DNA of 64,000 bases from Croceicoccus sp. Ery15 (GTDB lineage Bacteria; Pseudomonadota; Alphaproteobacteria; Sphingomonadales; Sphingomonadaceae). Under the pieces are notes generated by a model. That model did not search any database, was not told the origin of the DNA, and saw only the letters and a program-made list of their open reading frames with translations. The translations under genes and the position numbers were made by a program. This document shows positions 1 to 64,000 of this stretch, piece by piece; within the stretch, counting starts at the first letter, position 1, and the number at the start of each line of letters is the position of its first letter. Where the stretch lies: positions 3,533,501 through 3,597,500 of the forward strand of contig NZ_CP087588.1 in NCBI RefSeq assembly GCF_020985305.1, in the 5' to 3' direction.

Positions 1-735
<735 letters not shown>

Positions 736-768
736 CTAAGGACCCCCAGTTCAAGCGAACAGGTCAGG

Positions 769-1323
769 TCAGCCCTTCATGGCCTGGGCGAGAGAGTTGA
801 GACGGGTGCGGATCGAGCTGTCGATCTGGCGGCTGCCGATCTTTACGATCAGCCCGCCAAGGATCGAAGGATCGACCTCGGTACGAACTTTGACGTCGCG
901 GCCTTCGCGCGCGGTCAGCTTTTGGGTCAGCGCCATCACCTGCGAATCGTCCAGCGGGTGGGCGCTGGTGACGTCGGCGGTCACTTCGCCGCGCTGGGCG
1001 GCGGCGATGGTGGCGAATGCGCGGATCATGTCCGGCAGGCTCGACAGGCGGCGGTTCTTGGCCAGCACGCCCAGGAAATTCTTGGTCAGCGGGGCAAGAT
1101 GCAGGTGATCGGCCACGCCCGCAACGGCGGCGCCAGCCTGCTTGCGGCTGATTTCCGGGTCCTTCAGCAAGGCAGCAAGATCGGTCGATTCGGCAATCGC
1201 CGAACGCAACGTCTCAAGGTCGCCCTCGACCGCGGTAACCTGGTTCTCGTCCACTGCCAGTTCGAACAGTGCCGAGGCGTAGCGCCCCGCAAGACTGGCC
1301 GTGATGCCGCCCGTATTCTCCAC
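769..1323 (-). CDS. atpH: F1Fo ATP synthase subunit delta
   Basis: Peripheral stator subunit joining F1 to the b subunits. The 184-residue product has the usual family length and the N-terminal signature [12 protein letters not shown], a helical N domain, and the C-terminal [12 protein letters not shown] segment ([15 protein letters not shown]) followed by SIRTRLNSL typical of OSCP/delta. It is the first gene of the operon here; about 240 bp upstream (1324-1560) carries no convincing gene and presumably holds the promoter. Start at 1323 is the first Met of the conserved region. Confidence 0.97.
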
Positions 1324-1560
1324 GCTTGTCCTGTCCTCAATGCATGCCGTGAAACGGCCCTACCCCCGAACGCCTTGGCCATGCCCCCGCGCCGTCACGA
1401 ATGATGTGTAGCGCAAATGCACGGCACGCTGGATGCGTCCGTTACGGCGGCGCGCCTAGCAATGAAACCGCGATATGACAACCGGCGCGCGGCGTGTTTT
1501 GGGGCGTAACCATACCAATTGGCGACGGCAAAGCCCCAACGCGCGTGGAAACGGCGCGTT

Positions 1561-3258
1561 TCAGCCGTTTTCGTCGCCCCCTGGAATTTCCGCCTTCGCG
1601 GATTCATCCTTCGCAGGAGCGATTTCGCCCGGTTCGCAGCGATAGACCAGCCGTTCGTTGGGTGTATCGGGCAGCAATTGGCGAATCGCTTGTTGCTGGT
1701 CACCCAGATCGCGTGCGGCATCGGGGCCTGCCCCGCAGGCCGGCGCCTGATAGGACCCGCGCGCTTCCCGCGCCGCGCCCATGGTATTGAGGTCGAGGAA
1801 ATAGCGGTCGGTGCGCAGGCTGCGCGTTGCCGGATCATAGCGTGACACCGAAACCGTCTGTTCGCTGTCGGGCACCATGATTCGCGTCCAGCCATCGGAC
1901 GAGATGCCATATTGCGTGCGCCCGTTGACGCAGCCTTCCGCGTCCCATTGCAGTTCGACATCATTGCTGTTCGACACGGTGACGCGGCTGCGGTCGGGCA
2001 GGAACCGGCAGATGAAACGGCCCTTGTCCATGCTGGCCGACGGGGTTTGCGTCTTGGCGGGGGCCGTCAGAATGGCGCGCTGCGCCTCGTCTCCGCGTTC
2101 GATCACGTCGCTGACCGACGGGCGCGCGATCCATGCGGCCAGCGCGGCCAGCAGGGAGAACACGGTGAAAGCACCGGCGGCCATCGCCTGTTCGCGGCGC
2201 TGGTTGTCGAGCAGATAGACGCCGCCAAGCCCGCCCATCATCGCGAACACCACCATCAGCCCGGCAAGGCCCATCAGCGTATCGCGCTCGTCAATGGCGT
2301 CCAGCTCGGCGCGGCGGGCGGATTTTTCGGCGGCCAGATTGCGTTCGGCAGAGGCGGCGGCAAGGCGGGCGCGCTGTTCGGCCTCTTCGCGCAGGGACCG
2401 CGCCGTTTCCTCGGCATCCAGATCGGCGAGCGATCGGCATTCGCTGGCGCTGGTGCGCGCGGTAACGCCCGCCGCGCGCAGGAACGGGGCCAGTTCGCGC
2501 ATCGACACCGCGAAATAGAATTCCGAATCGCTGCCATTGTCGCTGATCGTGCCGAACGCGTTGACGCCGACCACGCGGCCGCAGGGATCGAGCAGCGGCC
2601 CGCCCGAATTGCCGACGCCGATCGCGGCCGTGTGCAGGATCGTATCGTAATCGGCCGACGAACGCCCCGCCGAAACCTGCCCGCGCGTCTTCACCGGCGG
2701 CTGCGGAGAGACAAGCCCGTTCAGGCCAAGACCCAGCGCCTGGTCGACATTGGCGGGATAGCCCACGGCATAGACGTCCTGCCCGTCCTCCACCCGACCC
2801 GAATAGAGCGTCGATACGGGAAGCGAGGCATCCTCGGTCAGTTCGACCAGCGCCAGATCGACATCGCCCGCCACGCGCACGATCCGCGCGAAATAGCCGG
2901 TGCGCCCCTGCGCGGGCACGATGCCGAGACGCAGCCGGTCATCCTCCAGCAAAGGGGCCAGCACATGCGCATTGGTGACGATCAGCTTGGGCGTGACGGC
3001 AAAGCCGGTGCCATGGCCGATGACGTCATAGCCCGACGAATCGCGCATCACAATCACCACGCGCACGACCGAGCGGGCGGCGGCATTGATGTCGGCGGTA
3101 TCGGCGCGCGCGCTTTGCACGCCGCCCGGCAGCACCGTGCCCGCCAGCGCCAGCATCAGCGCAAGCGCCGTCACGCGCATGGCTGCGACCAGCCGCGCCG
3201 GTGCAGATAGCCCGCCCTGCGCGGTTCGATAGTGTTTCAGCATTCCGCCAACGTCCAT
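1561..3258 (-). CDS. Trypsin-like (S1C) serine protease with internal membrane segments
   Basis: Secreted or membrane-anchored serine protease. Starting at 3258 the product is 565 residues; a start at 3180 would begin directly with the signal-like segment MRVTALALMLALAGTVLPGG. The protease domain follows with a complete triad: His98 in TNAHVL, Asp134 in VDLALVEL and Ser218 in GVGNSGGP. After it comes an Arg/Glu/Ala-rich likely coiled coil (about 275-330), then two hydrophobic segments (LMGLAGLMVVFAMMGGLGG and AMAAGAFTVFSLLAALAAWI), then a C-terminal domain of unknown role. Unlike DegP/HtrA I see no PDZ domain. The substrate is unknown. It is divergent from ada with about 140 bp between starts. 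Confidence 0.85.
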   Translation of the reverse strand: MDVGGMLKHYRTAQGGLSAPARLVAAMRVTALALMLALAGTVLPGGVQSARADTADINAAARSVVRVVIVMRDSSGYDVIGHGTGFAVTPKLIVTNAHVLAPLLEDDRLRLGIVPAQGRTGYFARIVRVAGDVDLALVELTEDASLPVSTLYSGRVEDGQDVYAVGYPANVDQALGLGLNGLVSPQPPVKTRGQVSAGRSSADYDTILHTAAIGVGNSGGPLLDPCGRVVGVNAFGTISDNGSDSEFYFAVSMRELAPFLRAAGVTARTSASECRSLADLDAEETARSLREEAEQRARLAAASAERNLAAEKSARRAELDAIDERDTLMGLAGLMVVFAMMGGLGGVYLLDNQRREQAMAAGAFTVFSLLAALAAWIARPSVSDVIERGDEAQRAILTAPAKTQTPSASMDKGRFICRFLPDRSRVTVSNSNDVELQWDAEGCVNGRTQYGISSDGWTRIMVPDSEQTVSVSRYDPATRSLRTDRYFLDLNTMGAAREARGSYQAPACGAGPDAARDLGDQQQAIRQLLPDTPNERLVYRCEPGEIAPAKDESAKAEIPGGDENG

Positions 3259-3397
3259 GGCTGCGGGCCTTAGCGGGTTTCGACGGGGCATGGCAGGGGT
3301 TTTCGCCGTGATCCCACAGGGATTCTGGTCAAATCATTCCGGTTTGAAATCGGCTTTCGGGATGCGTCGCGCGGCGCAAGGGGGTAGAACCGCCGTC

Positions 3398-4468
3398 ATG
3401 ACCGATACAAGCCCCCTTTCTGTGCCCAAGGCCGAAGCGCTGGCCGCCTTTGCGCGGCGCGACAAGGATTATGACGGGCGCTTTGTCGTGGGGGTGCGCA
3501 CGACCGGCATCTATTGCCGCCCCAGTTGCCCCGCGCGGCGGCCAAAGCCGGAAAACATGGCGCTCTATCCCGATATACCGGCGGCAAAGGCCGCAGGATT
3601 GCGCGCGTGCAAACGCTGCCTGCCCGACGATGCGATGGAGGATAAGGACGCGGTGCATGCCGCGCTGGCGGCGATCCGCGCACAGGGCGGGCCGGTGGCG
3701 ATGGCTGTGCTGGCAGGGCGGACAGGCTATTCCCCCGATCATCTGCAGCGCATCTTCCGCCGCGCGACCGGCATCAGCCCTGCCGCCTATGGCCGCGCCC
3801 TGCGGCTGGAACGCGCGCGCGACGCGCTGGGAAAGGAAGCGAATGTGACCGATGCGATCCTTGGCGCGGGCTATGAAGCCCCCTCGCGCTTTTACGAAGA
3901 CGCAAAAGGAAAGCTGGGCATGAGCCCGTCGGCATGGCAGCGCGGGGGAGAGGGCGTGACGATCCGCTGGGCGGTGGTGCCGACCGGCCTTGGCGACATG
4001 CTGGTCGCCGCGACCGACAAGGGCGTCTGCCGACTGTCTTTCAACGAAACTGCCGATGCGCTGGCCGAACGTTTCCCCAGGGCGCAACTGGCGCAGGGCG
4101 ATGCCGCATTCGCCGCGCTGCTGGCGCGGGTGACGGCAGAGGTCGAGGCGCCGGGCAGCGATCCCGATATCCCGCTGGATGTGAAGGGCACTGCCTTTCA
4201 GGAACGCATCTGGGCCGAATTGCGCCGCATTCCCGCAGGCGAAACGCGCAGCTATGCCGAGCTTGCGGCGGCAGCCGGTCATCCAAGGGCCGTGCGCGCG
4301 GCAGGCAGTGCCAACGGGGCGAACAATGTGGCGGTTCTGATCCCCTGCCACCGCGTGGTACGCGCCGACGGCAGCGTGGGCGGCTATGCCTATGGACCCG
4401 AAATCAAAAGCGAATTGCTGAAGCGCGAAGGCGCGCGCCCCGCCAATGGGAGCGCGCGCAAAGGCTGA
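3398..4468 (+). CDS. ada: Bifunctional Ada: methylphosphotriester/O6-methylguanine-DNA methyltransferase and regulator
   Basis: Repairs alkylated DNA by irreversible methyl transfer and activates the adaptive response. The 356-residue protein (start at the Met beginning MTDTSPLSVP, preceded by an AAGGGGG stretch) has the Ada zinc domain with Cys40, Cys44, Cys71 and Cys74, an AraC-type helix-turn-helix around 80-180, and the MGMT domain ending in the active-site motif IPCHRVV with Cys317. All catalytic cysteines are present. An upstream in-frame Met at 3257 is possible but lies under the divergent protease start. Its stop directly abuts the stop of the convergent metallopeptidase gene. Confidence 0.95.
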   Translation: MTDTSPLSVPKAEALAAFARRDKDYDGRFVVGVRTTGIYCRPSCPARRPKPENMALYPDIPAAKAAGLRACKRCLPDDAMEDKDAVHAALAAIRAQGGPVAMAVLAGRTGYSPDHLQRIFRRATGISPAAYGRALRLERARDALGKEANVTDAILGAGYEAPSRFYEDAKGKLGMSPSAWQRGGEGVTIRWAVVPTGLGDMLVAATDKGVCRLSFNETADALAERFPRAQLAQGDAAFAALLARVTAEVEAPGSDPDIPLDVKGTAFQERIWAELRRIPAGETRSYAELAAAAGHPRAVRAAGSANGANNVAVLIPCHRVVRADGSVGGYAYGPEIKSELLKREGARPANGSARKG

Positions 4469-6013
4469 TCAATCCTCGTCCTCTTCGGGATCTTCCCAAC
4501 CCGGATGAAGCTCTTCCAAAGCCTTGGTCTTGTTGCCCGCCTCGATCTCCTCGACGCGTTCGGACAGACGTTCGACCGTGTCGCCGCCATGCGGGTTATA
4601 GACAATGGGACCCAGCACGGCGATCGCTTCCTTGTCACGGTTCTCGGTCAGCAATTGCCATGCCAGCGACTGGCGGATGCGGTCGTCGAACTTGGCCAGC
4701 GAATAGGCCCGCTCCAGCGCGATGATCGCGTCTTCGGGCGGGGTTTCGCCTGCCAGCACAAAGGAATGATAATATCCCGACAAGGCACGCGGATCGTTGG
4801 GATTGATCCGGTTTGCCGCGATATATTCGCTGCGCATCGTGGCATATTGCGCCGGATCGTCCTCTGCCCGTTCCTCGGCCACGCGGGCCAGATAGATATG
4901 GGCATCGACCGAATCGGCATCGATGGTCAGCATCCGGCGGGCCAGACCCGTCGCCTCGTCATAGTTCTCCGCGTCGAATTCGGCTTCCATCGCCATGCGA
5001 AGAACCGCCATGTTCTGCGGATAGCTTGCGATTAGCGTCCGCGCCTTGGGTACCAGAGACGCGGCCTCGTCCTCGTCCACTCCCACGCTCGACAGCATGT
5101 GAATATCCATCGCGGCGGCGGCGCCTGCGTCAAGCTGGCGGACCGAGGCGTCGGGCATTTCGAAATTGGCCAGCTTCACCTCGGTAATGCGGGCGCGGCC
5201 ACGGCGATAGGAATCGAGTTCCTTTTCCAGCTTGTCGAGATCGCCGAACGCAGCCTTTGCCGCCTCGATCGGTTCCTCGCCGCGGTTCATCGCGGTCAGA
5301 TATTGGGCCAGCTGGCCCGCGCGCGACGGTTCGATCGACAGATAGCTCGTCAGCAGCCAGCCATAGGAATAATCCTGATAGGCATCGAGGCCGGTCATAT
5401 CCTCGTAATCGATGGGATCGAGCATTTTTTCGATCGGCTGGCTGTACCAGTACAGCATGGACGAGCGCGATTCGGGCGCGCGGCCGATGCGGAAACCGTC
5501 GTCGATCAGATCGACCGTGCCGAACAATTCGGCAAAGCCCTCGCTATACCAGCGCGGATAGGCGGCGGGGCTGTGCTGATACATGAAATAATGGGTGTAT
5601 TCGTGGAACAGCACTTCGTTCGGCGGAATGCTTTCGCCGCCCTTGCGCGCGCCATAGGAGCCGCGCCGGCGCGGTTCGCGCAGCGGTACAAAGGCGACCG
5701 ATCCGCCCGCACGGCTGATGAAAAAGCCCGCAACGCTGGTCGAATCGACCAGCCGCCCGATGTCGCGCGTGTCGCCGAACTGGAACACGCTCAATTTCTG
5801 GGCGTCGGTCATCGGCGCATTGTCCATCGCCACTCCGCGCATAAAGCGCAGGGCCGCGTCCAGACGTTCCATGTCGATGGCCAGTTGCTTGGCCGAATCC
5901 TCGCCGCCGGTGGAATAGATGTTGAAATGATCGGTGCTTGCGACCCACCAATCCTCTGCCTGCGCCGGAACGGCGGCCAGCATGGCCGCCGCGGCGATCA
6001 GTGTCCTTAGCAT
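4469..6013 (-). CDS. Secreted HExxH metallopeptidase-like protein with TPR-type C-terminal half (DUF1570-like)
   Basis: Predicted periplasmic or exported protein of 514 residues. It opens with a clean signal peptide ending at AVPAQA. The zinc-binding motif HEYTH (His137, Glu138, His141) is followed by WYSEGFAELFG, where a glutamate 17-21 residues downstream can act as third ligand, the arrangement of gluzincin/peptidase-MA-like proteins. The second half (about 300-490) is alpha-helical and looks like tetratricopeptide repeats, and the end is acidic. Substrate unknown. IS1380 copy 1 lies only 79 bp upstream of its start and probably separates it from its original upstream region. Confidence 0.75.
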   Translation of the reverse strand: MLRTLIAAAAMLAAVPAQAEDWWVASTDHFNIYSTGGEDSAKQLAIDMERLDAALRFMRGVAMDNAPMTDAQKLSVFQFGDTRDIGRLVDSTSVAGFFISRAGGSVAFVPLREPRRRGSYGARKGGESIPPNEVLFHEYTHYFMYQHSPAAYPRWYSEGFAELFGTVDLIDDGFRIGRAPESRSSMLYWYSQPIEKMLDPIDYEDMTGLDAYQDYSYGWLLTSYLSIEPSRAGQLAQYLTAMNRGEEPIEAAKAAFGDLDKLEKELDSYRRGRARITEVKLANFEMPDASVRQLDAGAAAAMDIHMLSSVGVDEDEAASLVPKARTLIASYPQNMAVLRMAMEAEFDAENYDEATGLARRMLTIDADSVDAHIYLARVAEERAEDDPAQYATMRSEYIAANRINPNDPRALSGYYHSFVLAGETPPEDAIIALERAYSLAKFDDRIRQSLAWQLLTENRDKEAIAVLGPIVYNPHGGDTVERLSERVEEIEAGNKTKALEELHPGWEDPEEDED

Positions 6014-6092
6014 GTACAGTCCCTTTGGTTACTTCAGCCCCTTGATTAGAAAGGCACTGTGCACAGTCCGACAGGGGATTTGAAGCCTTTAA

Positions 6093-7738
6093 CCCGTCTT
6101 ATTCACGGGGTTGGCTACGAAGGGTTGGCGGGAGTGGCATAAGCCTCTGATCTGAATTAGGAACTGGGTGTCTACACCGGCCCTGCTGCAGGGCAGAAAA
6201 TGCCACAGGCCACACCCGCCATGAACGACGATATCGCAAGCCCCTTCCGATTCCCAGCGGTCGACCGCAAGAAAGTCACAGCCGCGTTCGACGGTGGTCG
6301 GCTCACTTCGGACGGCGGCGTTCTGTTGCTGTCGCAGGCCGAGCGCGCGATGGGTATCTGCCAGCGGCTTGCGACTTGCATTGCCGATCCGCGCGATCCT
6401 GCGCGGGTGATCCATCGCCTCGACGACATCCTGCGTGCCCGCGTGTTCGCGATCGCCTGCGGCTATGAGGATGCCGACGATCTCGATGCCCTGCGCGACG
6501 ATCCGGGCTTCCGCCTGGCCCTGGGCAAGCTGCCGGGATCGGGCGCGGGGCTGGCCAGCCAACCGACGATGAGCCGGTGGGAGAATGCACCGATCACGCG
6601 CGAGTTGGCGAAGATGCTGGCCGCGATGATCGACATCTACTGCGCCAGCTATCCGGCCCCGCCGGCGGCGGTGACGCTGGATATCGATGATACCTGCGAT
6701 GTCGTCCATGGCTATCAGCAGTTGTCGTTCTGGAATGGTCATCATGGCGAGCGTTGCTTCCTGCCGATCCATGTCTACGACACCGCCACTGGCCGGCCGG
6801 TGGCGATGCTGCTGCGCACCGGCAAGACACCGTCTGGTGTTGAAGCTGCCGGTCACATCCGGCGCCTCGTGCGCCACATCCGCCGGCAATGGCCCGAAAC
6901 GCACATCACCATCCGCGGCGACGGGCACTATGGGCGGCCCGAGGTCATGGCCGTCTGCGAGGGTTGCGGCGTCGACTACGTGTTCGGCCTGCCGACCAAC
7001 GCCGTGCTACGCGCCGATCCCGAAATCGTCGTTGCCGCCGATGCCTGTGCGGTCAAACGCGCTCAGCGCCAGTACCCGGTCCTGCGCACCTATGCCGAGA
7101 CCCGCTACGGGGCCAAAAGCTGGAAGTGCCAGCGCCGCGTCGTCGCCCGGATCGAGGCCAGTACGATGGGCATGGACATCCGCTATGTCGTCACTTCGCT
7201 GACCGAAGGCTCGGCCGAGCACATCTATGATACGCTCTACTGCGCGCGCGGTCAGGCCGAAAACCTGATCAAGCTGCACAAGACCCAGCTGGCCAGCGAT
7301 CGCACCTCGTGCCGCTCTCCCAACGCCAATCAGATGCGCCTCATCCTGCACACCGCCGCATACTGGCTCCTGTGGCGCATTCAGCAGGAAATCCCCAAGG
7401 CAGCCTCGCTCGCGACCGCCGAGTTCGCAACGTTGCGCCTCAGGCTGCTCAAGGTCGCTGCCCGCGTCATTGAGAGCGCCACTCGCATCCGTGTCGCCTT
7501 CGCGTCAGCCTGTCCCGATGCCTCCGTTTTGAAAGCCATCGCCACCAATCTCAGGCCTGCACCTACTTAGGCGGTGCGGCTGTGCCGCCGAACTCCGAGC
7601 TCCATTCCATCAACCTCGAAAAGCCCATTGATCCTGACGCGGTGAAAAATGCCGTCGAAGACGCTCGCCCGGACTACGCCGCCAACGTCAGATCAAGGCC
7701 CATCCACTTCGCTGCTGCGGCCTCATGAATAAACCGGG
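6093..7738 (+). mobile_element. IS1380-family insertion sequence, copy 1 (1,646 bp, intact)
   Basis: The boundaries were set by comparing the three copies in this window. Ends are imperfect inverted repeats starting CCCGTCTTATTCACGGGG on the left and, read inward, CCCGGTTTATTCATGAGG on the right. The element is flanked by a direct duplication TTAA (6089-6092 and 7739-7742). It contains one transposase gene and about 170 bp of non-coding right end. It sits between the 3' end of priA and the start of the metallopeptidase gene. Its sequence is nearly identical to copy 2, so one of them moved recently. Confidence 0.95.
6221..7570 (+). CDS. IS1380 family transposase (copy 1)
   Basis: DDE transposase of 449 residues. 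Acidic catalytic positions are visible in LDIDDTCDVVHG and ITIRGDGHYGRPE, and the family's C-terminal signature YCARGQAENLIK supplies the glutamate. I start it at the Met of MNDDIAS rather than the upstream Met at 6200. In copy 3 the equivalent upstream ATG is out of frame, while MNNDIAS is conserved. No internal stop or frameshift, so it is probably active. It differs from the copy 2 protein at a single residue (Gly versus Arg in EASTMGMDI/EASTMRMDI). Confidence 0.96.
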   Translation: MNDDIASPFRFPAVDRKKVTAAFDGGRLTSDGGVLLLSQAERAMGICQRLATCIADPRDPARVIHRLDDILRARVFAIACGYEDADDLDALRDDPGFRLALGKLPGSGAGLASQPTMSRWENAPITRELAKMLAAMIDIYCASYPAPPAAVTLDIDDTCDVVHGYQQLSFWNGHHGERCFLPIHVYDTATGRPVAMLLRTGKTPSGVEAAGHIRRLVRHIRRQWPETHITIRGDGHYGRPEVMAVCEGCGVDYVFGLPTNAVLRADPEIVVAADACAVKRAQRQYPVLRTYAETRYGAKSWKCQRRVVARIEASTMGMDIRYVVTSLTEGSAEHIYDTLYCARGQAENLIKLHKTQLASDRTSCRSPNANQMRLILHTAAYWLLWRIQQEIPKAASLATAEFATLRLRLLKVAARVIESATRIRVAFASACPDASVLKAIATNLRPAPT

Positions 7739-7791
7739 TTAAGTTACCTCTGAAACGAGATTTCGCGCCATTTTCGCACGATTTCAGCTGT

Positions 7792-9957
7792 TCAGACGAA
7801 ACTATAGGGGTCGATATCGACGCCGACGCGCACGCCTTGCGGGTGATCGATCGGGCCGAGCCATTCGCGGATCGTCTGCTGCAGCGCGGCGCTGCGGCGG
7901 GCATTGACCAGCAGGCGATAGCGATAGCGGCCGCGCAGCATCGACAGCGGCGCGGGGGCGGGGCCGAATACGGCGATATCGTCCAGCCGCGGCGCGCTGC
8001 CGCCGATCTTTCGGGCGGCTTCGGCGGCCTCGGCCTCGTCCTCGCTCGACACGATGATGGCGGCCCAGCGGCCGAATGGCGGCGCGCCCGCATGGCGGCG
8101 GGCATCGCTCTCGGCCTCGTAAAACGCATCGCGGTCATAGGCGGCGAGCGCGGCGATGACGGGCGCATCGGGATGGCGCGTCTGGATCAGCACTTCACCC
8201 GGCTTGGCGGCGCGGCCCGCGCGGCCCGCGACCTGCGCGATCTGCTGATAGCTGCGTTCGGCGGCGCGCAGATCGCCCCCTTCAAGGCCCAGATCGGCAT
8301 CGATCACGCCCACAAGGGTCAGTTCGGGGAAGTGATAGCCCTTGGTCACCAGCTGCGTGCCGACGATCACGTCGATTTCGCCCGCTTGCGCCGCATCGAC
8401 GAATTCCCCGATCTTGTCCGGGCTGGAAAGCGTGTCCGACGTGACGACGGCGGTGCGGGCGTCGGGGAATATCTCGGCCACCTCGTCCGCGATGCGTTCG
8501 ACGCCGGGTCCGCAGGCGGCAAGGCAATCGCTCTCACCGCATTCGGGGCAGGCTTCGGGGCTTTTCACCTGATGCCCGCAATGGTGGCAGGCAAGGCGGC
8601 GGGTCAGGCGATGTTCGACCAGCCATGCCGAGCAATTGGGGCATTGGAAGCGATAGCCACACTGGCGGCACAAGGTCAGCGGCGCATAGCCCCGCCGGTT
8701 GAGGAACAGCAGCGCCTGTTCGCTGCGCTTCAGCCGCTCCTCGATGGCCGTCACCAGCGAGGGCGCGATCCAGCGGCCGCGCGGGGGGCTTTCCTCGCGC
8801 AGGTCGACGATGCGGATATCGGGCAGTACCGCGCCGCCGAAACGGGCGGGCAGGTCGATTTTCTCATACACCCCCGCCTCGGCCATTTGCAGGCTTTCCA
8901 ATGCGGGCGTCGCGCTGGCGAGAATGGCGGGAATATTTTCGAACCGCGCGCGCATCACGGCCACATCGCGCGCATTATAACGCACGCCATCGTCCTGCTT
9001 GAAGCTGATCTCGTGCGCTTCGTCGACGACGATCAGGCCAAGGTCGGCAAACGGCAGGAACAGCGCCGACCGCGCGCCGACCACCACGCTGGCGCCGCCT
9101 TCGGACACTTGCCGCCATGCGCGGCGGCGGTCCGACTGTTTCTGCGCGCTGTGCCAGACGGTGGGGGCCACGCCGAAACGCGCCTCGAACCGTTTCAGGA
9201 AATTCTGCGTCAGCGCGATTTCGGGCAGCAGCACCAGCACCTGCCGTCCCAGCCGCAAGGCTTCGGCCACCCCTTCGAAATAGGTTTCGGTCTTGCCCGA
9301 TCCGGTCACCCCGTCCAGCAGCATGGGGGCGAATTTGCGGGCGCGCACCGCGTCGATGAAACGGTCGGCGGCCGCCTGTTGCCCGTCCGACAGATCGGGC
9401 GGGGCGTGATCGGGACGGGGCGCATCGAAGGGCCGGTCGATGGCGACCTCGACCGCTTCCAGACACCCGGCATTGACCAGCCCGCGCAGGACCGCTTCGG
9501 ATACGCCCGCAAGGTCCGCCAGCTCGCGGATCGTGCCTTGCTCTCCGTCCAGCGCCGACAGTGCCGCATCGCGCTGCGGGGTCATGCGCGGCGGCTCTTC
9601 GCCGGTCAGCCGGTATTCGGTGATCGTGCCGCCCCCGCGCAGCGCGGCGCTGGACGACAGTGCCATGCGCGCGACGCTGGCCATCGAGGCGCAGTAATAA
9701 TCCGCCGTCCATTCGATCAGCCGCCGCAGCGGGGCGCGCAGCGGTTCCACCGGCAATGCGCCCAGCAGCGGGCGCAGGCGCGAATCCGGAACCTCTGTCC
9801 CGGGCAGTCGTTCGCTTTCCCACACGATGCCAGTCACTTGCCGTGGCCCCAGCGGCGCGACGACCACGCTGCCGGCTTCCAGTGCCATGCCATCGGGCAC
9901 GCGGTAATCCAGCGGACCCAATGCGGCATTCATGACGAGGAGACGGACGCGGTTCAT
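7792..9957 (-). CDS. priA: Primosomal protein N', replication restart helicase
   Basis: 3'-to-5' superfamily 2 helicase that reloads the replisome at stalled forks. The 721-residue product has the N-terminal fork-binding domain (MNRVRLLVMNAALGPLDYRVP), a Walker A motif GVTGSGKT around 216-223, the DEAH box VVDEAHE, and the cysteine-rich zinc insertion (CRQCG, CPNC, CHHCG, CPEC) characteristic of PriA. Length is standard. An in-frame Met at 9969 is an alternative start. It is divergent from the DUF4197 lipoprotein gene with about 58 bp between starts. Confidence 0.96.
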   Translation of the reverse strand: MNRVRLLVMNAALGPLDYRVPDGMALEAGSVVVAPLGPRQVTGIVWESERLPGTEVPDSRLRPLLGALPVEPLRAPLRRLIEWTADYYCASMASVARMALSSSAALRGGGTITEYRLTGEEPPRMTPQRDAALSALDGEQGTIRELADLAGVSEAVLRGLVNAGCLEAVEVAIDRPFDAPRPDHAPPDLSDGQQAAADRFIDAVRARKFAPMLLDGVTGSGKTETYFEGVAEALRLGRQVLVLLPEIALTQNFLKRFEARFGVAPTVWHSAQKQSDRRRAWRQVSEGGASVVVGARSALFLPFADLGLIVVDEAHEISFKQDDGVRYNARDVAVMRARFENIPAILASATPALESLQMAEAGVYEKIDLPARFGGAVLPDIRIVDLREESPPRGRWIAPSLVTAIEERLKRSEQALLFLNRRGYAPLTLCRQCGYRFQCPNCSAWLVEHRLTRRLACHHCGHQVKSPEACPECGESDCLAACGPGVERIADEVAEIFPDARTAVVTSDTLSSPDKIGEFVDAAQAGEIDVIVGTQLVTKGYHFPELTLVGVIDADLGLEGGDLRAAERSYQQIAQVAGRAGRAAKPGEVLIQTRHPDAPVIAALAAYDRDAFYEAESDARRHAGAPPFGRWAAIIVSSEDEAEAAEAARKIGGSAPRLDDIAVFGPAPAPLSMLRGRYRYRLLVNARRSAALQQTIREWLGPIDHPQGVRVGVDIDPYSFV

Positions 9958-10015
9958 CTTGCCACCCATATGGCGGCTGCCGCGCCCCGATGACAGGGCC
10001 ATAGAGGAATTGAAT

Positions 10016-10711
10016 ATGGATAAAGCCGCCCATCCGCCTGTGAATTTCGCCCATCGCCGCCGCTTTCTGGGCCTTGCCGCCCTGGGCGCAGGGGCACTGA
10101 CGCTATCGGGCTGCGCGACCTATGGCGGGTTCAGCTATACCGAGGCGATCCGCCGCCTGCTGACCGTCGCGTCGCAGGATGCGTTCGAACAATTGCTGGC
10201 ACCCGACGGATTTTACGACACGCAGCTGGCGCGGCTGGCGGTGGACGACGCGCTGGCGGGGCGGGGCGGGGCGATCGCCTCCATCCTCGGATCGACCATC
10301 GTGCGCGAACGCATGATGCGCGAATTCAACAGCATCGCGGCCGAAGGCGCCTATCGCGCGGCGCCCGTGGTGGCCGATACGGTGCGGGTGATCGGCATCC
10401 AGAACGCCGCCGCGCTGATCGCCGGCGGGCCGACCGCCGCGACCGGATTCCTGCGCCAGAACATGGGCCAGCAACTGATCGAGGTGATGCTGCCCGAAGT
10501 GTCCGATGCGCTGCGCGTGGTGAACGATCCGGTGCTGGGCCCCGCCTTGTCGCAACTGGCGGGCGTCGATCTGTCGGGCGTGGCGGGTTCGCTGACCCGG
10601 CGGACCGAGGATGCGATCTGGACCGCCATCGGCCAGCGGGAAAGCGCCATCCGCGCCGATCCCTATGCCACCAACGATCCGTTGCTGATCGGCGCGTTCG
10701 GGATGCGGTGA
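10016..10711 (+). CDS. DUF4197 domain lipoprotein
   Basis: Exported protein of 231 residues, starting at the Met of MDKAAHPPVNF (GAGGAAT just upstream). The signal has a twin-arginine-like HRRRFLGLAAL followed by a lipobox TLSGC, so it is probably a lipoprotein. The mature part contains the helical DUF4197 pattern (LLTVASQDAFEQL near the start, DALRVVNDPVLGP in the second half). Function is not established for the family. It is convergent with the DUF2490 gene, with four bases between stops. Confidence 0.85.
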   Translation: MDKAAHPPVNFAHRRRFLGLAALGAGALTLSGCATYGGFSYTEAIRRLLTVASQDAFEQLLAPDGFYDTQLARLAVDDALAGRGGAIASILGSTIVRERMMREFNSIAAEGAYRAAPVVADTVRVIGIQNAAALIAGGPTAATGFLRQNMGQQLIEVMLPEVSDALRVVNDPVLGPALSQLAGVDLSGVAGSLTRRTEDAIWTAIGQRESAIRADPYATNDPLLIGAFGMR

Positions 10712-10715
10712 CCGG

Positions 10716-11372
10716 TCAGAACCGCCGCAAGACCGAGATTTGCGGCACATGGGCCAGCACATTGGGTTCGTCGGCGACGGGGTGATAGATCAGCAGATAG
10801 CCCGCCGTCGCCTCGATCCCGCGGCCCAGTTCGCGGGTGACGGCGATATTGGCGCGCAGCTGGTCGGTCCCCGTATCGCCGCCCTGCCGTTTGTTGCGCA
10901 GGCGCAGCAGCCATTCGCCCGATGCGGCCAGCCGCGTTTTCGGGTCCAGCCGCCAGCTATGCTGGATCCGTTCGCGCAGCCGCAATTCGGCGCGGTCGCC
11001 ATCGTCGAAAAACCGCTGTTCGAACTGGCTGCGCAGCGCAAAGCCGCGCCGGGCCAGCGTGACGCGTTCGAAAAGGCGCCATTCGACCACTCCGCCGGTT
11101 TCGAAATGCGCCACCCCGCCGCCCAGCCGCACCAGCGGGGTCAGGGTGGTATCGGCGCTGGCGCGGATCAGGAACTGGTCGTCGCCCGATGCATCGTCGC
11201 GCAGCCGGTATCCGATATCCGCCACCAGCGGCGTATCGGGCGCAACGGCGGTTTCGGCGCTGGCCATGGTCCACAGCTGGAACTCCTGCTCTTCCGCAAC
11301 GGCGCTCGCCGGTTGCAAAAGGGCGGACAGGGCGGCAATGCGGACCGCACAGACGAACAGGGCGCGACTCAT
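10716..11372 (-). CDS. DUF2490-type outer-membrane beta-barrel protein
   Basis: Predicted outer-membrane protein of 218 residues with a signal peptide ending near SAVA|EEQEF. The mature chain is built of alternating hydrophobic/polar strands with aromatic girdles ([41 protein letters not shown]) and ends in a terminal Phe, as beta-barrels do. DUF2490 members share the QLW start and FE.R.F pattern. No function is known. The Met at 11372 is preferred over the one at 11399 because it opens the signal peptide. Confidence 0.75.
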
Positions 11373-11430
11373 GTTTGCCCCCATAACCCCGTGGCGCATT
11401 CAAAAGCGCGGAAGAAATGGACCTTTCCCG

Positions 11431-12084
11431 ATGAAATTCTTCGCCGACACTGCCGATACCGCCGAAATCGCCGAGCTGGCCGCGACCGGCCTGCTGGATG
11501 GCGTGACCACCAACCCCAGCCTGATCGCCAAGTCGGGCCGCGATTTCATGGAAGTGACGAAGGAAATCTGCGGACTGACCGACGGGCCGGTCAGCGCCGA
11601 AGTCGTCGCTCTCGACCATGAAACGATGATGAAAGAGGCCGAGGTGCTGCGCAAGATCGCGGATAATGTCTGCATCAAGGTGCCGCTGACCATCGACGGT
11701 CTGAAAACCTGCCGCGCGCTGACGAATGACGGCACGCAGGTCAATGTCACGCTTTGCTTCTCGGCCAATCAGGCGCTTTTGGCGGCCAAGGCGGGGGCGA
11801 CTTTCGTGTCGCCTTTCATCGGTCGGCATGATGATAATGGTTTCGACGGGATGGAACTGATCGCTGATATTCGCGAGATTTATAACAATTATGCGTTCGG
11901 GACTGAAATCCTCGCGGCCTCAATCCGGCATCCGACTCATGTTCTCCAATGCGCGCGCATCGGCGCCGATGTCGGCACCATGCCGCCCAAGGTGATCAAG
12001 GCGCTGGCCAATCACGTTCTGACCGACAAGGGCATCGAAGGTTTCATGAAGGACTGGGCCGCAACCGGCCAATCGATCCTGTAA
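11431..12084 (+). CDS. fsa: Transaldolase family protein (fructose-6-phosphate aldolase/transaldolase-like)
   Basis: Small transaldolase of 217 residues, the length of the FSA/MipB-TalC subgroup. It begins [13 protein letters not shown], carries [13 protein letters not shown], and the Schiff-base lysine is Lys83 in CIKVPLT. Later motifs [12 protein letters not shown] and FVSPFIGR fit the family. These short enzymes act either as fructose-6-phosphate aldolase or as true transaldolase in the pentose phosphate pathway; sequence inspection cannot separate the two. It is followed after 14 bp by cobT on the same strand. Confidence 0.93.
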
Positions 12085-12098
12085 GGCGGAAGGCCCTT

Positions 12099-13919
12099 TT
12101 GGCAGAAGAATCGAATCTCGACCGTTTTCGCGCCGCATTGACCGGCACGGCCCGCGCCGTGGCCGAGGATGCGGAGATCGAAGTCAGCTGGACGTCGGAC
12201 ACCCCCGCGCAAGTGGGGAACAGCGTCCGCGTGCCGATGCCGGGCCGCAAGCTGGAGGCTGGCCCCGTTGCCATTGCGCGCGGGGTGGCCGACAGCTTTG
12301 CCCTGAAACAGCGGCACCACAACAGCGCGCTGCACAACCGGATGCGCCCGTCTGACGCGCTGGCGCGGCAGGCGTTCGATGCGGTCGAACAGGTCCGCTG
12401 GGAAGCCATCGGCGCCAACGCCATGACGGGCACGCGCGCCAATCTGGCCGCTGCGCTGGATAAAAGGCTGGCGGCGGATTCGATCACCCGCGCCGACCGG
12501 GCAGAGGATGTGCCCATCGCCACCGCGCTCGCCTTGATGCTGCGCGAACATCTGACGGGTCAGGCCGCGCCCGAAGCGGCGCAGGACGGGCTTGCCCTGC
12601 GGCGCGAGGCGATTGCGGCCGCCATCGGCGACGATTTCGACCGGCTGGCCGATGTGCTGAACGACCAGAAGGCATTCCAGAAGGGCGCGCTCGACCTGCT
12701 CCGCCATCTGGAAATGGTCGAGCTGGACATGCAATCCGAACAGGAGATCGACGAAGGCGACGAGCCCGAGGGCGAGGACGGCGATCAGGACGACAGCCCC
12801 GAGGAAGAGCAACCCTCGGACGAGAAATCAAACCCCGTCGATGCCGCTGCCGAACCGCAGGACAGCGAGGGCGAGAACGACGGTGAGGACGAGGGCGAGT
12901 TCGACGCCGACGGCGAATTCGATCCGGGCGAGGATGCCGAGGAAGGCATGATGCCCGTGCGGCCCAACCGCCCATGGACCGATCTGCCCGACGATTTCGA
13001 TTACAAGGCGTTCACCGACGATTTCGACGAGATCATCGGCGCAGCCGATCTGTGCGACGAGGAAGAGCTGACGCGGCTGCGCACCTATCTCGACGCGCAG
13101 CTAAAGGGCTTGCAGGGCGTGGTGACGAAGCTCGCCAACCGGTTGCAGCGCCGCCTGATGGCGCAGCAGAACCGGTCGTGGGACTTCGATCAGGAAGAAG
13201 GGCTGCTCGATGCTGCCCGTCTGGCGCGGGTTGTGATCTCGCCCGGATCGTCGCTCAGCTACAAGATCGAGCGGGATCAGGAATTCAAGGACACGGTCGT
13301 CACCCTGCTGATCGACAATTCGGGGTCGATGCGCGGGCGGCCGATCTCCATCGCCGCGATCAGCGCCGACGTGCTGGCCCGCACGCTGGAACGCTGCGGT
13401 GTGAAGACCGAAATCCTCGGCTTTACCACCCGCGCGTGGAAGGGCGGGCAAAGCCGCGAGCAATGGCTGTCGAGGGGCAAGCCCGAAAATCCGGGCCGCC
13501 TCAACGATCTTCGCCATATCGTTTACAAGCAGGCGGACGAGCCATGGCGGCGCGCGCGTCGCAATCTGGGCCTGATGATGCGCGAAGGGCTGCTGAAGGA
13601 AAACATCGACGGCGAGGCCTTGATGTGGGCGCATGCGCGCCTGCTGGCGCGGCCCGAGGATCGCCGCATCCTGATGGTGATTTCCGATGGCGCGCCGGTC
13701 GACGATTCCACCCTGTCGGTCAACAGCGCCGGCTATCTGGAAGCGCATCTGCGCAAGGTGATCGAGTGGATCGAGAGGAAATCGCCGGTCGAGTTGATGG
13801 CGATCGGCATCGGCCACGATGTCACCCGCTATTACCGCCGCGCCGTCACGATCATGGATGCCGAACAACTGGGCGGCACCATGATCGAGCAATTGGCGGG
13901 CCTGTTCGAAGGCGATTAG
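12099..13919 (+). CDS. cobT: Cobaltochelatase subunit CobT (vWA domain)
   Basis: Subunit of the ATP-dependent chelatase that works with the AAA+ partner CobS. A TTG start at 12099 ([11 protein letters not shown], preceded by GGCGGAAGG) gives 606 residues, the usual CobT length; no ATG fits the start of homology. The middle is a long acidic stretch (about 210-290), and the C-terminal von Willebrand A domain shows the MIDAS motif DNSGSMRG near residue 404. No other cobalamin gene is in the window, and CobS is presumably elsewhere. A role outside B12 synthesis cannot be excluded. Confidence 0.93.
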
Positions 13920-13974
13920 GCGCAGGTCGGGCTGATCGGGCCGGTCGGGCCGGTCGGCCCTGACCCGAATAAGC

Positions 13975-14481
13975 CTAACCCGAATAAAGCGTCAGCACGC
14001 CAGCCTCGTCAGGGGCGGAGGCAAGCCGCGCGGCTTCGCTCTTGTGCAATTCGCGTTGCAGCCTGCGGGCCTGATAGGAATGGCGCGCGGTGATGATATT
14101 GGCCTGCACCTCACGCCCCTGAAAAGCGACGGGCAGGGCAGGCAGATCGTCCATGGCGGCAATTGCCTCCATCGCGTCCCTGTCCAGCCATGGCTTGCCC
14201 GACGAACGCATCAGGCGAATATTGGCTGGCTGCCCGTCGACCAGTTCGAAACGGATCTGGACGATGGCATCGGGAATATCGGGCGGCATGTCGGCGCGCG
14301 CGCGATGCAGATTGCGGTCCAGCCGCCGCGACGCGGTGGCCGACCATTGCGCGGCATCGGGCGCGGCATCGACCAGAATCGGCGCGCTAGCGGTCGGTTC
14401 TGCGGTGGCCGGTTCGGCGGTGGCTGGTTGGGTTAGGGCGGCACAGAAACTGCCCGCCAGAATGACGGCAAATCTCCTCAT
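13975..14481 (-). CDS. Secreted TonB-like C-terminal domain protein 1
   Basis: Exported protein of 168 residues starting at MRRFAVILAGSF (AAGGA upstream), with a signal peptide ending near TQPATA. The core reads VQIRFELVDGQPANIRLMRSSG then LDRDAMEAI, which matches the strand-helix pattern of a TonB C-terminal domain but without the long proline spacer or membrane anchor. It is a tandem paralogue of the IS-disrupted gene just upstream: both share VQIRFE, the LDR.A helix and VQANIITAR. Role unknown; a periplasmic binding function is inference. Confidence 0.72.
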   Translation of the reverse strand: MRRFAVILAGSFCAALTQPATAEPATAEPTASAPILVDAAPDAAQWSATASRRLDRNLHRARADMPPDIPDAIVQIRFELVDGQPANIRLMRSSGKPWLDRDAMEAIAAMDDLPALPVAFQGREVQANIITARHSYQARRLQRELHKSEAARLASAPDEAGVLTLYSG

Positions 14482-14603
14482 CGTTCTGTCCTTTCGATCA
14501 TGCAAATCCGCAAAGAACTGCCCCGGCAACCGCGCCCGGATGGTGGCACGGGTGTGACAACGGGGGGGTGTTGCTGCCGGGGCAGTTCCTGCGTGGTGAC
14601 GGC

Positions 14604-15101
14604 TTACCCTGCTCTCCTGCTTCCCGGGTTCAGCGCGATCACCGTCCGGTCGGGTCCGCTCGATGCCATGCGCGCTTCCTCCACGGCGATCAGCTCGTCA
14701 TGCAGGTCGCGAAAGGCATCCTCGTCGCGGGCCGTGATGATATTGGCCTGCACCGTCCGCGTATTGTCGGCGGTATAGGGAATGTCGGACATGTTGTTCA
14801 GCCGCTCGACCGAACGCACGGCCTGACGGTCCAGCCAGCGGTAGCCCGACTGGCGGTGCACGCGGACATTGACGGGATGGCCGTCCGCAACCTCGAACCG
14901 GATCTGGACAAGGCCATTTGGCAGGATTTCACGCGGCGCGGGCCGGATTTTCATCAGTTCCCGATCCAGGTCCTGCGAAACATCCTGCGCCCATTGCGCG
15001 GTCAGATTGCCCGCATCGACAAGGATGGGCGGGTTCTTGTCCTGCTTGGCAATGGTCGGGGCCGATCCCAACAGCACGATGGCCGCGGTGGCGGTTGCTA
15101 G
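14604..15101 (-). pseudogene. Secreted TonB-like protein 2, split by IS1380 copy 2 inside the signal peptide
   Basis: Only the portion after codon 4 remains here. Deleting the IS and one CTAG repeat joins 16763-16748 (ATG AAG AGA TTA and the CTAG) in frame to 15101. The restored protein begins MKRLLATATAAIVLLGSA, a normal signal peptide, with a good ribosome site GGAGG about 9 bases upstream of its ATG. The remaining frame is intact to its stop and could start at GTG 15077 (VLLGSAPTIAK), but such a product would lack most of the signal peptide and probably stay in the cytoplasm. The rest resembles its neighbour, the other TonB-like protein. Confidence 0.85.
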
Positions 15102-16747
15102 CCCGGTTTATTCATGAGGCCGCAGCAGCGAAGTGGATGGGCCTTGATCTGACGTTGGCGGCGTAGTCCGGGCGAGCGTCTTCGACGGCATTTTTCACCG
15201 CGTCAGGATCAATGGGCTTTTCGAGGTTGATGGAATGGAGCTCGGAGTTCGGCGGCACAGCCGCACCGCCTAAGTAGGTGCAGGCCTGAGATTGGTGGCG
15301 ATGGCTTTCAAAACGGAGGCATCGGGACAGGCTGACGCGAAGGCGACACGGATGCGAGTGGCGCTCTCAATGACGCGGGCAGCGACCTTGAGCAGCCTGA
15401 GGCGCAACGTTGCGAACTCGGCGGTCGCGAGCGAGGCTGCCTTGGGGATTTCCTGCTGAATGCGCCACAGGAGCCAGTATGCGGCGGTGTGCAGGATGAG
15501 GCGCATCTGATTGGCGTTGGGAGAGCGGCACGAGGTGCGATCGCTGGCCAGCTGGGTCTTGTGCAGCTTGATCAGGTTTTCGGCCTGACCGCGCGCGCAG
15601 TAGAGCGTATCATAGATGTGCTCGGCCGAGCCTTCGGTCAGCGAAGTGACGACATAGCGGATGTCCATGCGCATCGTACTGGCCTCGATCCGGGCGACGA
15701 CGCGGCGCTGGCACTTCCAGCTTTTGGCCCCGTAGCGGGTCTCGGCATAGGTGCGCAGGACCGGGTACTGGCGCTGAGCGCGTTTGACCGCACAGGCATC
15801 GGCGGCAACGACGATTTCGGGATCGGCGCGTAGCACGGCGTTGGTCGGCAGGCCGAACACGTAGTCGACGCCGCAACCCTCGCAGACGGCCATGACCTCG
15901 GGCCGCCCATAGTGCCCGTCGCCGCGGATGGTGATGTGCGTTTCGGGCCATTGCCGGCGGATGTGGCGCACGAGGCGCCGGATGTGACCGGCAGCTTCAA
16001 CACCAGACGGTGTCTTGCCGGTGCGCAGCAGCATCGCCACCGGCCGGCCAGTGGCGGTGTCGTAGACATGGATCGGCAGGAAGCAACGCTCGCCATGATG
16101 ACCATTCCAGAACGACAACTGCTGATAGCCATGGACGACATCGCAGGTATCATCGATATCCAGCGTCACCGCCGCCGGCGGGGCCGGATAGCTGGCGCAG
16201 TAGATGTCGATCATCGCGGCCAGCATCTTCGCCAACTCGCGCGTGATCGGTGCATTCTCCCACCGGCTCATCGTCGGTTGGCTGGCCAGCCCCGCGCCCG
16301 ATCCCGGCAGCTTGCCCAGGGCCAGGCGGAAGCCCGGATCGTCGCGCAGGGCATCGAGATCGTCGGCATCCTCATAGCCGCAGGCGATCGCGAACACGCG
16401 GGCACGCAGGATGTCGTCGAGGCGATGGATCACCCGCGCAGGATCGCGCGGATCGGCAATGCAAGTCGCAAGCCGCTGGCAGATACCCATCGCGCGCTCG
16501 GCCTGCGACAGCAACAGAACGCCGCCGTCCGAAGTGAGCCGACCACCGTCGAACGCGGCTGTGACTTTCTTGCGGTCGACCGCTGGGAATCGGAAGGGGC
16601 TTGCGATATCGTCGTTCATGGCGGGTGTGGCCTGTGGCATTTTCTGCCCTGCAGCAGGGCCGGTGTAGACACCCAGTTCCTAATTCAGATCAGAGGCTTA
16701 TGCCACTCCCGCCAACCCTTCGTAGCCAACCCCGTGAATAAGACGGG
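15102..16747 (-). mobile_element. IS1380-family insertion sequence, copy 2 (1,646 bp, intact, inverted relative to copy 1)
   Basis: Same length and ends as copy 1, with the transposase on the opposite strand. It is flanked by the direct duplication CTAG (15098-15101 and 16748-16751). The duplication falls between codons 4 and 6 of a TonB-like signal peptide gene, which it inactivates. The right end of the IS faces the remaining part of that gene in the same transcriptional direction, so any outward promoter could read into it; no such promoter was identified. Confidence 0.96.
15270..16619 (-). CDS. IS1380 family transposase (copy 2)
   Basis: The 449-residue DDE transposase is the same as in copy 1 apart from one Arg for Gly in EASTMRMDI. 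The conserved acidic motifs DIDDT, RGDGHY and RGQAENLIK are all intact. The start is set at the Met of MNDDIAS, as for copy 1. Being intact and nearly identical to copy 1 it is probably functional, and the pair form a large inverted repeat around 7.4 kb of core genes. Confidence 0.96.
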   Translation of the reverse strand: MNDDIASPFRFPAVDRKKVTAAFDGGRLTSDGGVLLLSQAERAMGICQRLATCIADPRDPARVIHRLDDILRARVFAIACGYEDADDLDALRDDPGFRLALGKLPGSGAGLASQPTMSRWENAPITRELAKMLAAMIDIYCASYPAPPAAVTLDIDDTCDVVHGYQQLSFWNGHHGERCFLPIHVYDTATGRPVAMLLRTGKTPSGVEAAGHIRRLVRHIRRQWPETHITIRGDGHYGRPEVMAVCEGCGVDYVFGLPTNAVLRADPEIVVAADACAVKRAQRQYPVLRTYAETRYGAKSWKCQRRVVARIEASTMRMDIRYVVTSLTEGSAEHIYDTLYCARGQAENLIKLHKTQLASDRTSCRSPNANQMRLILHTAAYWLLWRIQQEIPKAASLATAEFATLRLRLLKVAARVIESATRIRVAFASACPDASVLKAIATNLRPAPT

Positions 16748-16763
16748 CTAGTAATCTCTTCAT

Positions 16764-17151
16764 CGGTACATCCTCCAGTTGAAAGGAATAACCGGCCGAC
16801 AGGCAAAATCGCTGGTAACGCGACCCTGATGGAAATGCGATCAAGACGAGTGGTCGGTCGTGAACATGTTCTGTTCTGTTCAGTCCCGCGCCGCTTTTCG
16901 CGCGGCTTTCCTAAACTGTCAAAGCCAATCCCCGAATCCGTGCTTATATTACGCAAATTCGACATCAATATTGTGCGGCCGCGAAGGATCGCATCGGGCG
17001 CGGCGATTTTCTGGCTGCGATGGCGCAGAATGAAATTGTGGCGATCCCGCCCCGATCCGACTCGCTGCTCGACGACGGGGGCGCCCTGACGGCGCCAACG
17101 CTACGCTGCCGGTGCTTGACCTTGCGCCGCGCCCGCGTAAGGCAGCGCGCC
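16764..17151. other. Intergenic stretch between the disrupted TonB-like gene and cysS
   Basis: These 388 bases hold no convincing gene. On the minus strand they should contain the original promoter and ribosome site (GGAGG near 16772) of the TonB-like gene start at 16763. On the plus strand they lead to cysS. A run of overlapping GTTCT units near 16866-16880 was examined as a possible SOS box and does not have the required spacing. Short open frames here lack codon bias and ribosome sites. Confidence 0.5.
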
Positions 17152-18636
17152 ATGACCGACATCGCGCTCACCCTGTTCAATTCGCTGACCCGCAAGGCGG
17201 AGGCGTTCACCCCCGTCCATCCGGGAGAGGCGCGCGTCTATAGCTGCGGGCCGACGGTCTATAACTATCCGCATATCGGCAATATGCGCGCCTATGTCTT
17301 TGCCGATATACTGGGCCGCGTGCTGACGTGGAAGGGATATGAGCTGACCCATGTCATCAATATCACCGATGTGGGCCATCTGACCGACGATGCCGACGCG
17401 GGCGAGGACAAGATGGAGAAGATGGCGGCGGCCAGATCGCAAAGCATCTGGGACATCGCCGAGCATTACACGCAGGCCTATTGGGCCGATGTGGCGGCGC
17501 TGAACATCCGCCAGCCCGCGCAGTGGACGATTGCGACCGATTACGTCGAAAAGATGATCGCCTTTGCCGAACGGATCGCGCCGAAGCATTGCTACGAACT
17601 CGACAGCGGCCTCTATTTCGATGTGTCGACCGTCGCCGATTACGGGCGGCTGGCGCGCGCGGTGACCGAGGACGGAGAGGGCCGGATCGAGGCGGTCGAC
17701 GGCAAGCGTAATCCGCAGGATTTCGCGATCTGGCGCAAGACGCCTGCGGGCGAGACGCGGCAGATGGAATGGGACAGCCCGTGGGGCAGGGGCGCGCCTG
17801 GCTGGCATCTGGAATGCAGCGTGATGAGCGGCGAGGTGCTGGGTTTTCCCTTCGACATCCACACCGGCGGGATCGACCACCGCGAAATCCACCACCCGAA
17901 CGAAATCGCGCAGAATCAGGCGTTTTGCGAATGCGGCGGGTCCGGTTCGATGAGTTTGGCCGATGCCGCCAATTCCGGCGCGCGCATCTGGATGCACAAT
18001 AATTTTCTGGTCGAGCGGTCAGGCAAGATGTCGAAGTCGTCCGGCGAATTTCTTCGCCTGCAATTGCTGATCGACAAGGGCTATCACCCGTTGGCCTATC
18101 GCATGCTGTGCCTGCAGGCGCATTACCGCAGCGAGCTGGAATTCAGCTGGGACGGGCTGGGCGCGGCGCTGGTGCGGTTGAAACGCCTGTTGTCGGCGGC
18201 GCGCCCGTTACTGGGCCGCGTGGACGATGGCGCGACGCTGGCGCAGGCGCAGGCGGCAGTGACCCATCCCAAGCTGGTGCCGCTGATCGCGAAATTCGAT
18301 GCCGCGCTGGCGGACGACCTCAACACGCCGGTCGCGCTGACCGTGCTGGAAGAGGCAGTGGCGGTGAAGAAAACCGATCAGGCGCAAAAGGGCGCGCTGG
18401 TCGGCGCGATGATGTCGGCACTGGGCCTGCCGCTGCCCGATCGTGAGGCGCTGCGCCTGCGCCCCAAGGGCGCGCAGATCGACGAGGGAGAGATCGGGGA
18501 TATTCTCGCCCGCCGCAAGACCGCCCGCGCCGACAAGGATTTCGCCCTGTCGGACGCGTTGCGCGACGAGCTGGCGGCAAAGGGCGTGGAAGTTATGGAC
18601 GGCGATCCGCTGGGCTGGGAATGGAAGCTGGCCTGA
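17152..18636 (+). CDS. cysS: Cysteinyl-tRNA synthetase
   Basis: Class I aminoacyl-tRNA synthetase charging tRNA-Cys in the cytoplasm. The 494-residue product starts at MTDIALTLFNSL. It has the zinc cysteine in YSCGPTVYN, the HIGH signature as PHIGNMRAY, the ECS/HHPNEIAQ zinc-ligand region in the middle, and the KMSKS loop as SGKMSKSSGEF. The C-terminal DALR helical domain follows. All signatures are complete. It converges with a small hypothetical gene 20 bp downstream. Confidence 0.97.
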   Translation: MTDIALTLFNSLTRKAEAFTPVHPGEARVYSCGPTVYNYPHIGNMRAYVFADILGRVLTWKGYELTHVINITDVGHLTDDADAGEDKMEKMAAARSQSIWDIAEHYTQAYWADVAALNIRQPAQWTIATDYVEKMIAFAERIAPKHCYELDSGLYFDVSTVADYGRLARAVTEDGEGRIEAVDGKRNPQDFAIWRKTPAGETRQMEWDSPWGRGAPGWHLECSVMSGEVLGFPFDIHTGGIDHREIHHPNEIAQNQAFCECGGSGSMSLADAANSGARIWMHNNFLVERSGKMSKSSGEFLRLQLLIDKGYHPLAYRMLCLQAHYRSELEFSWDGLGAALVRLKRLLSAARPLLGRVDDGATLAQAQAAVTHPKLVPLIAKFDAALADDLNTPVALTVLEEAVAVKKTDQAQKGALVGAMMSALGLPLPDREALRLRPKGAQIDEGEIGDILARRKTARADKDFALSDALRDELAAKGVEVMDGDPLGWEWKLA

Positions 18637-18657
18637 TCGCGTAGGCTGTCGCGGGCC

Positions 18658-19047
18658 CTAATCTTCCAGCAGCAGCAGTTCGACCTGAACCCGCAGCTTG
18701 GATTCGGGCAGCATTTCATGCTCGACCTTCACGATCTGCGCATCGGCGACAAGCTGGCCGGGGATGCGGAATTCATGGTCGGGAAGCTTTGCCAGCAAAT
18801 CCTCGCCAGCATCCACCGCTCCGCTGCCGGTAAAACACAGCGATAATGTGTGGCGCGTGCCGGCAAAGGTAATGCTGGCCCATGGCATTTCGCGGTGGAT
18901 CGTCACCGCGCCCAGACCGCCAGCCAGCGCCAGCACGGCGTCTTCCAGACGTTCGGAAATGCTGCGGCGGATCGGGCGCTGTGCCTTGCGGGGCATGGGC
19001 TTGTCGTGAGTGGAGGCGGGTGTCCGGGTGGGGAAATCAGCGCGCAT
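18658..19047 (-). CDS. Hypothetical protein, 129 residues, second gene of a two-gene operon
   Basis: No recognised domain. The N-terminal 30 residues are basic and proline/threonine rich, then a compact alpha/beta pattern follows (AVTIHREMPWASITFAGTRH, LSLCFTGSGAV) and it ends in an acidic VQVELLLLED. The start overlaps the end of the upstream 63-residue gene by 11 bp and has GGAG about 8 bases ahead, suggesting translational coupling. I recognise no family. The pairing with a divergent S24 repressor suggests common regulation. Confidence 0.65.
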   Translation of the reverse strand: MRADFPTRTPASTHDKPMPRKAQRPIRRSISERLEDAVLALAGGLGAVTIHREMPWASITFAGTRHTLSLCFTGSGAVDAGEDLLAKLPDHEFRIPGQLVADAQIVKVEHEMLPESKLRVQVELLLLED

Positions 19048-19228
19048 GGGGCATCTCCAGCTTGTATTTGTTCATGAAATGTTCCACCCTTATCACCATG
19101 CGACGACGCGGTTCGCGGCCATTGCGCAGATCATGCACAAGCCGCGGGTCACGCGCCGCCATCCGTCCGAACTTGCTGGCAGGCATGCCGGTGCTGCGCA
19201 GGAATTTCTCGATTTCACGGATAAGCAC
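19037..19228 (-). CDS. Small basic protein, 63 residues, GTG start
   Basis: Begins at GTG 19228 (VLIREIEKFLRS) with AGGGAG well placed 7 bases upstream; an ATG at 19267 lacks a ribosome site. The sequence IEKFLRSTGMPASKFGRMA then ARDPRLVHDLRNGREPRRR resembles a minimal helix-turn-helix or nucleoid-type DNA-binding protein, but this is inference. It is the promoter-proximal gene of a two-gene unit divergent from the S24 repressor. Confidence 0.7.
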   Translation of the reverse strand: MLIREIEKFLRSTGMPASKFGRMAARDPRLVHDLRNGREPRRRMVIRVEHFMNKYKLEMPHAR

Positions 19229-19298
19229 TTGGAACTCCCTAATTCTCGAATCACCCGTTGGGACCATCGCGGGGTGTAAGGATCAGGTCGCAGGAGAA

Positions 19299-19333
19299 AT
19301 CCTACTTGTCTAGGAAAAATCTTTCATGTAGGA
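19299..19333. promoter_or_regulatory. Possible operator repeats between the S24 repressor and the divergent small operon
   Basis: Three related pentamers lie in the 112-bp divergent gap: TCCTA at 19300-19304, TAGGA at 19311-19315 and TAGGA at 19329-19333, giving the inverted pairs CCTAcTTGTcTAGG and TCCTAC...GTAGGA. They end 7 bp before the repressor start. An autoregulatory operator is inferred from position and symmetry only. Confidence 0.35.
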
Positions 19334-19340
19334 ATGAGGA

Positions 19341-20036
19341 ATGGTTAATAAACTCGCACTCGATCCGGCCCGCCAAAGGCTGATGGAACTCGCCGACGGG
19401 CGGGGTGTCAGCCTGTCATCCCTGTCGAAGCTGATCGGCAGAAATCCCAGCTATTTGCAGCAGTTTATCCGCAAGGGCAGCCCGCGCAAGCTGGAGGAAG
19501 TGGACCGCGGCACGCTCGCCCGCTTCTTCGGTGTGGGAGAGGATGAGCTGGGCGCGCCGGAGGCAGAGGATATTTCTCCCGCAATAGCGAAATCATCGGG
19601 GAAACTTCCCGCGCCGCGCGCGCAATGGGTCGATGTGCCGCGGCTTGCACTGGGCGCATCGGCAGGGCCGGGCGCGGTGGCAGAGGAGGATGCGCCGGTC
19701 GGCCATCTGCGGTTCGCACAGGGCTGGCTGCGCGAACTGGGGCTTACGCCCGGCGCGCTGTCGGCGCTGACCGTGGCGGGCGATTCGATGGAGCCGACCC
19801 TGCGTGACGGTGACGAGATACTGGTCGCGCGCGCCGATGCCGATCCGTCGGGCCGCCTGCGCGACGGTATCCATGTCATCCGCCGCGACGGCGTGCTACA
19901 GGTAAAGCGCCTGCAATTCGGCACGGGTCAGGCCGCAGTAATCTCGGACAATCACGCCTATCCGTCGGACATGGCGGTGCCTTTGCGCGATCTGGATGTG
20001 CTGGGGCGCGTGGTATGGAAAGGGGGGCGCGTCTAG
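19341..20036 (+). CDS. S24-family LexA-like repressor with N-terminal HTH
   Basis: A 231-residue regulator resembling phage CI/LexA. The N-terminal 65 residues contain a helix-turn-helix (SLSSLSKLIGRNPSYLQQFI). The C-terminal S24 peptidase/dimerisation domain has the nucleophile in AGDSMEPTLRDGDEIL and a lysine in GVLQVKRLQ that fits the catalytic dyad, so self-cleavage is possible. Ribosome site AGGA precedes ATG 19341. Its stop codon shares bases with the stop of the convergent acyltransferase (CTAG at 20033-20036). It is probably a chromosomal regulator rather than a prophage remnant, since no phage genes are nearby. Confidence 0.85.
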   Translation: MVNKLALDPARQRLMELADGRGVSLSSLSKLIGRNPSYLQQFIRKGSPRKLEEVDRGTLARFFGVGEDELGAPEAEDISPAIAKSSGKLPAPRAQWVDVPRLALGASAGPGAVAEEDAPVGHLRFAQGWLRELGLTPGALSALTVAGDSMEPTLRDGDEILVARADADPSGRLRDGIHVIRRDGVLQVKRLQFGTGQAAVISDNHAYPSDMAVPLRDLDVLGRVVWKGGRV

Positions 20037-21196
20037 GCCGACACCGGCGCGGGCCGCATCCCGCCGTCGAACATCAGCGCCAGTGCCTTGCTGCGTTCGA
20101 TCACCAGCCATGCGGCATAGGATATCAGCAAGGTCAGCACCATGACCGCAACCGCCTTTACCAGCGGGGGCAGCGGCACATACTGGCCCGCGAACACCAG
20201 CCCGCAGATGACCGGCAGGTGGAACAGATAGATGACGAAGCTGGCCGAGGTAAAACGCTGGACCAGCGGAATGGGCCGGTCGAACAGATGCGCCGCGATA
20301 CTGATCGACAGCTGAGTCATCAGCATGGCGGCGAATGTCTCGATAAAGCGGAACAGGGCGGGGTGCACCTGTTCCTTGGTCACGATGGCCAGCACCACCG
20401 CGATCACGGCCAATACCGCGACCAGATGCGAATAGCGCGTGACCTGCGCCACGGTCTCGCGGCTGCGCTGAAGGAAACAGCCCAGCGCGAACCAAGGCGC
20501 ATAGATGATCGTCTGGTCGACCCGCAGGATTTCCTGAATGATATTGGTGTTGAGGCCCGCGATATAGAATGCCTCTACCGCCAGCGCTTCCCACAGGCCG
20601 ACGATGGCGGCCAGCACCAGCAGCGCCGCGACCATGTGCCGCCCCGCCAGCCGGTCGATCCGTTCGGGCAGCCGCGCCTTGGCAAAGCCGGGTTTAGCGC
20701 GCGCCAGCCAGGCGATCGCACAGCAGAAATACAGCAGCACGATGATGAACCATAAATGCCGCACCCAATATCCGCCCGATTTCAGCGAATTGCCGATCCA
20801 GCTGTCGATGGCGGCCTGCAACGGCAGGTTCGAAAACTCGCAAAACCAGTTCATCACCGGCACCAGCACTATGACCGATGTCACGAAGGGAATGCCCAGC
20901 CGCCGGAAACGCCCCTCAAGCCAGATCGCCGGTTCGCGCCGCGCCAGCAGCATCGCCGCGAAATAGCCTGCGATCAGATAGAATGCGGGCATTCGGAACA
21001 GGCTGATAAAGCGGGCCAGTTCGATAAAGCCGGTGACGCCTTCGCCCGATTTCACGATCCACTGCCGCCCGACCATATAGGACAGCGCCACGTGATAGGG
21101 GATGCCCAGCAGCATCAGCACGGCGCGCAGGCTGTCCCAGAAATGCTCGCGCTGCGGCTTCGCGCTGGCGGTGCTGTTGGTGTCCATCCTCTCCAT
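20033..21196 (-). CDS. Membrane acyltransferase family 3 protein (OpgC/glucan-modifying-like)
   Basis: Integral membrane protein of 387 residues with about ten hydrophobic segments. The opening FWDSLRAVLMLLGIPYHVAL is the acyltransferase-3 signature with the catalytic-type His in the first membrane helix. Members O-acylate glucans, lipopolysaccharide or peptidoglycan precursors at the inner membrane; the arrangement resembles the OpgC branch, but the acceptor cannot be told. Met at 21187 is an alternative start. It stands alone as a transcription unit. Confidence 0.85.
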   Translation of the reverse strand: MERMDTNSTASAKPQREHFWDSLRAVLMLLGIPYHVALSYMVGRQWIVKSGEGVTGFIELARFISLFRMPAFYLIAGYFAAMLLARREPAIWLEGRFRRLGIPFVTSVIVLVPVMNWFCEFSNLPLQAAIDSWIGNSLKSGGYWVRHLWFIIVLLYFCCAIAWLARAKPGFAKARLPERIDRLAGRHMVAALLVLAAIVGLWEALAVEAFYIAGLNTNIIQEILRVDQTIIYAPWFALGCFLQRSRETVAQVTRYSHLVAVLAVIAVVLAIVTKEQVHPALFRFIETFAAMLMTQLSISIAAHLFDRPIPLVQRFTSASFVIYLFHLPVICGLVFAGQYVPLPPLVKAVAVMVLTLLISYAAWLVIERSKALALMFDGGMRPAPVSA

Positions 21197-21352
21197 CCGC
21201 CCTCAATGCCGCGAAACGATACGGGGTCAATCCGAATTCGCGCGCGCGGTTCCCCGCCCATTGCTCGCCGTCCCCTTCCACCCGCCCCCTGCCGCCGGCC
21301 TCGTGCCATCGACCGGCTTGCAATCATCCGCGCCTCCGGCCATTTCGGCCGC

Positions 21353-22024
21353 ATGACCGATACAGCCAGCCAGCCCGCCATGCGCGCCGCGATCCTGCCC
21401 GTGACCCCGCTTCAGCAGAACTGCTCGCTGATCTGGTGCACGAAAACGATGAAGGGCGCGCTGGTCGATCCCGGCGGCGATCTGGACAGGCTGAAGGCGG
21501 GCGTCGCCAAGGCCGGTGTTACGCTGGAAAAGATCCTGATCACCCATGGCCATCTGGACCATTGCGGCATGGCGGGCGAACTGGCCAGCGAGCTGGACCT
21601 GCCGATCGAGGGGCCGGAAGAAGCCGACCGTTTCTGGATCGCGCGGCTGGACGACGATGCCGGCCGTTGGGGCGTAGAGGCGCATACGTTCGAGCCTGAC
21701 CGCTGGCTGAAGGATGGCGACACCGTCACCGTCGGCGATCTGGTGCTGGATGTCGTCCATTGCCCGGGGCACACGCCCGGCCATGTGGTGTTCGTGCATC
21801 AGCCCAGCCGCTTCGCATTCGTGGGCGACGTATTGTTCAAGGGCAGCATCGGCCGCACCGATTTCCCGATGAGCGACCACCAGAGCCTGATCGACGCGAT
21901 CACGCAAAAGCTGTGGCCGCTGGGCGACGACATCACCTTCGTTCCCGGCCATGGCCCGGTCAGCACTTTCGGCGCGGAACGACAGACCAATCCTTTCGTT
22001 GCCGATATGGCGCTGAAGCAATAG
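21353..22024 (+). CDS. MBL-fold metallohydrolase, glyoxalase II-like
   Basis: Cytoplasmic metallo-beta-lactamase-fold hydrolase of 223 residues starting at MTDTASQPAMRA. The metal motif THGHLDHCG (His65, His67, Asp69, His70) is complete, and later ligands appear in CPGHTPGHV, FVGDVLF and VPGHGPVS. This is the short YcbL/type-II glyoxalase-like layout without the C-terminal helical domain of GloB. The likely reaction is thioester hydrolysis, but the substrate is not defined. Confidence 0.88.
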   Translation: MTDTASQPAMRAAILPVTPLQQNCSLIWCTKTMKGALVDPGGDLDRLKAGVAKAGVTLEKILITHGHLDHCGMAGELASELDLPIEGPEEADRFWIARLDDDAGRWGVEAHTFEPDRWLKDGDTVTVGDLVLDVVHCPGHTPGHVVFVHQPSRFAFVGDVLFKGSIGRTDFPMSDHQSLIDAITQKLWPLGDDITFVPGHGPVSTFGAERQTNPFVADMALKQ

Positions 22025-22126
22025 GGTTTCGCGTTCGGACAGTCCTGCCGGACCTGCTCTTGCAATATCGGGCGACTGACAAATCGGACAGTCGGCGCGC
22101 AGTCATTACGGGAAGAATTCAGACAC

Positions 22127-23212
22127 ATGGCCTTGCTGGTCTTTTACGTTGCACTGGCGCTTTGCGTGTCTTTCCTGTGCTCGCTGCTCGAATCCTCGCT
22201 GCTGACGATCACGCCGACGCAGGTCCGTACGGCAGAGGAACAGGGCGCGAAATGGGCGGCCAGGCTCAAGCGGTTAAAGGATGACATCGAACGTCCGCTG
22301 GCCGCGATCCTGACGCTGAACACCATCGCGCACACCATGGGCGCGGCAGGCGCGGGCGCGCAATATGCCAAGCTGTATGGCAATGGCGGAGAGGCGTTTT
22401 TCGCCGCCTTCCTGACACTGGCCATTCTGGTGGTCACCGAAATCATCCCAAAGACGCTGGGCGCCCGCTATGCCCGCGCGCTGGCGCCGTTTTCGGCGTG
22501 GATCCTGCCGATCATGATCACCGCGCTGGGCCCGCTGGTCTGGGCATCGCGCAAGCTGACGGGTTTCATCACCATGGGCCGCGCCGCCGACAGTCCGCAG
22601 CACCGCGACGAATTGCTCGCGGTCGCCAGCCTTGGGCAGGCATCGGGCCAGATCGACAGCAGCGAGGCGCGGTTCATGAAGAACATGCTCCAGCTTCACG
22701 CGCTCAAGGCTTCGGATGTGATGACACCGCGCACGGTGGTGTTCACGCTGGCGCAGGATGTGCCGTTGGCCGATTTCGCTGCCCGCATCCGCGAGGCGCC
22801 CTATACCCGCGTCCCCGTTTATCGCGACAATGCCGATAATATCACCGGCTTTGTGATCAAGCACGAGGTGCTGTCCAGCCTGCTGAACGGGGACAGCGAG
22901 GGCGACGGGGTCAATCCGCTGATCCGTCCGCTGCCCCATGTGCTGGACGAAACGACGGTCGACCGCCTGTTCCGCCGCATGATTTCCGAACACCACCATA
23001 TCATGGCGGTGGTCGACGAATATGGCACCTTCCTTGGCCTTGTGACGCTGGAGGATGTGCTGGAAACCATTTTCGGCTTCGAAATCGTGGACGAGCTGGA
23101 CGAGGTTCCCGACCTGCAGGAATATGCCCGCGAATTGTCGCGCCGCCGCGTTGCGGGCGCCTCTCGCCCTTCGGCCGGTGACGGCCTGGCGGACGGATCC
23201 GGCAACAATTAG
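22127..23212 (+). CDS. CNNM/CorC-type transporter with DUF21 and CBS domains
   Basis: Inner-membrane protein of 361 residues. The N-terminal DUF21 domain (about 1-170) has three to four hydrophobic segments including VFYVALALCVSFLCSLLESS and the ENTIAHTMGA-like stretch LNTIAHTMGAAGAGA. It is followed by a CBS pair (VMTPRTVVFTL near 200, EYGTFLGLVTLEDVLE near 305). Such proteins are linked to magnesium/cobalt efflux or its control. I see no separate CorC_HlyC C-terminal domain at this length. Confidence 0.87.
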   Translation: MALLVFYVALALCVSFLCSLLESSLLTITPTQVRTAEEQGAKWAARLKRLKDDIERPLAAILTLNTIAHTMGAAGAGAQYAKLYGNGGEAFFAAFLTLAILVVTEIIPKTLGARYARALAPFSAWILPIMITALGPLVWASRKLTGFITMGRAADSPQHRDELLAVASLGQASGQIDSSEARFMKNMLQLHALKASDVMTPRTVVFTLAQDVPLADFAARIREAPYTRVPVYRDNADNITGFVIKHEVLSSLLNGDSEGDGVNPLIRPLPHVLDETTVDRLFRRMISEHHHIMAVVDEYGTFLGLVTLEDVLETIFGFEIVDELDEVPDLQEYARELSRRRVAGASRPSAGDGLADGSGNN

Positions 23213-23321
23213 ATACGGGTTCAGCCGCCCTCCGTCAGGGAAATTTTAACCCTGATCGCGCACCATAGCTGTTGATCCGTCGCTCGCAGTACCCGCGGGC
23301 GGCTGCGACAGGAGGGGTACG

Positions 23322-23837
23322 ATGTTCGGTTGGTTCAAAAAGAAGATGGCGCCCGAAGGCCCCGTCGAATTCAGCCTCGACATGGAGATCGGGCGTCCTG
23401 CAGAGGATATCTTCCGCCTGCTCGACTGGTCCGACGACATGAACGCCAAGCGGGGCGAGGGGCAGCAGGTCCTGCCCGGTGCCGGTGCCGGGCAATGGCG
23501 TCTGATCATGCAGGGGATGGAGGATGTAACTTTCCACCTCAATGTCACGCAGGAAGAGCGTGATCGCCTGTATGGCTATACGTGTCAGGCCGACCCGATG
23601 ATCGGGCGGCTGGTCTCCTCGCACGAAGTATTCCGCATCGAGCCTTTGCCGGACGGCGCGTGCAGGGTCTATCTGAATGTCAGCGCGCAATTCATCGAAG
23701 GCATGACCGAAAAAGAAGTCGCCGGCGAAACCGCGATGATGTCGCTGGGCTGCCACAGCAGCCTTGCCCGACTGAAAATCCACGCCGAACACGGCCCCGA
23801 CGCCGCCCGCGACGCACAGATCGTTGCAATGGATTAA
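23322..23837 (+). CDS. SRPBCC (START/Bet v1-like) family protein
   Basis: A 171-residue protein with the helix-grip pattern: an initial strand EFSLDMEIGRPAEDIFRLL, central strands around GQWRLIMQGM and VTFHLNVTQ, and a long C-terminal helix with KIHAEHG. Probably binds a small hydrophobic ligand or acts as a protein adaptor; no ligand can be assigned. The short basic start MFGWFKKKMAP may be membrane-associating. It stands between the CNNM gene and rpmF. Confidence 0.75.
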   Translation: MFGWFKKKMAPEGPVEFSLDMEIGRPAEDIFRLLDWSDDMNAKRGEGQQVLPGAGAGQWRLIMQGMEDVTFHLNVTQEERDRLYGYTCQADPMIGRLVSSHEVFRIEPLPDGACRVYLNVSAQFIEGMTEKEVAGETAMMSLGCHSSLARLKIHAEHGPDAARDAQIVAMD

Positions 23838-24043
23838 GCGGGGAGCGGGCAGGGGGCAGGCGGGCGATCAGGCGGGCACGGGGCAGCAGGGGGCAAAGCG
23901 ACCCTTGCTTTTCGCGCCAGAATCGGTAATGGGCGCGCCTTCGCCGCAAACTTGCGTCTTGCTGCCGGCGGGCCTTGCTGTCCGCCGCCGCATGGCCTAG
24001 TGCGGCCCGCAAACATTGATCGTTATTTTAAGCAGGTGCCGAA

Positions 24044-24223
24044 ATGGCTGTTCCGAAGAGAAAAGTATCCCCGCATCGCCGTGGCAATCGCCGTGCGCAT
24101 GATGCGCTCAAGCCCGCAGCGTTCCACGAATGCTCGAACTGTGGCGAGTTGAAGCGCCCGCACAATCTGTGCGATGCTTGCGGCCACTATAACGGTCGCG
24201 AAGTCGTCTCGGTCGGCCTGTAA
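24044..24223 (+). CDS. rpmF: 50S ribosomal protein L32
   Basis: A 59-residue large-subunit protein reading [20 protein letters not shown] and ending in GREVVSVGL. It has the four-cysteine zinc ribbon Cys30-Cys33 (CSNC) and Cys43-Cys46 (CDAC), the C+ form. It starts the classic rpmF-plsX-fabH arrangement; plsX begins 24 bp downstream. Annotated directly from the bases because of its small size. Confidence 0.98.
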
Positions 24224-24247
24224 AAGACCGACCGGCCGGAGAGTAGG

Positions 24248-25333
24248 ATGAGTCTGCCGCGTATCGCTATCGACGCGATGGGCGGCGACGAGGGCGTGCG
24301 CGTGATGATCGAAGGCGCGGCGCTGGCCCGTCGCCGTCATGATCGTTTCAAATTCCTGCTTGTCGGCGACGAGGCGCGGATCAAGGCCGCGCTCGACAAT
24401 CATCCGAATATGCGCGGCGCGTCGGAGATTCTCCACGCGCCCGAAATCGTGTCCGGTGAGGAAAAGCCGACGCAGGCCCTGCGCCGTGCGCGCAAGACCT
24501 CGATGGGCATGGCGATCGACGCGGTGAAAAAGGGGGAGGCCGGCGCAGCCGTCTCTTCCGGCAACACCGGCGCGCTGATGGCCATGGCCAAGCTGTCACT
24601 GCGCACCATGCCGGGGATCGACCGGCCCGCGCTCGCCGCGCTGATGCCGACCTTGGGCGAGACCGATATGGTCATGCTCGACCTGGGCGCGAACACCGAA
24701 TGCGATGCCCGCAATCTGGTGCAATTCGCGGTGATGGGCGCGGCCTATTCGCGCATTGCCACCGGCCTTGCCGAACCGCGCGTCCGCCTGCTGAATATCG
24801 GCACCGAAGAGACCAAGGGCACCGGCGCGCTGCGCGATGCGTCCGAAATGCTGCGCGAGGCACAGGAACAGCTCGCCTTCAGCTTCGGCGGCTTTACCGA
24901 AGCGGACAAGATCAATCGCGGCGAAACCGATGTGGTCGTCACCGACGGGTTTTCGGGCAATATCGCGCTGAAAGCCGTGGAAGGCGCGGCACGTTTCGTG
25001 ACCGACCTGCTGAAAGAGGCGTTCCAGTCCTCGCTCCGCTCCAAGATCGGCTTCCTCGTCTCGCGCCCCGCGACCGAATTGCTGAAGCATCATCTCGATC
25101 CCAATAACCATAATGGCGCGGTGTTCCTTGGCCTTAACGGCGTGGTGGTGAAAAGCCACGGCAGCGCCAATGCCAAGGGCGTCGCCAATGCGGTTGCGTT
25201 GACGGCGCGATTGCTGGAAGAAGATTTGATCGAGCGTATTACGGCCGACCTTGCTGAAAGCGGGCTGGCTGCCAACGGGCGGACGCGGCGCACCCCCAGC
25301 GCCCCGAAAACTCCCGCCGCAGGAGAGGCATGA
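24248..25333 (+). CDS. plsX: Phosphate acyltransferase PlsX
   Basis: Makes acyl-phosphate from acyl-ACP for PlsY, the first step in phospholipid synthesis, as a soluble membrane-associated enzyme. The 361-residue protein begins [20 protein letters not shown] and carries [32 protein letters not shown] and FSGNIALKA, all standard. The C-terminal tail is Pro/Thr rich. Its stop overlaps the fabH start by four bases (ATGA), indicating translational coupling. Confidence 0.97.
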
Positions 25334-26346
25334 ACAATTCCACTGGTATGATCCGGCGTAGCTGCGTCGTGGGTTCGGGCTCGGCCCTGCCGAAACGGCG
25401 CGTCACGAACGAGGAACTGGCCAAGACCGTCGATACCAGCGACGAATGGATCAGGGAACGCACCGGCATCGCCGCCCGTCATATCGCGGGCGAGGGTGAA
25501 ACCACCGCGACCCTTGCTGCCGAAGCCGCGCAAAAGGCGCTGGACGCGGCAGGACTGACGGCTGCCGATATCTCTCTGATCGTGCTGGCGACCGCAACGC
25601 CCGATCAGACCTTTCCATCCACCGCCAGCAAGGTGCAGAAGCTGATCGGCGCGGGCAATGCCTATGCGTTCGATGTCGCGGCAGTGTGTTCGGGCTTTCT
25701 CTATGCCATGGCCACGGCCGACGCGCTGTTGAAAGTGCCTGCCGGTGCCGCCCCGAACGGCGTGCATCGCGCGCTGGTGATCGGGTCGGAAACCTTCAGC
25801 CGCATCCTCGACTGGGAAGATCGCGGCACCTGCGTCCTGTTCGGCGACGGCGCGGGCGCGATGGTTCTGGAGGCGCGCGACTTCCCCGCCGACCAGGCCG
25901 ACAGCGCGCCGGGCATCATCGCCAGCCGCCTGCACACCGATGGCGAGCATAACGAACTGCTCTATGTCGATGGCGGCCCGTCGACCACCGGCACCGTGGG
26001 CAAGCTGCGGATGAAGGGGCGCGAAGTGTTCCGCCACGCCGTCACCAATCTGGCCGATGTCCTGCGCGAGGTGATGGACGAGGCCGGCGTCGCCGCGGAC
26101 AGGCTGGACTGGGTGGTGCCGCATCAGGCCAATGCCCGCATTCTGGATGCCACGGCGAAGAAGCTGAACCTACCGCCCGAGAAAGTCGTCAAGACGGTGC
26201 AGGACCATGCCAATACTTCTGCCGCCAGCGTGCCGCTGGCCTATGATGTCGCGGTCAGGGACGGGCGAATCCGGCCCGGCCAGCTGGTCATGCTGGAGGC
26301 GATGGGCGGTGGATTCACATGGGGCGCCTGCCTGATCCGAAGCTGA
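25330..26346 (+). CDS. fabH: Beta-ketoacyl-ACP synthase III
   Basis: Initiates type II fatty-acid synthesis by condensing acetyl-CoA with malonyl-ACP. The 338-residue protein has the catalytic Cys120 in VAAVCSGF, His265 in VPHQANARI and the Asn of DHANTSAAS, the full Cys-His-Asn triad, plus [12 protein letters not shown] at the start of homology. Another possible start is the Met seven residues in. It is second in the plsX-fabH pair; about 200 bp separate it from ihfA. Confidence 0.97.
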
Positions 26347-26542
26347 CAAAAATCAGCGCGCGGTTCGATTCGCACCCTCTGGCAGCCTGATTTGATCGCA
26401 AACTAGCCAGATTGATGCCCCAACTACCCGAAAAACCCGCCTAAACCGGCGTGTTGGTCCCGTTTTCATTTGGATCGCTGCGGCTGGTGTGAAATAGTTA
26501 CCGCTATCGCTCGGGTCGCCAGCAACCGAGGGGAACAGGGGA

Positions 26543-26848
26543 ATGTTGGATATGCGATCAGTCGGAACGCTGACCCGTGCCGATCTTGCCGATGTCATTC
26601 ATCGTAAGGTGGGCCTCAGCCGCGCCGAATCGCTGGACATGGTGGAAAGCATTCTGGGTCATATGTGTGACGCCATGTCGGATGGCGAGAATGTGAAGAT
26701 TTCCGGATTCGGCACGTTTCTGCTGCGCGACAAGGGCGAACGGATCGGCCGCAACCCCAAGACGGGGATCGAGGTGCCGATCACGCCGCGCCGCGTGATG
26801 ACTTTCCGTGCCAGCAAGATGCTGAAGGACAAGGTAAGCGGGCTTTAG
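26543..26848 (+). CDS. ihfA: Integration host factor subunit alpha
   Basis: Nucleoid protein of 101 residues that forms the IHF heterodimer and bends DNA. It has the HU/IHF fold signature [21 protein letters not shown] and the alpha-type ending [19 protein letters not shown]. Conserved position after plsX-fabH and directly before a merR gene, as is common in alphaproteobacteria. The gap of 196 bp upstream probably holds its own promoter. Confidence 0.95.
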
Positions 26849-26876
26849 GGCCAGCGGGCATTGAACGGAGAATGAC

Positions 26877-27269
26877 GTGAGCGGAGCGGGCGACCTCTTC
26901 GACGACGACAAGGACAATGCCGCCTTCCGCACGATCGGAGCGGTGGCGAATGCGCTGGGCATCAAGCCCCATGTGCTGCGCTATTGGGAAGAACAGTTCC
27001 CGATGCTGAAGCCGGTGAAACGCAGCGGCCAGCGCCGCTATTACCGGCCCGAGGATGTGGCCCTGCTGCAAACCATCGACCGCCTGCTGAACCGCGAGGG
27101 GTTCACGATCAAGGGCGCGGTGCGTGCTCTGCGAAGCGGTCAGGCGGGAGAGGATGCCAAACCGGTCGCTGCTGCGGCTGTTGAGGGCAAAACCGGCGGT
27201 GCGCCGAATGCCGAACTGGCAGCGAAACTGCGCGCCATTCGCGGCAGATTGGCGGAAGCGCTGGTTTAG
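26877..27269 (+). CDS. MerR family transcriptional regulator
   Basis: A 130-residue regulator starting at GTG 26877. The winged HTH reads [25 protein letters not shown] and [20 protein letters not shown], then a coiled-coil C-terminus. It lacks effector cysteines. This is the MerR-like gene that follows ihfA in many alphaproteobacteria; its regulon is unknown. Start is 28 bp after ihfA, so the two are probably cotranscribed. Confidence 0.92.
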
Positions 27270-27316
27270 GGCGGGGCGGAGTTGCTGCGGGCTGTCTTTG
27301 GCTGATAGTCACTGGC

Positions 27317-27352
27317 GTCGGTTCGAAAGCGGCCTTTCCGGAACCGACCGTT
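27317..27352. terminator. Long stem-loop between merR and the convergent lipoprotein gene
   Basis: Outer arms GTCGGTTC (27317-27324) and GAACCGAC (27341-27348) pair perfectly, and the inside can extend through AAAG/CTTT. A short GTTT follows. Position between convergent genes suits a bidirectional terminator, though the U tract is weak. Confidence 0.5.
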
Positions 27353-27371
27353 TGCGGACATCAAGCTTCGG

Positions 27372-27842
27372 CTATTCGACGCACTCATGATAAGTGCCAT
27401 CGGAACTCGGTGCATCGATTATCTTCCAGCGACCCGATGCGGTTGCGATCAGGTCCCGACGAAGATTGTCCGTTTTGGTGTCGGACCCAAGCAGGTCGTT
27501 GTTTCGGAACATCGAAACACCGACAGACATTGCTGATGAAGCCCCGATGTTATTGATCATCACAGGTCCTGCTTCCGATCCCCATCGTGGATCTTCTAGG
27601 AATAGCGCGAACAGGTGCTCCGTCACGATTGGGCTATCGAGTGCTTCTAAATCTCTACTGGCTGTTTCAGAATAGTCGTCAATAGTGAGCCCGTAGCGCG
27701 ATGCCACTTGCGCCACAGCCTCCTTCAACGCAGCAAAATCGTCGGTGTTGGTGAGACAGATGCCAATCTCATCATAGGGCGTTTGCGACGCGCAAGCTGT
27801 CACTAGGAGGGCGGGTGCAAATAGAAGAGCGCGTGCTATCAT
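27372..27842 (-). CDS. Hypothetical lipoprotein
   Basis: Exported protein of 156 residues starting at MIARALLFAPALLVTACAS, with a clear lipobox LVTAC. The mature part has no recognised domain; it contains the pattern SRYGLTIDDYSETASRDLEA and PRWGSEAGPVMINNIGA. Codon composition is visibly less GC-rich than that of its neighbours, so it may be an acquired gene. It is convergent with merR. Confidence 0.7.
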   Translation of the reverse strand: MIARALLFAPALLVTACASQTPYDEIGICLTNTDDFAALKEAVAQVASRYGLTIDDYSETASRDLEALDSPIVTEHLFALFLEDPRWGSEAGPVMINNIGASSAMSVGVSMFRNNDLLGSDTKTDNLRRDLIATASGRWKIIDAPSSDGTYHECVE

Positions 27843-27936
27843 CGTCTCGACTTTAGGCTGATTTGGTCGAAGAACCAATGTCCGCTAACCACCCCATTCC
27901 GGCCATTCGCCATTCCAAAAGCAACACCCGAAAGCA

Positions 27937-28011
27937 GTCCCAGCCACGGCAAAGCCGCGGCTGGGACGTCGAACGACGCGCTGCGGGGCTTTGGCCCCTC
28001 GCGGTCGTCGG
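27937..28011. repeat. Two adjacent strong stem-loops
   Basis: First hairpin 27937-27967: arms GTCCCAGCCACGGC and GCCGCGGCTGGGAC, 13 of 14 pairs, loop AAA. Second hairpin about 27974-28011: CGACgcGCtGCGGGGC pairs with GCCCCtCGCgGtCGTCG around a TTTG loop. They fill much of the 244-bp gap between the lipoprotein and the SixA-like gene. Neither has a T run, so REP-like or regulatory-RNA structure is as likely as termination. Confidence 0.55.
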
Positions 28012-28086
28012 CCGGGTTGCCGCCTCTGGCGAAATAGGCCTGCGCTTGCTTCGCAATCCTCGGCTATAAATCGCGGGCGGCTGCCT

Positions 28087-28689
28087 TTACCTTGCAAATT
28101 CCGGCCCCAGCGCGGGGTCCAGATCGCGGGGGCGGATCATGCTGATCAACCGCCCTTTCGCACTGCGCAATTCGTTCCAGTCCGCGATGTCGAGTTCGAT
28201 GAGCGCGAAGGCGCCGGTCGGGAATTTTTCCTCGACGATGGCGCGCAATTCGTCCGACGGGTCGGCGGGCACCAGTTGCAGCACCAGCTCTTCCAGCCCC
28301 GGATTATGCGCGACCAGCAGCAGGGTGTCGGCCCCCGCGCCATGTTCGACCGCGCCGTCGATCAGCTGTTCGGGATCGGCCAGATAGAGCTGCTTGTCAT
28401 TCACGCGGTCCACCGGCGCATGGCGGCCCATGGCATCCAGCGCGATGTCGATGGTTTCCTGCGCCCGCGCCGCGGCAGAGGCGATCACGCGGTCGAACGG
28501 CGGCTGCACCTTGGCCAATGCGCGGCCCATGGTTTCGGCGGCGCGGCGCCCCTTGGGATTGAGCCCGCGGTCGTAATCGCGGCCCGATGGCTGATGCGCC
28601 TCCGACTTGGCGTGGCGCAGCAGGCCCAGACGTTTGGTGCCCCGTGTCACAGGCGCGTCACCGCCATCTGAGAGCGCAGCATCGCTCAA
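28087..28689 (-). CDS. SixA-like histidine phosphatase
   Basis: Histidine phosphatase superfamily protein of 200 residues. The phosphoacceptor motif is LLRHAKSE (RHA type, as in SixA), with Arg and Glu further on in SAAARAQETI and the second His in LLVAHNPGLEEL. These enzymes remove phosphate from protein histidines or small phosphoesters; the target is unknown. Its start overlaps the end of the upstream helicase gene by four bases. Confidence 0.88.
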   Translation of the reverse strand: MSDAALSDGGDAPVTRGTKRLGLLRHAKSEAHQPSGRDYDRGLNPKGRRAAETMGRALAKVQPPFDRVIASAAARAQETIDIALDAMGRHAPVDRVNDKQLYLADPEQLIDGAVEHGAGADTLLLVAHNPGLEELVLQLVPADPSDELRAIVEEKFPTGAFALIELDIADWNELRSAKGRLISMIRPRDLDPALGPEFAR

Positions 28690-31511
28690 CCTTTCCGCTC
28701 CTCTTCGTTTTCCGCCGGTTGCGCAGAGGAAACAGATTTCTGCAACCTTTGTAAAGCGTCATCGAGCGTCAGGCGGTGAACCGGTGTCCCTTGGGGAAAG
28801 GCCGACAGCAGGCGCGACGGGAAGGCGGGCGACAGCACGACAAAGCGGCCCCTGTCCTCCTTGCTGCGGATCAGCCGGCCGAACGCCTGCGCGATCCGCG
28901 CGCGTACGATGGCGTCGTCATAGGCCTGCCGGTTGGCATCGAATTGCTGCATATGCGCGGCGCGGCGGGCGCGGTGCAGGATCGACGGCTTGGCCCACGG
29001 AACCTGCTCCATCACCACCAGCCGCAGCGAATCGCCCGGCACGTCCACCCCGTCGCGCAATGCATCGGTGCCCAGCAGGGACGCGCGCGGATCGTCGCGG
29101 AAGATATCGACCAAAGTGCCCGTGTCGATCGGGTCTACATGCTGCGCGTATAGCGGCAGCCCGCCGCGCGCCAGCCGGTCGGCAATGCGCGCATGCACCG
29201 CGCGCAGCCGCCGGATCGCGGTGAACAGGCCCAGCACGCCGCCGCCCGATGCCTCGATCAGCCTTCCATAGGCAGCCGCCAGCGCGCCGATATCGCCGCG
29301 CGGCACATCGGTCACGATCAGCACTTCGGCCTGCGATGCGTAATCGAACGGGCTCGCTGCCTCGGCCAGCTTTGGGGAAAGGCCCAGATGCCCCGCGCCC
29401 GACCGCGCCACGGCCCGCGCCCAGTCGGGATCGCGGCCCCCTTCACCGTCCGACGGGGCAGATCGGTCGCATAATGTCGCGCTGGTCTGCATCACCCCGT
29501 GCGCGGGTTCCAGAACGGTCGCGGCAAAGGGCTTCATCGGGTCCAGCCAGTGGCGGTGCAGGCCGATATCGAACTCGCGCGCCTCGGCCCGGTCCACCGC
29601 CAGCCAGTCGACGAAATCGGGATCGGCGGGGCCGCCCATGCGCGCCAGCAATGCCTCCCACGCGGCCAGCGTATCGGTCCGCCACGACAGCGCGTGGCGC
29701 GCGCCCTCGATCCGCTGGCGGGTCTGCCCGTCCATCCAGTCGGGCGCATCCTCTCCGCTGGCGATCAGCGCATCCAGCCGTGCCGTCAGCTTCAGCAGCG
29801 GCTGGCGCAGGCGGGCCAGCGCCTCGCGCGCGTCGGCGGCGGCTTCCAGAAACGGGCCGTCCAGATCGGCGGCCTCGGTCTCGATCCCGTAACCTGCCTC
29901 TCCGCTGCCGCTTTCGTCGCGCGAATGGGTCAGGCGGCGCACATGGGCCAGCAGGGTTTCGACCGCGCCCAGCGGCTCCCCTTCGGCAATGCGGGCCAGC
30001 CAGCCGTCCGCGGGCAGCATCATGGCGGCATCGCGCGCATCGGAAATCGCCTTGCCCGCCATATCGTCATAGCTGGCGACATCGGCCAGCCGCGCCGAAA
30101 GGCCGCGCCGCCGCCCGCTGCGGGCCTGACCCGCTTTCGTTTCGGGGCCCAGCACCCAGCGGCGCATCTCGATCGCCTCGCTCCCCGACAATTGCGCGGC
30201 AAAGGTGGAATCGGCGGCATCGAACAGATGATGCCCCTCGTCGAATACGATGCGGGCAGGGCGGGCGTTGGGCCCTTCCTCGCGATGCTGGGCGCGGGCG
30301 GCGTGAACCATGACCAGCGCGTGATTGGCGATGACCAGATCGGCATGGGCGGAATCGCGCGCGGCGCGTTCGATGAAACAGCGCTTGAAATGCGGGCAAC
30401 CGGCATAGACGCATTCGCCGCGCCGGTCGGTCAGCGCGGCAAGGCCCCGCTTGCGGAACAGCGTGGGCAGCCAGCCGGGCAGATCCCCGCCGACCATGTC
30501 GCCATCCTCGGTAAAGGCGGCCCAGCGCGCCACCAGCTGCGCGAAAATCGCGGGCCTGCCGGTAAAGCCGCCGCCTTGCAGCGCGTCTTCCAGATTGAGG
30601 AGGCACAGATAATTGTCGCGACCCTTGCGCACCACGACGGCGGGGGTTTCGCGCGCAGCCTCATCAGTCGGCCACGCGCGGCGGCTCTCGCGCCGCAATT
30701 GCCGTTGCAGCGCCTTGGTAAAGGTCGATACCCAGACCGTCCCGCCCGATTGCTGCGACCATAGCGAGGCGGGCGCGAGATAGCCCAATGTCTTGCCGAC
30801 ACCGGTGCCTGCCTCTGCCAGCAGCATATTGGGCTGGCCCCTTTCGCGGCGCGGTTCGAACACATGGGCGGCGGCACGGGCGTAGTCGCGCTGCCCCTCG
30901 CGCCGTTCGGACCCGTGACCAGTCAGGTCGTCGAGCCGGTCTGACACCGCTTCGGGATCGAGCAGCGTATGCGCGGGCTGGGGGCGGGGCGGGCGTTCTT
31001 CCCATTCGGGCAGCTTGGAAAACACCCAGCGTTCGGCCCGTTCGGGGCGTCTGACATGCGGCAACAGCAATTGCGCCCATGGCCAGCGATGCCGGACCAG
31101 CGATTGCAGCACGCTCCACGCGCCTTCGCGTTCGGCCCATTCGTCGCTTTCGCAATGCGCGAACAGCGCAGCGGCGGCGCGGGCGAGCAGCAGCGGGACA
31201 TCGGCCTCCCGCTCCGCTTCCGGCAGGTTCAGCGCATGGGCAAGGCCGCGCGGCGTTGGCACCATGAAGCGTGCGGGATGGACAAAGGCGAACAGTTCCA
31301 GCAGGTCCAGCCCCGACAGTTCGGGATAGCCAAGGCGGCTGGCCACCAGCGGCGCGTTCAGCATCAGCAGCGGAGTCTCCGCCGCCGCCATGATCGCCTC
31401 TCCGCGCGAAAAGCTGCGCGTGTCCCCGCCGGTCATCAGCCAGCAGCCCGAATGGCTGGCATGCAGCGCGGGCAGGTTCAGGGCAGGAACAGGAGACATG
31501 CTTTCGGGCAT
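28686..31511 (-). CDS. DinG/XPD-type ATP-dependent DNA helicase
   Basis: Superfamily 2 5'-to-3' helicase of about 941 residues, starting at MPESMSPVPAL (Met at 31499 is an alternative). After a 200-residue N-terminal extension the Walker A motif AGTGVGKTLGY appears near 240. A cysteine cluster ECVYAGCPHFKRCFIERA fits the iron-sulphur domain, the helicase box is VFDEGHHLF near 420, and the C-terminal region has QAFGRLIRSKEDRG. Probably in DNA repair. The sequence upstream of 31511 reads on as an open frame but lacks support. Confidence 0.88.
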   Translation of the reverse strand: MPESMSPVPALNLPALHASHSGCWLMTGGDTRSFSRGEAIMAAAETPLLMLNAPLVASRLGYPELSGLDLLELFAFVHPARFMVPTPRGLAHALNLPEAEREADVPLLLARAAAALFAHCESDEWAEREGAWSVLQSLVRHRWPWAQLLLPHVRRPERAERWVFSKLPEWEERPPRPQPAHTLLDPEAVSDRLDDLTGHGSERREGQRDYARAAAHVFEPRRERGQPNMLLAEAGTGVGKTLGYLAPASLWSQQSGGTVWVSTFTKALQRQLRRESRRAWPTDEAARETPAVVVRKGRDNYLCLLNLEDALQGGGFTGRPAIFAQLVARWAAFTEDGDMVGGDLPGWLPTLFRKRGLAALTDRRGECVYAGCPHFKRCFIERAARDSAHADLVIANHALVMVHAARAQHREEGPNARPARIVFDEGHHLFDAADSTFAAQLSGSEAIEMRRWVLGPETKAGQARSGRRRGLSARLADVASYDDMAGKAISDARDAAMMLPADGWLARIAEGEPLGAVETLLAHVRRLTHSRDESGSGEAGYGIETEAADLDGPFLEAAADAREALARLRQPLLKLTARLDALIASGEDAPDWMDGQTRQRIEGARHALSWRTDTLAAWEALLARMGGPADPDFVDWLAVDRAEAREFDIGLHRHWLDPMKPFAATVLEPAHGVMQTSATLCDRSAPSDGEGGRDPDWARAVARSGAGHLGLSPKLAEAASPFDYASQAEVLIVTDVPRGDIGALAAAYGRLIEASGGGVLGLFTAIRRLRAVHARIADRLARGGLPLYAQHVDPIDTGTLVDIFRDDPRASLLGTDALRDGVDVPGDSLRLVVMEQVPWAKPSILHRARRAAHMQQFDANRQAYDDAIVRARIAQAFGRLIRSKEDRGRFVVLSPAFPSRLLSAFPQGTPVHRLTLDDALQRLQKSVSSAQPAENEEERKG

Positions 31512-31597
31512 CGACCCGAAGATAGGAATTGCGGCACGGAAAGGGAACGGCGCAAAGGGCGCTATTCCCCGTTCAGATCGGTGTGCGGCGAATGGCC

Positions 31598-32221
31598 TTA
31601 GGCGGCGCGCGCGTCCAGCGGCGCATCCGCCACGCGGCAGCAATCGCAGCCGTCGGCGCTCTGCGTGACCAGCGCGGTCAGCTGCGCGTCGATCTGTTCG
31701 CCATGCTTTGCCTCAAGCGTGCGGCGGACAAGCCGCGATACGACCGAGGGAGCGTCCCTGCCATCACCGTCGCGCTTGTGGACAAAGCCCGACACATGCA
31801 TCCACTGATGCATCAGATGGGCGGCGTAATTCACGCGGTCATCCGCCGCCATGCAGCGCGCCAGAAACCAGCGCGCGCTGAAAATCGGCAGCGTGCCGAT
31901 ACGCGTCGCGCCGATCACGCCCTTGCCATCGGCATCGTCGGGCAGATCGGCAATTTCCACCGACAGGTTCAGCGCGTGATCGCCGCAATGGCCGGATTCG
32001 CGGCCATGCACGATGCGGTCCCATACGCCTTCGCCGTCCAGTTCGCGGATATTGCCGTGGCGACCCTGCCAGCTTGCGCTGGAATAATCGGCCTGACGGA
32101 CGGACCCGCCGAAACCGGGGGCCTGAACCGCTTCGCGCAGCAGCGCGACGGACTGGCGGATGAAGGCAAGCTCGGCGTCGGTCGCGCCGGCGGTGTCGTG
32201 CAGGATTACCGATACGGTCAT
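31598..32221 (-). CDS. Conserved hypothetical protein with HQWMHVSGF motif
   Basis: 207 residues starting at MTVSVILHD. No known domain recognised. Features include HCGDHALNLSVEI, a possible metal pattern HLMHQWMHVSGFVH, and a Cys-rich tail DGCDCCRV. The rich His and Cys content suggests metal or cofactor binding, as inference. It has no signal peptide. A start at 32260 is possible but weaker. Confidence 0.6.
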   Translation of the reverse strand: MTVSVILHDTAGATDAELAFIRQSVALLREAVQAPGFGGSVRQADYSSASWQGRHGNIRELDGEGVWDRIVHGRESGHCGDHALNLSVEIADLPDDADGKGVIGATRIGTLPIFSARWFLARCMAADDRVNYAAHLMHQWMHVSGFVHKRDGDGRDAPSVVSRLVRRTLEAKHGEQIDAQLTALVTQSADGCDCCRVADAPLDARAA

Positions 32222-32389
32222 AATGGCTCCAACGCAGGCCATGAGAAAAGTTTCCGACAAAGCGCACGGGCCGCATCTGTCAGCTTCATGACCCTAATAT
32301 GATGGAGCGAATATCGGCTTAACGGCGAATTCGGGAAATGTTCATAATTGATTTGTTCGGTATTCGGACAAGTATTGCCGTGCCGCGTT

Positions 32390-32875
32390 TCAGCACCAAT
32401 TACCCTTGTAACCCTGCCAGCGTTCGGCCAGCCCCTCGTCAATCAGAATATCGCCAAGGCTTTGTCCGCCGCGCGTCACCCGCCGCAGCAGGCGGCCATA
32501 GCGGTCGGCTTCCTCATCGCCCTTTTCCAGAGAAAACGGCCCGTCGTTCATCAATTCGGTCAGCCGCGCGGTCGCCTGCAGGCCTAGCCGGTATTCGCGG
32601 TCGCACTGGGGCGATGATGTCTCGGGCGTATTGATGTCGAGGATGCGGATCTTGTCGCCCGCGAACCAGATCGTATCGCCATCGACCACGCAATTGATGC
32701 GCTGCGGCCCGTCGCAGCTGGTGAAATGGGCACGCAGCACATCGTCGGGCGCGGCCACCGGCGCGGCCAGCGCCTGTTCGCCGCCATCGCCAAAGGGCAG
32801 GCCGTAACGCAAGGTGACGCCGAACCCGATCAGAAACACGGCAAGGACGAGGATGATGAAACCGGTGTTGCGCAT
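32390..32875 (-). CDS. Thermonuclease-like (SNase) protein with N-terminal membrane anchor
   Basis: 161-residue protein, start at MRNTGFIILVLAVFLIGFG, which is a signal anchor. The SNase domain has VVDGDTIWFAGDKIRILDIN then TPETSSP, with Arg and Glu of the active site and a later GRLLRRV. Likely a periplasm-facing nuclease or structural SN domain. It ends GYKGNWC. Upstream of crtB's 3' end with about 95 bp between. Confidence 0.85.
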   Translation of the reverse strand: MRNTGFIILVLAVFLIGFGVTLRYGLPFGDGGEQALAAPVAAPDDVLRAHFTSCDGPQRINCVVDGDTIWFAGDKIRILDINTPETSSPQCDREYRLGLQATARLTELMNDGPFSLEKGDEEADRYGRLLRRVTRGGQSLGDILIDEGLAERWQGYKGNWC

Positions 32876-32969
32876 GGTTGCCTTGGTCTGGCTGGAAGGA
32901 ATCACGGTCCCCGCCTGTCACGCAGCGGCACGGCGCGAAAGGGTTTGCGAACACTCATGAACAGGCACG

Positions 32970-33959
32970 TTACGCCGCGAGTATCAACACGCGGTTACCT
33001 GCCGCCCTTTCGCGCAATTCGGCCAGCGACCAGCGCCGTTTCGCGGCCTCGTCCGCGCAATGCGGGCCGACGGGGCGCAGCGATCCCAGCCAGGAATGCG
33101 CCAGCCAGCCCAGCTTTTCCGCTTTGGTCGTATGGGCGCGGTGGTCCCATGCATGGGTGCCCGCCGCCTCTACCTTGCGGGCGATGCCGCCATAGATGCC
33201 GGTGGCGGCCAGCACGGCCCAGCGATGGCGGAACCGCAAACGCGCCGCGCCGATGCGGGCCGAAGCCTCGTGCGCGCGGGCAATCTCGCACGCGCGGTGG
33301 ACCAGCTCGACCAGCTGGGCGCGATACATCGGCTTCATATGCTGGCCGGGCGGGATATCGACATCGACCAGCCATTCGACCGGCAGGTAACAGCGCCCCG
33401 CCGCGTCATCCTCCCACACGTCGCGCACGATATTGGCCAGCTGGAACGCAAGGCCCAGATCGCAGGCCCGCTCCAGCGTATCCTCGTCTTGCGGGGAAAC
33501 GCCCATGACCAGCGCCATCATCACGCCGACCGCGCCCGCGACGTGATAGCAATATTCCATCATGTCGCCCTCGCTGCGCGGTCGCCAGTCCGCCGCGTCG
33601 AGCACGAAGCCCGCGATCACATCGTCGCAATGCGCCTGTGTTATGCCGCATTCGCGCGCCACCAGACCCAGCCCGTCGAACGCGGGATCGCCCGTCGCCT
33701 CTCCGGCCAGCGCCTGCGCGGTGCGGGTGCGGAGCAAGGCAACCCGCTCCTTCGCGCCTTCCTGCTGACCCAGGGCTCCGCCCATATCCTGCGCATCGGC
33801 CAGATCGTCGCAGGCGCGGCACCATGCATAAAGCAGCCAGACCTTTTCGCGCGTTTCGCGGTCGAACAGGCGGCTGGCGGCGGAAAAGCTTTTCGAACCC
33901 TTGCCGATCGCGCGCTGCGCATGGGCGACCAGTTCGGAGCGGGACAGAACCTCGGCCAT
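32970..33959 (-). CDS. crtB: Phytoene synthase
   Basis: Condenses two geranylgeranyl diphosphates to phytoene. The 329-residue protein has the first aspartate motif CRACDDLAD (51-55) and the second in NIVRDVWEDDAAGRCYLP, both needed for magnesium-diphosphate binding. It is the last gene of crtY-crtI-crtB, starting five bases after the crtI stop. Complete and apparently functional despite the frameshift in the upstream crtI; polar effects are possible. Confidence 0.96.
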   Translation of the reverse strand: MAEVLSRSELVAHAQRAIGKGSKSFSAASRLFDRETREKVWLLYAWCRACDDLADAQDMGGALGQQEGAKERVALLRTRTAQALAGEATGDPAFDGLGLVARECGITQAHCDDVIAGFVLDAADWRPRSEGDMMEYCYHVAGAVGVMMALVMGVSPQDEDTLERACDLGLAFQLANIVRDVWEDDAAGRCYLPVEWLVDVDIPPGQHMKPMYRAQLVELVHRACEIARAHEASARIGAARLRFRHRWAVLAATGIYGGIARKVEAAGTHAWDHRAHTTKAEKLGWLAHSWLGSLRPVGPHCADEAAKRRWSLAELRERAAGNRVLILAA

Positions 33960-33964
33960 GCGGC

Positions 33965-35474
33965 TCAGCGCCTTGCCAGATCGGACAGCATCAGCCGCGC
34001 CGTTGCCCGCGCGCTGCCGACCACGCCGGGAATCCCCGCGCCCGGATGCGTGCCCGCGCCGGTGAAATAGAGATTGGTAATCTCGTCATCGCGGTTGTGG
34101 GTGCGGAAATAAGCGCTTTGCGTCAGGATCGGTTCAAGGCTGAACGCGCTGCCCAGATGGGCGTTGAGGTCATGGGTGAAATCGAACGGCGTATAATGGA
34201 ACTTCGTCACGATCCGGTCGTGCAGATCGGGCATCAGCCTTTTCGCAACCTCGTCCAATACGCGCTTTTCAAGGGCGGGGCCTGCCTTGTTCCAGTCCAC
34301 CGGCAGCTTGCCGCGATGGGCGACGGGGACCAGCGCATAGAAGGTCGAATGCCCCTTGGGTGCCATGCCGCTGTCGGTGGCGCTGGGATGGTGGAGATAG
34401 ACCGAGAAATCGCGCGGCAGCACGCCATGGTCGTAAATATCCTCCAGCAGCCCCTTATACCGCGGGCCGAACAGGATCATGTGGTGCGGAATATCGGGAA
34501 AGGTCCCCTTCACGCCGAAATGCACCACGAACAGGCTGGGCGAGAACCGCTTTTTCGCCAGCTTTGCCGCGACCTGCGGGCCGCGCCGGTTGCCGGTCAG
34601 CAAATCGCGATAGGAATGCATCACATCGGCATTGCTGGCCACCGCGTCGAAATTCTCGCGCCACCCGCTGGCGCAGGTGATGCCCGTCGCGCGATTGCCC
34701 GCGGTTTCGATCGCGGTCACCGGATCGCCCAGCCGCACCGTGCCGCCCAGCCGTTCGAAATGTCTGACCATGCCCGCGATCAGCCGGTTGGTGCCCCCCC
34801 TTGGCCCACCACACGCCGCCATCCTTTTCCAGCTTGTGGATCAGCGCATAGATCGAACTGGTCGCCATCGGATTGCCGCCCACCAGCAGCGTATGAAAGC
34901 TTAACGCCTCGCGCAGTTTTTCGTCCGATACAAAGCTGGAAACGATGGAATAGACCGACCGCCACGCCTGATATTTCATCAGCGCGGGCGCGGCTTTCAG
35001 CATGGATTTGAAATCGAGGAAGGGCACATGGCCCAGCTTCACATAGCCTTCGCGCCAGACGCCTTCGGAATATTGGAGGAATTCCTCGTACCCCGCCAGA
35101 TCGTCGGGATTGAGCTTGGCGATTTCGCGCGCCAGTTTCGCATTGTCGTTCGAGTAATCGAAATTGGTCCCGTCGTCCCAGTTCAGGCGGTAGAACGGCA
35201 TCACGGGGACCAGCTCGACATCCTCGTCCATCTCGTGATCGGTCAGCCGCCACAGCGCGCGCAGGCAATCGGGATCGGTGATGACGGTGGGGCCCGCGTC
35301 GAAGGTAAAACCGTCACGCTCCCAGAAATAGGCGCGCCCGCCGGGCTTGTCGCGCCCTTCGACCAGAGTGGTGGCAATGCCCGATGCCTGCAAACGTATG
35401 GCAAGGGCAAGCCCGCCGAAACCGGCGCCGATCACGGCGGCGCGCTGGGGTTTCGGCTTTGTTTCGGAATTCAT
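33965..35474 (-). pseudogene. crtI: Phytoene desaturase, single-base frameshift in a run of seven G
   Basis: The product should desaturate phytoene to lycopene with FAD (GAGFGGLALAIR near the N-terminus). The gene is split into two frames: residues 1-227 run to VWWAKGG, and homology resumes with TNRLIAGMVRHF one base out of register. The break is the plus-strand run of seven C at 34794-34800; six would restore a continuous 502-residue protein of normal length with the C-terminal GAGTHPGAGIPGV motif intact. It may be a sequencing error, a true mutation, or a slippage switch. It overlaps crtY by four bases. Confidence 0.9.
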
Positions 35475-36664
35475 CGATCCACCTTAAGCGAAGAGGGGGC
35501 GCCAATACCGGCCAGCACCAGCGCGGCTTTCGTTAAAGGAACAGGCGGCTTGCCCGCAAGCACCCGCGCCATATCGGCGGTGGTGCTGCCCCCTGCATAG
35601 AAACGTTCGATCAACCCTTCGTTCAAACGATAGAACCGCTGCAATACGCGGTAACGCCGGTCGGGTTCCGCCGCGCCGAACAACATGGCTGCCAGCATGC
35701 GGTAAAACCGCCCGCGCTGCCAGTGCGCCTTGGCATATTGGTGCGACGCGCCCGCGATGGCGGGGCCGTCCAGATGCGGCAGGGCGGCGATATGATGCGC
35801 AAACCGCACCGCATCGGGCAGGGAATAGCTGGTCAGCGGCTGGAACAGGCCCGCGCGCACACCCGCCAGCGCCACGCCGCGGGGCACGCCGCGCCACAGC
35901 GCCGCGAAATCGCCGCCCGTCACCACCGGCAGCACGCCCGTCTCCTCGCGCGATATGCGCGCGATGCACCAGCCCTGTGCGCCGGCATGGTCGGCAATGC
36001 GCTGCGCCAGCGTGTCGCGGTCAAGCGCGGGCGCATCGGCGTAATAGGTATCCTCCACGAACAGCGACTTTTCCGCGAATGGCAGCACATAAACGAAGCG
36101 GTACCCGTCATGCTGCGGCACGCTGGCATCCATCACCACCGGACGGGTCAGCCCGTGCGGCGCTTCCAGTTCCAGCATCTGCCCCGCAAATTTCTGCCAC
36201 CCGCCTTTCAGCGCGCGCAATTGCGCAGGCCCGATCCCGCGCGCGTCGATCACCGCGCGGGCCGCGATCCGCTCACCGCTGTCCAGCACCACGCCATGCC
36301 CGTCCAGCGCGGCGACATTGGTGCCTGTCATTACCGCATCGGGGGGCAGGGCACCCGCCACCGCCCGCGCCAGATTGTCCGACGTCACCGACCGATAGGC
36401 GGTCGGCAGGCTGCGGCGATATTCGGGGAACGCCACATCATAGCCGCCGTCCCAGCGCGCCGCGACCAGCGGTTCGACCAGATCGCGGCTGGCAGGCGCG
36501 ATATCGCTGGCGAAGAACGACCACAGATGATGCCCGCCGATGGCCGGCCCGCCCTCTATCAGCGCGACCGACACATCGGGCCGCCTTGCCCGCAGGGCCA
36601 GCGCGATCAGCGCGCCCGAAAGCCCGCCGCCCGCAATGGCGATATCGAATATCCGCGCACCCAT
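35471..36664 (-). CDS. crtY: Lycopene beta-cyclase
   Basis: FAD/NAD-type cyclase converting lycopene to beta-carotene. The 397-residue protein starts MGARIFDIAIAGGGLSGALI (dinucleotide fold), with EGGPAIGGHHLWSFF and RVIDARG-like AVIDARGIGP, GLFQPLTSYSLPDAV in the middle, and RFYRLNEGLIERFYAG near the end. First gene of crtYIB; the promoter should lie in 36665-36780, opposite the thiC leader. No crtE, crtZ or crtW in the window. Confidence 0.96.
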   Translation of the reverse strand: MGARIFDIAIAGGGLSGALIALALRARRPDVSVALIEGGPAIGGHHLWSFFASDIAPASRDLVEPLVAARWDGGYDVAFPEYRRSLPTAYRSVTSDNLARAVAGALPPDAVMTGTNVAALDGHGVVLDSGERIAARAVIDARGIGPAQLRALKGGWQKFAGQMLELEAPHGLTRPVVMDASVPQHDGYRFVYVLPFAEKSLFVEDTYYADAPALDRDTLAQRIADHAGAQGWCIARISREETGVLPVVTGGDFAALWRGVPRGVALAGVRAGLFQPLTSYSLPDAVRFAHHIAALPHLDGPAIAGASHQYAKAHWQRGRFYRMLAAMLFGAAEPDRRYRVLQRFYRLNEGLIERFYAGGSTTADMARVLAGKPPVPLTKAALVLAGIGAPSSLKVDR

Positions 36665-36788
36665 CGCGCCCAGCCTTAGGGCCAGAACGCGAAGTCAGCC
36701 ATAGCGAAATGGCCGGCGCCGCTGGTCCACGGCGGCTGCTCGTCCTGCGCCCTCTTTACGCTTATGCGATCCGCGCCTAATATCGCCG

Positions 36789-38839
<2,051 letters not shown>

Positions 38840-38858
38840 GGGGTTAAATGGTGATTTG

Positions 38859-39336
38859 ATGCCAGACGAAGAAGACGAAAAATCTGATTGCGTTATTCCA
38901 CCTGCAATGAAAATTGAGTCAGTTTCTAAATATCTGGTCAATCAAATCCCCGAAGAAGCTCGCGATGTTGCTGAGTATGTTGAGGGACAAGCTCACAATG
39001 AGAAGGTATCTCATTGTGAGCTTGTGAAAACAGAGTACGTATTCGCAGAGCGGTATGATGTGTGGGATGTCCACACAGACAAAAATCGTTGGTGGGTAAT
39101 TACAAACCTAACAAATTTGTATCAGCAGTCCGATTTCCCTAGCCTTGATTATTTACTGTCATTTCACATCGGTTTAATGGCACGTTTATCAGCTAAGGAA
39201 GGGAAGAACCATTCAAATGGCGAGGTGGATTTTGCGCCGCTGAGCCGTAAAGTTGATCAAATCTCTCATCGGCTAGACGAGGCAGATGAGGCGGAAGATT
39301 TTCAAAATATCGGTCTGCTCTGCCGTGAAGCGCTAG
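38859..39336 (+). pseudogene. 5' part of an accessory gene cut by IS1380 copy 3
   Basis: N-terminal 159 codons of a protein that, once the IS and one CTAG are removed, continues in frame at 40987 and totals about 305 residues. It starts at MPDEEDEKSD, 19 bases after the thiC stop. The segment contains WWVITNLTNLYQQSDFPSLD and a helical FQNIGLLCREAL motif at the break, which recalls HEPN-like helical domains seen in defence and abortive-infection proteins, though only as a loose resemblance. Base composition is clearly AT-richer than the surroundings, a sign of transfer. In the present sequence it reads on into the IS for about 17 codons before a stop. Confidence 0.8.
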
Positions 39337-40982
39337 CCCGTCGTATTCACCAAACCGGTCCTAAAGGGTTAGCGGGAGTGGCCTAAGCCTCTGATCTGAA
39401 TTAGGAACTGGGTGTCTAAGCCGAACCTGCCGCAGGGCAGAAAATGCCACAGGTCACCCCCGCATGAACAACGATATCGCAAGCGCATTTGGATTCCCAG
39501 CAGTCGGCCGCAAGAAAGTCACAGCCGCTTTCGACGGCGGCCGGCTTACCTCGGATGGCGGCGTGTTGCTGCTGGCACAGGCCGAACGAGCGATGGGGAT
39601 CTGCCAGCGGCTTGCAGCCTGCATTTCCGATCCGCGTGACCCGGGCAGAGTGGTGCATCACCTCGACGATATCCTGCGCGCCCGCATCTTTGCGATCAGC
39701 TGTGGCTATGAGGACGCCGATGATCTCGACGCTCTGCGCGACGATCCGGGCTTCCGCCTGGCGCTGGGCAAGCTGCCGGGATCGGGCGTGGGGCTTGCGA
39801 GCCAACCGACCATGAGCCGGTGGGAAAATGCGCCGACTACGCGCGAGTTGGCCAGGATGATGGCCGCGATGATCGACATCTACTGCGCCAGCTATCCCGC
39901 CGCGCCGGCGGCGGTGACGCTGGATATCGATGACACCTGTGATGTCGTGCACGGCTATCAGCAACTCTCGTTCTGGAACGGTCATCACGGGGAGCGCTGC
40001 TTCCTGCCGATTCATGTCTACGACACCGCCACCGGTCGGCCGGTGGCAATGCTGCTGCGCACCGGCAAGACACCGTCGGGCGCCGAAGCTGCCGGCCACA
40101 TCCGGCGCCTGATGCGCCATCTGCGTCGGCACTGGCCTGAGACGCACATCACCATCCGCGGCGACGGGCACTATGGCCGGCCCGAGGTCATGGCCTTGTG
40201 CGAGGCGGCCGGCGTCGATTACGTGTTCGGCCTGCCAACCAACGCCGCGCTGCGTGCTGATCCCGAAATCGTCGTTGCCGCCGATGCCTGCGCGGTTAAA
40301 CGGGCTCAGCGCCAATATCCGGTCCTGCGAGGCTATGCCGAGACCCGCTACGGCGCCAAAAGCTGGAAATGCCAGCGCCGCGTTGTCGCCCGGATTGAGG
40401 CCAGCACGCTGGGCATGGACATTCGCTATGTCGTCACCTCGCTGACCGAAGGCTCGGCCGAGCACATCTACGACACGCTGTACTGCGCCCGCGGTCAGGC
40501 CGAGAACCTGATCAAGCGCCACAAGAGCCAGCTCGCCAGCGATCGCACCTCGTGCCGCTCGGCGGGCGCCAACCAGATGCGCCTCATCCTGCACACCGCC
40601 GCATACTGGCTCCTGTGGCGAATCCAGCAGGAAATCCCAAGAGCCACCGCACTCGCCACCGCCGAGTTCGCCACGCTGCGCCTGCGCCTGCTCAAGGTCG
40701 CTGCCCGCGTCATCGAAACCGCCACGCGTATCCGCGTCGCCTTCGCTTCGGCTTGCCCGGATGCCGGTGTGTTCAAGGCCATCACCACCAGTCTGCGACC
40801 AGCGCCCACATAGCAAGAGCGGCGGTGCCGCCGAACCCCTGAGCCCCAGTCCATCAACCTCGAAAAGCCCATTGCTCCTGCCGCGGTGAAAAACGCCGGT
40901 GGAGGCGTGCGCCTTGATCAATCAGGCACCGCCACATCGCCGTCCGAACAACACGAAGCGGTAGCCTCATGAATAGGACGGG
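39337..40982 (+). mobile_element. IS1380-family insertion sequence, copy 3 (1,646 bp, diverged)
   Basis: Same length as copies 1 and 2, ending in CCCGTCGTATTCACC on the left and, read inward, CCCGTCCTATTCATGAGG on the right. Flanked by CTAG (39333-39336 and 40983-40986). The sequence differs from the other two throughout, including a different non-coding tail near the right end. It is therefore an older lineage or a separate arrival. It splits one accessory gene exactly in frame. Confidence 0.96.
39464..40813 (+). CDS. IS1380 family transposase (copy 3)
   Basis: Intact 449-residue DDE transposase beginning MNNDIASAFGFPAV. By eye about 40 residues differ from copies 1 and 2 (roughly 90% identity), while the catalytic motifs DIDDT, RGDGHY and RGQAENLIK are unchanged. 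The preceding ATG at 39444, equivalent to the upstream Met in copies 1 and 2, runs into a TGA at once here, which fixes the true start at MNNDIAS. Substitutions are scattered with no stop, so it may still be active. Confidence 0.96.
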   Translation: MNNDIASAFGFPAVGRKKVTAAFDGGRLTSDGGVLLLAQAERAMGICQRLAACISDPRDPGRVVHHLDDILRARIFAISCGYEDADDLDALRDDPGFRLALGKLPGSGVGLASQPTMSRWENAPTTRELARMMAAMIDIYCASYPAAPAAVTLDIDDTCDVVHGYQQLSFWNGHHGERCFLPIHVYDTATGRPVAMLLRTGKTPSGAEAAGHIRRLMRHLRRHWPETHITIRGDGHYGRPEVMALCEAAGVDYVFGLPTNAALRADPEIVVAADACAVKRAQRQYPVLRGYAETRYGAKSWKCQRRVVARIEASTLGMDIRYVVTSLTEGSAEHIYDTLYCARGQAENLIKRHKSQLASDRTSCRSAGANQMRLILHTAAYWLLWRIQQEIPRATALATAEFATLRLRLLKVAARVIETATRIRVAFASACPDAGVFKAITTSLRPAPT

Positions 40983-41426
40983 CTAGTGTTGCTTTCTCGT
41001 TCATTGGCGGAAACTAGTGCAGAGTTTACCCCGGACGATATCAAACGGGCGGATTTCAAAAATTGGTCGGAAGTTGCTGCCGATAATTTGGCGTCGGGGA
41101 GCGGTGCTGCGACAGCGCGTTCTCTTATGAAACATGCCGCTAAGCGAGGATGGGATCATGTTTCTTGGTTGACCCACGCTGGTGCTGCTACGAAATATGA
41201 CGCCTTCGTCGCTTATATGTTCACGACGTTGATAATAGACACATTCTTGATTATGCTTCGCAAACATAGAAGCGGTCTTCCCGAAACGTGTCCTCAGTGT
41301 AGATCGTACAATGTAGCTAGTTTCTATAGGCCGGAGTTTGAAACAGAATCGGGTTACATAAAGGCTTGTCAAAAGTGCGGATGGAATGATGAGCCAGATA
41401 CTATTATAGACGGCAGTAATGACTGA
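40983..41426 (+). pseudogene. 3' part of the accessory gene cut by IS1380 copy 3, with zinc ribbon
   Basis: Continuation of the protein broken at 39336. Joined reading is REALVLLSRSLAETSAEF, followed by a helical stretch (AATARSLMKHAAKRGWDHVS), a hydrophobic segment FVAYMFTTLIIDTFLIML, and a four-cysteine zinc ribbon CPQC...CQKC near the end. A GTG in the CTAG junction (40986) could start a 146-residue fragment, but no ribosome site supports it. No family recognised. AT-rich like the 5' part. Confidence 0.8.
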
Positions 41427-41868
41427 AAAGTTTTATATGATATTATAGATTGGAAAATATCTCAGTCTTTTTGCTTTACCCCTCAAACGCCGGGCGCGGG
41501 CCATCCGGCCCGCTTGGCTTCGCCGCATAAGCGGCGGCGCGCGTTCGCGCTTGCGGGTGTCGCTGACGCGCCCCGGACTTTCGCCAGAGTTTGCGGTTGG
41601 CAACATGACGCTTGGTGCCAGTTGGCAGGGTCGGACTGGAACGGGGCACCGAAGGTGACTCCCGCAAGGCCGACCGGCCGCCCGAGCTTATGCGAGGAAG
41701 CCAAGGCGGGCGGATGCCCGCCGCCCGGCGTTTGAGGGGCCCAAACAAAAAATCCGGCGCCATTCACCGCCCTCTCACGGGCCGCAAGGCCCGCGCTCAA
41801 GCCGCGGAGCCAAAACAAACCACTCATTTTATTTTCCTACACCCCGCCCACCATGCTCATCCTCACGG
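41427..41868. other. Gene-free stretch dominated by a structured inverted-repeat element
   Basis: The 442 bases between the broken accessory gene and the HTH gene hold no supported coding sequence. Open frames on both strands here are by-products of the inverted repeats listed at 41479-41739. The remainder to 41868 is a mix of further short hairpins (GGGCCGCAAGGCCC near 41775) and an AT-rich leader (CATTTTATTTTCC) for the next gene. Confidence 0.6.
41479..41739. repeat. 261-bp element bounded by 54-bp inverted repeats with compensated hairpins
   Basis: Left arm 41479-41532 and right arm 41686-41739 are inverted copies. The outer 18 bases CCCCTCAAACGCCGGGCG match perfectly. Then each arm has its own hairpin with the same ATCC loop but a different six-base stem: CGGGCC/GGCCCG on the left, GCGGGC/GCCCGC on the right. 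The next 20 bases (CTTGGCTTC..CGCATAAGC) differ only at two positions. The three changed pairs are all compensated. This could be a MITE-like or BIME-like repeat or a structured RNA. Confidence 0.8.
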
Positions 41869-42450
41869 ATGACCAAAACCGCAAAAACCCCGCCCGAACC
41901 CGAATATATCCCCGTCGCGCGCCGTGGGCCGCATTGGGACCCGCAGAAAATGGCCGATTTCTTGCGCATGCTTGCCGCCACCCATTCCGTGTCCGAAGCG
42001 GCGCGGTCGGTGGGGATGAGCAGGCAGAGCGCCTATCGCCTGCGCTCCCGATTAAAGGGCACGCCGTTCGATATCGCGTGGGAAACCGCCTTTCGGCAAG
42101 GCTTTGACAATCTGGCCCATGCCGCGCTCGAACGCGCGATGAACGGGGTAGAGGTGCCGCATTACCATAAGGGCGAGCTGATCGGCACCTCGCGCCGCTA
42201 TGACGAGCGGTTGACCGTGGCGCTGCTCAATATGCGCAACCGCTACGGCGCGCCCGCGCTGGGGCGCTATGGGCCGATGGCCGAATATATGTCCGAACGC
42301 TGGGATACGCTGCTGGAACGGGTGGAATATGGCCCGCTCGATTGGGACCAGCCCGAATTCCCGCCCGACCCCGCGCAAGAGGTTCAGAACCTGATCGCCC
42401 GCTTCACGGTGGAGGAGCCTGCGCCGCGCGGCAACCGGCGGCGCCCCTGA
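41869..42450 (+). CDS. HTH protein resembling a small terminase or resolvase-type DNA binder
   Basis: 193-residue basic protein. The segment HSVSEAARSVGMSRQSAYRLRSRL (about 43-66) is a clear helix-turn-helix, and the remainder has a helical body with RYDERLTVALLNMRNRYGAP and an Arg-rich C-terminus. The layout recalls phage small-terminase or transposon-type DNA-binding proteins, but no large terminase is adjacent. Function unknown. It follows directly after the structured repeat. Confidence 0.65.
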   Translation: MTKTAKTPPEPEYIPVARRGPHWDPQKMADFLRMLAATHSVSEAARSVGMSRQSAYRLRSRLKGTPFDIAWETAFRQGFDNLAHAALERAMNGVEVPHYHKGELIGTSRRYDERLTVALLNMRNRYGAPALGRYGPMAEYMSERWDTLLERVEYGPLDWDQPEFPPDPAQEVQNLIARFTVEEPAPRGNRRRP

Positions 42451-42579
42451 TGTCACCTGTGCCGCCCTGCCGGAAACGACGGGAAACCGGCGCTTTGCGC
42501 GGGGGCGGGGCGGGTGACAGCCTGTCACCTTTGTCACCCGTGGCCCTGCAAATGCCGCGCGGCTTCCCGCTGTTGGGCC

Positions 42580-43005
42580 CTATCCCTCGAACTGCGTTTC
42601 CAGCGTGATTTCGCAGTTCAGAACCTTGGAAATCGGGCAACCCGCCTTGGCTTCGGCGGCCAGCGCCTCAAAATCCGGTTGCGCCATGCCGGGGATATGC
42701 GCCTTCATGGTCAGCGCGCTTTTCGTCACGGCAAATCCGTCGCCGTCCTTGTCCAGCGTCACTTCGCAGCTGGTGTCCAGCGTACCTTCGGTATGGCCCG
42801 CCCGCGCAAGGGCAAAGCTGGTGGCCATGGTAAAGCAGCTGGCATGGGCGGCGGCGATCATTTCCTCGGGGTTGGTGCCGGGGCCGGATTCGAAACGGCT
42901 TTTAAAGCCATAGGGCGCGTCGACCGCTCCCGATCTGGTGGCGACATGGCCCACGCCATCCTTGCCAAAGCCTTCATAGCGGGCGGTTGCGCTGTTCACG
43001 GTCAT
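42580..43005 (-). CDS. osmC: OsmC family peroxiredoxin
   Basis: Thiol-dependent hydroperoxide reductase of 141 residues. The two redox cysteines are in AAHASCFTMATSFAL and AGCPISKVL, as in OsmC, with the family's YGFKSRFESGPGTNPEEMIA. It defends against organic peroxides in the cytoplasm. It stands alone, with the 129-bp gap downstream containing only GC-rich leader. Confidence 0.93.
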   Translation of the reverse strand: MTVNSATARYEGFGKDGVGHVATRSGAVDAPYGFKSRFESGPGTNPEEMIAAAHASCFTMATSFALARAGHTEGTLDTSCEVTLDKDGDGFAVTKSALTMKAHIPGMAQPDFEALAAEAKAGCPISKVLNCEITLETQFEG

Positions 43006-43168
43006 TGCTCGGGTCCTTTCGGCATATGCGTCCCTGCGGCCAAAGCGATTCAGGCCGCGATGCGTTCCTGCTTGCGCGGCGCGGGGCGGCGCGGGATAAT
43101 CCGGCGGTCGCTCCGGTCCCCGTCACCGCCGCGCCATCGCATCGCTCTGTGCAGAGGAATTGCGCCAG

Positions 43169-43471
43169 ATGTCGAAAAATCCCTTGGTAATGAACCCGTT
43201 CGCCGCTGCCTCCTTTGCCTTCGAATGCTGGCGTCTGTGGTACGAATCGTCGCAGGTGATCGCCATGCGCTCGCTGCGGATGATGCAGGGCGGCGCACTG
43301 GCCCAGCGCGAGGCGGTGCGCATGGTATCGGAAAAATGGGAAACGGCGGCGCTGCTGACGATGCGGGCCTCTACCGGCCACGCGGGCCGCACGCCCGACG
43401 CGTTCATGCGCCACGCGGTGCGCAATTACCGCACCCGCGTATCGCACAACCGGCGGCGCCTGATGCGATAG
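43169..43471 (+). CDS. Hypothetical protein, 100 residues
   Basis: Starts at MSKNPLVMNPFAAAS with AGAGGA about 11 bases upstream. It is helical and basic, with FAFECWRLWYESSQVIAMRS followed by an MMQGG turn and RMVSEKWETAALL. The composition resembles small poly-hydroxyalkanoate-granule or phasin-like proteins, but nothing specific is recognised. Divergent from osmC with about 160 bp between starts. Confidence 0.65.
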   Translation: MSKNPLVMNPFAAASFAFECWRLWYESSQVIAMRSLRMMQGGALAQREAVRMVSEKWETAALLTMRASTGHAGRTPDAFMRHAVRNYRTRVSHNRRRLMR

Positions 43472-43497
43472 GGGCCGTTACGACTGGCGGGGGCGCG

Positions 43498-43740
43498 TCA
43501 GGAGGGATGGTGATGGCCGTGGCGGTGGGTCAGAATATCCAGCACCCGCAATTCGCCTTTCCCCGATTTCTCGTTCCAGGCACGTTCGTGGAAAAAGAAC
43601 ACGACCGCATTCACGCAAGGCTCGACCAGCGCAATCCCGCCCGCCAGCGCAAAGCTGCCGGTGAATGCAAAGGCAACGGCGAACCCGACCATAAGGTGAA
43701 GGCCTAGGAAGCTGAAGGTTTTAACTAGATCGCGGGGCAT
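43498..43740 (-). CDS. DUF2061 family membrane protein
   Basis: 80-residue integral membrane protein with two hydrophobic helices: FLGLHLMVGFAVAFAFTGS and ALAGGIALVEPCVNAVVFF. The family signature GGIALVEP..N followed by FHERAWNE is present. It ends in a His-rich HRHGHHHPS that may bind metal. Function of the family is not known. It is convergent with the small 100-residue gene upstream on the plus strand. Confidence 0.85.
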   Translation of the reverse strand: MPRDLVKTFSFLGLHLMVGFAVAFAFTGSFALAGGIALVEPCVNAVVFFFHERAWNEKSGKGELRVLDILTHRHGHHHPS

Positions 43741-43977
43741 TGCGGTGTCCTTGATGGGGTAGCGGCCTATTTATTGCGAGTGGATCGCAGTTGCCAACGC
43801 GGAAAGCTGCTGAGTGTGATCGCTTCGGGCGATGAAAGCGGCGGAAATCCGCAGAAAAACCGCTGAGGGACGGGGCGGCAGGGGGTCGGAACGGGGCGCG
43901 CAACTCGCCGCTTGGTGCGTTCGGCTGGCCGATTTCGCCTCATCAAGACGGAACGGTGCCGAGAATGTGGCCGTTTT

Positions 43978-45102
43978 ATGATCATGATGACGAAACGACC
44001 CATAAACGCCTGTGTACAGGCCCGCCCTGCCGCCACGGCGATTGCCGCCGTGCTGGCATTGTCCTCCACCATGCCGCTTGCCGCACAGGAAGTGCCGACC
44101 GGTTCGCCGCTGGCCATGCCCGCGCAAACAGCCGCGCCGCAGGACCTGATGCCGCTGCAAACCCAAACTGCGCCCGAGGCGACAGTGCCCCCTGCGCCGC
44201 AGACGACGAATGTGTCGCAGCCGATGGTTCAGCAGGTTCCGAAGACGATTGTCGTCCCCGACATCGATGTGCCCAGGGTTGAGCCCGAACCCGAACCCGA
44301 ACCCGCAGCCAGCGTTGCGTCCGCCACCACCCGACCCGCGCCGGTTCGGGACTCGGCGAGCTCGACGACAGTATCGGCAGCCGATCCCGCCGTACTGCCT
44401 GCAGCTATGAAACCGGCAATCATACCTGTTATGAGCGATCCCGCTGCTTCGGCACCTGTCGGACAGACCCGTGTTACGCAGGAAACGACAACCACGAATG
44501 CCGACTGGATGTACATTGCCGGTGCCGGTGCCGCCGGTCTGGCGTTAGTCGTTCTGCTGCTTGGCGTGGGAGCGCGTCGCAGGCGCGGTAATCGGGCGAT
44601 ACGCCAGCAGGCCACTGCAGGGCGACGGGAAGCCGCCGTGCGGATCGATCCGGTCGAACCTGCGCCCGCTGAGCCGAAGCCACTCCACCGCAACCTCGAT
44701 GGAGACGGCAATGTCACCACGCGCGGCGCCGCTGCGCGTCAGCCGATCGCTGCGGCCCCTTCGGCGGCAGCCACCCGCTCGGTCAGCTTTGGCGCCGGTC
44801 CGGAGCATATAGTCACGCCGCATTTGCCGCGCGATCCAATGGTCAACCGTTCGGTGCCCGTTTCGGCCAGTGCGGCGCAGGCTGACACGGCAGAAGGCCG
44901 CCATGAGTTGATCGATCGCATGGTCGCCGCAGAGCCGGACCGGGCGATCCCGTTCCATTCGTTGAAGGCCCGCCGCCGCCGTGCGCGACTCATCGTGCAG
45001 ACGCTGGTGCAGCGCATGAAAGACAATCCGAACCTCGATTTCGGGCGGTTCTATCGTAATTTTGGCAGCCGCTACGGTGAACAAACCGCCGCTTTTGCCT
45101 GA
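43978..45102 (+). CDS. Hypothetical secreted, proline-rich protein with one C-terminal-half membrane helix
   Basis: 374 residues if started at MIMMTKRPINAC (other Mets at 43984 and 43987). An N-terminal signal ends near STMPLAA. Then a Pro/Glu/Ala-rich stretch with EPEPEPEPAAS follows to about 175, then a single membrane helix WMYIAGAGAAGLALVVLLLG and a basic stop RRRRGNRAIR. The final 180 residues are probably cytoplasmic, ending in RRRRARLIVQTLVQRM and a Tyr-rich FYRNFGSRYG. No family recognised. The layout suits an envelope-spanning linker. Confidence 0.7.
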   Translation: MIMMTKRPINACVQARPAATAIAAVLALSSTMPLAAQEVPTGSPLAMPAQTAAPQDLMPLQTQTAPEATVPPAPQTTNVSQPMVQQVPKTIVVPDIDVPRVEPEPEPEPAASVASATTRPAPVRDSASSTTVSAADPAVLPAAMKPAIIPVMSDPAASAPVGQTRVTQETTTTNADWMYIAGAGAAGLALVVLLLGVGARRRRGNRAIRQQATAGRREAAVRIDPVEPAPAEPKPLHRNLDGDGNVTTRGAAARQPIAAAPSAAATRSVSFGAGPEHIVTPHLPRDPMVNRSVPVSASAAQADTAEGRHELIDRMVAAEPDRAIPFHSLKARRRRARLIVQTLVQRMKDNPNLDFGRFYRNFGSRYGEQTAAFA

Positions 45103-45162
45103 TTTGCCAGCGCCGCAATGCCGATTTGCGGTTAATTTTCCCCTCTGTTGGGGATTACGACC

Positions 45163-45190
45163 GGCGGCCCCCTTTCCGGGGCCGCCGCTT
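45163..45190. terminator. Stem-loop after the proline-rich membrane gene
   Basis: Perfect nine-base arms GGCGGCCCC (45163-45171) and GGGGCCGCC (45178-45186) around a CTTTCC loop, 60 bp past the stop codon at 45102. Only two T follow, so a Rho-independent terminator is likely but imperfect. Confidence 0.55.
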
Positions 45191-45268
45191 CGTGCTTGGC
45201 CTAGGGGCTCGGAACGCAGGCGGACCGGGGGTCGTTATCCGGACAGGAACCGCCGCGAAAGGAATTCG

Positions 45269-45880
45269 ATGCTTGAACATGTCCCCGAATGGCTGGGTGC
45301 CGCCCTGCACAATGTCCGCGCCGGACATAGCAAGCTGGCCGCGCTGAAACTGGGAAGCGAGAGCGTGGTAGGCGCGGGCGGCATGGTGCTGACCTCTGCC
45401 GCGTTCGAGAATGGCGAGGAACTGGACCCCAGCTTTACCGCTGATGAGGAAGACGCCGTCGCGCCGCCGCTGGAATGGAACCATATTCCGGCAGGGGCAC
45501 AGGAACTGATGCTGATTGTCGAGGATCCCGACGCGCCTTCGCCCGAACCGTTCTGCCACTGGCTGGTGTGGGGCCTTGCCCCCCAGCGCGGCAAGCTGAT
45601 GGAGGGGGAAGTTCCGCCCAAGGTAGGGAAGAATTCCTATCAGAATTCGGAATGGCTGCTGCCCGATCCGCCCACCGGTCACGGCCCGCATGATTATGTG
45701 TTCCAGCTGTTCGCGCTGGACACGATGATCGATCTGAAGCCCGGCGCGGGCCGCGGCGCGTTGATGAAGGCGATGGAGGGGCACGTCCTTTCGCTCGCCA
45801 TCCTGACCGCGACTTATGAACGCGGCGGCACCGACATCGACGATTGGGACGACATCGACCTGGACGACGATGACGATTGA
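45269..45880 (+). CDS. YbhB/YbcL family (PEBP-like) protein
   Basis: Phosphatidylethanolamine-binding-protein-like fold of 203 residues, starting at MLEHVPEWLGAA with GAAAGGA upstream. Ligand-site signatures are WNHIPAGAQELMLIVEDPDA and HWLVWGL, then GPHDYVFQLFALD near the end. These cytoplasmic proteins have no firmly known bacterial role. The tail DDWDDIDLDDDDD is strongly acidic. Confidence 0.9.
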   Translation: MLEHVPEWLGAALHNVRAGHSKLAALKLGSESVVGAGGMVLTSAAFENGEELDPSFTADEEDAVAPPLEWNHIPAGAQELMLIVEDPDAPSPEPFCHWLVWGLAPQRGKLMEGEVPPKVGKNSYQNSEWLLPDPPTGHGPHDYVFQLFALDTMIDLKPGAGRGALMKAMEGHVLSLAILTATYERGGTDIDDWDDIDLDDDDD

Positions 45881-45947
45881 CCGGTTTCAAACCAATCCGG
45901 CTGCCCGCACAGGGGGCCGAAACTCTCCTATAGAAAGGAAGTAAGTA

Positions 45948-46199
45948 ATGGCTGCCAAGAATAACGCGATCAACAAGCCCGTTCCCGTTTCGGCCGATCT
46001 GGAAGAGATCGTCGGCAAGGGTCCGATGGCTCGCGGCGAAGTGACCGCCAAGGTTTGGGAATACATCAAGAAGCACGATCTTCAGGCCGCTGACGACAAG
46101 CGCATGATCGAGCCCGACGCCAAGCTGGGCAAGGTGATCGGCACCGAGAAGATCTCGATGTTCAAGATGACCGCGGCGATTTCCAAGCACCTCGGCTGA
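45948..46199 (+). CDS. SWIB/MDM2 domain protein
   Basis: 83-residue stand-alone SWIB domain with the signature VWEYIKKHDLQAADDKRMIEP, then KMIEPDAKLGKVIG-like DAKLGKVIGTEKISMFKM and HLG. Free SWIB domains are frequent in alphaproteobacteria and may act in chromosome packing or transcription; the specific role is unknown. A clear terminator follows its stop. Confidence 0.92.
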   Translation: MAAKNNAINKPVPVSADLEEIVGKGPMARGEVTAKVWEYIKKHDLQAADDKRMIEPDAKLGKVIGTEKISMFKMTAAISKHLG

Positions 46200-46224
46200 T
46201 CGGTTTTTCCGGTATGAACAGGCT

Positions 46225-46257
46225 GGGCGGTCCGTTGAGGGCCGCCCTGTTTGTTTG
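46225..46257 (+). terminator. Rho-independent terminator of the SWIB gene
   Basis: Nine-base stem GGGCGGTCC (46225-46233) with GGGCCGCCC (46239-46247, one G-T pair), loop GTTGA, followed by TGTTTGTTT. It lies about 25 bp past the SWIB stop and may work for both strands. Confidence 0.8.
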
Positions 46258-46274
46258 AAGGGCCGAGCTTGCCG

Positions 46275-46742
46275 CTATTTGTGCCGGATATCGATATGCC
46301 CCAGCATGCGCACGAAATAGGCCGTCGACCAGCCCAGCATGATCACGCCGGCAATGCTTTCCAGCGCGGCGACATTGCGCCACGCGGTCAGGATCAGCGC
46401 ATCGTTGAAGCCGACGGTCGAATAGCTGATGGTCGAGAAATATAGCGCCGACGACAGATCGGGCAGCGCCCCGACATAGAGATAGAAAAAAGCGTAAAGC
46501 CAGATTTCCATCCCGTGGATGATGAACAGGCTCAGCACGATCACGATTGTCATGCTGATGCCGTGGACGGTAACCGGCGGCAGATGGGTAACGCGGCGCG
46601 GGTCTTCGGCAGGGCGGATGAAACGGGTGATCATGGCGAGGCCGAGCCCGTGAATAATCACGCAGGACGCGCCCAGCAGGCTGGCAGCACCCAGTTCGAT
46701 GGCCAGCTGGTGGAATGGCGCATTCGTCAGTGCTGTCTGCAA
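46275..46742 (-). CDS. Two-helix potassium channel-like membrane protein
   Basis: 155-residue inner-membrane protein with an ion_trans_2-type pore. It has an N-terminal membrane helix, then a pair of helices with the filter region YFSTISYSTVGFND. The filter reads TVGF where canonical K+ channels have TVGYG, so selectivity is uncertain. It has no cytoplasmic RCK domain. Convergent with the SWIB gene. Confidence 0.82.
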   Translation of the reverse strand: MQTALTNAPFHQLAIELGAASLLGASCVIIHGLGLAMITRFIRPAEDPRRVTHLPPVTVHGISMTIVIVLSLFIIHGMEIWLYAFFYLYVGALPDLSSALYFSTISYSTVGFNDALILTAWRNVAALESIAGVIMLGWSTAYFVRMLGHIDIRHK

Positions 46743-46816
46743 TTTTCGCCCCGCAACCGGTTTCGACCGGCCATATCATAGGGCGCAAGCAGCACGATTT
46801 GAAAGACCTGCGGCTT

Positions 46817-46999
46817 TCAGCCCTTATGTTCGGGCAGGCCCTTGCGACTGGTTGAGGCGAATTCTTCCAGTTCGGCCTCGCTCATGCTGTCGTACATGCC
46901 CTTTGAGGCGCCTTGCAGATCCGATCGTTTCGCATCGCCCCGCTTGGCCGCCAATGCCGCCCCTGCGGCCTTTTGCTGGGCTTTCGATTTTGCAGGCAT
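46817..46999 (-). CDS. DUF3008 family small protein
   Basis: 60-residue basic protein MPAKSKAQQKAAGAAL that fits DUF3008, ending SMSEAELEEFASTSRKGLPE. Its start codon overlaps the last base of the DUF2945 gene stop (TGATG), so the two are coupled. No defined function; such small KA-rich proteins are often stress-induced. Confidence 0.88.
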   Translation of the reverse strand: MPAKSKAQQKAAGAALAAKRGDAKRSDLQGASKGMYDSMSEAELEEFASTSRKGLPEHKG

Positions 47000-47229
47000 C
47001 AGTCGGCCTTTTCCAGTTCGGAGCCGAGTTTCAGCACCTTGTCCCCGTCCTCCTGTTCGATCAGATAGGCCGGATTGTCGCTGCTGCCGTGGCGGGTGAT
47101 CGTAGACCCCTTGATCGTGCGTTCGACATCGCCTTCGAAACGCTCGCGGATCTGGCCTTTCCCGGTGCCGTTGCCCCAGCTCCACTGGACGTGCTGGTTC
47201 ACGCGAAAGCTTTTGTCCCGATCCGCCAT
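46999..47229 (-). CDS. DUF2945 (HVA1-type) domain protein
   Basis: 76-residue protein. The segment FRVNQHVQWSWGNGTGKGQI and the Pfam-like SSDNPAYLIEQEDGDKVLKL match DUF2945, an SH3-like beta barrel of unknown function. Coupled downstream to DUF3008 by a one-base overlap; a small membrane protein gene lies just upstream, forming a three-gene unit. Confidence 0.88.
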   Translation of the reverse strand: MADRDKSFRVNQHVQWSWGNGTGKGQIRERFEGDVERTIKGSTITRHGSSDNPAYLIEQEDGDKVLKLGSELEKAD

Positions 47230-47234
47230 CGTTT

Positions 47235-47519
47235 TTACTCGGCTGCGGGCGCGTTGTCGGCATTCCCGGCTTCGAAGGTGAAGTCTTCGGCCATTTCTGT
47301 CGCCGGTTGCTCATCGGTCGTCGCCGGTGCGGTGCGGGTGGCGACTTCCTTTACCTCGCCCGCCTGATCCGATGTCAGCGCGCCGGTCACCCACACGATA
47401 GTCATGGCGGCGGCGGCCAGAAACAGGCTGATCAGCAGCACATAGCGGACGATATTCGGGGTCGATCCACCACGCGCCTCGTCGGTGGTCAGGTCGACTT
47501 CGTCTCCATGGCGTTGCAT
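47235..47519 (-). CDS. Hypothetical single-pass membrane protein
   Basis: 94 residues starting at MQRHGDEVDLTTDEARGG. A single membrane helix IVRYVLLISLFLAAAAMTIV is followed by an acidic Ala/Thr/Glu-rich tail. No family recognised. It is five bases upstream of the DUF2945 gene and probably in the same transcript. The longer frame back to 47615 lacks a supported start. Confidence 0.65.
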   Translation of the reverse strand: MQRHGDEVDLTTDEARGGSTPNIVRYVLLISLFLAAAAMTIVWVTGALTSDQAGEVKEVATRTAPATTDEQPATEMAEDFTFEAGNADNAPAAE

Positions 47520-47663
47520 CGTCAAATCCTTCCAAGCTCCTGTCGTGCGATCCCTGGACCCGCGTCCGGTGCCGGAAGCAGGCGGTTCATTTCGGGAAAC
47601 GCAGCCCCGGAGCATAAGGTTCCGGAGGAGGCGGGAGGAATGACGCGCGAGGGCGGCCCTGAA

Positions 47664-48506
47664 TCAGGGGCGCAGCAGCTCGTTGATGCCGGTCTTCGAA
47701 CGGGTCTGTGCGTCCACGGTCTTGACGATTACCGCGCAATAAAGCGACGGGCCGGGCGTGCCGTCGGGCAGGGGCTTGCCAGGCATCGAACCGGGCACGA
47801 CCACGGCGAACGGCGGAACGCGCCCCACATGGACTTCGCCGGTGTTGCGATCGATGATCTTGGTCGATGCGCCGATGAATACGCCCATCGAAAGCACCGC
47901 ACCTTCGCCGATGATGACCCCTTCGGCCACTTCGCTACGCGCGCCGATAAAGGCGCCGTCCTCGATGATGACGGGGCCGGCCTGCAGCGGTTCCAGCACG
48001 CCGCCAATGCCCGCACCGCCCGAGATATGGACGTTCTTGCCGATCTGCGCGCAGGAACCGACGGTTGCCCATGTATCGACCATCGTGCCCTCGTCGACGA
48101 AGGCGCCGATATTGACGAAGCTGGGCATCAGCACCACGCCCTTGCCGATAAAGCTGCCGCGCCGCGCCACCGCGCCCGGCACCACGCGAAAGCCGTTCCG
48201 GGCAAAGCGGTCATCGGTCCAGCCCGCGAATTTCGAAGGCACCTTGTCATAGGCGCTTTCGCCCGCCGAACCATAGGGCACGATTTCATTGTCGTTCAGG
48301 CGGAACGACAGCAGCACAGCCTTTTTCAGCCATTGGTTGACCACCCATTCGCCGTCCCGCTTTTCGGCCACGCGTGCCTCGCCCGAATCGAGCAGGGCCA
48401 GAGCTTCCTCGACATCCTTGCGCACTTCGGTGCTTTCGGGCGTGACATTGGCGCGATCTTCGAAGGCGGCATCGATGCGGGCGATCAGCTCTGATTGGGT
48501 GGTCAT
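47664..48506 (-). CDS. dapD: Tetrahydrodipicolinate N-succinyltransferase
   Basis: Left-handed beta-helix enzyme of lysine/diaminopimelate synthesis, 280 residues. The hexapeptide repeats are visible from about 110 to 230 ([40 protein letters not shown]). The active-site [13 protein letters not shown] segment [11 protein letters not shown] is present. Full length with no defect. Divergent from the S8 protease gene. Confidence 0.97.
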
Positions 48507-48750
48507 GGCGCGCGGTTCTTTCTTGGCACGGATGGTAACTGCCGCCGTGGAGGGGCGGTCGGGAAAGGCGCACCGCCTATCGCCTCAACCCCGTCGGGGC
48601 AACTGTTACAGGCGAAATCACTTGTGCCGTGGCGGGGCATGGGGGGCCGGACCATACAATTGCCCCTCGATTTTTCATGGCAATCGGGGCACTTATCGAA
48701 AGATGAATGGGGTTTGCGCGGACCGGAATGCGGATCGGTACGCGCCAGTG

Positions 48751-51141
48751 ATGGGGGATTTGGTGATTTCGGGTCGTTCGGACCATCAGCGTTGGACGGG
48801 GCCGAAACGGGTCCGCAGGGCACGGTTGATGCTGGGCCTGCCTGTCCTTGCGCTGCTTGCGGCCTGCGGCGGCGGCGGATCGGGGGGAGGGCCGATTTCC
48901 ACGCCTTCGCCTGTGCCCAGCCCGACGCCGACCCCGACGCCCGTGATCAACTTCAACACGGCGGAATATCGCCAGTCCGACGGGCCCGAATTGCACGATG
49001 CCGTTACCGCATGGCAGCAGGGCGCCACGGGCGAGGGCGTGGGTATCGCGATCATCGACACGGGGATCGACAGCGATAATCCGGAATTCGCGGGGCGGAT
49101 TTCCAGTGCTTCGGCCGATGTGGCGGGCAATCGCGGGATCGAATCGCCCGATGGGCACGGCACGCAGGTCGCGCTGGTCGCGGCGGCGGCACGCGATGGA
49201 GCGGGGGTGATGGGAATCGCCTTTGACGCGACGATTATGGCATTCCGCGCCGATCTGCCCGGCACGTGCGAGGGGTTCGACCCGCTGAATCCCACGACCG
49301 GTTGCAGCTTCAGCGATTCCGATATTGCACAGGGCGTCAATCTTGCGGTGTCGGCGGGGGCGAAGGTCATCAATATCTCGCTGGGCGGATCGACGCCGAC
49401 CCGCACGCTCGGCAATGCGCTGGCATCGGCGGCGGCGGCAGGCGTGGTGATCGTGATTTCGGGCGGCAATGACGGCGAAAGCACCGATCCGCTGGTCGAT
49501 CCGTCGAATCCCGATCCCTTTGCCATCGGCGCGCTGGCCGCGGCGCGGTCGAATGTGATCATCGCCGGATCGGTCGACAGCGCATCGCAGATTTCCGCCT
49601 TCAGCAACAAGGCAGGCTCGTCAGCAGCATCGTTCCTGACCGCTCAGGGCGAAGATATCTGCTGCGTCTATGAAGATGGCGAGATCTATACCGAGGTCCA
49701 GAATGGATCCGAATATGTCTATGTCGTCAATGGCACCAGCTTTGCCGCGCCGCAGATCGCGGGGGCGGCGGCCTTGCTGGCGCAGGCTTTTCCCAATTTG
49801 AGCGGATCGGAAATCGTCAGCCTGCTGCTGAACAGCGCGCGCGATGCGGGGGCGGCGGGGACCGATGCGATCTATGGCCGCGGCGTGCTGGATATCGGTG
49901 CGGCGTTCGAACCTGCGGGCACGACGACACTGGCGGGCAGCAGCACGGCGCTTTCGCTGGCCAGCGCGGCGGGTACGACCAGCCCGGCAATGGGCGATGC
50001 GGGGGTACAGGGCACTGCCGGAGCGGTGGTGCTCGACGGATACGGGCGTGCCTATGCCGTCGATCTGGGCGCGCGGATGCAACGCGCCGCACCGCGCCGC
50101 GACCTTGCCCGCGCGCTGATCGGCAATGCGCAGGGCGCCAGCCTGCAGGCCGGTGCGCTGGGGGCCAGCTTTTCGGTTACCGATCCGCTGAACGGACGCG
50201 GCAGCGGCGGCGCGCTGAACCTGCGCAATGACGAGATTGCGGGCGCGCGGCTTCTGGCTGCGCAGGTCACCGCACGGATCGCGCCGGGCACCGAGGTCGC
50301 CTTCGGTTTCCGTCAGGGGGCAGGCGGGCTGGAAGCGGGTCTGCGCGGCGCCGAACGGCCTGCCTTTATGGTCGCGCAGGACGCGGGCGCGGATTTCGGT
50401 TTCGCCGCCATGCGCGAGGGATCAATGGCAGTGCGCCGCGATATGGGCGGCTGGGGCCTGACACTGTCGGGCGAAACCGGCCTGGTATGGAGCGAGCGGC
50501 TGGACGACCCGTTGGCGATCCTGCCCGCGCGGCGTGACCGGATTGCACGCTATGGCTTGGCGGCGGACAGCAGGACGGGCGATGTGACCGCCATGGTCGG
50601 CGCTTCGTGGCTGGCCGAGGGTGCGACCGTGCTGGGCGGCAGTTTTCAGCAATCGCTGGTGGGCGCGGGCGGGGCCGACAGCCTGTTCGTCGATGCGATG
50701 CTGGGCTGGGACGCGGCGCGCGACTGGCGCTTTGGCGCGGCGATGCGGCAGGGATTTACCCGCCCCGTCACCGGCGGGCTGATGGCGGGCAACAGCCTGC
50801 TGCGAAGCATGGGGTGGAGCGTGGATGCCGTGCATTCGGGCCTGTTCGGCAGGGACGACCGGCTGGCGCTGCGCATTTCGCAACCATTGCGCGTCGAATC
50901 GGGTGCGCTCGCGCTCGATCTGCCGCTCGCCTATGACTACGAAAGCGAAGAAGCGAGCTGGGGCATATCGCGCCTCTCGCTCTCTCCCAGCGGGCGCGAG
51001 ATCGCGAGCGAGATTTCGTGGCAGGGCCCGCTATGGGGCGGAAACATGTCGGCCAGCCTGTTCCACCGGCGCGAACCGGGCCACATCGCTGCGGCCGGGG
51101 ACGATATAGGCGCGGGCCTGCGCTGGAGCCGCGCGTTCTAA
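48751..51141 (+). CDS. S8 (subtilisin-type) serine protease with autotransporter-like C-terminal beta-barrel
   Basis: 796-residue surface protein starting at MGDLVISGRSDHQRW (a Met at 48703 is possible). The signal ends in a lipobox LLAAC, then a Gly/Pro/Thr-rich spacer. The peptidase domain has a full triad: Asp103 in IIDTGIDSDN, His136 in DGHGTQVA and Ser330 in NGTSFAAPQIAG. A linker precedes a C-terminal beta-strand region ending in a terminal Phe (LRWSRAF), like an autotransporter barrel. Substrate unknown. Its stop is three bases from the stop of gmk. Confidence 0.87.
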   Translation: MGDLVISGRSDHQRWTGPKRVRRARLMLGLPVLALLAACGGGGSGGGPISTPSPVPSPTPTPTPVINFNTAEYRQSDGPELHDAVTAWQQGATGEGVGIAIIDTGIDSDNPEFAGRISSASADVAGNRGIESPDGHGTQVALVAAAARDGAGVMGIAFDATIMAFRADLPGTCEGFDPLNPTTGCSFSDSDIAQGVNLAVSAGAKVINISLGGSTPTRTLGNALASAAAAGVVIVISGGNDGESTDPLVDPSNPDPFAIGALAAARSNVIIAGSVDSASQISAFSNKAGSSAASFLTAQGEDICCVYEDGEIYTEVQNGSEYVYVVNGTSFAAPQIAGAAALLAQAFPNLSGSEIVSLLLNSARDAGAAGTDAIYGRGVLDIGAAFEPAGTTTLAGSSTALSLASAAGTTSPAMGDAGVQGTAGAVVLDGYGRAYAVDLGARMQRAAPRRDLARALIGNAQGASLQAGALGASFSVTDPLNGRGSGGALNLRNDEIAGARLLAAQVTARIAPGTEVAFGFRQGAGGLEAGLRGAERPAFMVAQDAGADFGFAAMREGSMAVRRDMGGWGLTLSGETGLVWSERLDDPLAILPARRDRIARYGLAADSRTGDVTAMVGASWLAEGATVLGGSFQQSLVGAGGADSLFVDAMLGWDAARDWRFGAAMRQGFTRPVTGGLMAGNSLLRSMGWSVDAVHSGLFGRDDRLALRISQPLRVESGALALDLPLAYDYESEEASWGISRLSLSPSGREIASEISWQGPLWGGNMSASLFHRREPGHIAAAGDDIGAGLRWSRAF

Positions 51142-51144
51142 CGA

Positions 51145-51831
51145 TCAGGTCGGCGAACTGTCGCCCGTCAATTGCCTGACAAAGGAGACGAGGCCCGTCT
51201 GGCGTTCCCGGCGCAGCCGTTCGGCGTCCAGAATGCGGCGTACCTGCTCATAGCAGCGGTCGATATCGTCGTTGACGACGACGTAATCGTAATCCGACCA
51301 GTGGCTGATCTCGGCACGGGCGCGGTCCATGCGCGCCTCGATCACTGCGGCATCGTCGGTGCCCCGCGCGGTCAGGCGGCGGCGCAATTCGTCGATGCTG
51401 GGGGGCAGGATGAACACGGGAACGACATCTTCGCGCGCGCGCTGAGACAATTGCTGCGTGCCTTGCCAGTCGATGTCGAACAGGAAATCGGTGCCGGCCT
51501 TCAGCCCTGCCCAGATTTGCGCCTTGGGCGTGCCATAGCTGTTGCCGAACACATGCGCCCATTCAAGGAATTCGTGATCTTCTGCCATGCGGTCGAACGT
51601 CGGCTTGTCGACGAAATGATAATCGCGCCCGTCCTGTTCGCCCGGACGGATCGGGCGCGTGGTGGCCGAAACCGACATGGCAAGCCCCGCGTCCGACTGC
51701 AGCAGCTTTTTCGCAATCGTCGTCTTTCCCGCACCCGACGGCGAGGAGAGAATGAACATCAGCCCGCGGCGCGCCAAAGGGGTTTCCGGCGCGCCATGGG
51801 GGGCGGTATCGGTGCTGTCGTGATCGGCCAT
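51145..51831 (-). CDS. gmk: Guanylate kinase
   Basis: Phosphorylates GMP to GDP. 228 residues with P-loop SSPSGAGKTTI near 30-40, the GMP-binding RPGEQDGRDYHFV, and the lid/Arg region RLTARGTDD. The N-terminal 20 residues are an extension (MADHDSTDTAPHG) found in some members. Convergent with the S8 protease gene. Confidence 0.96.
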   Translation of the reverse strand: MADHDSTDTAPHGAPETPLARRGLMFILSSPSGAGKTTIAKKLLQSDAGLAMSVSATTRPIRPGEQDGRDYHFVDKPTFDRMAEDHEFLEWAHVFGNSYGTPKAQIWAGLKAGTDFLFDIDWQGTQQLSQRAREDVVPVFILPPSIDELRRRLTARGTDDAAVIEARMDRARAEISHWSDYDYVVVNDDIDRCYEQVRRILDAERLRRERQTGLVSFVRQLTGDSSPT

Positions 51832-51894
51832 GCGCGCTGATGGCCGCGAGGGGGGAGGTGCGTCAAGCGCGTAAAGCGCCCTCTTGCACCGCTG

Positions 51895-52302
51895 TCACCC
51901 GTTGCCGCTGTCGCTCATGCGTTTGTGCAATGCCTTTTGCCCCTCGGCCCGGGCCTTGCGGCTGCGGCTGCGGTCGTACAGCGCCTTGGCCAGCAATCCG
52001 CCGCCGATCACCACCGCACCCGGCACCGAACGGGTGGCGACGCGGGCAAGTCCCGCTGCCATCAGCGTTTCGGAGATCGACCGGTTGTCGATCGCCTTGC
52101 GCGCATCCTCGCGGCTGTAGCGCTTGCTGAGCATTTTCTTTTCCGCCATCTGCCGCGCAAAGCGCGATACGCCGCGCAAGGCGATGTCGGTCAGGATCAG
52201 ATTGGTGATCGGATTGGGGCTGAAATCCGGCAGGCCGTTTTCGTCAGTAACGGGCGTGGTGCCCTTTTTCGGTTTCTTGCGGCTTTTGCGGAAAATGCCC
52301 AT
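51895..52302 (-). CDS. Conserved hypothetical protein with basic termini
   Basis: 135 residues from MGIFRKSRKKPKKGTTP to an Arg/Lys-rich end RSRSRKARAEGQKALHKRMS. The middle has ITNLILTDIALRGVSRFARQ and a glycine-rich hydrophobic turn VPGAVVIGGGLLAKALYD that may be a short membrane-embedded helix. No domain recognised. Between gmk and sspB on the same strand. Confidence 0.75.
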   Translation of the reverse strand: MGIFRKSRKKPKKGTTPVTDENGLPDFSPNPITNLILTDIALRGVSRFARQMAEKKMLSKRYSREDARKAIDNRSISETLMAAGLARVATRSVPGAVVIGGGLLAKALYDRSRSRKARAEGQKALHKRMSDSGNG

Positions 52303-52362
52303 TGCTTGCCCCCGTTCGCTAACAGCGCGCCTGCACTGCCGCATGACAGATGCGGGCGCTGC

Positions 52363-52872
52363 CTATTTCTTTTTGCCGAAATCCACCGTGACGACATTCG
52401 AACCGTCGTCGGGTGCATCCCTGTCGTCAACGCCGACATGGGCAGCCTGTTCCGAATCGTTTTCGGCATCGCCGTGGGGCTCGCCCTCGTCCACCTCTGC
52501 CACGGCCTGGAATTGCAGGCCGAATTCGACGGCCGGATCGACGAAAGCGGTAATGGCGGAAAACGGAACAGTCAGCTTGGCCGGAATCTGGTTAAAGCTG
52601 AGCCCGACCGAGAAATGATCCTCCGCGACGGTCAGATCCCAGAACTTGTTCTGCAGAACGATCGTCATCTCGTCCGGAAAACGGGCGCGCAGATCGGCGG
52701 GGATGTCCACGCCTGCCGCGCCGGTCTTGAACGTGATATAGAAATGATGGCTGCCCGGCGGCATGCCGCCCGCGGCCTCGACCTCGCCCAAAACGCGGCC
52801 GACCACGGCGCGCAGGGCTTCCTGCACGATCTCGTCATAAGGGATCAGGCTGTCGGGCGTGGTATCGTTCAT
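52363..52872 (-). CDS. sspB: SspB-family ClpXP adaptor protein
   Basis: 169 residues starting at MNDTTPDSLIPYDEIVQEAL. The central SSB fold has HHFYITFKTGAAGVDIP and LRARFPDEMTIVLQNKFWDL, the SspB signature in alphaproteobacteria, then an acidic linker and a terminal VVTVDFGKKK that should dock on ClpX. It delivers tagged proteins (for example ssrA-tagged) to ClpXP. A GTG two codons upstream is an alternative start. Confidence 0.92.
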   Translation of the reverse strand: MNDTTPDSLIPYDEIVQEALRAVVGRVLGEVEAAGGMPPGSHHFYITFKTGAAGVDIPADLRARFPDEMTIVLQNKFWDLTVAEDHFSVGLSFNQIPAKLTVPFSAITAFVDPAVEFGLQFQAVAEVDEGEPHGDAENDSEQAAHVGVDDRDAPDDGSNVVTVDFGKKK

Positions 52873-53054
52873 GGGCACGAATTGTCAGGCGGTTACGCGC
52901 CGGTCAAGCATGAATGGACCAAGCTTGCGGACAATATCGCGGCCGTCGAACAATTGTTGCGGGTATGCACGGTTGCGCTTGATGCGAATTTCCGATGCTT
53001 GTCGCGTCGCGCAACCCCTTGCACACGGCGGCGCGGGGCCTATAGCGCAGGATC

Positions 53055-53681
53055 ATGCAGACCAGCCAAGCCTCTCGGACCGGTTCCATCCGGCGCAAGA
53101 CCCATGAAACCGACATCGATGTCGCCATCGATCTCGACGGAACGGGCCAATATGACATCGCCACCGGCATCGGTTTTCTTGACCATATGGTCGAACAGTT
53201 TTCGCGCCATTCGCTGATCGATGTGAAGCTGCATGTCGACGGCGACCTGCATGTCGACCAGCACCATACGGTGGAAGACAGCGCCATCGCGCTGGGCGAG
53301 GCGATTCTGCAGGCCCTTGGCGAAAAGCGCGGCATCACCCGCTATGGCCAGGCTTATTCCCCGATGGACGAGACTTTGGCTCGCGTTGCGCTCGATATCT
53401 CGGGCCGGCCCTATCTGGTGTGGAAGGCCGGATTCTCGCAGCCGCGGCTGGGCGAGATGGATACCGAATTGTTCGAACACTGGTTCCATTCGATATCGCA
53501 GGCGGCGGGTATCACGCTGCATATCGAACTGCTCTATGGCCAGAACAACCATCACATCGTCGAGGCGATCTACAAGGGCTTTGCCCGTGCCATGCGCGCG
53601 GCGGTGGAAATCGACCCGCGCAAGGGCGATGCCGTGCCGTCGACAAAGGGCATGCTGGGCGCCGGGACGCTGGAGATTTAG
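53055..53681 (+). CDS. hisB: Imidazoleglycerol-phosphate dehydratase
   Basis: Sixth step of histidine synthesis. 208 residues with metal motifs [30 protein letters not shown], the paired [10 protein letters not shown] and [16 protein letters not shown]. Single-domain, without the phosphatase part seen in enterobacteria. It is the first gene of the his cluster; a promoter should lie in 52873-53054. Confidence 0.97.
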
Positions 53682-53687
53682 GGTAAC

Positions 53688-53972
53688 ATGTTCATTCTCG
53701 ACATAACCTATACCGCCCCGATCGAGGTAATCGACGGCCTGCTGGCCGACCATATCGCCTGGCTGGAACAGGGGCGCGCCGACGGCATGTTCATGGCATG
53801 GGGCCGCAAGGTGCCGCGCGACGGCGGGCTGGTCTATGCCACCGGCACGCGCGAAACGGTCGAGGCGGCGGCGCAGCGCGATCCGTTCGTGGCGAATGGC
53901 GCGGCCAGCGTGCGCGTGATCGAATTCGTACCGAGCTATGCGGACGCGGGGCTCGAAGGGCTTTCCCGATGA
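53688..53972 (+). CDS. YciI family protein in the his operon
   Basis: 94-residue YciI-like protein with the ferredoxin-like core: VIDGLLADHIAWLEQGRADGM, GAADPFV-type QRDPFVANGAASVRVIEF. The conserved His (DHIAWL) and Asp (RDPFV) of the active-site pair are present. Function unknown; it sits six bases after hisB and overlaps hisH by four bases, so it is cotranslated with histidine genes. Confidence 0.88.
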   Translation: MFILDITYTAPIEVIDGLLADHIAWLEQGRADGMFMAWGRKVPRDGGLVYATGTRETVEAAAQRDPFVANGAASVRVIEFVPSYADAGLEGLSR

Positions 53973-54598
53973 AAGACGGGCTCGCCCTCATCGATTTCGG
54001 TGCGGGCAATCTGCATTCGGTTGAAAACGCGCTGAAAGCGGCAGGCGCGGGGCGGATCATCGTGACCAGCGATCCCGACGATGTGCGCCGCGCCGAACGC
54101 GTGGTGTTGCCGGGCGTGGGCGCGTTCGGTTCCTGCGCCAGCGCCTTGCGCGCCATTCCCGGCATGGTCGATGCGATGGAGGAAGCCGTGCTGGACGGCG
54201 GGGCGCCGTTTCTGGGCATTTGCGTGGGCATGCAGCTTCTGGCGACGCGCGGGATCGAATTCGGCACGCATAAGGGGCTGGACTGGATACCCGGCGAAGT
54301 GCGCGCGATCGAGATTACCGATCCGGCGATCAAGGTGCCGCATATGGGCTGGAACGATGTGCGCCCGATGCCGCATCACGACGGCGCGGGGCTGATCGAT
54401 CACGGCGAGGCCTATTTCCTGCACTCGTTTCATTATGTCGCCGACAGCGGGCGCGATATTGCCGCGATCACCGATCATGGCGGCGCGATCACCGCCGCCG
54501 TCGCGCGCGACAATCTGCTGGGCGTGCAGTTTCACCCCGAAAAGAGCCAGCGCTATGGCATTGCGCTTCTCGAACGTTTTCTGGACTGGAAGCCATGA
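53969..54598 (+). CDS. hisH: Imidazole glycerol phosphate synthase subunit HisH
   Basis: Glutaminase that feeds ammonia to HisF. 209 residues with nucleophile Cys85 in LGICVGMQLLA and the His189/Glu191 pair in VQFHPEKS, a complete class I amidotransferase triad. Starts inside the yciI stop (ATGA) and overlaps hisA by four bases. Confidence 0.97.
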   Translation: MKDGLALIDFGAGNLHSVENALKAAGAGRIIVTSDPDDVRRAERVVLPGVGAFGSCASALRAIPGMVDAMEEAVLDGGAPFLGICVGMQLLATRGIEFGTHKGLDWIPGEVRAIEITDPAIKVPHMGWNDVRPMPHHDGAGLIDHGEAYFLHSFHYVADSGRDIAAITDHGGAITAAVARDNLLGVQFHPEKSQRYGIALLERFLDWKP

Positions 54599-55329
54599 TC
54601 GTATTTCCCGCCATCGACCTCAAGGCCGGACAGGTCGTGCGCCTTGCCGAGGGCGATATGGACCGTGCCACCGTCTATGGCGACGATCCCGCCGCGCAGG
54701 CCGCGATATTTGCCGAGGCAGGGGCCATGCATCTGCATGTCGTCGATCTGGACGGATCGTTCGCGGGCAGGGCCGAGAATCGCGACGCGGTCGAGGGCAT
54801 ATTGAAAACCTTCCCCGGCCATATCCAGCTGGGCGGGGGCATCCGCACGCGCGAAGCGGTGGAGGGCTGGTTTAACCTTGGCGTTTCGCGCATCGTGATG
54901 GGCACCGCGGCGCTGAAAGACCCGCAATTCGTAAAGGACATGGCCAAAGAGTTTCCCGGCGGCATCGTCGTTGCCGTGGACGCGCGCGACGGAATGGTAG
55001 CGACCGAGGGCTGGGCGGAATTGTCCGACGTGCCCGTCGTCGATCTGGCCCGCCGGTTCGAGGATGCAGGCGTTGCCAGCCTGCTGTTCACCGATATCGG
55101 CCGAGACGGCATGCTGAAAGGCTGCAACATCGACGCCACCGTCGATCTTGCCCGTGCGACCGACATGCCCGTGATCGCCAGCGGCGGGGTAAAGGGGCTG
55201 GACGATATCCATATCCTGTCAATGCATGCGAATGACGGGATAGAGGGCGTGATTACGGGCCGCGCGATTTATGACGGGCGGCTCGATCTTGCCGCTGCGC
55301 TCGCCATGGCTGCGCGGGCGGAGGGTTGA
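54595..55329 (+). CDS. hisA: ProFAR isomerase HisA
   Basis: TIM-barrel isomerase of 244 residues. Catalytic Asp8 in [12 protein letters not shown] and a second Asp in VVAVDARDG near 129. The repeat halves are seen in [11 protein letters not shown] and [11 protein letters not shown]. Overlaps hisH; hisF starts four bases after its stop. All phosphate-binding loops are present. Confidence 0.97.
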
Positions 55330-55333
55330 TCGC

Positions 55334-56098
55334 ATGACCGTCCGCATCCGCGTCATCCCCTGCCTCGACGTGGCCGAGGGCCGCGTGGTCAAGGGCGTGA
55401 ATTTCGTCGATCTGGTCGACGCGGGCGATCCGGTCGAACAGGCGCGTGCCTATGATGCGGCGGGTGCCGACGAACTGTGTTTCCTCGACATTTCCGCTAC
55501 CCACGAAGGGCGCGGCACTCTGGTCGATATCGTCCGGCATACGGCAGAGGTGTGCTTCATGCCGTTAACTGTGGGTGGCGGGGTGCGTTCGGTGGACGAT
55601 GCCCGCACGTTGCTGCTGGCAGGCGCGGACAAGGTCGCGGTCAATTCCGCCGCCGTGGCGCGGCCCGAAGTGGTGGCCGACATCGCCGATCGTTTCGGCG
55701 CGCAATGCGTGGTCGCCTCGATCGATGCGCGGCGCGTTGCCGGAGAGGACCGCTGGGAAATTTTCACCCATGGTGGGCGCAAGCCGACCGGCATCGATGC
55801 GGTCGAGCATGCGGTCAGGCTGGCAGGCCTTGGCGCGGGCGAGTTGCTCGTCACATCGATGGATGGCGACGGGACCAAGGCAGGCTATGATCTTGCGCTT
55901 ACCCGCGCCATTGCCGATGCGGTTTCGGTGCCTGTCGTCGCCAGCGGGGGTGTCGGCACGCTTGACCATCTTGTCGAAGGCGTCACGAAAGGCCATGCCA
56001 GTGCCGTGCTCGCCGCGTCGATCTTTCATTTCGGCACGTATTCGATTGCCGAGGCCCATGCCGCCTTGCGCGCCGCGGGACTGCCCGCCCGAGCATGA
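55334..56098 (+). CDS. hisF: Imidazole glycerol phosphate synthase subunit HisF
   Basis: Cyclase subunit, 254 residues, starting at [16 protein letters not shown] with catalytic Asp12 and the second Asp in VASIDARR. Strand-loop motifs [11 protein letters not shown] and [11 protein letters not shown] complete the TIM barrel. Forms the bienzyme with HisH. The next gene is not hisE but a cation/proton antiporter 34 bases downstream. Confidence 0.97.
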
Positions 56099-56132
56099 CG
56101 GGCATCGTGACTGATACGGGGGCATAGGCACC

Positions 56133-57884
56133 ATGGGTGAGAGCGCAAGCGCAGGACTGCTGATCGAAGGCTTCGTCCTGCTCGGCGCGGCGCTGGTGTT
56201 CGTTCTGCTGTTCCGGCGGCTGGGGCTGGGCGCGACGCTGGGCTATCTGGTCGCGGGCGTGGTCGTCGGCCCGCAAGTGCTGGGCCTTGCCGGAGATGCC
56301 GAGGACAAGCTGCATTTCGCCGAGCTTGGCATCACCTTTCTGCTGTTCATCGTCGGCCTCGAACTGGCCCCACAGCGCCTGTGGCGCATGCGGCGCGAGA
56401 TTTTCGGACTGGGATTTGCGCAGGTCGTGCTGTGCGCCGTGGCGATTGTCGCGCTGATCTGGCTGACCACCGGCTTCACCTTTGCCGCCGTGCTGGCGCT
56501 GGGTCTGCCGCTTGCTCTGTCCTCGACCGCGCAGGTCTTGCCGATGCTGCAATCGGCGGGACGCCTGCGGACGCCGTTCGGCGAACGCGCCTTTGCGGTC
56601 CTGCTGTTTCAGGACCTGTCGATCATCCCGCTCCTCACCATCGTCGCCGCGCTCAGCCGCAATCCGGCGGATCAGGCGGGGCCGCCCGGATGGCAGCTGG
56701 CGCTGATGACGATTGCCGCAGTCGTCGGGCTGATGCTGGTGGGCGCCTATCTTCTGCGCCCGCTCTTGCGGCTGATCGGCAATCTGGGCGAGCGGGAGAT
56801 GTTCGTGGTCGCCGGCCTGTTCGCGGTGGTCGGTTCGGCGGCGCTGATGGCATGGCTGGGCCTGTCGACCGCGCTGGGCGCATTCGTCGCGGGCGTGATG
56901 CTGGCCAGCTCTCCCTTCCGGCACGAGCTTGAGGCAGATGTCGAGCCGTTCCGGTCGATCCTGCTGGGGCTGTTCTTCCTTGCGGTGGGCATGATCCTCG
57001 ATCTGCAGGCCATTGCCGAACGTCCCGTGTTCGTGATCCTTGGTGCGATCCTGCTCATCGGCGCGAAAACCGGCGTGATCTTTCTGCTGGGGCTGGTTGC
57101 CAAAATGCAATGGCGCAGCGCGCTGGCACTGGGTCTGCTGCTCAGCCAGGGGGGCGAGTTCGGCTTTGTGCTGTTCGCTGCCGCCGAACAGGGGCTGCTG
57201 ATCAGCGGAGAGGCATCGAGCCTGTTCACCGCGATCATCACGATTTCGATGGCGTCCACCCCGTTCCTGATGAAGTTCACGTCCAGCATCCGCAAGCCAG
57301 CCAATGGCGATAGCGAGGAGCGCGAGGGCCCCGTCAACGAAGGTGCGAGCGCGCTGGTCGTCGGCTATGGCCGCTTTGGCCAGACGGTCGCGCAGGCCCT
57401 GTCGGCGGGCGAGATCGGGCTGACCGTGATCGACCACGATGTCGAACAGATCGACGTGGCACAGGAATTCGGGGCGACCGTCTATTTCGGCGATGGCACG
57501 CGCATGGACCTGTTGCGACAGGCCGGCGCGTCCGAGGCGGAGGCGATCCTGTTCTGCATCGACGGCGACCAGATCGACAGCCATTTGCTGCGCGAGGTGC
57601 ACGAGGCTTTTCCCAAGGCGCTGGTCTATATCCGCGCCTATGACCGCCGTTCGATCTTGAAAATGGACCCCGGCGACAAGGATGTGGTGGTGCGCGAGGT
57701 TTACGAATCCGCCATCACCATGGCGCGCGAGGCATTGCGCGGGCTGGGAACCAGCGAGCAGCATATCGACGGCGCGATCGAGGATTATCGCAAGGTGGAT
57801 GAAGAGCGGCTGAAGCTGCAACGCGAGGCAGGTGACCTGCGCGCGGGGCGCGACCGCATGTTCGTTCCCGATCCGCGCCACTGA
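56133..57884 (+). CDS. CPA2-family cation:proton antiporter (KefB/KefC-like) with TrkA-N domain
   Basis: 583-residue inner-membrane transporter. About twelve hydrophobic segments cover residues 1-385, beginning GLLIEGFVLLGAALVFVLLF. The cytoplasmic RCK/TrkA-N domain follows with the Rossmann signature VVGYGRFGQTVAQAL near 410. Likely K+ or Na+ efflux in exchange for protons, gated by NAD(H). Its place between hisF and hisE is unusual for a his operon, and the short gaps suggest cotranscription. Confidence 0.92.
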   Translation: MGESASAGLLIEGFVLLGAALVFVLLFRRLGLGATLGYLVAGVVVGPQVLGLAGDAEDKLHFAELGITFLLFIVGLELAPQRLWRMRREIFGLGFAQVVLCAVAIVALIWLTTGFTFAAVLALGLPLALSSTAQVLPMLQSAGRLRTPFGERAFAVLLFQDLSIIPLLTIVAALSRNPADQAGPPGWQLALMTIAAVVGLMLVGAYLLRPLLRLIGNLGEREMFVVAGLFAVVGSAALMAWLGLSTALGAFVAGVMLASSPFRHELEADVEPFRSILLGLFFLAVGMILDLQAIAERPVFVILGAILLIGAKTGVIFLLGLVAKMQWRSALALGLLLSQGGEFGFVLFAAAEQGLLISGEASSLFTAIITISMASTPFLMKFTSSIRKPANGDSEEREGPVNEGASALVVGYGRFGQTVAQALSAGEIGLTVIDHDVEQIDVAQEFGATVYFGDGTRMDLLRQAGASEAEAILFCIDGDQIDSHLLREVHEAFPKALVYIRAYDRRSILKMDPGDKDVVVREVYESAITMAREALRGLGTSEQHIDGAIEDYRKVDEERLKLQREAGDLRAGRDRMFVPDPRH

Positions 57885-57913
57885 TGCGCGCCACAACAGC
57901 GAATAAGGGCATC

Positions 57914-58252
57914 ATGACCGACACCACCGACATACTCACCCGCCTTGCCGCGACGATCGAGACCCGCAAGGGCGGTAATCCCGACGAAAGCTATGTCGCC
58001 AAGCTGTTCGACCGCGGCCCCGATTATGCCGCGCGCAAGCTGGGCGAGGAAGCGGTCGAGACCGTCGTCGCCGCGCTGGCGGGCAGCGACGGGGAACTGG
58101 TGGGCGAGGCGGCGGATGTGATCTTCCACCTGTCGGTCCTGCTTGCCGCGCGCGACCTGTCGATCCTTGACGTGCTGGGCGAACTGGCCCGCCGCGAAGG
58201 GCTGTCGGGGATCGACGAAAAGAACGCACGCAGCGCAAAGGGAGCGAAGTAA
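57914..58252 (+). CDS. hisE: Phosphoribosyl-ATP pyrophosphatase
   Basis: Second step of histidine synthesis. 112 residues, all-alpha, with the MazG-like metal signature GEEAVETVVAAL and EAADVIFHLSVLL. The stop codon overlaps the next gene's ATG by one base (TAATG). A start at 57884 would add ten residues but lacks support. Confidence 0.95.
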   Translation: MTDTTDILTRLAATIETRKGGNPDESYVAKLFDRGPDYAARKLGEEAVETVVAALAGSDGELVGEAADVIFHLSVLLAARDLSILDVLGELARREGLSGIDEKNARSAKGAK

Positions 58253-58635
58253 TGCAGCCTGTCGACCCCATGCAGCCCTATGATCCCGACAATATCTTCG
58301 CCAAAATCCTGCGCGGCGAAATCCCTTCGACCCGCGTGTACGAGGATGAATGGGCGATCGCCTTTCACGATATCGCGCCGGTCGCGCCCGTACATGTGCT
58401 GGTGATCCCGCGCGGCGCCTATGTCAGCTGGGACGATTTTTCCGACCGTGCACCGGCCGAGGAAGTGGCCGGTTTCGTCAAGGCGGTGGGCAACGTCGCG
58501 CAGCAATTGGGGCTGGTCGAACAGGGCTATCGCCTGATCAACAATATCGGGCCGGACGGCGGGCAGATCGTGCCGCATCTGCATGTCCATTTGCTGGGCG
58601 GGCGCGTAATGGGGCCAATGCTGACACCGCAATAG
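58252..58635 (+). CDS. HIT family nucleotide hydrolase (HinT-like)
   Basis: 127-residue histidine-triad protein with NIFAKILRGEIPSTRVYEDE at the N-terminus and the catalytic HLHVHLLGG near the end. Likely hydrolyses purine phosphoramidates. The coupling to hisE by a one-base overlap is common in alphaproteobacteria and suggests a shared transcript. Confidence 0.95.
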   Translation: MQPVDPMQPYDPDNIFAKILRGEIPSTRVYEDEWAIAFHDIAPVAPVHVLVIPRGAYVSWDDFSDRAPAEEVAGFVKAVGNVAQQLGLVEQGYRLINNIGPDGGQIVPHLHVHLLGGRVMGPMLTPQ

Positions 58636-58734
58636 CGCGGTTCGACCCCTGTGTTGCCACCATTCGTGGCATCGCCGCGATCAGTGGTTAACAAGTCCCG
58701 CTCCCGCGCTTGTGTGACGAATCGCAGCGCGGCT

Positions 58735-59298
58735 ATGAGCGCAATGTCTATGCGCTCCGACGATGATCCCGATATTTCGCATCATGGCGAGGCGCTTCCC
58801 GTTCCGGCGGGAGGATCGATCCTGCGCGGCGCGCATTATTATGCGGTGCGCGTATTCTTCGAAGATACCGATCTGTCGGGCGTGGTCTATCACGCCAACT
58901 ATCTGCGCTGGTTCGAACGCGCGCGCTCGGACCTGTTGCGCATGCTGGATATCGACCAGCGCCACGCGCATGAAGGGGGTGAGGGCGCCTATGCCGTCAG
59001 CGATCTCGCCATCCGCTATGCGGCGCCCGCGCGGCTGGATGACGATGTGCTGATCGAAACCCGCGCCATGCAAATCGGTCGGGCGTCGTGCCGGTTGAAA
59101 CAGCGTGCATTTCGCGACGTTCAATTGCTGGCCGAAATGGATGTGCGCGTCGGTTTCGTCGCCCCCAATGGCCGTCCGCGCCGGCAGCCCGAAAAATGGC
59201 TGGCCGCCTTCGATAATTTCATGAACCGTTCACCTGACGCGGGCAATTCCGCGCCTCAGGGGGTTCTCCCCGATCATTCTCCAGACCTGAAAGACTGA
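58735..59298 (+). CDS. ybgC: Tol-Pal system-associated acyl-CoA thioesterase
   Basis: Hotdog-fold thioesterase of 187 residues. The active-site segment FFEDTDLSGVVYHANYLRWF is complete, with Asp as catalytic residue. Start MSAMSMRSDDD is the first of three close Mets (58735, 58744, 58750). Its stop overlaps tolQ, making it the first gene of the Tol-Pal operon. Confidence 0.94.
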   Translation: MSAMSMRSDDDPDISHHGEALPVPAGGSILRGAHYYAVRVFFEDTDLSGVVYHANYLRWFERARSDLLRMLDIDQRHAHEGGEGAYAVSDLAIRYAAPARLDDDVLIETRAMQIGRASCRLKQRAFRDVQLLAEMDVRVGFVAPNGRPRRQPEKWLAAFDNFMNRSPDAGNSAPQGVLPDHSPDLKD

Positions 59299-60023
59299 TG
59301 TCGATGACCGCAACCGCCCTTGTTCTGGCTGCCGCGATTCCCCCTGCCACCGTGGCCGCGCCCACCCATCTCGATCCGCTGCAACTGTTCCTCGATGCCG
59401 GTATCGTGGTGAAACTGGTCATGGCGGGCCTGCTGCTTGCATCGGTTTGGGTATGGGCGATCATCGTGTCCTTTTCGATGAAGGTCGGACGGCTGGAGGC
59501 GAAGAACCGTCATTTCGAAAAGAGCTTCTGGCGCAGCGACAATCCCGATGCGCTGATTGCCAACCGCGAAGGCAATCTCCCCTCGCGCTCGGTGGCAGAG
59601 GCGGGGCTGGCCGAATGGCGCGCCTCGACCGAAAGGGGCGTCCGCGACCGCGAGGGTACGCGCGCCCGTCTGACGCAGGCGATGGATGCGGCGGTCACGA
59701 CCGAAAGCGACAAGCTTGCCGCGCAGCTCAATTTCCTTGCCACCGTGGGGTCGGTCGCACCCTTCGTGGGGCTGTTCGGCACGGTCTGGGGCATCATGGA
59801 AAGCTTTTTCCAGATCGGTGCGCAGTCCAATACCTCGCTCGCCGTGGTCGCGCCCGGTATTTCCGAGGCCTTGTTCGCAACCGCCATCGGCCTGTTCGCG
59901 GCCATCCCTGCGGTGATCGCCTATAACCGTTTCTCGCACCGCGTCGGCACGTATGAAACGCGCCTCTACCGCTTTGCCGACAAGCTGCACGCCTCGCTCA
60001 GCCGCGAACTGGAGGCGATGTAA
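59298..60023 (+). CDS. tolQ: Tol-Pal system protein TolQ
   Basis: Proton-channel subunit of the Tol complex in the inner membrane, 241 residues. Three membrane helices are seen: around 30-55 (VVKLVMAGLLLASVWVWAII), around 150 (FLATVGSVAPFVGLFGTVWG) and around 195 (SEALFATAIGLFAAIPAVIA). The conserved FGTVWGIM is typical for TolQ/ExbB. Starts in the ybgC stop. Confidence 0.95.
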   Translation: MSMTATALVLAAAIPPATVAAPTHLDPLQLFLDAGIVVKLVMAGLLLASVWVWAIIVSFSMKVGRLEAKNRHFEKSFWRSDNPDALIANREGNLPSRSVAEAGLAEWRASTERGVRDREGTRARLTQAMDAAVTTESDKLAAQLNFLATVGSVAPFVGLFGTVWGIMESFFQIGAQSNTSLAVVAPGISEALFATAIGLFAAIPAVIAYNRFSHRVGTYETRLYRFADKLHASLSRELEAM

Positions 60024-60482
60024 ATGGGCGCAAGGCTCGCATCATCAGGCGGCGGCGGGCGCGGCAGGCGCGGACGCCATGGCCGTGCGCCCATGGCCGA
60101 GATCAATGTCACGCCGATGGTCGACGTGATGCTGGTGCTGCTGATCATCTTTATGGTCGCGGCCCCGCTGCTGGTCGCGGGCGTGCCGGTCGATCTGCCC
60201 GACAGCCAGGCCGACGCCCTGAATAACGAGGACCGGCAGATCAGCGTCTCTCTCGACGAACAGGGCCTCATCTATATCGACGAGGATCGCGTGCCCGCGG
60301 GCGATTTTGCCGACAGGCTGGCCGCCATTTCGCCGCCCGATGCGGTGAACGCGCCGCCGGTCGTGCTGCGTGCCGACCGTTCGCTGGATTATGGCCGGGT
60401 GGTGGCAGTGATGGGGGCCTTGAATGCCGCCGGATTCCGCCAGATATCGCTGGTCACACACGGTTCATCTGAAAGCCCATAG
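60024..60482 (+). CDS. tolR: Tol-Pal system protein TolR
   Basis: 152-residue inner-membrane protein. One membrane helix, VDVMLVLLIIFMVAAPLLVA, contains the proton-relay Asp of the ExbD/TolR family in PMVDVMLVLL. The periplasmic domain has ISVSLDEQGLIYIDED. It begins at the base after the tolQ stop. Works with TolQ to energise TolA. Confidence 0.95.
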   Translation: MGARLASSGGGGRGRRGRHGRAPMAEINVTPMVDVMLVLLIIFMVAAPLLVAGVPVDLPDSQADALNNEDRQISVSLDEQGLIYIDEDRVPAGDFADRLAAISPPDAVNAPPVVLRADRSLDYGRVVAVMGALNAAGFRQISLVTHGSSESP

Positions 60483-60485
60483 CCG

Positions 60486-61331
60486 ATGGCGAATATGCGT
60501 TCCGCCTTTGCCCTTTACGATGCGCCCGAATCGCCCGCTTTCGGGCAGGAGGAGCGCGTTGGGCTGGGCATTGCCATCGTGGCTCATGCCATTCTGTTCG
60601 CAGGGCTGGCATGGTGGGATTCCTCGCCCGAGCCGGTGGACCTGCCCGAACGAATTTCGGTAACCGTTTCGGACGAAATCGCGCTGGAATCGATCTCGCC
60701 CAATCCGATGGCCGATCCGGCCCCCTCGGTCGCGCCCGAGATCGGAGAGATCCGGCCCGCTGCCGAATCGGTTCCCGAACCCGTGCCGGTCACTGCCGCG
60801 CCGGTTGAAACACCGCGTCCCGCACCGACCCCGCGTCCGAACCCGACGCCAGCGCCCCAGCCCAAAGCGCGCCAGCCCGAACCGAAACCCACGCCGCCGC
60901 AGCCCAAACAGCAACCGCGCGAGAAACAGCAGGCGCAGGGCAGCCGGATCGGTTCGGACTTCCTGTCGGGCACCGGCGGCAGCGGTTCCGACCGCGAGCA
61001 ACCGGCGGAACGAGCAGGACCGGCAACCGCCGCCTCGCTCTCCTCGGCCATTGCGCGCGCGTTGAAACCGCACTGGACCGCGCCGCAAGGGGCAGATGCC
61101 GAAAAGCTCGTCACCGTGCTCGCATGGCGCATGAACCGCGATGGCAGCCTTGCGGGCCGCCCCGAAGTCGTGTCGCAGTCGGGCATTACCGAAGCCAACC
61201 GGGCGCAGGCCGACCGCCACGCCGAACTCGCCATCAGGGCGGTGCAGCTGGCTGCGCCGTTCGACCTTCCGTCTGAATATTACGATAGCTGGAAACGCGT
61301 GGATGCGTTCCGTTTCGACCGGAGACTCTAA
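60486..61331 (+). CDS. tolA: TolA-like protein with TonB C-terminal domain
   Basis: 281 residues. An N-terminal membrane helix GLGIAIVAHAILFAGLAWW, then a long Pro/Glu/Ala-rich periplasmic spacer (about 70-150), then a C-terminal TonB/TolA-like domain with LSSAIARALKPHWTAPQG and MNRDGSLAGRPEVVSQSG. Spans the periplasm to reach Pal and TolB. Assignment follows both structure and operon position. Confidence 0.9.
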   Translation: MANMRSAFALYDAPESPAFGQEERVGLGIAIVAHAILFAGLAWWDSSPEPVDLPERISVTVSDEIALESISPNPMADPAPSVAPEIGEIRPAAESVPEPVPVTAAPVETPRPAPTPRPNPTPAPQPKARQPEPKPTPPQPKQQPREKQQAQGSRIGSDFLSGTGGSGSDREQPAERAGPATAASLSSAIARALKPHWTAPQGADAEKLVTVLAWRMNRDGSLAGRPEVVSQSGITEANRAQADRHAELAIRAVQLAAPFDLPSEYYDSWKRVDAFRFDRRL

Positions 61332-61333
61332 GG

Positions 61334-62692
61334 ATGCTCAAAGCTCACCGGCCTCATATTTTCGCCCTGTTCGCGGCTGCCATCGCCGCAACGTCCATGC
61401 CTGCTGCCGCACAGGAATCGGGAGGGCTGACCGGCTCCGTCTCCGACGAAAGCGAATGGCAGGATCTGGGCATCGCCATCCCCGCCTTTCCAACCGACCG
61501 CGACCAGCCGACCCCTGCCGCCCCGCAAACCACGTCGAAGCTGGGCGTGGAACTGGCGCGGGTGATCACGGCCGATTTGCAGAACAACGGCCTGTTCAAG
61601 CCGGTCGGCCCCGACCGCCTGCCCAAGATCGCCTTTAGCGAGGCGACCAATCCGCAATTCGACCGCTGGCGTCCGCTGGGCACCGACATGCTGGTGCACG
61701 GCTATGTGACCGCCGCTGCCAATAACCAGCTGACGGTGGGCTGCTATCTCTATGACGTGCAGCTGGGCAGCGAACTGGTGCGCGAAGGCTATGTCGTGGC
61801 GCCTGCCGACTGGCGCCGCGCCGCGCATAAATGCGCCGATATGATCTATTCGCGCCTGTCGGGCGAGGAACCGTTTTTCGACAGCCGCATCGCCTATATC
61901 GCGGAGACCGGCCCCAAGGGAAACCGGCGCAAGCGTCTGGCCATCATGGATTCGGATGGCGCGAATCATCGTTTCATCACCAGCGGATCGTCGAGCGCGC
62001 TGACCCCGCGCTATTCGCCCGATTATTCCAAGATCGCCTATCTGTCCTATTCCGACGGCAATCCGCGCATCTATGTCTATGATATCCAGAGCGGGCGTCA
62101 GACACTGGTTACGCAGGCCAGCGGCCCGACCTTTGCGCCGCGCTGGTCACCCGATGGCCGCTATATTCTCTATTCCATGGCGATTGCCGGCAATACCGAC
62201 ATTTACCGTGTTTCGGCCAGCGGCGGCGGCACGCCCGTCAAGCTGACCGACAGCCCCGGCATCGACATCGGCGGGTCCTATTCGCCCGATGGCAAGCGGA
62301 TCGTGTTTGAATCCGACCGTTCGGGCAGCCAGCAAATCTATGTGATGGATGCCGACGGATCGAACCAGCGCCGGATCAGCTTTTTCGGCGGCCGCGCGGC
62401 GACGCCGGAATGGAGCCCGCGCGGCGACCAGATCGCCTTTACCCATATCGCCGGCGATCTGCGGGTCGCGGTAATGAGCCCGTCGGGCGGCGGCATGCGC
62501 CATCTGACCAATGCGTGGCAGGACGAGGCCCCGACGTGGAGCCCCAATGGCCGCATCATCCAGTTCTTCCGCACGACGAAGAACACTGGCCAAACTTCGC
62601 TGTGGCAGGTCGACCTGACCGGTCGCCACCTGCGCAAGCTGGATACGCCCGAAGACGCTTCCGACCCCGCATGGGGACCGGTTCTGCCCTAA
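61334..62692 (+). CDS. tolB: Tol-Pal system protein TolB
   Basis: Periplasmic protein of 452 residues. The signal peptide ends at SMPAAA|QES, then the alpha/beta domain (ELARVITADLQNNGLFKPVG) and the six-bladed beta-propeller with the repeated Tol-blade signatures SPDYSKIAYLSYSDGNPRIY, SPDGRYILYSMAIAGNTDIY and SPDGKRIVFESDRSGSQQIY. It binds Pal at the outer membrane. Standard length. Confidence 0.97.
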   Translation: MLKAHRPHIFALFAAAIAATSMPAAAQESGGLTGSVSDESEWQDLGIAIPAFPTDRDQPTPAAPQTTSKLGVELARVITADLQNNGLFKPVGPDRLPKIAFSEATNPQFDRWRPLGTDMLVHGYVTAAANNQLTVGCYLYDVQLGSELVREGYVVAPADWRRAAHKCADMIYSRLSGEEPFFDSRIAYIAETGPKGNRRKRLAIMDSDGANHRFITSGSSSALTPRYSPDYSKIAYLSYSDGNPRIYVYDIQSGRQTLVTQASGPTFAPRWSPDGRYILYSMAIAGNTDIYRVSASGGGTPVKLTDSPGIDIGGSYSPDGKRIVFESDRSGSQQIYVMDADGSNQRRISFFGGRAATPEWSPRGDQIAFTHIAGDLRVAVMSPSGGGMRHLTNAWQDEAPTWSPNGRIIQFFRTTKNTGQTSLWQVDLTGRHLRKLDTPEDASDPAWGPVLP

Positions 62693-62813
62693 CTGCGTTA
62701 TCCCTTTAATGCCGCGCGTCCGATGGGTCCGGACGTACGGAATCGATTGACCCGACCGCCTGATGCGAGGCATTCCGTTATGGGCCCGCAATATAAGAAT
62801 AAGGAGCTTTGAA

Positions 62814-63326
62814 ATGTCGCTCTTGAACCGCCAGTCTGCCGTTCTCCTCATCGCTGCCAGCACGCTTGCGCTTGGCGCGTGTAAGTCGACGCCCGACGAA
62901 CTGCCGCCCGAACCGACCCCGATGCCGACGCCCGCTCCCGCGCCCGCACCCAGCGGTCCGGTGCCCGGCAGCCAGGAAGATTTCGTCGCCTCGGTCTCGT
63001 CGGATCGCATCTTCTTCGACACCGACCGTTACAATGTCGACAGCGCCGACATGGCCACGCTGCAAAGCCAGGCCCAGTGGCTGGCCCGCTATCCCAACGT
63101 GCGTGTCACGATCGAGGGGCATGCCGACGAACGCGGCACCCGCGAATACAACCTCGCGCTGGGTGAACGCCGCGCCAATGCCGCGAAAAACTATCTCGTC
63201 GGACTTGGCATCCAGGCTGGCCGCATCAATGTGGTGAGCTATGGCAAGGAACGTCCGGTCGCCCTTGGCTCTGACGAGCAGAGCTGGGCGCAGAACCGCC
63301 GTGCGGTGACCGTCACGGTTCAGTAA
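62814..63326 (+). CDS. pal: Peptidoglycan-associated lipoprotein Pal
   Basis: Outer-membrane lipoprotein of 170 residues starting at MSLLNRQSAVLLIAAS with AAGGAG upstream. Lipobox LALGAC, a proline-rich linker, then the OmpA-like peptidoglycan domain with VTIEGHADERGTREYNLALG and a tail WAQNRRAVTV. Last gene of the Tol operon, followed by a hairpin. Confidence 0.97.
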   Translation: MSLLNRQSAVLLIAASTLALGACKSTPDELPPEPTPMPTPAPAPAPSGPVPGSQEDFVASVSSDRIFFDTDRYNVDSADMATLQSQAQWLARYPNVRVTIEGHADERGTREYNLALGERRANAAKNYLVGLGIQAGRINVVSYGKERPVALGSDEQSWAQNRRAVTVTVQ

Positions 63327-63336
63327 ATCCTCGGGT

Positions 63337-63370
63337 GGGCGGTCCGTCGATGCTTTTCGGCGGATCGCCC
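63337..63370 (+). terminator. Stem-loop after pal
   Basis: Arms GGGCGGTCCGTCGA (63337-63350) and TCGGCGGATCGCCC (63357-63370) pair with two G-T/A-C type mismatches, around a TGCTTT loop, 10 bp past the pal stop. No good T run follows. Probable operon end. Confidence 0.55.
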
Positions 63371-63407
63371 CTCGACCCCCGGCGATCCAGCCTGTAACGG
63401 TTTTTCC

Positions 63408-63953
63408 ATGGCACGTTCGGGTCGATCGATGGACTGGGGTTTTCCCCGCTGGCGCGGCTATGAAGCCGGACGCGAGGCACAGACGGTACGCCTGTGCGAC
63501 CGCCACGGATGCGAGGAGCCGGGCAATTGCCCCGCACCCAAATCTCCCAACAGCCCCGACCGCTGGTATTTCTGCGAAAAGCACGCCGCCGAATATAATC
63601 GCGGTTGGGACTATTTCGCGGGTCTCGATGCCGAGGAAGCCGCCGCCCGTGCCGCGGGAGAGCGTTCGGAGAATGCCGGATATCAGCAGGCTTCGCACTA
63701 CGGCTGGGGCGGATCGGGAGACGGTTCGCGCAGTCGGGACGAGATCAACGCGCTCGACGCGCTGGATCTGGAATATGACGTCGACTTCGCCACCATCAAG
63801 AAAGCATGGCGGGCCAAGGCGAAGGAAGTGCACCCCGATGTGAAACCGGGTGATGACGCGGCTGCCAAGGAATTTCACAAGCTGCAACTGGCCTATGAAG
63901 TGCTGCGCGCTGCCGAAGAGCGCCGCAGCTGGCATGGCCATCCCGAAGGATAG
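63408..63953 (+). CDS. DnaJ (J) domain protein
   Basis: 181 residues. The first half has a Cys-rich segment LCDRHGCEEPGNCPAP and WYFCEKHAAEYN that may bind zinc. The J domain occupies the C-terminal third, with the HPD motif in EVHPDVKPGDDAAAKEFHKL. It lacks the G/F and zinc-finger parts of true DnaJ, so it is a specialised Hsp70 partner. After it only 47 bases remain, with nothing recognisable. Confidence 0.92.
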   Translation: MARSGRSMDWGFPRWRGYEAGREAQTVRLCDRHGCEEPGNCPAPKSPNSPDRWYFCEKHAAEYNRGWDYFAGLDAEEAAARAAGERSENAGYQQASHYGWGGSGDGSRSRDEINALDALDLEYDVDFATIKKAWRAKAKEVHPDVKPGDDAAAKEFHKLQLAYEVLRAAEERRSWHGHPEG

Positions 63954-64000
63954 ATCGCGCCAATAGCGGCGCGAACGCCACGCCCCCGCGCACCCAGTCC

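Follow-up and report, generated by a model that had tools for sequence, protein, structure and literature searches.

The phytoene desaturase gene crtI of Croceicoccus sp. Ery15 is split between two reading frames that meet at a run of seven G, within a carotenoid cluster whose other two genes, crtY and crtB, are uninterrupted. We tentatively favor a real, very recent loss-of-function allele made by slippage in the G run, an explanation to which we give somewhat less than an even chance and which holds only a slight lead over a sequencing error at the same place. The locus lies in the window, that is, the whole 64,000-nucleotide stretch under analysis, and the surrounding genome of the Croceicoccus group is assembled as one contig (3,633,189 bp, completeness 99.99).

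The three genes stand head to tail on the minus strand and nearly touch. The crtY gene (35471-36664) encodes a 397-aa lycopene beta-cyclase that matches TIGR01789 with 457.1 bits versus a cut-off of 215.2, and crtB (32970-33959), encoding a 329-aa phytoene synthase, starts 5 nt downstream of the crtI stop and matches CrtB models at scores below their curated cut-offs. Between them lie a 5′ piece of crtI, ORF A (34455-35474, minus strand, 339 aa), with its ATG at 35474 and its stop codon at 34455, and a 3′ piece, ORF B (33965-34822, minus strand, 285 aa), which represents the C-terminal part of CrtI. Only the first approximately 227 residues of ORF A are CrtI, the remainder being an out-of-frame tail. 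Both pieces exceed the curated TIGR02734 cut-off of 238.1 bits (343.9 and 312.5 bits for ORF A and ORF B, covering positions 1-266 and 213-493 of the 504-position profile, respectively), and the gene thereby scores as a CrtI-type phytoene desaturase while lacking the one uninterrupted frame of a CrtI gene, its frame being broken near residue 227. When four bases at the tract are taken as one glycine codon, reading continues to the stop at 33965 and yields a 502-aa product, of which residues 12-499 align to Pantoea CrtI (PDB 4dgk). A three-periodic coding model places the frame change at the G tract, with the upstream frame open for 341 nt beyond it; by this measure, the split is beyond chance. 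Re-reading the tract and the ORFs thus bore out three elements of the original prediction, which had located the meeting point of the frames at seven C on the plus strand (34794-34800; the G run of the minus strand), given the read-through protein 502 residues and described both neighbors as intact. Gene order, orientation and a 4-nt overlap between crtY and the crtI start are shared with the Sphingomonadales crtY-crtI-crtB cluster, in contrast to which crtI is interrupted here. In C. naphthovorans, too, crtI is immediately followed by crtB (PMC5989583).

The run itself appears to be peculiar to this genome. We surveyed the codons for residues 224-229 at 113 loci of relatives (29, plus 80 from genome contigs, plus 4 longer stretches from relatives that are already in the count), with some species represented twice or more; 102 were readable, while in the other 11 the sequence stretch stops short of the tract position. 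The maximum G run length was 2 at 35 loci, 3 at 55 and 4, 5 or 6 at 4 each, and a run of at least seven occurred in none of the 102, a set that comprises no conspecific strains. At this position, the closest relatives have GGC GGC (L188-L190) or GGC GGG (L191). CrtI relatives at 90-94% identity, among the best 80 of 407 confirmed loci, are Croceicoccus records, and no match to the read-through CrtI exceeded 94% identity among the 120 matches listed from 8000 candidates scored. All 80 genome-contig loci hold a full-length crtI; having been retained as best matches, however, they are biased towards intact genes. A less biased sample was provided by 149 genomes of the family that are at least 90% complete. 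At a threshold of E 1e-60, 136 of these, including the source genome, had a CrtI match and 13 had none, so that natural absence of crtI in the family is possible. Among the 135 other genomes with CrtI, 133 carry it in one open frame, and tabulated matches, with nine doubtful rows opened, revealed no break of the coding frame in any of the 135. Two apparent exceptions were set aside, as a contig end truncates the gene in G099 and a stretch of N interrupts it in the G151 assembly. Seven best matches with a flagged stop were also dismissed: in four the stop falls at residues 497-501, and the other three show no stop on alignment. The shifted tail of ORF A (residues 227-339) had no match at E 0.001 in a set of 5.8 billion proteins, a search that says little because the window's own protein was missed as well.

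We next turn to the age of the break, for which dN/dS (NG86, tract masked) was computed separately for the two crtI pieces against four relatives. The source genome gave 0.06-0.13 for the part preceding the break and 0.09-0.11 for the part following it, compared with 0.07-0.14 and 0.06-0.16 at the corresponding positions among the relatives themselves. On the branch leading to the source genome, the part after the break gathered 26-36 synonymous and 5-7 amino-acid changes, depending on the sister chosen. Judged by these substitution patterns, crtI downstream of the break bears no sign of decay; with the post-break part still constrained, the break would be either very recent or an artefact. 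The intact crtY and crtB add only that the loss, if real, is recent. The original prediction had read them as a pathway spared by selection; intact neighbors are no proof that the pathway is in use.

The favored null allele would have arisen in two steps. Starting from the state seen in relatives, a glycine pair interrupted by a C, a silent change in the lineage presumably created the unbroken G run, and a replication slip at this run would then have thrown crtI out of frame, possibly in culture. Translation would give a 339-aa product devoid of the C-terminal half, and cells would stop at colorless phytoene and form white colonies. This halt is expected because the genome yielded no further CrtI: its seven Amino_oxidase matches comprise the two crtI pieces, a CrtO/CrtD-like protein that reaches 109 bits to TIGR02734 (cut-off 238.1) and was rejected as a compensating CrtI, a pair of PRK07208-like proteins, a glutamate synthase small subunit and a glycerol-3-phosphate dehydrogenase. 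The genome further contains two polyprenyl synthase genes and a gene at L197:1471-2001 that scores over the FA_hydroxylase cut-off but fits no NCBIfam model, and which, from its motifs, we take to be crtZ-like. In Sphingomonas elodea, a crtI knockout accumulated phytoene and formed white colonies (PMC3324416); the predicted outcome here is the same, with the difference that the mutation was engineered there and is natural or an artefact here. A Sphingomonadales survey names a dysfunctional crtI as one possible cause of colorless strains (PMC5989583), and C. marinus is described as yellow-pigmented in a title in the reference list of PMC5740743.

Alternatively, the break may reflect an error of base calling or assembly left uncorrected at a G/C run, in which case crtI of the strain would be intact and the strain yellow; we consider this a serious contender, albeit one also short of an even chance. 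A one-step discrepancy in a G run of a gene otherwise under normal constraint is what such an error would leave, the absence of decay fits it equally well, and the 135 relatives offered no second broken copy. Moreover, the C. marinus type strain, a congener, was assembled from long reads alone (PacBio RS II; PMC5740743). We asked how this assembly fares at its 56 G/C runs of at least seven (69 overlapping matches). One-base faults in such runs are typical of long-read-only assemblies, and slippage increases with run length in sequencing as well as in replication. By the three-periodic model only, 17 of the 56 are embedded in one coding segment with a margin of at least 150 nt, another 13 sit closer to the end of such a segment, and 26, including the crtI run, fall outside any one segment; an earlier pass had flagged 13 of the 56 as possible shifts. 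At seven further runs, a domain match extends across the run without a change of frame (L130, L134, L140, L141, L144, L159 and L173), bringing the unbroken total to 24 runs of 7-8, runs of 8 among them, which speaks against an error in crtI. In the window itself, GGGGGG occurs 14 times on both strands compared with a mean of 57 in dinucleotide shuffles, about four times more rarely than in shuffled sequence.

Two of the 26 runs that could be settled break a gene, and several of the other 30 allow a plausible in-frame reading. Besides crtI, the broken gene encodes a PF04228 zinc peptidase (L152:1932-2787, contig 2058231-2059086; assigned by domain match and relatives), which is out of frame at nine G, the sole nine-G run inside a gene among the settled runs. 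This run, at contig position 2058309, lies 78 nt past the presumed start, leaving the N-terminal residues in another frame than the rest; the three-periodic model, blind near gene ends, had wrongly put it inside one segment. The gene is present in 12 of 13 other genomes of the genus, in all 12 in one frame and with runs of at most 6. These relatives establish the L152 break and thereby rule out crtI as the sole gene broken at a run of at least seven. Two recent breaks in one genome form the pattern expected of an assembly that is weak at long runs, and with two conserved genes broken, one of them at nine G, error becomes nearly as likely as a real allele. The zinc-peptidase break fits error, ordinary slippage or a switch alike.

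Complementarily, frame changes were counted in the window and 53 further stretches (1,120,600 bases), by a census that recovered 112 out of 200 indels planted in one set and 42 out of 60 in another, and that does not see breaks close to the ends of genes. It returned 303 same-strand frame changes, among them 20 candidates whose upstream frame stays open for more than 40 nt beyond the change, and 101 runs of 6-7 located within unbroken coding segments, 30 nt or more from the edge. Homology supported a run-associated break in two of the five candidates examined, crtI and a TonB-dependent receptor gene of the same genome split at a C6 run (L207:14603-17202). Of the remainder, L242:3749 was rejected as a homopolymer break, being a carboxyltransferase remnant in two frames without a homopolymer, and L236 as a frame break, since it comprises two different genes; in L224, one side is without a family match. 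Six other candidates have one repeated sequence in common. The receptor break and its run recur identically in another assembly of the genus (4056 bp, 99.8%, no gap). The C6 break is accordingly real, provided that the two assemblies were made independently, for which their differing sizes and contig numbers speak, and its recurrence at 99.8% identity suggests recent transfer. With this confirmation from a second assembly, real breaks at runs do occur, which counts against an error in crtI, as does the lack of any unexplained run-associated break in the 1.06 Mb outside the window (about 56-70% power, 4 of 19 candidates examined). On balance, a systematic assembly fault at runs is unlikely.

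The original prediction had set sequencing error, recent loss and a slippage switch side by side; the first two emerge nearly level, while the third gains little support. Phase variation, by which frequent changes in run length would turn pigment on and off among the cells of a population, is improbable, even though the run sits inside crtI one slip from an open frame and a nine-G run puts a second gene out of frame close to the start of that gene. As in homopolymer phase-variable genes, the reading frame is lost at a homopolymer, but the run was not found in relatives: a homopolymer contingency locus would be expected to keep a tract of varying length, yet none of the 102 readable loci of 113 has a run of seven or more, and the nearest relatives carry the interrupted glycine pair. 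Seven bases are also short for a contingency tract. Both mutS and mutL are open and score over their cut-offs, giving no sign of a mutator, and a search that left most subscription journals outside its reach found no literature on phase variation with carotenoids. A broader version, a pigment switch in a marine sphingomonad in which the G runs in crtI and the zinc peptidase slip often and yellow and white cells coexist, is if anything slightly less probable. Least probable of all, we regard it as very unlikely that slippage of the ribosome or RNA polymerase at the run allows a certain amount of full-length CrtI to be made from the unaltered gene. In keeping with such recoding, the sequence is well preserved to either side of the break and tandem GGG codons are present at the tract; against it, the site is absent from the relatives read, whereas a programmed frameshift should be conserved, and the surrounding 61 nt fold no better than shuffles (z -0.14, DNA parameters).

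Should the null allele be real, it adds one more crtI allele to those causing color loss and is a reminder that the pathway may be present even in a white isolate. Should the break be an error, the record needs correction, and surveys that count open crt genes mis-score the strain. Wider interest would follow only from a proven switch.

Elsewhere in the window, several other features stood out. A TPP riboswitch precedes thiC (36974-38839) at 36786-36894 on the plus strand; with 53.1 bits, it lies just below the Rfam gathering score of 54.3 and was missed by the default scan for that reason. Further along, a perfect 17-nt inverted repeat with a 5-nt loop (38987-39025, plus strand) falls within a 203-aa ORF (38775-39386). 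A probable insertion sequence occupies 39333-40986, where a DDE transposase gene (39464-40813, PF13701) is flanked by 17-nt inverted repeats that are 94% complementary (39333-39349 and 40970-40986). Finally, a large inverted repeat at 41479-41739, with arms of 83 nt that are 80% complementary and 95 nt apart, lies near a gene for a small protein (41869-42450) with weak helix-turn-helix matches.
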